The position numbers were made by a program, and so were the translations under genes. Positions 1-34,700 of a stretch of 34,700 nucleotides of DNA are shown here, one piece after another (positions within the stretch are counted from its first letter, which is position 1; every line of letters begins with the position of its first letter). A model generated the notes under the pieces. That model did not search any database, was not told where the DNA came from, and saw nothing but the letters and a program-made list of their open reading frames with translations. Location of the stretch: assembly GCA_028286885.1 (NCBI GenBank), contig JAQBQS010000015.1, positions 1-34,700 on the forward strand, written 5' to 3'. The DNA comes from Patescibacteria group bacterium (GTDB taxonomy: Bacteria > Patescibacteriota > Minisyncoccia > Phycocordibacterales > UBA1006).

Positions 1-58
1 CGCGAAAAATTTTTCTCAGGTCGAGAAAAACTATATCCAGAGTATAGGATTGGTCAAA

Positions 59-98
59 AGAGACAAGATCGCTTGCATTAGCAAGTAATTTTGTCTCT
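59..98. repeat. Inverted repeat / stem-loop
   Basis: agagacaa...ttgtctct outer arms with inner cttgc-atta-gcaag. Confidence 0.55.
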
Positions 99-192
99 GG
101 TGACCAACACGAGATGCGACTTAGGCCATAACCCGAACAATCATAAAAAAGAAAGAAAAAGGGCCTCATTGCCAACACAAAAAGCGTGCTTA

Positions 193-753
193 TCAAATGG
201 ATTTCACGCTAATCTTTCCCGCAATAAGGCGCCTGATTTTCTTCCTCTCGTCAATAATCGGCCACCAATCGTAAAGCAGTGCTTCTACCGGACGCCATAA
301 TGCCACCCATCCGATGATAACAAATCCTTCCGAGAAAAACCGCTGGAATATTCCAAGGTATAATCGTTCTGAAGCAATCGACAAAAGCGTAAAAATGATC
401 AAAACACACAATGCGAATGCGAGACTGATGCGGCCGATGCGCAAAACTTCCTTAAGCCTTCGCTCAAGCATTCGAACGTGTTCGTGGAATTCTCGGCGAA
501 TGGATTCCTCGACTTCCAGAGGACTTGTTCCTACGAGGGTCGCACTCGGAATTTCGAGCGACAAATTAACCGGCTTGCTTCCGGTACGGTCGTTCATCTC
601 GTCAATGAGATAATCCACCCAGTCAGGATCGAGCTTTCGAAATGCAATCGGCTCCGGATCGAGAGCGTCAAAAATCTTATCGAGAACTTTGACCTTCAAA
701 TGGATCAGGTGGTTCGTATGGCGAAGATCGGTGACGGGAAGCTGGGTATTCAT
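193..753 (-). CDS. Hypothetical membrane protein (186 aa)
   Basis: Long ORF with a central hydrophobic segment; terminator-like hairpin upstream at 777-801. Confidence 0.7.
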   Translation of the reverse strand: MNTQLPVTDLRHTNHLIHLKVKVLDKIFDALDPEPIAFRKLDPDWVDYLIDEMNDRTGSKPVNLSLEIPSATLVGTSPLEVEESIRREFHEHVRMLERRLKEVLRIGRISLAFALCVLIIFTLLSIASERLYLGIFQRFFSEGFVIIGWVALWRPVEALLYDWWPIIDERKKIRRLIAGKISVKSI

Positions 754-776
754 GGGAATATCATATCACGAGCAAC

Positions 777-801
777 CAAAAAATCCCTCGCGGGATTTTT
801 T
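777..801. terminator. Rho-independent terminator (A-tract/T-tract hairpin)
   Basis: aaaaaatccc tcgc gggatttttt, just after the RRM gene on the minus strand. Confidence 0.75.
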
Positions 802-812
802 GTTCCTGGAAG

Positions 813-1133
813 TTAGTTCCAGTTTCCTCCGCCCTGGTTTGAACCTCCGTTTCCACGGTTGTTGTCAAACGTTCGGCGAGGTCGCTCTCCTTCGGGCATT
901 GCCTCTGAAACTCGGATGTTTCGCCCATCGAGATCTCGCTCGTTGAGGTCTGAGACAGCCTTCGCAGCTTCTTCCGCGTTAGGCATTTCTACGAATCCGA
1001 ATCCTCGTGACTTTCCTGTCATCTTGTCCATGACGACTCGAGCTGACTCGACGGTTCCTACCTGCTCGAAGAATGCTCGCAATGAATCATCAGTTGTGGA
1101 CCATGAAAGGTTGCCGATAAACAATTTTGCCAT
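813..1133 (-). CDS. RRM-domain RNA-binding protein with Gly/Asn-rich tail
   Basis: RNP motifs KLFIGNLSW and KSRGFGFVEM; tail RPRRTFDNNRGNGGSNQGGGNWN. Confidence 0.93.
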   Translation of the reverse strand: MAKLFIGNLSWSTTDDSLRAFFEQVGTVESARVVMDKMTGKSRGFGFVEMPNAEEAAKAVSDLNERDLDGRNIRVSEAMPEGERPRRTFDNNRGNGGSNQGGGNWN

Positions 1134-1240
1134 ATGACTATATATACACTTGGTTTCCCAAGAAACTAATTACTAACGTACTACCCTACACCGCGCAAAA
1201 CGAAGCTCGAGAAATACTGCCGCAAGTCTACCATAAGCCG

Positions 1241-1699
1241 TTATTTCTGGCTAGTCCTCCTGGGCAATGGATGCACATGGGCGGCGATTCCGATCCCAAC
1301 GGCGATAATAACCAAATTTTTAAGGATATATTGGCCTTCCATCGTCGGAACAAGAAAACCGTTCCATGCCTCGCGCGGCAAAAGGACAAGAGGCAAAAAC
1401 GTTGTCGCCATGTGAATGAACAAGAGCGGAATGACATAGCGCGTCAGCCTTGGAATTAAAAACATCACGCCGATCAAAACCTCGAAGCATGCAAAGAGAA
1501 TGTAAAAAATATGAAACGGCACGACATAGATGAAGCTCGCATTGAACAAGTCATGCACAAGCGAACTCGCAGGCGAAAGGCCGATGATTTTCAAAATTCC
1601 GAACCAAAAGTAAACCGCAAAAACTGCAAATCGGGCGAACGGAATAAACGCGCGGCGCAGGAAATGGATGATCTCGTGGTCGATTCGAACGGTGTTCAT
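1241..1699 (-). CDS. Small integral membrane protein (DoxX-like)
   Basis: The ORF track starts at 1831, but that part overlaps tRNA-Ser. The internal Met at 1699 (MNTVRIDHEIIHF...) is the more likely start. Four hydrophobic segments. Confidence 0.65.
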   Translation of the reverse strand: MNTVRIDHEIIHFLRRAFIPFARFAVFAVYFWFGILKIIGLSPASSLVHDLFNASFIYVVPFHIFYILFACFEVLIGVMFLIPRLTRYVIPLLFIHMATTFLPLVLLPREAWNGFLVPTMEGQYILKNLVIIAVGIGIAAHVHPLPRRTSQK

Positions 1700-1754
1700 G
1701 GAGCCAAGTATACCATTCCCAAATCGATAAAAAAATGATAGGATGGCGGAACTT

Positions 1755-1839
1755 GGAAGCGTGGCAGAGTGGTCGAATGCACCGGTTTCGAAAACCGGCA
1801 TACCGCAAGGTATCGTGAGTTCGAATCTCACCGCTACCG
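1755..1839 (+). tRNA. tRNA-Ser(CGA)
   Basis: Anticodon arm ccggt-ttcgaaa-accgg, long variable arm, T arm gtgag-ttcgaat-ctcac; CCA not encoded; A-A mismatch at acceptor position 3. Confidence 0.9.
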
Positions 1840-1843
1840 CAAC

Positions 1844-1870
1844 AGGGCGCGGGCCTTCGGCCCGCGCCCT
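1844..1870. repeat. GC-rich hairpin between two tRNA genes
   Basis: agggcgcgggcc-ttc-ggcccgcgccct, 12-bp perfect stem. Confidence 0.85.
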
Positions 1871-1874
1871 ACCC

Positions 1875-1956
1875 GCCCGGGTGGCGAAATTGGTAGACGC
1901 GCTCGCTTCAGGTGCGAGTGGAGCAATCCATGGAGGTTCAAGTCCTCTCTAGGGCA
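1875..1956 (+). tRNA. tRNA-Leu(CAG)
   Basis: Anticodon arm ctcgc-ttcaggt-gcgag, T arm ggagg-ttcaagt-cctct; CCA not encoded; one G-A acceptor mismatch. Confidence 0.9.
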
Positions 1957-2011
1957 CAACCTAATAATAGAGATTTAGTTTATTCTGAAATAATAATGTA
2001 ATATTTAGTTT

Positions 2012-2560
2012 ATGAAAACGATGACGGGAGTAGAAAGAGAATTGGTAAAACTTGTCGAATATGATCCGCAATGGCCTTTTCTCTTTGAAAAAGAAAAAAC
2101 TTCTTTGAAGGAACTTTTGGGAGACAAGGTTTTAAGCATAGAACATATTGGTAGTACTTCCATTCCTGGGGTTCCCTCGAAGCCGATTCTTGATATCGAC
2201 ATCGCGATTTCTTCCCTAAATGATGCCGAATATTTTATCGACAAACTTCCTCTTATCGGATACAAGTATCTCGATCAAACGGACAAGTGGGTTGAGACTC
2301 CTCGTTACAAAAAGAGAAGATTTTTTGTAAAAGAAACTGAGGGCAAAACGACACACCATCTCAAGATTGTTGAAATTTCAGACCAGGAATCTTGGGGCGA
2401 CCAAATTCTTTTTAGGGATTATTTGCGAACTCACCAAGATGCACGAGAATCCTATATTGAATTGAAACGAAGTCTTGCAGATCAATACGAACATGATCGG
2501 AAATCATATACTGCAAGCAAGGTCGCTTTTATTCAAGAGATTCTTAACAAGGCAAAATAA
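2012..2560 (+). CDS. GrpB/UPF0157 family protein
   Basis: VEYDPQWPFLFEKEK...IEHIGSTSIPGVPSKPILDIDIAI is typical of the GrpB nucleotidyltransferase-like family. Confidence 0.9.
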   Translation: MKTMTGVERELVKLVEYDPQWPFLFEKEKTSLKELLGDKVLSIEHIGSTSIPGVPSKPILDIDIAISSLNDAEYFIDKLPLIGYKYLDQTDKWVETPRYKKRRFFVKETEGKTTHHLKIVEISDQESWGDQILFRDYLRTHQDARESYIELKRSLADQYEHDRKSYTASKVAFIQEILNKAK

Positions 2561-2561
2561 A

Positions 2562-2588
2562 AAAGGCTTCCAGTGGGAAGCCTTTTGC
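2562..2588 (+). terminator. Rho-independent terminator
   Basis: aaaggcttcc-agt-gggaagcctttt directly after the GrpB stop codon. Confidence 0.8.
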
Positions 2589-2607
2589 GTTTCTTGTTCT
2601 CTTTGCC

Positions 2608-2994
2608 TTAGGCCGCCTTTAGATCATTGCCATCGGCATCGCACGATTCGATGCAGAGAGGAGCAAGCTCCATATTGTAGTGACGCACTGTTGCGCAACA
2701 ACTACAGTTGTAGGTAAATATCGTCTTACCTCTTACTTCCCTTGAGGACGTGGCGCCGGCAAGACTGACGATGCTTTTGCAGCCGGAGCAGAAAAGACTG
2801 AAAGACATTTCTTCTCTTTCGCGTATGACCTCTTCTATCTTTTCTCCTTTCTTGAAGGCGACTGTCTCTATTTCCTGCGCTGAATACTTGCTCCAGGTTC
2901 CGTTGATTTTTATGAAGTAGTCAGTATCGAAAAATTCACGGAACCACTGCTTTGAAAAGAGAAAATTCTTGATGGTTTGTTTTTTGATGTACAT
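2608..2994 (-). CDS. Hypothetical protein with two Cys-x-x-Cys type pairs (zinc-ribbon-like)
   Basis: FCSGCKS...YNCSCCAT; own promoter at 3044-3072. Confidence 0.65.
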   Translation of the reverse strand: MYIKKQTIKNFLFSKQWFREFFDTDYFIKINGTWSKYSAQEIETVAFKKGEKIEEVIREREEMSFSLFCSGCKSIVSLAGATSSREVRGKTIFTYNCSCCATVRHYNMELAPLCIESCDADGNDLKAA

Positions 2995-3043
2995 AACGGT
3001 TGTTTTTTTGTTTATTAATTTATTTAAGATCTTTTACTGTATC

Positions 3044-3072
3044 ATAATAGCACAATTATATTAATAAGTCAA
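3044..3072 (-). promoter_or_regulatory. Sigma70-like promoter
   Basis: Minus strand TTGACT-17-TATTAT followed by an A-rich leader ...AAACAAAAAAACAACCGTT-ATG. Confidence 0.65.
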
Positions 3073-3108
3073 GTTATAAAAACCCTTCATTACAAGGGTT
3101 TTTATAAC
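3073..3108. terminator. Bidirectional-type terminator hairpin
   Basis: gttataaaaaccctt-cattac-aagggtttttataac, about 15 bp. Confidence 0.75.
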
Positions 3109-3111
3109 TAT

Positions 3112-3447
3112 TTAATAAAGTCTCTCGCCATTAGGAACATCCCTGTCAACAGTGGCAATAACAATATCGCCATTCTCGTCTGCAAATCCTGTCGTCAGGC
3201 ATTCTGACATGAACTTGCCAACTTGCTTGATAGGAAAATTCACGACTGCGATTACTTGTTTCCCTACTAAATCCTCCTTGGTGTAGTGCTTGGTAATCTG
3301 CGAACTAGATTTCTTGATTCCATATGGACCGAAATCAATCGTCAATTTATACGCGGGCTTTTTCGCCTCTGGAAAATCCTCGACGCTGATAATTGTGCCG
3401 ACGCGCATTTCTACTTTTTCAAAATCATTCCATGCTATGTGCTCCAT
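3112..3447 (-). CDS. csaA: CsaA-like tRNA-binding domain protein
   Basis: [32 protein letters not shown]...[13 protein letters not shown] is the tRNA-binding OB fold signature. Confidence 0.9.
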
Positions 3448-3451
3448 ATTT

Positions 3452-4345
3452 TTATTGATTGCCTAGTAATGCCTTCACGCGGTCATCCGTGGGGGGATGC
3501 GTCGCGAAGAGGCTTGAAAGGAATTTGGAACTCGGTCCGAACGGATTCGCGATAAACAAGTGCGCAGTCGCAGTGGACGGATGAAGCATCGGACGATTAT
3601 AATTTTCAATTTTTTTCAAAGCCGAAACAAGACCTTCGGGATATCTCGTGAGCAATGCGCCGGCCGCATCGGCAAGAAATTCTCGCTTGCGCGAAATAGC
3701 GAGCTGGATAATTGTCGCAACAATGGGTGCAAGAATAACGCCGACAATTCCGAGAACCAGAAAGATAACATTCCCGTTGCCTTCTCGGTCATTTCCCCGT
3801 CCCCCGCCAAACGCCATGCTCCGCAGGAAAAAGTTTGAAGCGAGCGCAATCAAACCAACAAGAACCACCACAACTGTCGAGAGCAAGATGTCGCGATTGC
3901 CGATATGCGACAATTCGTGCGCAATCACGCCTTCGAGTTCGTTGCGATCCATCATGCCGAGGAGTCCCGTCGTCACCGCAACTGCCGCGTGCTCCTTGTC
4001 ACGGCCCGTTGCGAAAGCATTCGGCGCCGGATCGCTTATCACGTACACGCGCGGCTTCGGAAGCCCTGCTGTGATAGCAAGATTTTCGACAACGTTGTGC
4101 AGATCGCGGAATTGGATTGGATCAGCTGGAACCGCCCGCGCTGATGACAACGCGATCGAATCAGAATTCCAGTACGCGACAATGTTCATGACAAACGCGA
4201 CGACTGCGAACACAACAAGTATTGCAACGTTGTTATATAAATACGAAAACGCGAACCCGATCCCTACAAGCACGATGAAAAACGAGGACATGAGGATCCA
4301 CGTTTTCGTGACGTTTGAAGATTGCTGGGTGTAGAGCGTTGCCAT
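3452..4345 (-). CDS. htpX: HtpX-like M48 zinc metalloprotease
   Basis: HEXXH motif ([15 protein letters not shown]), N-terminal TM helices, PNAFATGRD. Confidence 0.95.
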
Positions 4346-4352
4346 TTTATAA

Positions 4353-5108
4353 TTACGAATCCGCCTTCATCATTTTGATCGCCTCCTGAACGGTCGTCAT
4401 GAACTGTGCGGGGAAAATGATCGTCGAATTCTTCTCGACACTGATCTCGGCCATGGTCTGGAGCGTTCGGAGCTGGAGGGCCACAGGATGCGCAGCCATC
4501 ACGTCGGCTGCTTCCCCTAATTTCTGAGCAGCCTGCATTTCCCCTTCGGCAGCGACGATCTTGGCGCGACGCTCGCGCTCGGCCTCGGCTTCCTTGGCCA
4601 TTGCGCGCTGCATGTTTTCAGGAAGAGTGATGTCCTTGATCTCAACCGCGGTAACCTCTGCACCCCATGGTTCGGTGTGCGCATCGATCACATTCTTGAT
4701 CTGCGTGTTGATATCGGCTGTCTGCGACAGCAGCTGGTCGAGGCTAAACTGCCCGATGATGTTTCGGACGGTCGTCTGGCTGATCTGATTGACCGCCTTG
4801 TAGACGTCTTCGATCGCGATGATAGATTTTTGCGGGTCGACGATGTGGTAGTACGCAACCGCCGCGATGTCGATCGAAACGTTGTCTTTGGTGATGATTT
4901 TCTGCGACGGAATATCCATCGTAACCGTGCGAAGCGTCACGCGGACCATCTTTTCAAAAAGAGGAATGACAAGAATGAGTCCCGGACCGCGTACGGCCGT
5001 TACTTTTCCAAGAAGGAAAATAACGCCTCGCTCGTACTCCTTCAAAACCCTAATCGCGCTTGCGAGGAGGATAAGGGCAATGCAGATGACAATAATAGCG
5101 ATGATCAT
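4353..5108 (-). CDS. SPFH/slipin (stomatin-like) protein
   Basis: YERGVIFLLGKV..GPGLILVIPLFEKM...EAEAERERRAKIVAAEGE. Confidence 0.95.
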   Translation of the reverse strand: MIIAIIVICIALILLASAIRVLKEYERGVIFLLGKVTAVRGPGLILVIPLFEKMVRVTLRTVTMDIPSQKIITKDNVSIDIAAVAYYHIVDPQKSIIAIEDVYKAVNQISQTTVRNIIGQFSLDQLLSQTADINTQIKNVIDAHTEPWGAEVTAVEIKDITLPENMQRAMAKEAEAERERRAKIVAAEGEMQAAQKLGEAADVMAAHPVALQLRTLQTMAEISVEKNSTIIFPAQFMTTVQEAIKMMKADS

Positions 5109-5126
5109 AAATAGTGGAGTTAAAAA

Positions 5127-5693
5127 CTAAAACTTAACTTCTACCGGATTCTTGGCAGCGTCGTCAGCTCCCAGTTGGAAGAAATCCTTCGAAACGAAGT
5201 GGAACATGTTCGCAATGATATTTGACGGAAACCGCGTGAGCATCGTGTTGTAATCGCGGACGTTCGAGTTGTAGAAGCGTCGCGCAGCCTGAATCTTGTT
5301 TTCGGTATCCGAAAGCTCTGTCTGAAGCGACAGAAAATTCTGATTCGCTTTCAAATCCGGATAGTTTTCCGACAATGCGAAAATTGATTTGAGCGCGCCG
5401 GAAAGCTGATTCTCGGCAACCCCCTTCTCGGCAAGAGTCGTTGCCGTCCCAGATTGCATTGCAGAATTGCGGGCAGCAATCACCGCCTCGAGCGTTCCTG
5501 ATTCGTGTGATGCGTATCCTTTAACAGTATTCACCAGGTTCGGAATGAGGTCGTAGCGGCGCTTGAGCTGTACGTCAATGTCGGCCAACGCTTCGTCGGC
5601 ACGGTTCTTGAACGTGATAAATCGGTTATAGGCCGCGATCGCCCAGATGACGAGGAGAGCGACGATTGCGATGATGATCCAGAGTGCTGTCAT
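5127..5693 (-). CDS. LemA family protein
   Basis: YNRFITFKNRADEALADIDVQLKRRYDLIPNLVNTVKGYASHE...RRFYNSNVRDYNT. Confidence 0.96.
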   Translation of the reverse strand: MTALWIIIAIVALLVIWAIAAYNRFITFKNRADEALADIDVQLKRRYDLIPNLVNTVKGYASHESGTLEAVIAARNSAMQSGTATTLAEKGVAENQLSGALKSIFALSENYPDLKANQNFLSLQTELSDTENKIQAARRFYNSNVRDYNTMLTRFPSNIIANMFHFVSKDFFQLGADDAAKNPVEVKF

Positions 5694-5757
5694 AAAAATA
5701 GAAAGTTAAGATAAATTAGAGGCTTTTGACCTGGAACTATTATAGCATAGTGGATTC

Positions 5758-5785
5758 TTGACAAGAAGACAGGGAGATGTATAAT
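5758..5785 (+). promoter_or_regulatory. Strong sigma70-like promoter (cassette 1)
   Basis: TTGACA-16-TATAAT; leader aaaacaaaaacaacttcat-ATG. Confidence 0.85.
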
Positions 5786-5808
5786 AATGAAAACAAAAAC
5801 AACTTCAT

Positions 5809-6249
5809 ATGAATATACTGCTCTTTGCTTTCTGCGGATTAAACATTCCGTGGTGGAGCCTCATAATCGCTTTTTTTGCAATAATAATTTTCTTCGCATC
5901 AATCAACAGAAACGTAGAGCCGGCGAGCATATCCGACCTTTCTGTATTATTTAAGATACTCAGAATCGACGAACGAAGAGGGCTTGTTACGGTTGGAACG
6001 ACAGCTGGGATGGATTATTGGTTTGCAATAGGCCGCTGCCCGATAGAAACGGAACAAGAGTTATTTTTTCCAATCGAGCAATTCCCCCTTTCTGCAATCA
6101 AGATAAACTACTGGTTTATGGTAACCAAAGTGAAAAAACGGATTGAATTCCAAAGATACGATTGGAATTATATAAAATCAGAATGGTTCAAAGAAGGCGA
6201 ACCTATTTATCACCTGCCCGTACTCATCACCAAAGAAATTCCTACTTGA
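5809..6249 (+). CDS. Hypothetical protein with N-terminal TM segment (146 aa)
   Basis: ORF between consensus promoter and terminator hairpin. Confidence 0.75.
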   Translation: MNILLFAFCGLNIPWWSLIIAFFAIIIFFASINRNVEPASISDLSVLFKILRIDERRGLVTVGTTAGMDYWFAIGRCPIETEQELFFPIEQFPLSAIKINYWFMVTKVKKRIEFQRYDWNYIKSEWFKEGEPIYHLPVLITKEIPT

Positions 6250-6253
6250 GCAC

Positions 6254-6281
6254 AAAAGCAGCCTCCCGGCTGCTTTTTTCT
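6254..6281 (+). terminator. Rho-independent terminator (cassette 1)
   Basis: aaaagcagcc-tccc-ggctgctttttt. Confidence 0.85.
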
Positions 6282-6293
6282 GGGATTCGATTC

Positions 6294-6321
6294 TTGACAA
6301 GAAGGCAATAAAATGTATAAT
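6294..6321 (+). promoter_or_regulatory. Strong sigma70-like promoter (cassette 2)
   Basis: TTGACA-16-TATAAT in gattcttgacaagaaggcaataaaatgtataatagtcgaaatcaaaaacaaaacaa-ATG. Confidence 0.87.
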
Positions 6322-6344
6322 AGTCGAAATCAAAAACAAAACAA

Positions 6345-6686
6345 ATGTCAAAGAAAATACCTAATTACGAAGCCATTCTTTCCCGCCACATCAAATTGGC
6401 CCGCAAGGAAACCAGGAAAAAAATCACTGAATATGCCAAGGATCTGCGCGAAAAGCTCAAAACGCTGCTTGCGTCGCAAGACCACCTCACATTTACCAGG
6501 ATAAGCGTTTCGAAGAAAAAGCATGGCGAAGCTGACTTCGGAATCCGGGACAAGAAGAACGCCCTCCTGATATTGATAAGCCTCTCAAATGGCAAGATTA
6601 GCGTGACAAAATCCCTGACTTCAAAGGAAGAAGTGTTTAGCAACAAAAAAGACGCCTTTGCCTGTATTAAAAAATGTTTCAAGTAA
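6345..6686 (+). CDS. Hypothetical small basic protein (113 aa), paralog A
   Basis: MSKKIPNYEAILSRHIKLARKETRKKITEYAKDLREKLK...; similar to the next cassette. Confidence 0.8.
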   Translation: MSKKIPNYEAILSRHIKLARKETRKKITEYAKDLREKLKTLLASQDHLTFTRISVSKKKHGEADFGIRDKKNALLILISLSNGKISVTKSLTSKEEVFSNKKDAFACIKKCFK

Positions 6687-6688
6687 AC

Positions 6689-6718
6689 CAAAAGGCAGCC
6701 TTCTCAGGCTGCTTTTTT
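6689..6718 (+). terminator. Rho-independent terminator (cassette 2)
   Basis: aaaggcagcc-ttctca-ggctgctttttt. Confidence 0.85.
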
Positions 6719-6733
6719 CTTGGGAATGGATTC

Positions 6734-6761
6734 TTGACAGGAAGGTAGTGAAATGTATAAT
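6734..6761 (+). promoter_or_regulatory. Strong sigma70-like promoter (cassette 3)
   Basis: TTGACA-16-TATAAT in gattcttgacaggaaggtagtgaaatgtataatgatggaaacgaaaacaact. Confidence 0.87.
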
Positions 6762-6785
6762 GATGGAAACGAAAACAACTTAATC

Positions 6786-7138
6786 ATGACAACAAGAATT
6801 CCCAATTACCAAACAATCAACGACAAGCACACGAAAGCGATGCGGGAAGAATTTGAATCAAGGACTCTGAAATATTTAAGGGAACTGCAAGGAAAAATAA
6901 AAAAAAATTTTCCAAAGAAGACATGATATCTTTCAGTGGGATTCGATTTTCTGGTAAGGATTTGAGCATTCCAGCCTTCAATATCGAGAGAGATGACCAT
7001 TCCTTCATTTACGTTCGCATAGAACACGGTATAATTTATCTCCAAGTATCCGGATATCAGTTGAAAGAACAACACACTTCCGTTAAAAAAGTTCTATCCT
7101 GCATCAAAAAATGGAACAAACTAAAAACAGCTCACTGA
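6786..7138 (+). pseudogene. Paralog B of the 113-aa protein, split by a -1 frameshift (recoded gene or pseudogene)
   Basis: Frame 1 MTTRIPNYQTINDKHTKAMREEFESRTLKYLRELQGKIKKNFPKKT* (6786-6926), then the -1 frame reads KFSKEDMISFSGIRFSGKD...VLSCIKKWNKLKTAH* to 7138. Together they match paralog A end to end. The junction is a 9-A run at 6899-6907. Confidence 0.75.
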
Positions 7139-7150
7139 GCTGCTTTTTTC
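7122..7150 (+). terminator. Rho-independent terminator (cassette 3), containing the stop codon
   Basis: aaaaacagctca-ctgagctgcttttttctt; TGA at 7136-7138 lies in the stem. Confidence 0.75.
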
Positions 7151-7166
7151 TTGAAAAAATATTTGG

Positions 7167-8081
7167 TTATGCCTTCTTGGCATTCTCCTTCTTCTGGCGG
7201 CTGCGTACCTTGTAGTTATTCCAAACGACAAGAAGCGGAGCAGCGAGGAAGATCGATGAGTATGTTCCGAAGAACATACCGAGGAACATCGCGATGGCGA
7301 GCGTATGCGTCGCCTCAGGACCGAACAAGTACAGTGCTGCGAGCGCAATCAAGACTGTAAGCGACGTCATGATCGAACGGACGAAGGTTTGCTTCACTGA
7401 TTTTCCAATGATATGGGCAAAGTCTTCATTCGTATGCTTCGACTCATGCAATGCAAGATTCTCGCGGATTCGATCGAAGACGACGATCGTGTCGTTGATC
7501 GAAACACCGAGAATGGTCAAGAGCCCGACAACGAAGAGCGTGTCTACTTGCAAATGAAGCAATGAGAAGAATCCCGCAGGAATCGCCACGTCATGAACCA
7601 ACACCACAATCGCGATCAATCCGTAGGTCCAAGACGAGATCGGCTTGGCAACCTTGCGGAATGCGAATGCGATGAAGAGGATGATAATGAGCGAGACCAA
7701 GATAACCGAAAGGATCGCCTTTGATCGCAATTCCTTCCCTACTGACGGGCCGATCGTATTGAACTGCTTTTCTGTAGCGTGATACGAATCAAACGAGAGG
7801 GCTGAAAGAATTTCTCCTTTCATAGTCTCGTCAATCGGCTTGGTGCGGATCATGACGTCCGTGTCACCTGAATTGATGACTTCGACACCTGTTTCAATCG
7901 GCGCAATGCGCGCCTTGATAGCATCGACGCTCGGCCGCGTATCGTATGCAACCTCGAGCATTGAACCTCCTGTGAAATCCACGCCGACATTGAATCCGCG
8001 AACGATCATCGTGACGATCGAACCTCCTACCAAAATGATGGCGATTGCGAAGAATATTGCTTTGTTTCTGATGATAAACAT
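7167..8081 (-). CDS. secF: Protein translocase subunit SecF
   Basis: GVDFTGGSMLEV...VSINDTIVVFDRIRENL. Confidence 0.97.
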   Translation of the reverse strand: MFIIRNKAIFFAIAIILVGGSIVTMIVRGFNVGVDFTGGSMLEVAYDTRPSVDAIKARIAPIETGVEVINSGDTDVMIRTKPIDETMKGEILSALSFDSYHATEKQFNTIGPSVGKELRSKAILSVILVSLIIILFIAFAFRKVAKPISSWTYGLIAIVVLVHDVAIPAGFFSLLHLQVDTLFVVGLLTILGVSINDTIVVFDRIRENLALHESKHTNEDFAHIIGKSVKQTFVRSIMTSLTVLIALAALYLFGPEATHTLAIAMFLGMFFGTYSSIFLAAPLLVVWNNYKVRSRQKKENAKKA

Positions 8082-8085
8082 AAAT

Positions 8086-9450
8086 TTATTTGTTCAATCC
8101 TGATGAGAAAAGGAACCGCTTGATTCGACCAGCTTTCATTCCGGCTACCGCGTAGAGGAATGCGCGCGTGACAATGAGGGCGCAGAGCATCGAAACGATA
8201 ACGCCGAGTCCGAACGTCAATGCAAATCCCTGGATCAAGGTCGAGCCGAACCAATACAGGATTACGGCCGAAATGATCGACGAGATATTTCCGTCACGGA
8301 TCGAGTTCCATGCCCGGTCAAAACCGTGCTTGATTGATTCGACAAGGGTGTGTCCGTCATGGAGTTCCTCGCGCATGCGCTCGAAGATCAGGATGTTCGC
8401 GTCCACCGCCATGCCGAGCGAGATGATGAATCCTGCAATGCCGGCAGCCGTAAGCGTTACGGGAATTGCCTTGAACAAGGCGAGCATGATAATGCCGTAC
8501 ACGCCGAGCGTTACTGTTGCAAGAAGACCTGGCAACCGGTACCACACGATGAGCAAGAGCGCGATCGCAATAAGTCCGATCAATCCCGCGAGAAGTCCCG
8601 CGTGAATGGCTGTTACCCCGAGCGTCGCACCGATCGTCGATGTTGAGATAAGGCTTACAGGAATCGGAAGGGCTCCCGAATTCAATCGCCCTACGAGTTC
8701 CTTGGCTTCAACAGGGGTAAACTTTCCGGTAATGACAGCCTGTCCTCCGACAATTTTTTGGTTGACCGTCGGCGTTGAGATCGGAGATCCGTCGAGATAG
8801 ATCGCGACTGTTTTTCCAATATTTGCCGCGGTAATATCCTCGAACATTTTTGAACCTTCTGCGTTGAACTGAATTCCGACAATCGGCTCATGCGTGTTCG
8901 GATCAAACTGAAGCGTCGCGTGCGACAAGTACTGCCCTGTGAGCTCGGTCGGCTTGTATTTATTCGCATTGATCATCAATGACGAGAGATCAACCGTTCC
9001 GTTCTGCAGCTGCTCGGCCGTAACCTTGATCGGTTTCGTCGCATCTGTTTTTCCGAAATCAGGATTCTCGACTTCGAACTGGAGGTTCGGCGTCTGACCG
9101 ATCATGTCGATCGCCTTCTTGACGTCGGTGACGCCCGGAAGTTCGACAACCAACTGATACTGCTTGCCGTCTCCTGCAAGCGTCGTTGTCTGCGTCGAGA
9201 CGCGAGGCTCCGACACGCCGAACAAGTTCACGCGTCGTTCGATGACGTCGCGAAGCGAGTTCATGGCGTCGTTAATATCCGCCGGAGGCAGATTTGAAAC
9301 ATCCGCCTTGTACGTCAAATACGTTCCTCCTGAGAGATCGAGACCGAGCTTAAAAGGAGCCTTGCCTGATGCCTGAGACCAATAAACAAAATAACCGAGT
9401 CCTGCTGCGAGTAATAAAATCACCACTGCCAAAAGTCGTTTTTTCCACAT
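8086..9450 (-). CDS. secD: Protein translocase subunit SecD
   Basis: LGLDLSGGTYLTYKAD...AVDANILIFERMREEL. Confidence 0.97.
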   Translation of the reverse strand: MWKKRLLAVVILLLAAGLGYFVYWSQASGKAPFKLGLDLSGGTYLTYKADVSNLPPADINDAMNSLRDVIERRVNLFGVSEPRVSTQTTTLAGDGKQYQLVVELPGVTDVKKAIDMIGQTPNLQFEVENPDFGKTDATKPIKVTAEQLQNGTVDLSSLMINANKYKPTELTGQYLSHATLQFDPNTHEPIVGIQFNAEGSKMFEDITAANIGKTVAIYLDGSPISTPTVNQKIVGGQAVITGKFTPVEAKELVGRLNSGALPIPVSLISTSTIGATLGVTAIHAGLLAGLIGLIAIALLLIVWYRLPGLLATVTLGVYGIIMLALFKAIPVTLTAAGIAGFIISLGMAVDANILIFERMREELHDGHTLVESIKHGFDRAWNSIRDGNISSIISAVILYWFGSTLIQGFALTFGLGVIVSMLCALIVTRAFLYAVAGMKAGRIKRFLFSSGLNK

Positions 9451-9489
9451 AATATCAAGTATTATAAGGATTTTTAGGCGAAAAGATAC

Positions 9490-9518
9490 TTGACAAGAAT
9501 AAAAAGAAGTGATAGCAT
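9490..9518 (+). promoter_or_regulatory. Sigma70-like promoter
   Basis: TTGACA-17-TAGCAT; leader agtaaatcaaaacaaaaaat-ATG. Confidence 0.7.
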
Positions 9519-9540
9519 AGAGTAAATCAAAACAAAAAAT

Positions 9541-9840
9541 ATGGCAACCAACTTTGAATTATTCGGTTTTAGTCCCGAGGAAGCTCAGATGCTTGAAGGA
9601 AAGATCGCCGAAAGGGTCAAGCAAAACGATGGCGTTTTATCACCCATGACTGCGGTAATCAATCACCCGGACTCGAAAGTAACGTTGATGGGAGATAAAT
9701 GCGAACAAGGCAAACCTCTCGTAAGAATATCTGTCACTCATCATCATGATTTTGGCAAAGTCTATCTTTTTATTCGTAGTTTCGGAAATTACAGCATCGA
9801 ACATGTTGTCTTGAATTATTTCTACCCAGCAGAAAAATAA
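9541..9840 (+). CDS. Hypothetical protein (99 aa)
   Basis: ORF with promoter upstream and terminator downstream. Confidence 0.75.
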   Translation: MATNFELFGFSPEEAQMLEGKIAERVKQNDGVLSPMTAVINHPDSKVTLMGDKCEQGKPLVRISVTHHHDFGKVYLFIRSFGNYSIEHVVLNYFYPAEK

Positions 9841-9842
9841 GA

Positions 9843-9873
9843 CAAAGCCCTTACGGATACGTAAGGGCTTTTA
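9843..9873. terminator. Terminator hairpin between convergent genes
   Basis: aaagcccttacg-gata-cgtaagggcttttat. Confidence 0.8.
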
Positions 9874-10425
9874 TCTTGAAATTTTTCTCATTCTCTTCGT
9901 TAAGAGCCAATGCGTGAAATATGCGATCAAGATACCGAGCGACGCGCCGCCCATAATATCAATCGGATAGTGAATTCCCGAGATGACGCGGCACCATGAC
10001 ACGAGGAGCGCAAACAGGAAGAAAAACCATCCCGTGCGCTCGTGGTACAAGGCAACTGCCATCGCAAACGCGTACAGCAAGGCCGCATGTCCCGACGGGA
10101 ATGAATCATGCCCGCCGTAAGTAAACAAAGGTTTCAGTTCAGGATTCGCAATAAAGGGGCGCGACTCGTGAAAAACGGCTTTCAAAATTAATGCGACAAC
10201 AAGCGAGGAAAGCACCGTAATAATGATTACGCCGATCTCTCGCAAGAAAACTTTTAATCCTCTTCCCTTCCAATTCTTATGAGTTGAAAACAGGACGATG
10301 AAAAAAATTGCCGCCGCAGCTATCGTAATCCAAATTCCTGCTCGCGCGATAACCACGACAAGTCCGTCGAAAAAGTTCGAGCGATGAGTAAACCCATGCA
10401 GTATTGTAAAAATAAAATGATTCAT
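9871..10425 (-). CDS. PAP2 superfamily phosphatase (undecaprenyl-PP phosphatase-like)
   Basis: KAVFHESRP, PSGHAA and SRVxxGxHYPxD-like WCRVISGIHYPIDIMGG motifs. Confidence 0.92.
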   Translation of the reverse strand: MNHFIFTILHGFTHRSNFFDGLVVVIARAGIWITIAAAAIFFIVLFSTHKNWKGRGLKVFLREIGVIIITVLSSLVVALILKAVFHESRPFIANPELKPLFTYGGHDSFPSGHAALLYAFAMAVALYHERTGWFFFLFALLVSWCRVISGIHYPIDIMGGASLGILIAYFTHWLLTKRMRKISR

Positions 10426-10431
10426 AATTGA

Positions 10432-11553
10432 TTACATTCCCAAGAATTCATGCTTCGTATCGTCGCGGTGGATGCTGCGCCGGTATCCTCGCATGCTCAT
10501 GAGAATCCCGAGAGCGGCAAACTCGGTCAAGAGATGCGATCCGCCGTAGGACATAAATGGCAGCGCAATTCCCGTCACCGGCATAATGCCGATGTTCATG
10601 CCCATGTTGACGATGATATGGCTCATCAAAAACATTGCGATGCCGAGCGCGAATAATATTTCAAAATTCGACGAGCCGTACGTGCTGGCTTTCAGGATGC
10701 GCCAGATCACGACCGAGAAGCTTGCAATCAAAATGATGCAGCCGATCAATCCCCACTCTTCCGCAAATGCCGCGAAGATGAAGTCGGTTTTGTATTCCGG
10801 CAAGAAGTTCAGGCGCGACTGGGTTCCGTATCCAACACCTTTGCCCCAAACCTGTCCCGAGCCGACCGCAATCATCGACTGGTAGACGTGATATCCCGTA
10901 TTTCGAATGTCTGCCGTCGGATTGATGAAGTTCTCGATGCGAGCCTTCTGGTAATCCCGGAAGACGAACAGCCAGAGGCCGCTGAACGACACGATTCCGA
11001 CGGTAAACAAGATGGCAAGATGCTTCTTGGAAATGCCTGACGCGAGCATAAGTCCGAACCAGATCGCCGCCAAGATGAGCGCCGACCCGAAGTCCGGCTG
11101 AAAAAATACCAAGACGAACGGCACGAACATGTAGGCCGCCGTGATGAAAATATGCTTCGGGTTTCTGATCTCGATGTGCCGCCGCGACAAATATTTCGCC
11201 AAGATAAGGATCAGGATCAATTTCATCGGATCGGCCGGCTGCAATGAAAATCCGCCGAACGAAATCCATCGCGCGGCACCCTTGGAAATATGTCCCACGA
11301 CGAATACGATCCCGAGAAGCGAGATGCCGAGTCCGTAGAGCGCGACGAGCACCTCGGTTTTCTTGAAAAATTTCGTGTCGATCGCAGCGAATGCGAACAT
11401 GACCAAAAATGCAATCGCGATCCACATTAGCTGTTTCCAGGCGCTCGATCCGTCGGAGCCGAATGATGCCATCGTGACCAATCCCGCAAGCAAAATAGGC
11501 GCGAGTCCCGCAATCAAAATCCAGTCGATATTGCGAAAAAGCCTTTGAAACAT
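10432..11553 (-). CDS. rodA: RodA/FtsW/SpoVE family (RodA-like)
   Basis: FQPDFGSALIL, GYHVYQSMIAVGSGQVWGKGVGYGTQ, EYKTDFIFAAFAEEWG, LPFMSYGGSHLL. Confidence 0.94.
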   Translation of the reverse strand: MFQRLFRNIDWILIAGLAPILLAGLVTMASFGSDGSSAWKQLMWIAIAFLVMFAFAAIDTKFFKKTEVLVALYGLGISLLGIVFVVGHISKGAARWISFGGFSLQPADPMKLILILILAKYLSRRHIEIRNPKHIFITAAYMFVPFVLVFFQPDFGSALILAAIWFGLMLASGISKKHLAILFTVGIVSFSGLWLFVFRDYQKARIENFINPTADIRNTGYHVYQSMIAVGSGQVWGKGVGYGTQSRLNFLPEYKTDFIFAAFAEEWGLIGCIILIASFSVVIWRILKASTYGSSNFEILFALGIAMFLMSHIIVNMGMNIGIMPVTGIALPFMSYGGSHLLTEFAALGILMSMRGYRRSIHRDDTKHEFLGM

Positions 11554-11598
11554 GGACGGATTGTACCATTTTTGCGCAAAAAAATCCCTTGCTCGGGA

Positions 11599-12378
11599 TT
11601 ATTTCTGAATAAACGGATTCAATCTCGGAATGATTTCAATCCTCGCGACCGGCTTGTCGAATTTTGCGGGCCAGGTGAAGTAAACCGTTTGGGACGACTG
11701 CTGCGGAATCGCGTCGATCAGCGTTTGGCTCGCGCTGATGAGATTATCATCGGCATCGTACAAAATGGCAACAACAGGAATGTTCGCGTAATCAAACAGC
11801 GTATCGTTTTTAATATCAGCCGAAAGTTTCGGCGCCGTAGTTACATTCGTCAGCTTGGTATTCGCAGACGACAATTGCGGCACGCGATATTTCGCATCGG
11901 TTGTGGCAAATACAGGCACTGACGTGAATGTGAAAAATACGGATGTTGGAATGCGATTGCCTGTTTTGATCGGCGTCTCGAAAATGGCCGTCTTGTCGTT
12001 CGGTCCTACGAACGTCGTACCGTCGACAGGATCGGCAACCAGCAGATTCTGCGCATCGTACGCCCGGAACTCGTAGCTGACCTTCTGCACGCCGGCAGTG
12101 ACGTTCTGGTTCTCGACATAGGCAACGGCGCTGTAAACGTCCCCTGCAACGTGGAATATGCGCGACCACAGCGGCACGATAGTCTTTGCGTCCATGGCGC
12201 ACACCCGGCTGCAGATGCCGCCGCAGTCAATTCCGCGTTCGTCCTGGTTCTGTTTGCTGTCGAAACATGTCGGCGTTATCTTGATGAATGTCTCATAGAA
12301 AAAATACCCCGCAATCAAAAAGATGACCGCCGCGACGATTCCCATGCATCCCAGTTTTTTACGAGTGGACCAGTCCAT
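11599..12378 (-). CDS. Hypothetical secreted/membrane-anchored protein with Cys pairs
   Basis: Likely start MDWSTRKKLGCMG at 12378 (track ORF starts at 12504); TM segment, then DSKQNQDERGIDCGGICSRVC. Confidence 0.75.
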   Translation of the reverse strand: MDWSTRKKLGCMGIVAAVIFLIAGYFFYETFIKITPTCFDSKQNQDERGIDCGGICSRVCAMDAKTIVPLWSRIFHVAGDVYSAVAYVENQNVTAGVQKVSYEFRAYDAQNLLVADPVDGTTFVGPNDKTAIFETPIKTGNRIPTSVFFTFTSVPVFATTDAKYRVPQLSSANTKLTNVTTAPKLSADIKNDTLFDYANIPVVAILYDADDNLISASQTLIDAIPQQSSQTVYFTWPAKFDKPVARIEIIPRLNPFIQK

Positions 12379-12417
12379 GTAATGGTATAAGTATATAGCA
12401 AGGATTCGAATAACGAA

Positions 12418-12447
12418 AATGAAAAACTGCGTACGCAGTTTTTCATT
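12418..12447. terminator. Perfect 30-nt palindrome, probable terminator
   Basis: aatgaaaaactgcgt|acgcagtttttcatt; overlaps the stop codon of the 12446-12949 gene. Confidence 0.75.
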
Positions 12448-12949
12448 ATTGCGGAATATTTCCGCCGAAGCTTTCGACCAGCGCGTCTTCCATGCCGTAG
12501 ACATCCTTGCGATCGACTCCGCGGCTAAGCTTTTTCTTATAAATCAGGAATTGCATTTCATTGATAACAGGAAGCATCATCCCTTCCCATTCCATCATGC
12601 GGACTTCGGAAAGATCGGAATGGAAATCAAACCAAGCCTTGCCTTCCTTATCGAAATACTTCATGGTACCCAAAGCGCCGATGTCGACGTGCTGGCCTGC
12701 ATATTCGAACGAGACGAGAAGCATTTCCCAATGTGAATCCTTGTAATATTCGGGCCCGAAGGTAATGTACGGTTTGATGATGGGTAAAATCTTTCCGAAA
12801 TCGGCCTCCATGATGTTCAGATCGATATCGGCAAGTTCGCGCCTGGTGCCGTAAATTTCGGCCGCTAATCCCCCGTCAATTTCAAATGGGATGTCCATTT
12901 CCTTGAGGACTTGAGTAATCCATTTCAGGGCAGCGCGGGTGTTTCTCAT
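12446..12949 (-). CDS. Nucleotidyltransferase-fold protein
   Basis: IPFEIDGGLAAEIYGTRRELADIDLNI resembles the minimal nucleotidyltransferase GG..RxxxDIDL motif. Confidence 0.75.
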   Translation of the reverse strand: MRNTRAALKWITQVLKEMDIPFEIDGGLAAEIYGTRRELADIDLNIMEADFGKILPIIKPYITFGPEYYKDSHWEMLLVSFEYAGQHVDIGALGTMKYFDKEGKAWFDFHSDLSEVRMMEWEGMMLPVINEMQFLIYKKKLSRGVDRKDVYGMEDALVESFGGNIPQ

Positions 12950-13051
12950 ATTTTTATTATAACAAAAAATCCGCGCTTGCGGGAGGTTTTTGCAAAACGC
13001 TGTCAGCGAAATGCGTTCTTAAAATGATTGAACTTTTTTTCTTCAAGTGTT

Positions 13052-13166
13052 CTGTTCTGGCGACACCTACTCTTCCCCCTAAGGAGTACCATCGGTGTAG
13101 CTGCGCTTAACGACTCTGTTCGGAATGGGAAGAGGTGTGACCACAGTACCAAATCACCAGAACAGA
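13052..13166 (-). rRNA. rrf: 5S ribosomal RNA
   Basis: Minus strand ...GGTGTGGTCACACCTCTTCCCATTCCGAACAGAGTCGTTAAGC... type sequence; terminal helix ttctgttctgg/ccagaacagaa. Confidence 0.93.
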
Positions 13167-13782
13167 ACACTCGAAGCTTACAAATATAAATACAGGAATA
13201 ATTTTCAAAGCACACATTAATATAATCTAGTGTGTCATTTGTATTCCATTCAGATTTCCTAATAGGAATATGGGCAATTAGTAATTCTCGGCTTAATCCA
13301 TTACTGGACTTCTACCTAAATCCTATCAACGTGATCATCTCTCACGGCCCTATGATTCCTTATCTTGAAACTGGCTTCCCTCTTAGATGCTTTCAGAGGT
13401 TATCCATTCCCGACATAGCTACCCAGCGGTGCCCTTGGCAGGACAGCTGGCAGACCAGAGGTCAGTTCATCCCGGTCCTCTCGTACTAGGGACAAATTTT
13501 CTCAAGAATCAACGCCTGCAGTAGATAGGAGACCAACCTGTCTTGCGCACCTTTTCACATATTACTATGTGGATTGGACTGTAACTTATACTCAAAGTGA
13601 GTATTTCAACATTCAGTCTCTACGGGCCCCCGGATCGAGTCCGGGGTTCCCTCGGTGTTGTCCTAGGTTTAGGATTTCACCGATATTAGTTGAACGATGT
13701 CCTTGCATATCACTATGCACGACCGCCGCATTATGGTTTGGTTCTCTTTTTATCTTGTAATAATTTATGAATTTCATAGAAG

Positions 13783-13804
13783 AGGTAACTTTTTCAAGTT
13801 ACCT
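13783..13804 (-). repeat. Hairpin with GAAA (GNRA) tetraloop next to the tRNA
   Basis: Minus strand AGGTAACTT-GAAA-AAGTTACCT. Confidence 0.85.
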
Positions 13805-13806
13805 TG

Positions 13807-13882
13807 TAGAGAATGCAGGGATCGAACCCACGACCTCCAGCTTTTTCAGGGCTGGTGCTCTAACCAACTGAGCTAATCCCCC
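13807..13882 (-). tRNA. tRNA-Phe(GAA)-like cloverleaf inside the 23S intron, 9-nt anticodon loop
   Basis: GGGGGAT TA GCTC AGTTGGTTA GAGC A CCAGC CCTGAAAAA GCTGG AGGTC GTGGG TTCGATC CCTGC ATTCTCT A. All arms form, with several G-U pairs. No encoded CCA. Confidence 0.75.
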
Positions 13883-13946
13883 ATAGTATTTCCTCTATGA
13901 AATTCACAAATTATTATAGATTTTTTCTATCTTTCGCCCTCTCTGG

Positions 13947-13967
13947 ATCCCGGCTCAAGGCCGGGAT
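13947..13967. repeat. REP-like GC-rich palindrome inside the intron
   Basis: atcccggc-tcaag-gccgggat within ggatcccggctcaaggccgggatgac. Confidence 0.7.
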
Positions 13968-14738
13968 GACGGAAAGGGACTTTTATTAAACAAATTGACT
14001 AAAACAGTAATTTTTAAATCTTCCTCGGGATTCAGACTGTAAAGTGCTCTTCTCCTTAACAGGAGTTTAGTCGAAAAACACTTAACGGTCTGAACCCAGC
14101 TCGCGTAACATTTTAATTGGCGAACAGCCAAACCCTTGGGACCTTCTCCAGCCCCAGGATATGTTGAGCCGACATCGAGGTGCCGAACTTCGCCGTCGCT
14201 GTGGACGCTCGGGCGAAACTAGCCTGTTATCCCCGGAGTAGCTTTTATCCGTTGAGCTTCCCCTGTATCTAATACAAAAGGTCGGATCACTATGCTCTGC
14301 TTTCGCACCTGCTCGTCATGTACGACTTGCAGTCAAGCCATCTTGTGCCATTACACTATCGGCATGGTTTCCATTCACGCCTAGATGACCTTTGTAGGCC
14401 CCTCCGTTACTCTTTAGGAGGGATTCGCCCCAAACAAACTACCCATCACGCACTGTCTTTGAACGTTTTTTCGTCCAAGTTAGGACATACCCTTTTACAG
14501 AGTGGTATTTCACTGACGAGTATCACACGACCGAAACCGTGTGCATAACCTCTCCCACCTATGCTACGCAATAAAAGAATATGCCCAATACGAAACTATA
14601 GTAAAGCTTCCGGGGTCTTTTCGTCTAACTGCAGGTAAGCGGCATCTTCACCGCTATTGTATTTTCACCGAGCAAATCCTCGAGACAGTTCCCCAGTCGT
14701 TACACTATTCGTGCGCGTCGGAACTTACCCGACAAGGT

Positions 14739-14781
<43 letters not shown>

Positions 14782-15570
14782 CAGGGCTTATAACAGTCAG
14801 CTTGATATAATCGCACCCCCGTTATTTAACCTTCTGGCATTGGTCAAGTGTCACCCCCTATACATCATCTTACGATTTCGCAGGGAGCTGTGTTTTTGAT
14901 AAACAGTCGCCAGGGAGACTTTCGCTGCGGCCCAACAAAAGTTGGGCAATCCTTATCCCGAAGTTACGGATGCTTTTTTGCCGAGTTCCTTGAGGATCCC
15001 TCGCTCGTTCGCCTTGGTCTTCTCGACCTAATCACCTGTTTCGGTTTGCGGTACGGTTCAAATTATGTTGAATGCTAGAAGTTTTTCTCGGAAGACTCTT
15101 GATGTGCATTTCCCGGACCGAAGCCCGGAATTTCGTCTCGCCACGACTCTTGCGTACTCCGGATTTTCCTAAAGTACGAGTCTCGACGCAACGACGCCAA
15201 TCCAATAAGGCGCGCTCATGTGTATTCTCCGTCACTCCATCGCCATAATTCAAGTCATGGAATATTGACCATGTGTCCATCGCATGCGGCTATCGCCATT
15301 TGCTTAGGCCCGACTAACCCTACTCTGATTGACATTGAATAGGAAACCTTGATTTTTCGGCGGACACGGATTTAACGTGTCATGTGGTTACTTGTGCCAA
15401 CATTCTTACTTCCAAACGCTCCACGGTGGCTCACGCCTTCCGCTTCGTCGCAGATTGGAATACTCTCCTACCGCTTGATAAATAAATATCAAGCCCTCAA
15501 CTTCGGTATCATGTTTAACCCCGATCATTTGCGGCGCCAAATCTCTTGATGAGTGAGCTGTTACGCTTTC

Positions 15571-15602
<32 letters not shown>

Positions 15603-16179
15603 TCATTGTTTAAGAAATCTGACCTCCTTACGTGTACTGAACATGAATTTAGGGACCTTAATTAGAGATCTACGGCTGTTTCCGTTTCGACTCGTGGAGC
15701 TTCGCCCCCACTGTCTAACTGCCGCGCTCTGACTCTTGGTATTCGGAGTTTGATAGGTTTCACGAGATTGCTCCCTGTTGAAACCATCCAGTGCTCTACC
15801 CCCAAGAGGAACACGCGACGCTATCCCAAAAGATATTTCGGAGAGAACCAGCTATTACCAGGTTCGATTAGCTTTTCACTCCAACCCACAGATCATCCGA
15901 AAGTATTGCACGGCTTATCGGTTCGGTCCTCCATTCATCTTTCGATGAACTTCAACCTGTCCATGGGTAGATCACCTGGCTTCGGGTCTGATGTGTACGA
16001 CCAATTTTCGCCCTATTCAGACTTGCTTTCGCTTGGGCTCCGCGCGTTTACGGCGCTTAGCCAAGCCGCATACATCAACTCGTTGGCTCATTCTTCAATA
16101 GGCACGCCATGACAGTAATAAATTACTGCTCTGACTCCTTGTAGGCGTAGGGTTTCAGGTCTATTTCACTCCCCTCATC

Positions 16180-16210
<31 letters not shown>

Positions 16211-16812
16211 CGTTCACTATCGGTTTCTAGCAATATTTAGCCTTACCAGTTAGTTCTGGCAAATTCCTCCGAGCTATTCGTGTCTCGAAGTACTCAGGAG
16301 CGTGAACAAAAGAGTTCAGAATGTTTTCGGTTACGGGGGTATCACCCTCTATGCCTGATCTTCCCAGATCAATCACCTAACACTTGAATTTTTTACTCTT
16401 CTCAACTTAATGATGTTTACGTCCTATAACCCCGCATGTACCTCGGTATGTTCAAATCATTAATAAATTAATTAGTTAAACGCACCGAGGTCAACGCGGT
16501 TTGGGCTTCTTCCGTTTCGCTCGCCGCTACTTGGGAAATAACTATTGTTTTCTTTTCCTTCGGGTACTGAGATGTTTCACTTCCCCGAGTCAGCATCTGA
16601 CAGCTGTCAGATTCTGCAGTATTACCTGCAGAGGGTTTCCCCATTCGGAAATGTCCGGATCAAAGGCTATTGCCGCCTCCCCGAACCTTATCGCAGGCTG
16701 TCGCGTCCTTCATCGCTTGCTAGAACCTAGGCATCCACTCTACGCCCTTAGTTTCCTATTAGGAAATCTAAAAATTATACAAGTAACACACTTCGATTTT
16801 TCTTAATGTGCG

Positions 16813-16829
16813 CCTCGGCTGTGCCGAGG
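16813..16829. repeat. Hairpin upstream of 23S 5' end
   Basis: cctcggc-tgt-gccgagg, perfect 7-bp stem. Confidence 0.75.
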
Positions 16830-16964
16830 ACTTTAGTGCCTGCCGTCAACCTCACGGCGTCCGACAGGACTTTTTTGTTTTGTTTGTTGTCTAGACAAAC
16901 AGAACTGTTCTACATTTGCTTTATGTGAAAATACATTTTCCTGTATTTATTCGAAATCAGGAGC

Positions 16965-17088
16965 CATGTCCTTGCGGACAACCTCCCGACCCGTTCAATC
17001 ATTCTCCCGCGGATAACAGTGCCCTACGAATCCGAAGATTCGCCAGGCATTCTTTGCGGGGAACGCATTCCGTTGACAATGTTCTGTG
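16965..17088 (-). ncRNA. Unidentified structured RNA / structured leader of the 23S-5S transcript
   Basis: Minus strand nested helices CGTTCcCCGC/GCGGGaGAATG, TGCC/GGGCA, GCGAATC-TTCG-GATTCGT, and GTCC-GCAA-GGAC hairpin; strong promoter upstream; no ORF. Confidence 0.5.
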
Positions 17089-17114
17089 CCTCTAAAAATT
17101 TAGTGGCGAGGAGT

Positions 17115-17142
17115 AGTATATACGAAAGAATTTCAAAGTCAA
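17115..17142 (-). promoter_or_regulatory. Strong promoter for the structured RNA / 23S-5S unit
   Basis: Minus strand TTGACT-16-TATACT. Confidence 0.75.
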
Positions 17143-17186
17143 CACTTTAATGTGTGGTCTTTTGTGGATAAGCCGGGCAAGTAAAA

Positions 17187-17212
17187 ACCTCCCCTTTCAG
17201 GGAGGTTTTTGG
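17187..17212 (-). terminator. Rho-independent terminator
   Basis: aaaaacctcccc-ttt-cagggaggttttt after the 17215-18000 gene. Confidence 0.8.
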
Positions 17213-17214
17213 CA

Positions 17215-18000
17215 TTAATCAGCCGAGGCAAGCAAGTTATTTAGGTCGTTGATTTCCTGGTTCACTTTGTCCAACTCATGCGTCGATTTCTGAATATGCG
17301 CCGTTGTTCCGATGACCTCGTATGCCAATGAACCGATCTTGCCGTGAAGAACCATATCTTGCGACTGCATTCCGGCCGCGCCATGGTGATTGGCACTTGC
17401 AACTCTGACACCGTCGACGGTCGATCCAAGTTCTGCATTGAGAGCTGTTTGAATCGCCTTGTTTCGCTCGCCGAACGTCTTGTTCTCGTTATCCGCTACA
17501 ATCTTATGAAGCATCTGAATCATTTTTTCGCTCGTGAAGTCTTTTCCCACATTATGGGGATCGTTCATGAGTTCTTTCACATAGTTGGCAACATCGGAAG
17601 GCATGTTCGCGAGCATTCCAACAAGCGCTGCGCTTTTTGAATCACCTTTTGCATTAAGATGCTCCACTGATGAATGAACAGCGCCGTTGAACTCACCTTC
17701 AATTGCTTGGGCATGCTTCTTCAAAGTATCAATTTTATCTTCGAGGACTTTACGCTTTTGTTCAAGAGATTTAACCATTTCCATTCTCTGTTGTTTTTCC
17801 ATAAAAACCTCTGCTGAAGCTTCCTGCTTCACTGTCGCAGGTGCAACTTTTTCTGTTTTAGAATTTAGTTCAAATTCTGCAGCCTGGGCCGGTTTCTCGG
17901 CAAAACTAGGAATTGCTGTTGCTGCAAGACCCACTGTAATACCAACTTTTCTTCCTGCCTGATGGAGCGTTTTCCAAGGCTGTTTGTCTTTATTAAACAT
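17215..18000 (-). CDS. Hypothetical exported coiled-coil protein (261 aa)
   Basis: N-terminal signal-like segment VGITVGLAATAIPSFAEKPAQAAEF, then a heptad-rich region. Confidence 0.75.
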   Translation of the reverse strand: MFNKDKQPWKTLHQAGRKVGITVGLAATAIPSFAEKPAQAAEFELNSKTEKVAPATVKQEASAEVFMEKQQRMEMVKSLEQKRKVLEDKIDTLKKHAQAIEGEFNGAVHSSVEHLNAKGDSKSAALVGMLANMPSDVANYVKELMNDPHNVGKDFTSEKMIQMLHKIVADNENKTFGERNKAIQTALNAELGSTVDGVRVASANHHGAAGMQSQDMVLHGKIGSLAYEVIGTTAHIQKSTHELDKVNQEINDLNNLLASAD

Positions 18001-18036
18001 ATGCCCAAATTATACTCCTTTTATATAACCAAAGCA

Positions 18037-18062
18037 AAATCCCCAATGTGGGGATTTTTAAG
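18037..18062 (-). terminator. Rho-independent terminator
   Basis: aaaatcccca-atg-tggggattttt after the 18066-18773 gene. Confidence 0.8.
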
Positions 18063-18065
18063 GAA

Positions 18066-18773
18066 TTACATATGTCCGCCGTTGTCATGCGGTCGGTTTG
18101 CGACAGCATTCGAAACCTTGTCCAGCATCTTGGCAGCATGGTCGCGGCCACCGAGCCCGAACGCGAGTCCGAATGCAAGTGCAAGTCCAGCAACGATTCC
18201 CGTCCAAAGCGTATTGGTGATATCCCGCGCCACGCCAAGCTCGCCTAACGTGAAGATAATCGTCACAGCCCAGATCGCAACTCGCGACACCGTCCCGATG
18301 AAATTAGATGATCCGAGGTTTGCAACGCGCGTCGATCCCGCAACCAGCTTGCCGACGAATTCAGCCAAGACTGAACCGAAGACCAAGATAAGAACGGCGA
18401 TAATGACGCGAGGCAGGAAAAGGACGATCTGCGCGAGGAAGATGCTCGCAGCCGGAAGGCCGAGGCGTTCGAGGAACGCAACAAGGAAGATCAGAATGAA
18501 TGACCACTTCACGAGCCAGCCGATAAAGTTGCCGATTGAGAAATGATACCCCGCTCGGTTCACCGCCTTCTTGAATCCCGTGTTCTCGAATACTCGATCA
18601 AGCTTCGTCAAATTGATCAGGTGCGCGACAGCCTTGCCCACCAAGACTGATATAATGACGAGAATTATGAAGATAATGATCGCGAGAAGCGCCTGAGGAA
18701 GCCATGTGCCGAGTCCGAGCCAGAACGACTGAAACGACGTGAGATAAACGGAACCTTGTTGTGCGACGTACAT
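18066..18773 (-). CDS. Membrane protein with conserved TM-helix repeats (MscS-associated/TM_helix type)
   Basis: LLAIIIFIILVIISVLVGKAVAHLI...LPRVIIAVLILVFGSVLAEFVGKLV...LALAFGLAFGLGGRDHAAKML. Confidence 0.85.
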   Translation of the reverse strand: MYVAQQGSVYLTSFQSFWLGLGTWLPQALLAIIIFIILVIISVLVGKAVAHLINLTKLDRVFENTGFKKAVNRAGYHFSIGNFIGWLVKWSFILIFLVAFLERLGLPAASIFLAQIVLFLPRVIIAVLILVFGSVLAEFVGKLVAGSTRVANLGSSNFIGTVSRVAIWAVTIIFTLGELGVARDITNTLWTGIVAGLALAFGLAFGLGGRDHAAKMLDKVSNAVANRPHDNGGHM

Positions 18774-18902
18774 ATATAATGAAGGGTTACTCTGTTAGAA
18801 GTGATAGGCGGTTTCGAGATGGCCAGCTTATCGTAACCAAGTATACACCCGCCTGAAATGGAGAGGCAAGTAAAAAAGCCTCCCTTTCGGGAAGCTTGTA
18901 AA

Positions 18903-20285
18903 TTAAGCTGCTGTAGCAAATTCCTTTGCTTTCTGGGTAAAGAGCTCTTCGTTTCCGAAGAATTTCTTTTCCTTGAGGCATGCGAGAAACCAGTCGCTTG
19001 GCTCAGTCAGATCAGTAAGGAGTTCAGCGAGTCTCACTTTAAAATGGGATTCGAGCTCCTCATTGCCATATTTTCCCATTGCGTTAGCGATAGCTTCGAT
19101 ATTTTTTTCGGACGGAACCATTTCGATAATGAACGGGCGGAGTGTACGTCTCATACCATATTGATACTGATGCCACTTGAACACTTTTGCCACGTCCGGC
19201 TTTTTCCGACAGAACTTTGGCAGAAGCTTGATAAACCTCTCCCTGATCATTTTTTGACTTGTTTCATTAGGTCGTAAACTGTCACCGAACTGAAAATCGA
19301 GATACGGATATACTTTTTCTGCATCATTGATGCACTTGAGGCGTTTTGACAGGAGTTGTTCGAACCTCTCCTGAAATGCACGGATTATTAAGCCGTATTT
19401 GCGAGCATCCCATGGCAATGTTCCATAATATTCTTTCAGTTTAGAAATGCTTGGAATGTCTTTGATCGGAGGAATGACCAACTCGCCGATGCGAGTTATT
19501 ACTAATTGCTCAACCGCCTTACGCCCTGAAACGACACGGAGATACCAATCAAGCATTTGAACATCATCAGTTTCATTGGTCAGTTCTTGAACTCGTTCGC
19601 ATGTTCTATGACGAACAGCAGCATAAGCATTGTGATCGTGGTGATTCCAACTACTCCATACACCTTCCTCTGTGCCTACGGCTGACATCCATTTAACGAG
19701 TTTTTTAATATCGCTTTCAAATGCAAGTGCTACCGGCATGAGTTCGCCGATTTTGTTACGCGCAGGAAAACCGGATCCCGTTGAGCGCCAAATCTTACGC
19801 AGGAATTCAAAAGAGTATCTGTTTGGGTCAGCCTTTGCCGCCTCAATCATTCTTCCTTCGACGACATGATAGACACCATAAGCTTCTTCGGAAACATAGT
19901 GCTTATCGCAAATATCCCAGTAATGAATCAGTGTTTCCATGCTTTCGCATGAATCACACATAACCTTCAGGCGCTTTAAAAATCTCCCGAACAAGCTACT
20001 ACTATTTCTAAGACTCCAGCTATTTTTATGAAACCATTCCATAATAGCTGCAAATTCAGAATAACCAGCAAAAATTCCGTCAGCAATTAAGCCTATTCTT
20101 TCTTCGGCAGCTTTTCGCACAGGTGAGTCATATTGAGCAGAATTGTAAAACTTCCCGATAAGGGCTAAATCCTCTGTACTGTTAATTGTTGCAATTTTAC
20201 CGTCGTCAGTTTCCAGATATTTGTTTTGCAAGAATGCATCCAAGACATCCTTCGGCCGTGTTTTTCCCTTGATGACTGTTTCCAT
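18903..20285 (-). CDS. Uncharacterised alpha-helical protein (460 aa), tandem paralog 1
   Basis: Shares WNHxDH motif and C-terminal LAELL..L.EP.DWFL.CL..KKFFGNE.LF..KAK.F with 20386-21768. Confidence 0.85.
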   Translation of the reverse strand: METVIKGKTRPKDVLDAFLQNKYLETDDGKIATINSTEDLALIGKFYNSAQYDSPVRKAAEERIGLIADGIFAGYSEFAAIMEWFHKNSWSLRNSSSLFGRFLKRLKVMCDSCESMETLIHYWDICDKHYVSEEAYGVYHVVEGRMIEAAKADPNRYSFEFLRKIWRSTGSGFPARNKIGELMPVALAFESDIKKLVKWMSAVGTEEGVWSSWNHHDHNAYAAVRHRTCERVQELTNETDDVQMLDWYLRVVSGRKAVEQLVITRIGELVIPPIKDIPSISKLKEYYGTLPWDARKYGLIIRAFQERFEQLLSKRLKCINDAEKVYPYLDFQFGDSLRPNETSQKMIRERFIKLLPKFCRKKPDVAKVFKWHQYQYGMRRTLRPFIIEMVPSEKNIEAIANAMGKYGNEELESHFKVRLAELLTDLTEPSDWFLACLKEKKFFGNEELFTQKAKEFATAA

Positions 20286-20323
20286 GTTTTTATTTTTTTG
20301 TAAATGAATCTTTTATCAAAAAA

Positions 20324-20352
20324 ACCTTACCATAATAGATTTCTTCTGTCAA
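20324..20352 (-). promoter_or_regulatory. Promoter of paralog 1
   Basis: Minus strand TTGACA-17-TAAGGT; leader TTTTTTTGATAAAAGATTCATTTACAAAAAAATAAAAAC-ATG. Confidence 0.6.
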
Positions 20353-20385
20353 AAATAAAAACTCCCCTTTCAGGGAGCTTGTAAG

Positions 20386-21768
20386 TCAAACTGCTTTCAC
20401 AAATTGCTTTGCTTTCTCATAGAAGAGACCTTCGTTTCCAAAGAACTTCTTTTTCTGGAGGCAAGATAGAAACCAGTCCGCCGGTTCGGACAGCTGCGAG
20501 AGCAGTTCGGCAAGGCGTGCCTGTGCGAGAGGAAACACATTCTTATCATTTTCACTGATGCGCATGAGAGACTCCGGATTTGTTTCCTTCGGAATCATCT
20601 CGATGGCAATGCCCTTGAGAATAGCTTTCATGTTAGCGCCCTCCCATGTGTCGTGCTGCCCGTACCATTTCAATAGAATTTCAAGAGTTCCGTCCTTTTG
20701 AAAGTATGCAGGCGCAAGTTCCGCAAATTTTGACTCGATCAGATTAGGTGCGGACCCGACGAAGTGAAACTTCATGCTTTTGACATAAGGATAAACCTGG
20801 TCAGCGCTCTTGAATCCACTCAGAAAACCGGGGAGCAGTTCGTCTATCTTAGCCTTGAAAACTTCATGTGCCTTTTTATAGGCCTCGGTACTACCAAACG
20901 AACTACTGCCGAAATGAATTTTTAAACGGGATTCCAGAACCTCGTCCATGCTTTTCATCGGAGTAATTACAGACAACGCGAGCTCGGCCATCTTGTCTTC
21001 GGCTTTCAGGCATAGAGAATTGCTCTTGGCAGTACTCTTGTAATAGGCCACCTTTTCGAACGAATCCGCATTTGGCAAACATTCCTCGATGATGCCATTG
21101 ATCCTTGCGTCTATTGCCCGGGCAGCGCCATGGTCGGTATGGTTCCACGAATTAAAGGTGTTTCCCCTATAGTCCAAAAGTACCTTGATGTCATTCTCAG
21201 ACGCCAGAGCTTCGGGCAAGAGTTTTTCGATCTGGCCGCTGTACTTGTCATTGACGAACGGAACCGAACCGAGAACGGCCCACCAGGCCTTGATAAGAAA
21301 CGGATAAGACGTGCGCCGATCGTCATTGACGATAAGCTCGCATATCCTTTCGATTGCAGGATACATCACGTATTCCGTAGTGCCTTCAAAACCCGTCGGC
21401 AATTCCTTTTTCAGGCGGATCATTTCTTCAATGTCGGAAACCTTTGCGTATAGTTCCGTCATTCTGCCAAGAACCACTGCGGCTATTTCGCGAACGCTCC
21501 AAACATGCTTCGAGTAGAGGTTTGCAAGATAGGCCGTGTCCTCTATTGTCGGCAAAATTTCACGAATCCATTCATATGTCCTGCGCCTTGCTTCAAGCCG
21601 GACATCCGGATCCAGCTCATCAGAATACAAATATCTTCGTATCTCCACTAAATCGGTCGAGATCCTTATCCTGGCTATCTTTTCTTGCCTGCTATTGCTG
21701 TGTTTCTCAGCAATGAATTTCGAAAGAATATCCTGCGGCTTTTCGGCGACAGCTTCAACTGTTCCCAT
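20386..21768 (-). CDS. Uncharacterised alpha-helical protein (460 aa), tandem paralog 2
   Basis: Same length and shared motifs as 18903-20285. Confidence 0.85.
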   Translation of the reverse strand: MGTVEAVAEKPQDILSKFIAEKHSNSRQEKIARIRISTDLVEIRRYLYSDELDPDVRLEARRRTYEWIREILPTIEDTAYLANLYSKHVWSVREIAAVVLGRMTELYAKVSDIEEMIRLKKELPTGFEGTTEYVMYPAIERICELIVNDDRRTSYPFLIKAWWAVLGSVPFVNDKYSGQIEKLLPEALASENDIKVLLDYRGNTFNSWNHTDHGAARAIDARINGIIEECLPNADSFEKVAYYKSTAKSNSLCLKAEDKMAELALSVITPMKSMDEVLESRLKIHFGSSSFGSTEAYKKAHEVFKAKIDELLPGFLSGFKSADQVYPYVKSMKFHFVGSAPNLIESKFAELAPAYFQKDGTLEILLKWYGQHDTWEGANMKAILKGIAIEMIPKETNPESLMRISENDKNVFPLAQARLAELLSQLSEPADWFLSCLQKKKFFGNEGLFYEKAKQFVKAV

Positions 21769-21807
21769 AATTTTTATTTTTTTATGAACGAATGTTTTAT
21801 CAAAAAA

Positions 21808-21836
21808 ACCTTACCAGAGTAAGGCGTTCTTGTCAA
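21808..21836 (-). promoter_or_regulatory. Promoter of paralog 2
   Basis: Minus strand TTGACA-17-TAAGGT; leader TTTTTTTGATAAAACATTCGTTCATAAAAAAATAAAAATT-ATG. Confidence 0.6.
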
Positions 21837-21847
21837 AGGCTGTCTTG

Positions 21848-22486
21848 CTATCTCGTAAGCTCGGGATGGCTGATTTTGTTGACGACTTTGGTGTGCGGAT
21901 AATCCAACAGGTCGCGGATCAGCTTGTCGTACATTTTCAATCGGTACAAGAATTCTTCCGTGTCGAAGATCGCATAGCGGAGTTCCTTGCCGATTTCCGA
22001 TTCGATCTTCTTGATCTCGCCGTCGATCATTTTCTTGTCGAGGCGGTCCCCCACGATCATCAGGTCCATCATGCGGTCAGGATCGTGCGTAAAAATCCCT
22101 GAAGTAATGAAGAGCGTAATCTTTCCTGCTCCGTTGAACCGAGCCGAGATATCCGGGATCTGCATTCCACCCGAATCCACGAGCAGATTTCGAAGAGGAT
22201 CAATCAATGGAAAATCCTTGTTAGCAATGAATCCGTTTGCCTTCTTGCGAGTCGTTTTCTTCTTGCCAAGAATGATCTTGGTTACAATTTTCGGTTTTAC
22301 AAATCCGCATTTCGACAATAGATTGAGTTCAGGCTTGACCAAGTTCGGCTTGATGCGCATGCGCGTCGCGATATCGTCCACCGAAAAGCCTTCGTTTGCG
22401 TTCAGAAGAAAGAACTTGAGAAGCTTGACGCGAACTGCGCCGCCGAACAGATTCCCCAAAATATCCAGATGTTTTGACGTTGCCAT
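21848..22486 (-). CDS. Winged-helix transcriptional regulator fused to nucleotidyltransferase-like domain
   Basis: N-terminal HTH (GGAVRVKLLKFFLLNANEGFSVDDIATRM), C-terminal DLMIVGDRLDKKMI..IE.EIGKELRYAIF. Confidence 0.8.
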   Translation of the reverse strand: MATSKHLDILGNLFGGAVRVKLLKFFLLNANEGFSVDDIATRMRIKPNLVKPELNLLSKCGFVKPKIVTKIILGKKKTTRKKANGFIANKDFPLIDPLRNLLVDSGGMQIPDISARFNGAGKITLFITSGIFTHDPDRMMDLMIVGDRLDKKMIDGEIKKIESEIGKELRYAIFDTEEFLYRLKMYDKLIRDLLDYPHTKVVNKISHPELTR

Positions 22487-22521
22487 ATGGAGGCATTATA
22501 CCTAAGTTTCTGGTAACGCAA

Positions 22522-22545
22522 AAAGTCCCCTAAGGGACTTTTTTG
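22522..22545 (-). terminator. Rho-independent terminator after rplL
   Basis: aaaaagtcccctaagggactttttt. Confidence 0.8.
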
Positions 22546-22560
22546 TGGTGTAGTTTTGAA

Positions 22561-22953
22561 TTACTTCAATTCTACCTTTCCTCCTGCGTCCTCGATCGCC
22601 TTCTTCAAAGCGTCGGCGTCCTCCTTCTTCATTCCCTCTTTCAAGGTTGCTGGAAGGTTGTCAACGAGATCCTTGGCCTCCTTGAGTCCGAGTCCGAGAG
22701 ATTCCTTGACGACTTTCATGATGCCGATCTTCGCTCCGCCGTCGGATGTTAGGATGGCTGTGAAGTCTGTCTTCTCGTCAGCGGCCGCTGCTCCTGCAGC
22801 AGGACCAGCGACTGCGACTGCTGCTGCCGATACGCCGAACTTGACTTCGAACAATTTTACGAGCTCGTTTAGATCAAGTACTGACATTTCCTCGATCTGC
22901 TTGACGATTGCCGCGAACTTCGCGGGAATCTCTACATTTTTGTTTTCTTCCAT
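22561..22953 (-). CDS. rplL: 50S ribosomal protein L7/L12
   Basis: [48 protein letters not shown]. Confidence 0.98.
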
Positions 22954-22987
22954 ATAATTTAAAAACTAAAAGCTAAATGATAAATAG

Positions 22988-23476
22988 TTATGCCTTTGCC
23001 TCTGCGATTTTCGAGAGAGCAATGACGAGTCCCTGGATCGGGCTGTTGATGACGTTGACGAACATTCCTCGGAGGACATCAGTTCCCGGGATGAGCGCGA
23101 TTTCTGAAATCTGCGCCGCGTCCATGAACTTGCCTTCGAAGATTCCGCCGAGCATCGCCATCTTGCCGTCCGTTTTCTTTGCGAAATTCCAAACTTCGCG
23201 CGCCGGAGCTGTTGCATCGTTTGAGAATGCAATAGCAAGTTCGCCGTCGAGAGTTGGAACATCACCTGTGATTCCTGAATCAGCGAGCACTCGTTTGAGG
23301 AGCGTTTTCTTGACGACCTTGTAACCGCCGTTGGCAGCCGCAAGCGCGTTTCGAACCTCGTTGACTTGAGCCACGCTCAAATTTTTTGCCGAGAGGAATA
23401 CGACTGAGGCGTTCCCCTTGATGACGTCTGCAAATTTGCCGACGAGATCTGTTTTCTGGTTCTTGGTGAGTGCCAT
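22988..23476 (-). CDS. rplJ: 50S ribosomal protein L10
   Basis: KFADVIKGNASVVFLSAKNLSVAQVNEVRNALAAANGGYKVVKKTLLKRVL; precedes rplL. Confidence 0.95.
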   Translation of the reverse strand: MALTKNQKTDLVGKFADVIKGNASVVFLSAKNLSVAQVNEVRNALAAANGGYKVVKKTLLKRVLADSGITGDVPTLDGELAIAFSNDATAPAREVWNFAKKTDGKMAMLGGIFEGKFMDAAQISEIALIPGTDVLRGMFVNVINSPIQGLVIALSKIAEAKA

Positions 23477-23504
23477 AGTTTTCTTGGTGGTTTCTTATTA
23501 ATTT

Positions 23505-23586
23505 GTACACAAAGGAGTTTCGACCTCGACGAGAAATTAAGCGGATCCTGTATGAGAGAATCCACACTCGCTGTCTTTGGTGTACG
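23505..23586 (-). ncRNA. Ribosomal protein L10 leader
   Basis: Minus strand GTACACCAAAGACAGCGAG...CTTAATTTCTCGTCGAGGTC...CTTTGTGTAC; closing stem pairs; upstream of rplJ. Confidence 0.8.
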
Positions 23587-23592
23587 CGGGTC

Positions 23593-23620
23593 ATAATAGC
23601 AGATTCTTGGAAAATGGCAA
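23593..23620 (-). promoter_or_regulatory. Promoter of rplJL
   Basis: Minus strand TTGCCA-16-TATTAT. Confidence 0.7.
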
Positions 23621-23623
23621 GGG

Positions 23624-23651
23624 CTGACAACCGCCGCAAAACGAGTACACT
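23624..23651 (+). promoter_or_regulatory. Divergent promoter of the glycosylphosphotransferase gene (leaderless)
   Basis: CTGACA-16-TACACT; ATG at 23658, 6 nt after the -10 box. Confidence 0.6.
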
Positions 23652-23657
23652 TGATGC

Positions 23658-24968
23658 ATGTCAAACAACCGCAAACTCATCCTTTTTCTCGGCGATATTG
23701 CCGCCCTCGTCCTTTCGTTTCTCGTTGTATGGCTCCGCGAGGGAAGGTTCCACTTTCCGCATTGGGTATTCCAAGAAAACATCTGGGCGTTCGCGTTTGT
23801 GGCTCTCGTTACGATCCTGATGCTCTACGCGTTTGACCTCTACGACTTCCGGTTTTTGCGCCCCGCATCATCGAACTTGTGGCGGCTCGGCGCAGCGATG
23901 ATCATCTCGCCGATCATCGGCATCATTTTCTTCTACGCTCTTCCCTTCTTCCATGTAACGCCGAAAACGAATCTTGCGATTTTCTTCGTCGCATTCGCAA
24001 TTCTGTTTATCCTCTGGCGCCGCGTCTTTTTCAACATTTTCTCAACCTCGTTCCAAAACAAAACAGTCGTCTGGGGGACGTCCGCGATTGCATCGCATTT
24101 GTTTGAAGAAATCGCGAACAATCCCCACCGCGGCTACGACCCTCTTGTCCACGTCAAAGACGAGGCAAGCCTGATCACGGTCCTTGAAAACTATCACTTT
24201 CACGTCCTCGTAATCGAAGACACGCTGCAGCTTCCCGACCATCTCATTGAAATTATTTTCAAGAAAAAAATCACGACCCTGTCGCTCATCTCGACCTATC
24301 AGGAAATCCTCCAGAAAGTTCCTGTCGAATCCGTCGACGAAACGCTTTTCATCCAACACGTCCAGCACGCAAAATTCCTTTCGAAATTCCTGCACCGTAC
24401 CTTCGAATGCTTTGTCGCAATCATAATCCTGATTATCGCATTTCCATTTATTCTGATTATGGTAATAGGGATTAAAATCGAAGACGGCGGCACCATCCTC
24501 TACAAAGGAAACACACGTTTGGGATTTTTGGGAAAAGAATTCATGCTTTACAAATTCCGATCAATGACCGAAGAATCCAAACGCTCTTCGGGTGTCGGTG
24601 CAGACTGGACTGTGAAAAGCGACCCTCGAGTTACGCGCGTGGGTCGGATTATCCGCAAACTTCATATCGATGAATTGGCTCAGATGATCAATGTGTTAAA
24701 TGGAGACATCAGCTTGGTCGGTCCGCGCCCTGACGTCACCACTCCTGGCCTTGAACTGAAAAAAATGGTCCCTTCATATTATTTGCGCCACATCGTAAAA
24801 CCAGGATTTACTGGCTGGGCGCAGATCAAGTATCACGCGCCGGCGAGCCATACCGAATTCATTGAGCGCTTCCAGTACGATCTGTATTACATCAAGAACC
24901 GAAACTTTTTCTTCGACCTCGGCATCATAGTGAGAACGGTACAGATCATTATTTCGCATAAACTCTAA
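23658..24968 (+). CDS. Polyprenyl glycosylphosphotransferase (initiating sugar transferase)
   Basis: N-terminal TM helices, CoA-binding-like middle, C-terminal Bac_transf: GGTILYKGNTRLGFLGKEFMLYKFRSMTEES...LHIDELAQMINVLNGDISLVGPRPD. Confidence 0.95.
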   Translation: MSNNRKLILFLGDIAALVLSFLVVWLREGRFHFPHWVFQENIWAFAFVALVTILMLYAFDLYDFRFLRPASSNLWRLGAAMIISPIIGIIFFYALPFFHVTPKTNLAIFFVAFAILFILWRRVFFNIFSTSFQNKTVVWGTSAIASHLFEEIANNPHRGYDPLVHVKDEASLITVLENYHFHVLVIEDTLQLPDHLIEIIFKKKITTLSLISTYQEILQKVPVESVDETLFIQHVQHAKFLSKFLHRTFECFVAIIILIIAFPFILIMVIGIKIEDGGTILYKGNTRLGFLGKEFMLYKFRSMTEESKRSSGVGADWTVKSDPRVTRVGRIIRKLHIDELAQMINVLNGDISLVGPRPDVTTPGLELKKMVPSYYLRHIVKPGFTGWAQIKYHAPASHTEFIERFQYDLYYIKNRNFFFDLGIIVRTVQIIISHKL

Positions 24969-24973
24969 TCCGT

Positions 24974-25014
24974 GGCGCAAAAAATCCTAGGCATTGCCTA
25001 GGATTTTTTGCGCC
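24974..25014. terminator. Bidirectional terminator, 20-bp perfect palindrome
   Basis: ggcgcaaaaaatcctaggca-t-tgcctaggattttttgcgcc between convergent genes; contains the TAG stop of the 24987 gene. Confidence 0.85.
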
Positions 25015-26120
25015 AATGCTTCATAGGCTTTCACGATGATCTTTTCATCAAACCTCTCGAGAACCATCTTGCGACCAATGTCACCCATTCGAGTGCGCTC
25101 ATCGGTTGAAAGGCGCGCCATGTCGATCATTATTTCTGCCAGAGCATTCGAGTTTTTGACCGGCGCAAGAAAACCGCTTGTTCCATGGCTAACAACCGAG
25201 CGACTGCCGGGAATGTCGGTCGCAATGACAGGCATTCCCATCGCCATTCCCTCGAGAATGCTTTTGGGCAATCCTTCTCGGTACGAAGGCAAAACAATGA
25301 CGTCGGAGTTCTTCAAATGCGGAACAACGTCATTAACTTCCCCGAGATATTCGACAATGCCCTCTTCTATCCACTCGTCCAATTCGCGACGAGAAACAGC
25401 CGCGGGATTCACATGATCAAGCTGTCCGAGGAGGCGGAACTGCGCGTGAGGAATCATCCCTCTGACGATGCGCGCGGCTTCAACAAATTCAACAACTCCT
25501 TTGTCGCGAAGCAGTCTTGCGACAAGAATGAATGAAAGGTTGCCCGTACGAATGTTCTCTTTGCTCGGTGAAAATCGCAGAGTATCGATACCCGACCCTT
25601 CAATGAGCATTGCTTTTTCTTTCGGAATAATTCTTTTTGAAACGAACAAATCGAGGTCATCTTGATTCTGAAAGACTACGAATTTGTTTTTCCGAAGCGA
25701 AATCTTGTACAAGAAGACAGTGATCTTTTGCAGCAATCCTTCTTTCAAGAACGAATAGCCGAGCCCCGTTACGGTCGAGACGCACGAAATGCCGAGAATC
25801 CCGCACGCTATTGAGCTGTAAATATTCGGCTTGATCGTAAAGTTGAATACGAGGGCAGGCTTTTGTTTTTTATAAACCCGAAGGTATTCAGCCAAGAGAA
25901 GCACGTCGCGAAGCGGATTCATTCCCGTCCGGCTCAGATGTTTCATGGCAGTAATTTCATATTCGCAAGAAAGCCTGTCGGTATATTTGTCGCGCGATGA
26001 AGTTACAGAAACTTCAAAACCGTCTTCTTGGAAACGATGAAGAAGATTCCTGCGAAAGTTCCACAGATACCACGAAGCATTGGCGGAACATATTACTTTT
26101 TTATTGCTTTGTTCCTGCAT
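24987..26120 (-). CDS. Glycosyltransferase family 4-type
   Basis: LSFILVARLLRDKGVVEFVEAA, VIVLPSYREGLPKSILEGMAMGMPVIATD. Likely start MQEQSNKKV (track start 26141). Confidence 0.93.
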   Translation of the reverse strand: MQEQSNKKVICSANASWYLWNFRRNLLHRFQEDGFEVSVTSSRDKYTDRLSCEYEITAMKHLSRTGMNPLRDVLLLAEYLRVYKKQKPALVFNFTIKPNIYSSIACGILGISCVSTVTGLGYSFLKEGLLQKITVFLYKISLRKNKFVVFQNQDDLDLFVSKRIIPKEKAMLIEGSGIDTLRFSPSKENIRTGNLSFILVARLLRDKGVVEFVEAARIVRGMIPHAQFRLLGQLDHVNPAAVSRRELDEWIEEGIVEYLGEVNDVVPHLKNSDVIVLPSYREGLPKSILEGMAMGMPVIATDIPGSRSVVSHGTSGFLAPVKNSNALAEIMIDMARLSTDERTRMGDIGRKMVLERFDEKIIVKAYEALAQKILGNA

Positions 26121-27078
26121 GTCTTTGTTCGAACCACGCAATTGTTTTTTTAAGACCGTTCTCGAAATTCACCGTCGGCTTGTACTTCAGTTGTTTTTTA
26201 GCCTTTGAAATGTCCGCGTGAGTATCCTTGACATCGCCCGGCCGAATGGGACGCTTACTCAGGTTGAGCTTCTTTCCGCTGAACTTCTCGATCATCTTCT
26301 TGGCGGAGAGCAGGCTCGTCGTCTCGCCATGGGCGATATTGAACGCATCGCCGTTGAAATGCTTTTCGGAAAGCATCGCATTGATATTCGCCTGAATGAC
26401 GTTGTCGACATAGCAAAAATCGCGGGATTGCCTGCCCGTTCCTTCGAGGAACAATTCCTTCTCCGACGGGAAATAAAGTCCGGTCAGCCAGGCTGAAATG
26501 ACTGTCGCGTAGGCGGAATCGCCGAACTGCCCCGGACCGAAGACGGTGAAATAACGCAAGCATACCGTGTCGAATCTATACAAAGTGGAGGCGAGCCGGC
26601 AAACGCGCTCGCCTGCGTATTTATGAAGAGCGTAAGGCGAAACGGGATTGGGAATGGAATTCTTTTCGCTTGTCGGAAGTTCCTTGTTGTTCCCGTATAC
26701 GGAAGATGATGATGAGAAAATAAACCGCTTGATTCCGTAATCCCGGCATTTTTCAAGAAGAGACACCGTGCCTCCGATATTCACATCGGTCGTTCGTGAC
26801 AAGTGCTTGACCGAAAACGAAATGCGCGGAAGCGCGGCGAAGTGAAATACATAGTCCGGCTTGTGCTTCTTGAACACAGTGTCGAGAAAAGCTCCATCGC
26901 AGATCGAACCTTCGTAAAAAATAATCGAGCGATCGACGGCGTCTCTGCGGCCCGTCGAAAAATCATCGATGCCGACGATCGTAGCTTTTGGAAACCGCTC
27001 TTTGAACGAGAGTACGAATTGCGAACCGATGAATCCGGCGCATCCGGTGACAAGAATTGTTGTGTGTTTCGTTGGCAT
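26101..27078 (-). CDS. NAD-dependent epimerase/dehydratase (extended SDR)
   Basis: ILVTGCAGFIGSQFV, SSSSVYG, SPYALHKYAGE (YxxxK). Likely start MPTKHTT at 27078 rather than TTG at 27147. Confidence 0.94.
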   Translation of the reverse strand: MPTKHTTILVTGCAGFIGSQFVLSFKERFPKATIVGIDDFSTGRRDAVDRSIIFYEGSICDGAFLDTVFKKHKPDYVFHFAALPRISFSVKHLSRTTDVNIGGTVSLLEKCRDYGIKRFIFSSSSSVYGNNKELPTSEKNSIPNPVSPYALHKYAGERVCRLASTLYRFDTVCLRYFTVFGPGQFGDSAYATVISAWLTGLYFPSEKELFLEGTGRQSRDFCYVDNVIQANINAMLSEKHFNGDAFNIAHGETTSLLSAKKMIEKFSGKKLNLSKRPIRPGDVKDTHADISKAKKQLKYKPTVNFENGLKKTIAWFEQRHAGTKQ

Positions 27079-27085
27079 ATAAAAC

Positions 27086-28363
27086 TTAGGTTGGACGAGT
27101 ATTCTTGGAATACGTCTTGATAAGGAGATCAACTGCAAACAGCGCAATGATTGAGCAGACGACGACTGCCGTTATGCGCTGCCTGACAATGGCGCCAAGA
27201 TTATCGCTGCCGATGGCAATGGTCGCAAAGACGACGCCTGCGCAGATTATCACAGGAACCATTGTGCGAAAAGCTTTCCAACTCCTTGTTAAAAACAGCG
27301 CCAAAGCTCCGATAATCACGGCATAGATAAAGAGAACATCCGGGAGCTCCGTCAGATATTTTATTCTTGGTAATTGCCCCGGGAATGGCCCGAGAATGGC
27401 ATTTGCGAACGCCGCAGCCGTTCCGCGTATTGAAAGCGAATAAGACGGCATTTTTGACCCTTTGGCTTCTGCAGGTTTACCTTCAGGAGTTCCTTGGACC
27501 TCCGCGGGCACGTTTTGAAACGTTTGCGTGAAGATCGGACTTTGGACGGTACTTCCTCCATTTCGTCCGTATACTGCGCGCGTAGTATAAACCGATTCGG
27601 GGCTTACATAATTGTTGATGGTATTGTTCTCTCCGACGTCCCATTTCAAAAGAAGCAGCGTCGAAGCAACGATTATTATCAACATGGGAATTCCATAGGC
27701 GAATCTTTTTTTCACGGATGCGCGCGCGTTAAAAAACCAATCTGCGAGAAGCGCAACCATGGCAGCTATGCCTATGAAGAATCTCAGATCATAGAGCCCA
27801 AGAAATAGAACGAACGCGCCTGAAAAAACCAGAAAGCGATTTCCTTCTCCCCGCACTAATTTTTGAGATGCGTAGAGAATGCCGAGCGTAAGCAGAACAA
27901 GCCACGCTTCTTTTAAAAGAATGCTGGTATGGAAAAGAAAGCTTGGATAGAGAATAAAGACTGCGAGCGAACCGACTACGGAAACCTTGTTTGAAACTCC
28001 GAACCCTTTGAGGATTTTTAGAAACAGCACTGCCGCAATCGAAGCAAGGAGCGCGTTTGCAAGCGATCCGATGAGCATCGACGGCCCAAAGATCGCATAG
28101 ATTCCGCCTACGAAAACAGGATACCAATGGGACGCATAGACGCTTCTGAACGCAAAATTTCCGTGGCGGATCATGTCAGCCATAATCGTACCGTAGCGGT
28201 GATACGTCAGCTGGTCCCCCGCGAATGTCAGCTGTATCGGATTATTGTTCAAAAAAATGATGGCGATGCAGTGCGCAACCAGGACTGCGGAAAAAACGAT
28301 TCCCTCGGGACTTTTGAAAAATCTAGCTATAGGGTTCCAGGAGTTTTTTATAAAGCTTTTCAT
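27086..28363 (-). CDS. Polytopic membrane protein (glycosyltransferase/oligosaccharide-related)
   Basis: Multiple hydrophobic segments; GDQLTYHRYGTIMADMI..GNFAFRSVYASHWYPVFVGGIYAIFG. Confidence 0.75.
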   Translation of the reverse strand: MKSFIKNSWNPIARFFKSPEGIVFSAVLVAHCIAIIFLNNNPIQLTFAGDQLTYHRYGTIMADMIRHGNFAFRSVYASHWYPVFVGGIYAIFGPSMLIGSLANALLASIAAVLFLKILKGFGVSNKVSVVGSLAVFILYPSFLFHTSILLKEAWLVLLTLGILYASQKLVRGEGNRFLVFSGAFVLFLGLYDLRFFIGIAAMVALLADWFFNARASVKKRFAYGIPMLIIIVASTLLLLKWDVGENNTINNYVSPESVYTTRAVYGRNGGSTVQSPIFTQTFQNVPAEVQGTPEGKPAEAKGSKMPSYSLSIRGTAAAFANAILGPFPGQLPRIKYLTELPDVLFIYAVIIGALALFLTRSWKAFRTMVPVIICAGVVFATIAIGSDNLGAIVRQRITAVVVCSIIALFAVDLLIKTYSKNTRPT

Positions 28364-29450
28364 AATCGTCGATCATCTTTTGAAGCGAGAATTTTTCCTC
28401 GACGGTTTTTCGCGCATGGTCTCCGAATGACCGCTTGGCATCTTTCGAGAGCTCGAGCATTTCTCCTATTTTTTGCGCCAATACCTGAGCGTTTTTCGGT
28501 TCGATGATGATGCCGGAAACGCCGTCCGTCAAAGCTTCCCTTGCGCCCCCGACATCCGTCGCAATAACAGGCAAGGCGCATGCCATTGCCTCAACAATAA
28601 CATTACTGAAACCTTCCCACAATGAGGCTAATACAAACAAATCTGCCGCATTATAATAGTCAGTAACATTCTGCTTGACGCCGAGAAGCTTGACGGTATT
28701 TTCTAGGTTGTCGCTTTTAATCTTTTTTTCAAGGGATTCCCGATCCTTTCCTTCGCCGATTATTACAAGAACGATATCCGGATGCTTTTTGACGACATGC
28801 GACATGGCATCGATAAGGTAAGGATATCCTTTTTGTTCGGTAAGGCTTCCGACTGAAACAATGAGCGTTGTCTCATTTGATATAGCGAGGCTCTTGCGCA
28901 CCGACTCTCGCAGAGGAATATTTCGAACAGGGAATGCCTTCAAATCGTATCCGTTTCTAATTACGATGCTCTTGTGAGCCGGAACAATTCCCTTCTCGAT
29001 TACCTTATCCGCCGCCTTTTGGGAAACGATTGTCGTGAACGTTGAGAGGCGATCGGTCCACGCAATCATGAGCTCTCGCAAGCGGCCCCCGAAACGCTCG
29101 TTCCTGATCGACGAGACGATGATCGGGATTCGTGCCATGAAGCCCACCAATCTCCCGAGAATATTGGCATGCGAAAGAAATGTATGAAGGATGAACGGCT
29201 TCTCCTTTCTAAGGATTCGATAGAGTCTAACAATAACCATGAAATCCCATTTGGATTTCATATCAAGATCAATGACGCGCACGCCGTGCTTAATCATGCG
29301 CAAACCGATTTCCTTGACCGGAAGAATAGAGATAACAAACGTTTCGTACCGATCCGACAGATTCTCGATGATTTTTTCGAGCGTTATTTCAGCGCCTCCT
29401 GTGTTAAGTCCGGTTATAAGGTATGCAATTTTGACGGGATTATTATTCAT
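28323..29450 (-). CDS. Glycosyltransferase family 4-type
   Basis: IAYLITGLNTGGAEITLEKII, VGSLTEQKGYPYLIDAM, VLASLWEGFSNVIVEAMACALPVIATDVGG. Likely start MNNNPVKIA at 29450. Confidence 0.95.
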   Translation of the reverse strand: MNNNPVKIAYLITGLNTGGAEITLEKIIENLSDRYETFVISILPVKEIGLRMIKHGVRVIDLDMKSKWDFMVIVRLYRILRKEKPFILHTFLSHANILGRLVGFMARIPIIVSSIRNERFGGRLRELMIAWTDRLSTFTTIVSQKAADKVIEKGIVPAHKSIVIRNGYDLKAFPVRNIPLRESVRKSLAISNETTLIVSVGSLTEQKGYPYLIDAMSHVVKKHPDIVLVIIGEGKDRESLEKKIKSDNLENTVKLLGVKQNVTDYYNAADLFVLASLWEGFSNVIVEAMACALPVIATDVGGAREALTDGVSGIIIEPKNAQVLAQKIGEMLELSKDAKRSFGDHARKTVEEKFSLQKMIDDYEKLYKKLLEPYS

Positions 29451-30231
29451 GAAAAAGATCGTCCGCTCGTCCGAATTCGAATCCAAGGCGCCGCGCCTCG
29501 TCAATGAGAGCGTTCAAATTTTCCATCTCCTTGGACGTCGTGACGATGAAATGGTTTGTCACGATAAAGTTCCCTCTCTTGGAATTCGCATAGCGGAGGC
29601 TTCTCAGCAGGTAATCCAATCGCTCTTCACCAAGCCTGACGGCGTAGGATTCCTTATGCTTTCCATAATCAAGAGTAAAAGGATAAGCCGGCATTTCACT
29701 TTTATTTGGAAATGCAAGACGGTGCAAAATCATCTTTACGATTGCGACAGCATATTCAAAACGAAATATGAAATTTGCCGATCCAAGCCCGCGTATCACG
29801 TTGAGATTCTGGGATTCGATCGCCTTGATTCCGTAATTTGAAAGCGCATCATGCGGAGGAACGAAAATCGAAATTTTCCTTTCAAAAGCGGATTCAAGCT
29901 CTTCCTTGCCGCGTTTCGTATCCTCGAAAAGGCGTTCGTGCTTCCTGTATTCGAAAACGCCGTCTTCAGTCACGTGAATGCAGCCGTGCTGGAGAATCTC
30001 GATATTTTTATTATTCTTAACGTAATCAACGAGCTCCCGATTTCCGCTGATCGGATATTCGATATCGGGCTCGCTCGGCGCGCCGCAGAGTACATCGCTC
30101 GACGGCTTGATAAAAGGAATCGCCGCAAAAGCAACCGAGATGCCTCGGCTGAAAATGCCCGCGTACCATTTTTCAATGTCGGCCGGCTTTGTAAAATAAT
30201 TGAGATCGTCGTCGCGAATAATAAATTTCAT
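29443..30231 (-). CDS. Polysaccharide deacetylase-like protein (DUF2334 type)
   Basis: FIIRDDDLNYF, EILQHGCIHV, FVPPHDALS. Confidence 0.75.
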   Translation of the reverse strand: MKFIIRDDDLNYFTKPADIEKWYAGIFSRGISVAFAAIPFIKPSSDVLCGAPSEPDIEYPISGNRELVDYVKNNKNIEILQHGCIHVTEDGVFEYRKHERLFEDTKRGKEELESAFERKISIFVPPHDALSNYGIKAIESQNLNVIRGLGSANFIFRFEYAVAIVKMILHRLAFPNKSEMPAYPFTLDYGKHKESYAVRLGEERLDYLLRSLRYANSKRGNFIVTNHFIVTTSKEMENLNALIDEARRLGFEFGRADDLFHE

Positions 30232-30255
30232 GTTCGGAATTGGCGGCTGCCTTGG

Positions 30256-31425
30256 TTACTTTTTCACCGATCGCGCCATGATCGCCTGATAGATTTCAAA
30301 CACCTCTTTTCCGAAAGGCTTTTTATCATCGATGCTTTTTCGGGCGTTCACGGACATAATCGCAAGCTTCTCCTGGTCATCATAAAGGGACTTTATCCTC
30401 TTTGCAAGGGCGTTCGAATCGCGCGCGGGCACGATGAATCCCGTCTCTCCGTCTCTCACGATGCTCCTGGCGCGATCAGTGGTAATAACCGGAATTCCGC
30501 ACGCCAACGCCTCCATGATTACGCGAGGGTTTCCCTCGGTGAGGGACGGCAGCACGAACGCCGAAGATTCCCAATAAAAACGAAGAGGATTTTGCGTCGA
30601 TCCGGCCCATATGATGCTCGGGTCTTTTGACATTATTTTTTCATACCGATTCTTTAGCTCTTCGGGAATGCCCGGCGCATACCCTCCGACTAAAACAAGT
30701 TCGGCGTTCTTGAGTCCGAGAGATGTCCACGCATCCAGCAGATAATGAAGCCCCTTGAGAGGCGACGTGTGCGACAAATAGAGAAGGCGGAAAACATTGT
30801 CGAGTTTCGATGCCGGAATGAATTTATTTTTGTCGATATCCTGATATGCGACGAAGATCTGTTCCTTGCCGAAGCCTGCGTTCAGATAGGAATCTCTCAC
30901 GAAGTCAGAAAGCGCGATGACGTAATCAAGCCGTTTAACCGTCGCGGCGTCGGCATCAAGTTTTTCTTCCCATTGGCTCACGTCCAAATCAATACCGAGA
31001 ATTTTGCTCTCTTCTTGGAACGTTTCGCGGTTGAGTTTCGGATGCGCGACCGTACAGATTCCTACCGCAACGGAGTTTAGTTCGCGCGCCTTTTCAATCG
31101 TTTTGGGAAAAGCGTATTCAGGATGAAATAAAACGACGTCGCTTTTGCTGAGATATGCAGATGCTTTCTTATCAAGCCTTTTTTCCTCCCACTGGCGCGC
31201 TGAAAACATTCGGAGCGTGAGGCGCTCGAGTATTTTAGCAGCATAATGCAGATAAACGGGAACGCCGGCTTTGACGTTTTCAAGATTACTTCCCTGCTGC
31301 ATGCGGCAAACTATCTGGGTGGAAGGTTCGCGCTTGGCGAATTCCTCGATCACGGGAAGAATGTCTGCCGTTTTTAAGTTTTTCCTCTTGCCGAGATCGG
31401 CGAAGGTTATGAGCGAAAGAGACAT
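30256..31425 (-). CDS. Glycosyltransferase family 4-type
   Basis: RLLYLSHTSPLKGLHYLLDAW, FVLPSLTEGNPRVIMEALACGIPVITTD. Confidence 0.93.
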   Translation of the reverse strand: MSLSLITFADLGKRKNLKTADILPVIEEFAKREPSTQIVCRMQQGSNLENVKAGVPVYLHYAAKILERLTLRMFSARQWEEKRLDKKASAYLSKSDVVLFHPEYAFPKTIEKARELNSVAVGICTVAHPKLNRETFQEESKILGIDLDVSQWEEKLDADAATVKRLDYVIALSDFVRDSYLNAGFGKEQIFVAYQDIDKNKFIPASKLDNVFRLLYLSHTSPLKGLHYLLDAWTSLGLKNAELVLVGGYAPGIPEELKNRYEKIMSKDPSIIWAGSTQNPLRFYWESSAFVLPSLTEGNPRVIMEALACGIPVITTDRARSIVRDGETGFIVPARDSNALAKRIKSLYDDQEKLAIMSVNARKSIDDKKPFGKEVFEIYQAIMARSVKK

Positions 31426-32186
31426 AGGATGGAGCGCTTGGCGCGCGAAATGGAATGAATGAGACCCTTGTTGAACCAGAACCGTTCGATGATCTTTTCG
31501 AAAAGCGATCTTGGTCTGGAACGCATGTCGAGATCGGACACGGATATGAAAAGCTCGTGATGCTTGGCAAGAGCGTCGTAAAGGCGGTCGAAATCCTTGT
31601 CATTCATCGAATTAGGATGAAGGCAGATGGTCCACGTACCGCGCTTGAAGAAAACGAATTTCCAAAGCTGCTGAGGTATGAATGAAAATCCGTTGCAGCC
31701 GTAAGTGCCGAATGCAAACGTATCCGAAACGATGCGTATTGAGGTCATATTCGCGAGGGCGCGAAGCGTTTCGTTGTCGAACGAATGCGCCGGCGCAATC
31801 CATATCTTCGGTTCAATGCCTTGGGCTCGGAATATCTCCCAGCCCTTGCGTATTTTTTCCTCTTGCACGCCATACGGCAGGCCCGCAAATTCCGTTCGCG
31901 CATTGAGATTTACCAAGGAGCGCGCCCCGGTCGGTATAAGAATATGCTCATACCCGTGCATCGCTATATCCCACCCTGCCTGCCGCCAATCTTTGATCCG
32001 ATTCCAGAATTGCGAATCCGACAGCGCCGGACGCAGGAAAAAATCCTTGTCCCGGTTGTTCGGAATCACGCCTACGATCGGCCGTATGCCGAACTCTTTG
32101 AAGACCGTTTCAAGCTGCTCCCATTTCGCGAGATCCATGGTGTGGCAGGCGTCATCGAGCCGGATAAGATAGCGCGACTGAATCAT
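31407..32186 (-). CDS. DUF2334/polysaccharide deacetylase-like protein
   Basis: RYLIRLDDACHTMDLAKW, WDIAMHGYEH, IWIAPAHSFD. Confidence 0.85.
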   Translation of the reverse strand: MIQSRYLIRLDDACHTMDLAKWEQLETVFKEFGIRPIVGVIPNNRDKDFFLRPALSDSQFWNRIKDWRQAGWDIAMHGYEHILIPTGARSLVNLNARTEFAGLPYGVQEEKIRKGWEIFRAQGIEPKIWIAPAHSFDNETLRALANMTSIRIVSDTFAFGTYGCNGFSFIPQQLWKFVFFKRGTWTICLHPNSMNDKDFDRLYDALAKHHELFISVSDLDMRSRPRSLFEKIIERFWFNKGLIHSISRAKRSILCLFRS

Positions 32187-33136
32187 ATGCGTGACGGTTT
32201 CTTAAAGACAAAGTTATCGAAGGTGAGATTCGGATTCTTCGCCACGACCAGCGCCAAATCGCCTTCGACCTTCTCAAGCGAACCGTCATCGGTAATCTGA
32301 TATGACTCATATCCGAACGATCTTAATTTTTCAACGGCATGCTGCGAAATATTTCCATCCTCCTGCTTGATATGAACTTCAACAGCTACCACGGGCGAAG
32401 CCGTTTTCAAAAGATGCTCGCCGCCCTCAAGCACTACGAGTTCCGCTCCTTCGACGTCTATCTTAATGATCGTAGGAATCGAGTGCGCTCTAGAGTAAAG
32501 ATCGAGCGTCGATGTCGGAACTTGGAACGTTCCAACGTAGCCCTCTTTGTGATTATCAGAGCGAGCCTGAACGAAATCGGCATTCACCGTGCTTACGCCC
32601 GAATTGTGCGCGCTGTACATCGTCGCGCCTTGGTCGTTGTTCGTAAGGGCGACATTATTAAGATAGGCCTTCTTCGAGCCGAAGTTGTCGGAAACATTTT
32701 TAAAAACATGCGGGAGAGGTTCGAAAATATGGATCTCCTTGCAGAACTCCGATGCGAGATAGCTATAGAACCCGTAATTCGCTCCGACATCGTAAAAGAC
32801 ATCGCCTTCTTTGAACGTAGTGACGAAATATTTCGTGAGCTTGTGTTCCGCAAAACTCCTTGAAAGAGATCCGAACAGGTAGAGGTTCATAATGTCCAAA
32901 TCGGAAAGATCAGACGCAATGCGCTTACCCCAAAATAATGGAATATTCCTGTTGTGCCGCGGAAACAATCCCAGTTTCCAAAAAATTTGTTTCATGTACG
33001 GAGAAAATCCCGCCTGCAGGCGCTCTAATTTTTTCTTGATGCCGCCGCCTTTTATCTCGTAAAATTTCTTATATTGCGCATAAGAGGCATCGAGTTTCGC
33101 AAGAACGTCTTTTCTTTTTTGTTCGTAAGGTGTCAT
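32183..33136 (-). CDS. FkbM family methyltransferase
   Basis: GDVFYDVGANYGFYSYLAS...IHIFEPLPHVFKNVSDN...IPTIIKIDVEGAELVVLEGGEHLL. Confidence 0.93.
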   Translation of the reverse strand: MTPYEQKRKDVLAKLDASYAQYKKFYEIKGGGIKKKLERLQAGFSPYMKQIFWKLGLFPRHNRNIPLFWGKRIASDLSDLDIMNLYLFGSLSRSFAEHKLTKYFVTTFKEGDVFYDVGANYGFYSYLASEFCKEIHIFEPLPHVFKNVSDNFGSKKAYLNNVALTNNDQGATMYSAHNSGVSTVNADFVQARSDNHKEGYVGTFQVPTSTLDLYSRAHSIPTIIKIDVEGAELVVLEGGEHLLKTASPVVAVEVHIKQEDGNISQHAVEKLRSFGYESYQITDDGSLEKVEGDLALVVAKNPNLTFDNFVFKKPSRI

Positions 33137-33139
33137 AGA

Positions 33140-33757
33140 TTAGGTTATTTTCTCATACAAGAAGAGTTCGCGCACGTTTTCAACGTCATGCCGCTTTTCA
33201 GCGACTCGAAGCGTTCCCGGGTACATGCTTGCAAGGTCATGGTCGTACCAGCCGGATTGCCGGAGCAATGTCCTGTCAGAAACGAGAAAGTTGAAGTTGG
33301 ACGACATTATGTGGTCAAAAAATAATTTCGCTTCATCAGGAGTGAATCCATGGTGAAAATTAACCGCGATGACGAGAACCTTTTTTCCCGTAATATCACC
33401 GAGCGAATCTGACGATCCCGTCTTGAAAAGCGTATTTTCGTTCCCGTAGAGAAACGTTGCGGCACCGATTGCATGAGGATCCGTATCGAGGCCGATTCTT
33501 TTGCCTGCGTTCACGCGGCTGATAATTTCGCCGAGTCCGCACCCTATCTCGACGGCAACGTCGGAACGTACGGAATTGCAAAGATCGACGACGACCTGTT
33601 TGTAAGGACGGCATTCGAACGGGGCGCGCGCATGCCATGCGTCGAAACCGAACCAAAGCCGGAGAATTCTGTAGTAAATTTTTTTAATGCTGCAAAAAGC
33701 TGAATTTCGAATTCCCAGTTCCTTGATTCGTTTTATTTTTCGAGAGAAATAATTCAT
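33140..33757 (-). CDS. SAM-dependent methyltransferase-like protein
   Basis: VAVEIGCGLGEIISRVNAGKRIGLDTDPHAI. Confidence 0.8.
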   Translation of the reverse strand: MNYFSRKIKRIKELGIRNSAFCSIKKIYYRILRLWFGFDAWHARAPFECRPYKQVVVDLCNSVRSDVAVEIGCGLGEIISRVNAGKRIGLDTDPHAIGAATFLYGNENTLFKTGSSDSLGDITGKKVLVIAVNFHHGFTPDEAKLFFDHIMSSNFNFLVSDRTLLRQSGWYDHDLASMYPGTLRVAEKRHDVENVRELFLYEKIT

Positions 33758-34700
33758 GAAAGAATCTGTTCGTACCGCCTGATCGTTTCAGCGATGCTGA
33801 AGTCTCCCAGTCGTTCCTTGCCTTTGGTAGCATAACGGTTTCTTGTTTCAGAATCTGAAAGAAGGCTGTCGAGCGTCAGCCCCCATTGCCGCTCCGAATC
33901 CGTAATAGCGTCATGTGCCGTTTTTCTCTTGCCGTCCAAAATCGGCATGAGGATTCCGAATTCCGCGAATTCAGGAACCGTTGCCTGCCGTTTCACATCG
34001 GTTCCCGGCGCAAGAATTTCCCTTGGCCCGGAGGCGCAATCCGTCGATATGGCACAGACTCCGCACGCCATCGCTTCTAAAATTCCGAGCGAGAATCCCT
34101 CCCAGATTGAAGTCGAAACGGCAAGCGATGAATTTGCTATGAACTTGAATACGTTTTTCTGAAAGCCGAGAAAATAAACATCGTATGAGTCGCTCAATTT
34201 CTGCGACGCTGAATGGTCGTATATGCTCAAGCCGAGATCTTGAGCGAGTCCGATAAGGTATTTTTTATAATCGCCATCTCCCATAATGACAAGCTTCGCG
34301 TCGTTTCTGGATTTTTTAATCTCGGAAAAAATGCGGATCAGGTGCCACTGCCCCTTCGGCTCCGACAATCTGCCTGCATTGGAAATGACTTTGAAGCTCT
34401 TGAGAAATTCGAATCCGCCGAGAGGCTCAGCTGCCTGCCGCGCAATATCCTCTGCATCGCAAGGATTATAGATGACATGGATGATGTCCTTCGAAACCCC
34501 GAACGACTCGACCAAATCCTGCTTGACGCCTTCGGATACCGCTACAATCGCGTCGGCACGATTGTAGAAAAACCTGATGAACGTCTTGTAGAAACGACCG
34601 GAGAAATTATGAAAGCTCGCACTATTTGAAATGTGAGTATGGACCGACAAAACGGTTTTCTCTCCTCCCTTCGAAAGGACATTGATCACGTTCGCGCCTT
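33754..34700 (-). CDS. Glycosyltransferase family 4-type, truncated by window edge
   Basis: ADAIVAVSEGVKQDLVESFGV, SNAGRLSEPKGQWHLIRIF, VSTSIWEGFSLGILEAMACGVCAISTDCASGP. Frame stays open to the edge (GANVINVLSKGG). Confidence 0.93.
   Translation of the reverse strand, partial: GANVINVLSKGGEKTVLSVHTHISNSASFHNFSGRFYKTFIRFFYNRADAIVAVSEGVKQDLVESFGVSKDIIHVIYNPCDAEDIARQAAEPLGGFEFLKSFKVISNAGRLSEPKGQWHLIRIFSEIKKSRNDAKLVIMGDGDYKKYLIGLAQDLGLSIYDHSASQKLSDSYDVYFLGFQKNVFKFIANSSLAVSTSIWEGFSLGILEAMACGVCAISTDCASGPREILAPGTDVKRQATVPEFAEFGILMPILDGKRKTAHDAITDSERQWGLTLDSLLSDSETRNRYATKGKERLGDFSIAETIRRYEQILS

What the first reader, a model, noticed from the sequence alone, without database searches (positions are those of the whole stretch)
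13807..13882. tRNA-Phe-like gene embedded inside a 23S rRNA group I intron
A 76-nt cloverleaf with intact D, anticodon, variable and T arms sits on the same strand inside an apparent 23S intron, where an endonuclease ORF would be more usual. RNase P/Z processing of the tRNA would cut the intron, so tRNA maturation and 23S splicing would either compete or be ordered (tRNA matured from the excised intron). Alternatively it is a tRNA mimic used as a structural or protein-binding domain. I do not recall a described tRNA carried in an LSU group I intron; that is recollection, not a search.
Basis: partly seen in the sequence, partly recalled or inferred. Interest (0 to 1): 0.88.

Follow-up and report, generated by a model that had tools for sequence, protein, structure and literature searches.

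The report
tRNA-derived cargo in 23S intron
A self-splicing intron in the 23S ribosomal RNA gene of a tiny uncultured bacterium holds a transfer-RNA-shaped domain that probably no longer reads codons; it sits at the tip of a swappable hairpin "cassette" in which related introns hold other tRNA bodies, ribosomal RNA scraps or small reading frames instead.

Summary
A cloverleaf with anticodon GAA (13882-13807, minus strand) lies inside a group I intron (14084-13548) at 23S position 2593, the I-CreI site. The genome belongs to the Paceibacteria branch of Patescibacteria (CPR).

It is unlikely to be a working tRNA-Phe. Its anticodon loop has 9 nt, its acceptor stem has three G-U pairs, no CCA is encoded, and a normal tRNA-Phe(GAA) exists elsewhere in the genome.

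It sits, followed by a small hairpin, at the tip of a 26-bp stem in the loop between the 5' splice site and the internal guide. Congener G001 has nearly the same intron and stem but unrelated cargo there. The same stem-plus-3'-hairpin scaffold recurs in loop L6 of L2593 introns from other families. Across 15 scaffolds 99.3% of pair cells hold and 14 of 21 pairs show two-sided changes. Three more of these hold different tRNA bodies (Gln-, Glu- and Ala-like), each altered in the anticodon or D arm. Others hold a 16S or 23S rRNA fragment, or small ORFs.

Best reading: a non-decoding, tRNA-derived RNA in an exchangeable intron cassette, excised with the intron. I found no description of it in the papers searched.

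The parts
13258..16761 (-). 23S rRNA gene (interrupted)
   Evidence: Rfam RF02541, 2365 bits
13548..14084 (-). group I intron at 23S position 2593 (537 nt; begins U, ends with terminal G at 13548)
   Evidence: Alignment of exons with relatives; RF00028 42.2 bits; homologous introns 50-56.7 bits; site 2593 named in PMC11270868
14085..14090 (-). end of 5' exon, GACCGU
   Evidence: sequence; pairs with the guide sequence below
13721..13726 (-). putative internal guide sequence GCGGUC (P1 with G-U at the splice site)
   Evidence: complementary to the 5' exon; CGGCG(G) box present in nearly all relatives
13891..13916 (-). 5' arm of the 26-bp scaffold stem, UAAUAAUUUGUGAAUUUCAUAGAGGA, in loop L1
   Evidence: same family as the L6 stems of L193, L116, L115, L206, L190
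13807..13882 (-). tRNA-Phe(GAA)-like domain
13842..13850 (-). 9-nt anticodon loop CCUGAAAAA (GAA at 13847-13845)
   Evidence: sequence; insertions seen in the CM alignment
13782..13805 (-). 3' hairpin of the cassette, AAGGUAACUU gaaa AAGUUACCUC
   Evidence: counterpart present in G001, L193, L116, L206 and L115
13758..13783 (-). 3' arm of the scaffold stem, UCUUCUAUGAAAUUCAUAAAUUAUUA
13943..13971 (-). second inserted hairpin in L1, a repeat CGTCATCCCGGCCTTGAGCCGGGATCCAG that is absent from G001
   Evidence: another copy in the same genome at C16

Best explanation
The feature is a tRNA-derived, non-decoding RNA domain carried as cargo in a peripheral-loop cassette of an L2593 group I intron. 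The cassette is a 20 to 26 bp stem with an interchangeable insert at its tip, followed by a short 3' hairpin. In this genome it lies in L1; in other families it lies in L6, the loop that holds an I-CreI-like endonuclease gene in other L2593 introns. The precursor 23S RNA most likely splices as usual, and the tRNA-like domain leaves with the excised intron. There it acts as a compact, self-folding plug that does not disturb the ribozyme core, rather than as a translational tRNA. Inserts appear to be captured from stable RNAs and are replaced quickly between related species. Shown: tRNA fold, intron context, abnormal anticodon loop, second tRNA-Phe gene, shared scaffold, independent tRNA cargos, cargo replacement in a congener. 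Inferred: splicing, lack of charging or decoding, structural role, capture mechanism.
For: tRNA fold: 52.2 and 56.8 bits. The genome carries a normal tRNA-Phe(GAA) with a 7-nt loop (L006, C1:34845-34917) among 41 tRNA genes. The intronic copy has a 9-nt loop, three G-U acceptor pairs and two G-U T-stem pairs, and its cloverleaf energy is -19.4 against -25 to -30 kcal/mol for five own tRNAs. G001 has the same intron and stem arms but about 187 nt of unrelated cargo, which scores as no tRNA even unfiltered. Other tRNA bodies in the same scaffold in L6: L116/L192 (Gln-like, 8-nt loop, CCA, 46.9 bits), L193 (Glu-like, enlarged anticodon arm, 41.1 bits), L206 (Ala GGC-like, D loop enlarged by 19 nt, CCA, 49.5 bits). 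No near copy of those three was found in their own genomes. Other cargo: 16S fragment, 35 of 41 nt (L142), and exact 22-nt 23S fragment (L043); small ORFs. Stem: 99.3% of cells paired, 14 of 21 pairs with two-sided changes, 38-48% paired when slid. In one genus (g62) the L6 content is an ORF, a tRNA, a LAGLIDADG gene or nothing.
Against: Acceptor and T stems are fully paired in all four tRNA cargos, which could mean selection for recognition by RNase P, RNase Z, the CCA enzyme or EF-Tu; but detection by a tRNA model favours intact copies. GAA lies exactly at the centre of the enlarged loop. The scaffold alignment was chosen for having stems, so the paired percentage alone is not independent evidence. 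No expression data. The neutral or structural role is inferred.
Confidence: 0.62

Rival explanations
1. A tRNA mimic kept by selection because a tRNA-binding protein (RNase P, RNase Z, CCA enzyme, a synthetase or EF-Tu) acts on it, for example to cut and clear the excised intron or to help the intron fold, as CYT-18 tyrosyl-tRNA synthetase does for fungal introns.
For: Four independent tRNA bodies in the same scaffold; acceptor and T arms always fully paired while anticodon or D arms vary; two encode CCA directly before the 3' hairpin.
Against: Most scaffolds hold no tRNA, so it is not required. Cargo changes between congeners. Detection bias towards intact tRNA halves.
Confidence: 0.2
2. A functional second tRNA-Phe gene, matured from the excised intron or in competition with 23S splicing.
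For: Covariance model and ARAGORN calls; GAA anticodon; discriminator A.
Against: 9-nt anticodon loop; weak acceptor stem; no encoded CCA; a normal tRNA-Phe elsewhere; the sister species lacks it; its body is no closer than 75-80% to tRNAs of its own genome or of relatives, which are of mixed identity.
Confidence: 0.06
3. A decaying pseudogene that landed in the intron by chance, with no link to the scaffold.
For: Non-standard loop, G-U-rich stems, absent from relatives.
Against: All 21 pairs kept; three other tRNA bodies in the same scaffold, including L193, whose 20-nt 3' arm (UCUUCUAUGAAAUUCAUAAA) is identical to the window's.
Confidence: 0.1
4. Assembly artefact or chimera.
For: The genome is assembled in 16 contigs.
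Against: The 34.7-kb contig runs through; both intron halves and both stem arms match G001; similar elements occur in separately assembled genomes.
Confidence: 0.02

Closest known systems
L2593 group I introns of CPR rRNA genes (position 2593 in Tsurumaki et al. 2024, PMC11270868) and the I-CreI/I-MsoI-type introns
   Same: Insertion site, core, guide sequence, and I-CreI-like LAGLIDADG genes in L6 of several relatives
   Different: Here the peripheral loop holds a tRNA-derived domain in a stem cassette; that paper's main text does not contain the word tRNA
Group I introns with cargo in peripheral loops (review PMC3984707)
   Same: Insert placed in a loop outside the core
   Different: Described cargo is homing endonuclease ORFs; no tRNA cargo in the passages read
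Pseudo-tRNAs such as tRNA-Other of Bacillus cereus (PMC3399842; abstract seen)
   Same: tRNA-like RNA reported not to act in translation
   Different: Free-standing gene in an island, not in an rRNA intron
GOLLD and ROOL RNAs (recalled to lie near or contain tRNAs; not checked here)
   Same: Large structured RNA associated with tRNA, from memory
   Different: No match to these families in the introns searched with Rfam

Membership tests
Group I intron | conserved catalytic core (P3-P8) | tested here: met
   RF00028 at 42.2 bits, E 2.4e-9, below the gathering score of 50; close homologs 50-56.7 bits
Group I intron | guide sequence pairing with the 5' exon through a G-U at the splice site, and terminal G | tested here: met
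   GCGGUC 13726-13721 with GACCGU; intron ends with G13548 by comparison with relatives
Group I intron | self-splicing | not testable with these tools
   needs RNA
Functional tRNA-Phe | cloverleaf and tertiary invariants | tested here: met
Functional tRNA-Phe | 7-nt anticodon loop | tested here: not met
   9 nt, CCUGAAAAA
Functional tRNA-Phe | only gene for its codons | tested here: not met
   normal tRNA-Phe(GAA) in L006
Functional tRNA-Phe | CCA end encoded | tested here: not met
   ACAA follows; not decisive, since many tRNA genes of this genome lack an encoded CCA in the ARAGORN output
Functional tRNA-Phe | aminoacylation and ribosome use | not testable with these tools
   needs RNA and biochemistry
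Homing-endonuclease intron | endonuclease ORF in a peripheral loop | tested here: not met
   longest ORF in the window intron is 59 codons on either strand, without the LAGLIDADG sequence seen in relatives; present in relatives
Stem cassette of L2593 introns (defined here) | covarying 20-26 bp stem plus 3' hairpin enclosing variable cargo | tested here: met

The most novel reading that the evidence does not exclude
Patescibacterial L2593 introns carry an exchangeable RNA cassette that repeatedly captures pieces of cellular stable RNAs, tRNAs above all, and the tRNA tops are kept because the tRNA-processing machinery acts on the excised intron.
Probability: 0.2. Interest if true: 0.88.

Novelty: new variant of a known kind. 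Interest (0 to 1): 0.7.

Why it matters
tRNA genes often host introns, but I know of no tRNA-derived RNA as recurrent cargo inside an LSU rRNA group I intron, and found none in the papers searched. The cassette shows that loops that elsewhere hold endonuclease genes can also hold pieces of tRNA, 16S and 23S RNA, so intron evolution includes RNA capture and exchange. It also poses a clean test of whether RNase P or RNase Z cut inside an rRNA precursor. For annotation, it warns that tRNA finders report decoding tRNAs inside rRNA introns that probably do not decode.

Tried and rejected
HEARO, retron-like or other known RNA for the cassette: no Rfam match in 11 introns or in L206 beyond group I intron, rRNA and tRNA apart from weak chance hits. 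Recent copy of a host tRNA: best own tRNA 75%; no near copy in the genomes of the three other cases. Phage origin: best match 80.6% to a phage tRNA-Val, and matches of mixed identity. Degenerate tRNAs in other slots: L092, L146, L038 and L190 below 9 bits even without filters. Cassette outside L2593 introns: none among 21 genome-collection matches, 30 phylum loci checked or 3 viral contigs. The L146 cargo looked to me like an antisense tRNA, but only a T-arm-like piece scored (7 bits).

Full report
Observation. The tRNA-Phe-like element is real: ARAGORN, Rfam RF00005 at 52.2 bits, and a covariance model from 26 tRNAs of the same genome at 56.8 bits agree on 13882-13807, minus strand. It lies within the 23S rRNA gene 16761-13258 on the same strand.

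The intron. Comparison with relatives places the intron at 14084-13548, between ...GGGUUCAGACCGU and CGCAAGACAGG. This is 23S position 2593, one of the CPR insertion sites of Tsurumaki et al. (PMC11270868) and, from general knowledge, the I-CreI site. RF00028 gives 42.2 bits, below the curated cut-off but with E 2.4e-9; homologous introns at the same site reach 50 to 56.7 bits. GCGGUC (13726-13721) can pair with the exon end GACCGU with a G-U at the splice site, and the box that holds it is present in nearly all relatives. Everything between the 5' splice site and that guide, including the tRNA, is therefore in loop L1. Splicing itself was not tested.

The tRNA. All four stems are fully paired and the usual D-loop and T-loop invariants are present, but the anticodon loop is CCUGAAAAA, 9 nt. 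The acceptor stem has three G-U pairs and the T stem two. No CCA is encoded. Its cloverleaf is weaker (-19.4 kcal/mol) than those of five own tRNAs (-25 to -30). The genome, 93% complete, has 41 tRNA matches including a normal tRNA-Phe(GAA) with a 7-nt loop. No own tRNA is more than 75% identical to it, so it is not a recent copy of a host gene.

The scaffold. The tRNA is followed by the hairpin AAGGUAACUU..AAGUUACCUC, and both sit on a 26-bp stem (13916-13891 with 13783-13758). In congener G001 the intron is very similar on both sides (BLAST pieces at 82% and 86%), and the stem arms are almost identical, but the tip holds about 187 nt of different RNA with its own 3' hairpin. Congener G003 has the intron without the stem. 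Among the 20 genomes of the family, only G000, G001, G003 and G008 were seen to have the intron, and only G000 the tRNA.

Survey. A pattern for the 3' end of the intron found it in 89 of 397 genomes of the order and in 50 of 384 genomes of the class (which includes some of the same genomes). I read 117 distinct introns besides the window's; one more held a tRNA by ARAGORN: L116, a Gln-like body with an 8-nt anticodon loop and encoded GCCA. A scan of the genome collection with the scaffold's 5' arm gave 21 places, of which six are L2593 introns. Three of those six hold tRNA bodies: L192 (the same as L116), L193 from a Nomurabacteria genome (Glu-like, enlarged anticodon arm) and L206 (Ala GGC-like, D loop enlarged by 19 nt, encoded CCA), at 46.9, 41.1 and 49.5 bits. 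In all three the scaffold is in L6. The 3' arm of L193 shares UCUUCUAUGAAAUUCAUAAA with the window exactly.

Other cargo. L142 holds a 16S fragment (35 of 41 nt identical to this genome's 16S), L043 an exact 22-nt piece of 23S. L115, L082 and L084 have scaffolds around small ORFs; L172, L180 and L181 have small L6 ORFs without the full scaffold; none has a convincing Pfam match. Some L2593 introns without the scaffold carry a LAGLIDADG gene in L6; the one tested matches I-CreI and I-MsoI. Within one genus (g62) L6 holds an ORF, a tRNA, a LAGLIDADG gene or nothing.

Evidence for the stem as RNA. Over 15 scaffolds, 99.3% of cells form standard pairs, and 14 of 21 pairs have changes on both sides; slid controls give 38-48%. 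The set was chosen for having stems, so the percentage alone proves little, but the many two-sided changes between clearly related arms are hard to explain otherwise.

Interpretation. The window's tRNA-like domain is one insert of an exchangeable cassette in peripheral loops of these introns. It most likely leaves with the excised intron and does not decode. Whether it is only a compact plug or is kept for recognition by tRNA-binding enzymes cannot be settled from sequence. Fully paired acceptor and T arms in all four cases favour the second idea, but finding them with a tRNA model biases towards that result. The capture mechanism is unknown.

Literature. Of the papers held, the CPR rRNA insertion survey, the passages read of the bacterial group I intron review and seven searches gave no tRNA as intron cargo in a 23S gene. 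Subscription papers and supplements were not searchable.

Noticed in passing
L142, P6 loop (G522): Scaffold cargo is a fragment of 16S rRNA (GAUCAGCUAGUUGGUGGGGUAAUGGCUCACCAAGGC), 35 of 41 nt identical to the window genome's 16S.
   Followed up: partly
L043, P6 loop (G040): Scaffold cargo includes an exact 22-nt piece of 23S rRNA (GGCCGUAACUAUAACGGUCCUA).
   Followed up: partly
L115, L082, L084, L172, L180, L181: Small ORFs (42-86 aa, several behind a purine-rich start region) in L6 of L2593 introns, without convincing Pfam matches, most of them unlike each other.
   Followed up: partly
L206:1408-1939: Besides the tRNA, this L6 cassette holds about 290 nt of further strongly folding RNA with no Rfam match.
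   Followed up: partly
window 13943-13971, and P6 at about 13625-13645: Hairpin repeat CGTCATCCCGGCCTTGAGCCGGGATCCAG inserted in L1 (absent in G001), with a similar CCCCGGACTCGATCCGGGG in P6; another copy in the same genome (C16:84518-84546) and in other genomes, perhaps a dispersed palindromic repeat.
   Followed up: no
window 14097-14028: The 5' exon end can alternatively form a long hairpin with the intron start (UUCAGAC..GUCUGAA); similar complementarity is seen in many relatives. It may regulate splicing or form a 5' lid.
   Followed up: no
G000 C16:29588-31147 (L207): The 16S gene is not on the same contig as the 23S-5S pair in this genome.
   Followed up: no
L175 and L176 (G434): One genome has two places with an L2593 intron, both with LAGLIDADG sequence in L6.
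   Followed up: no
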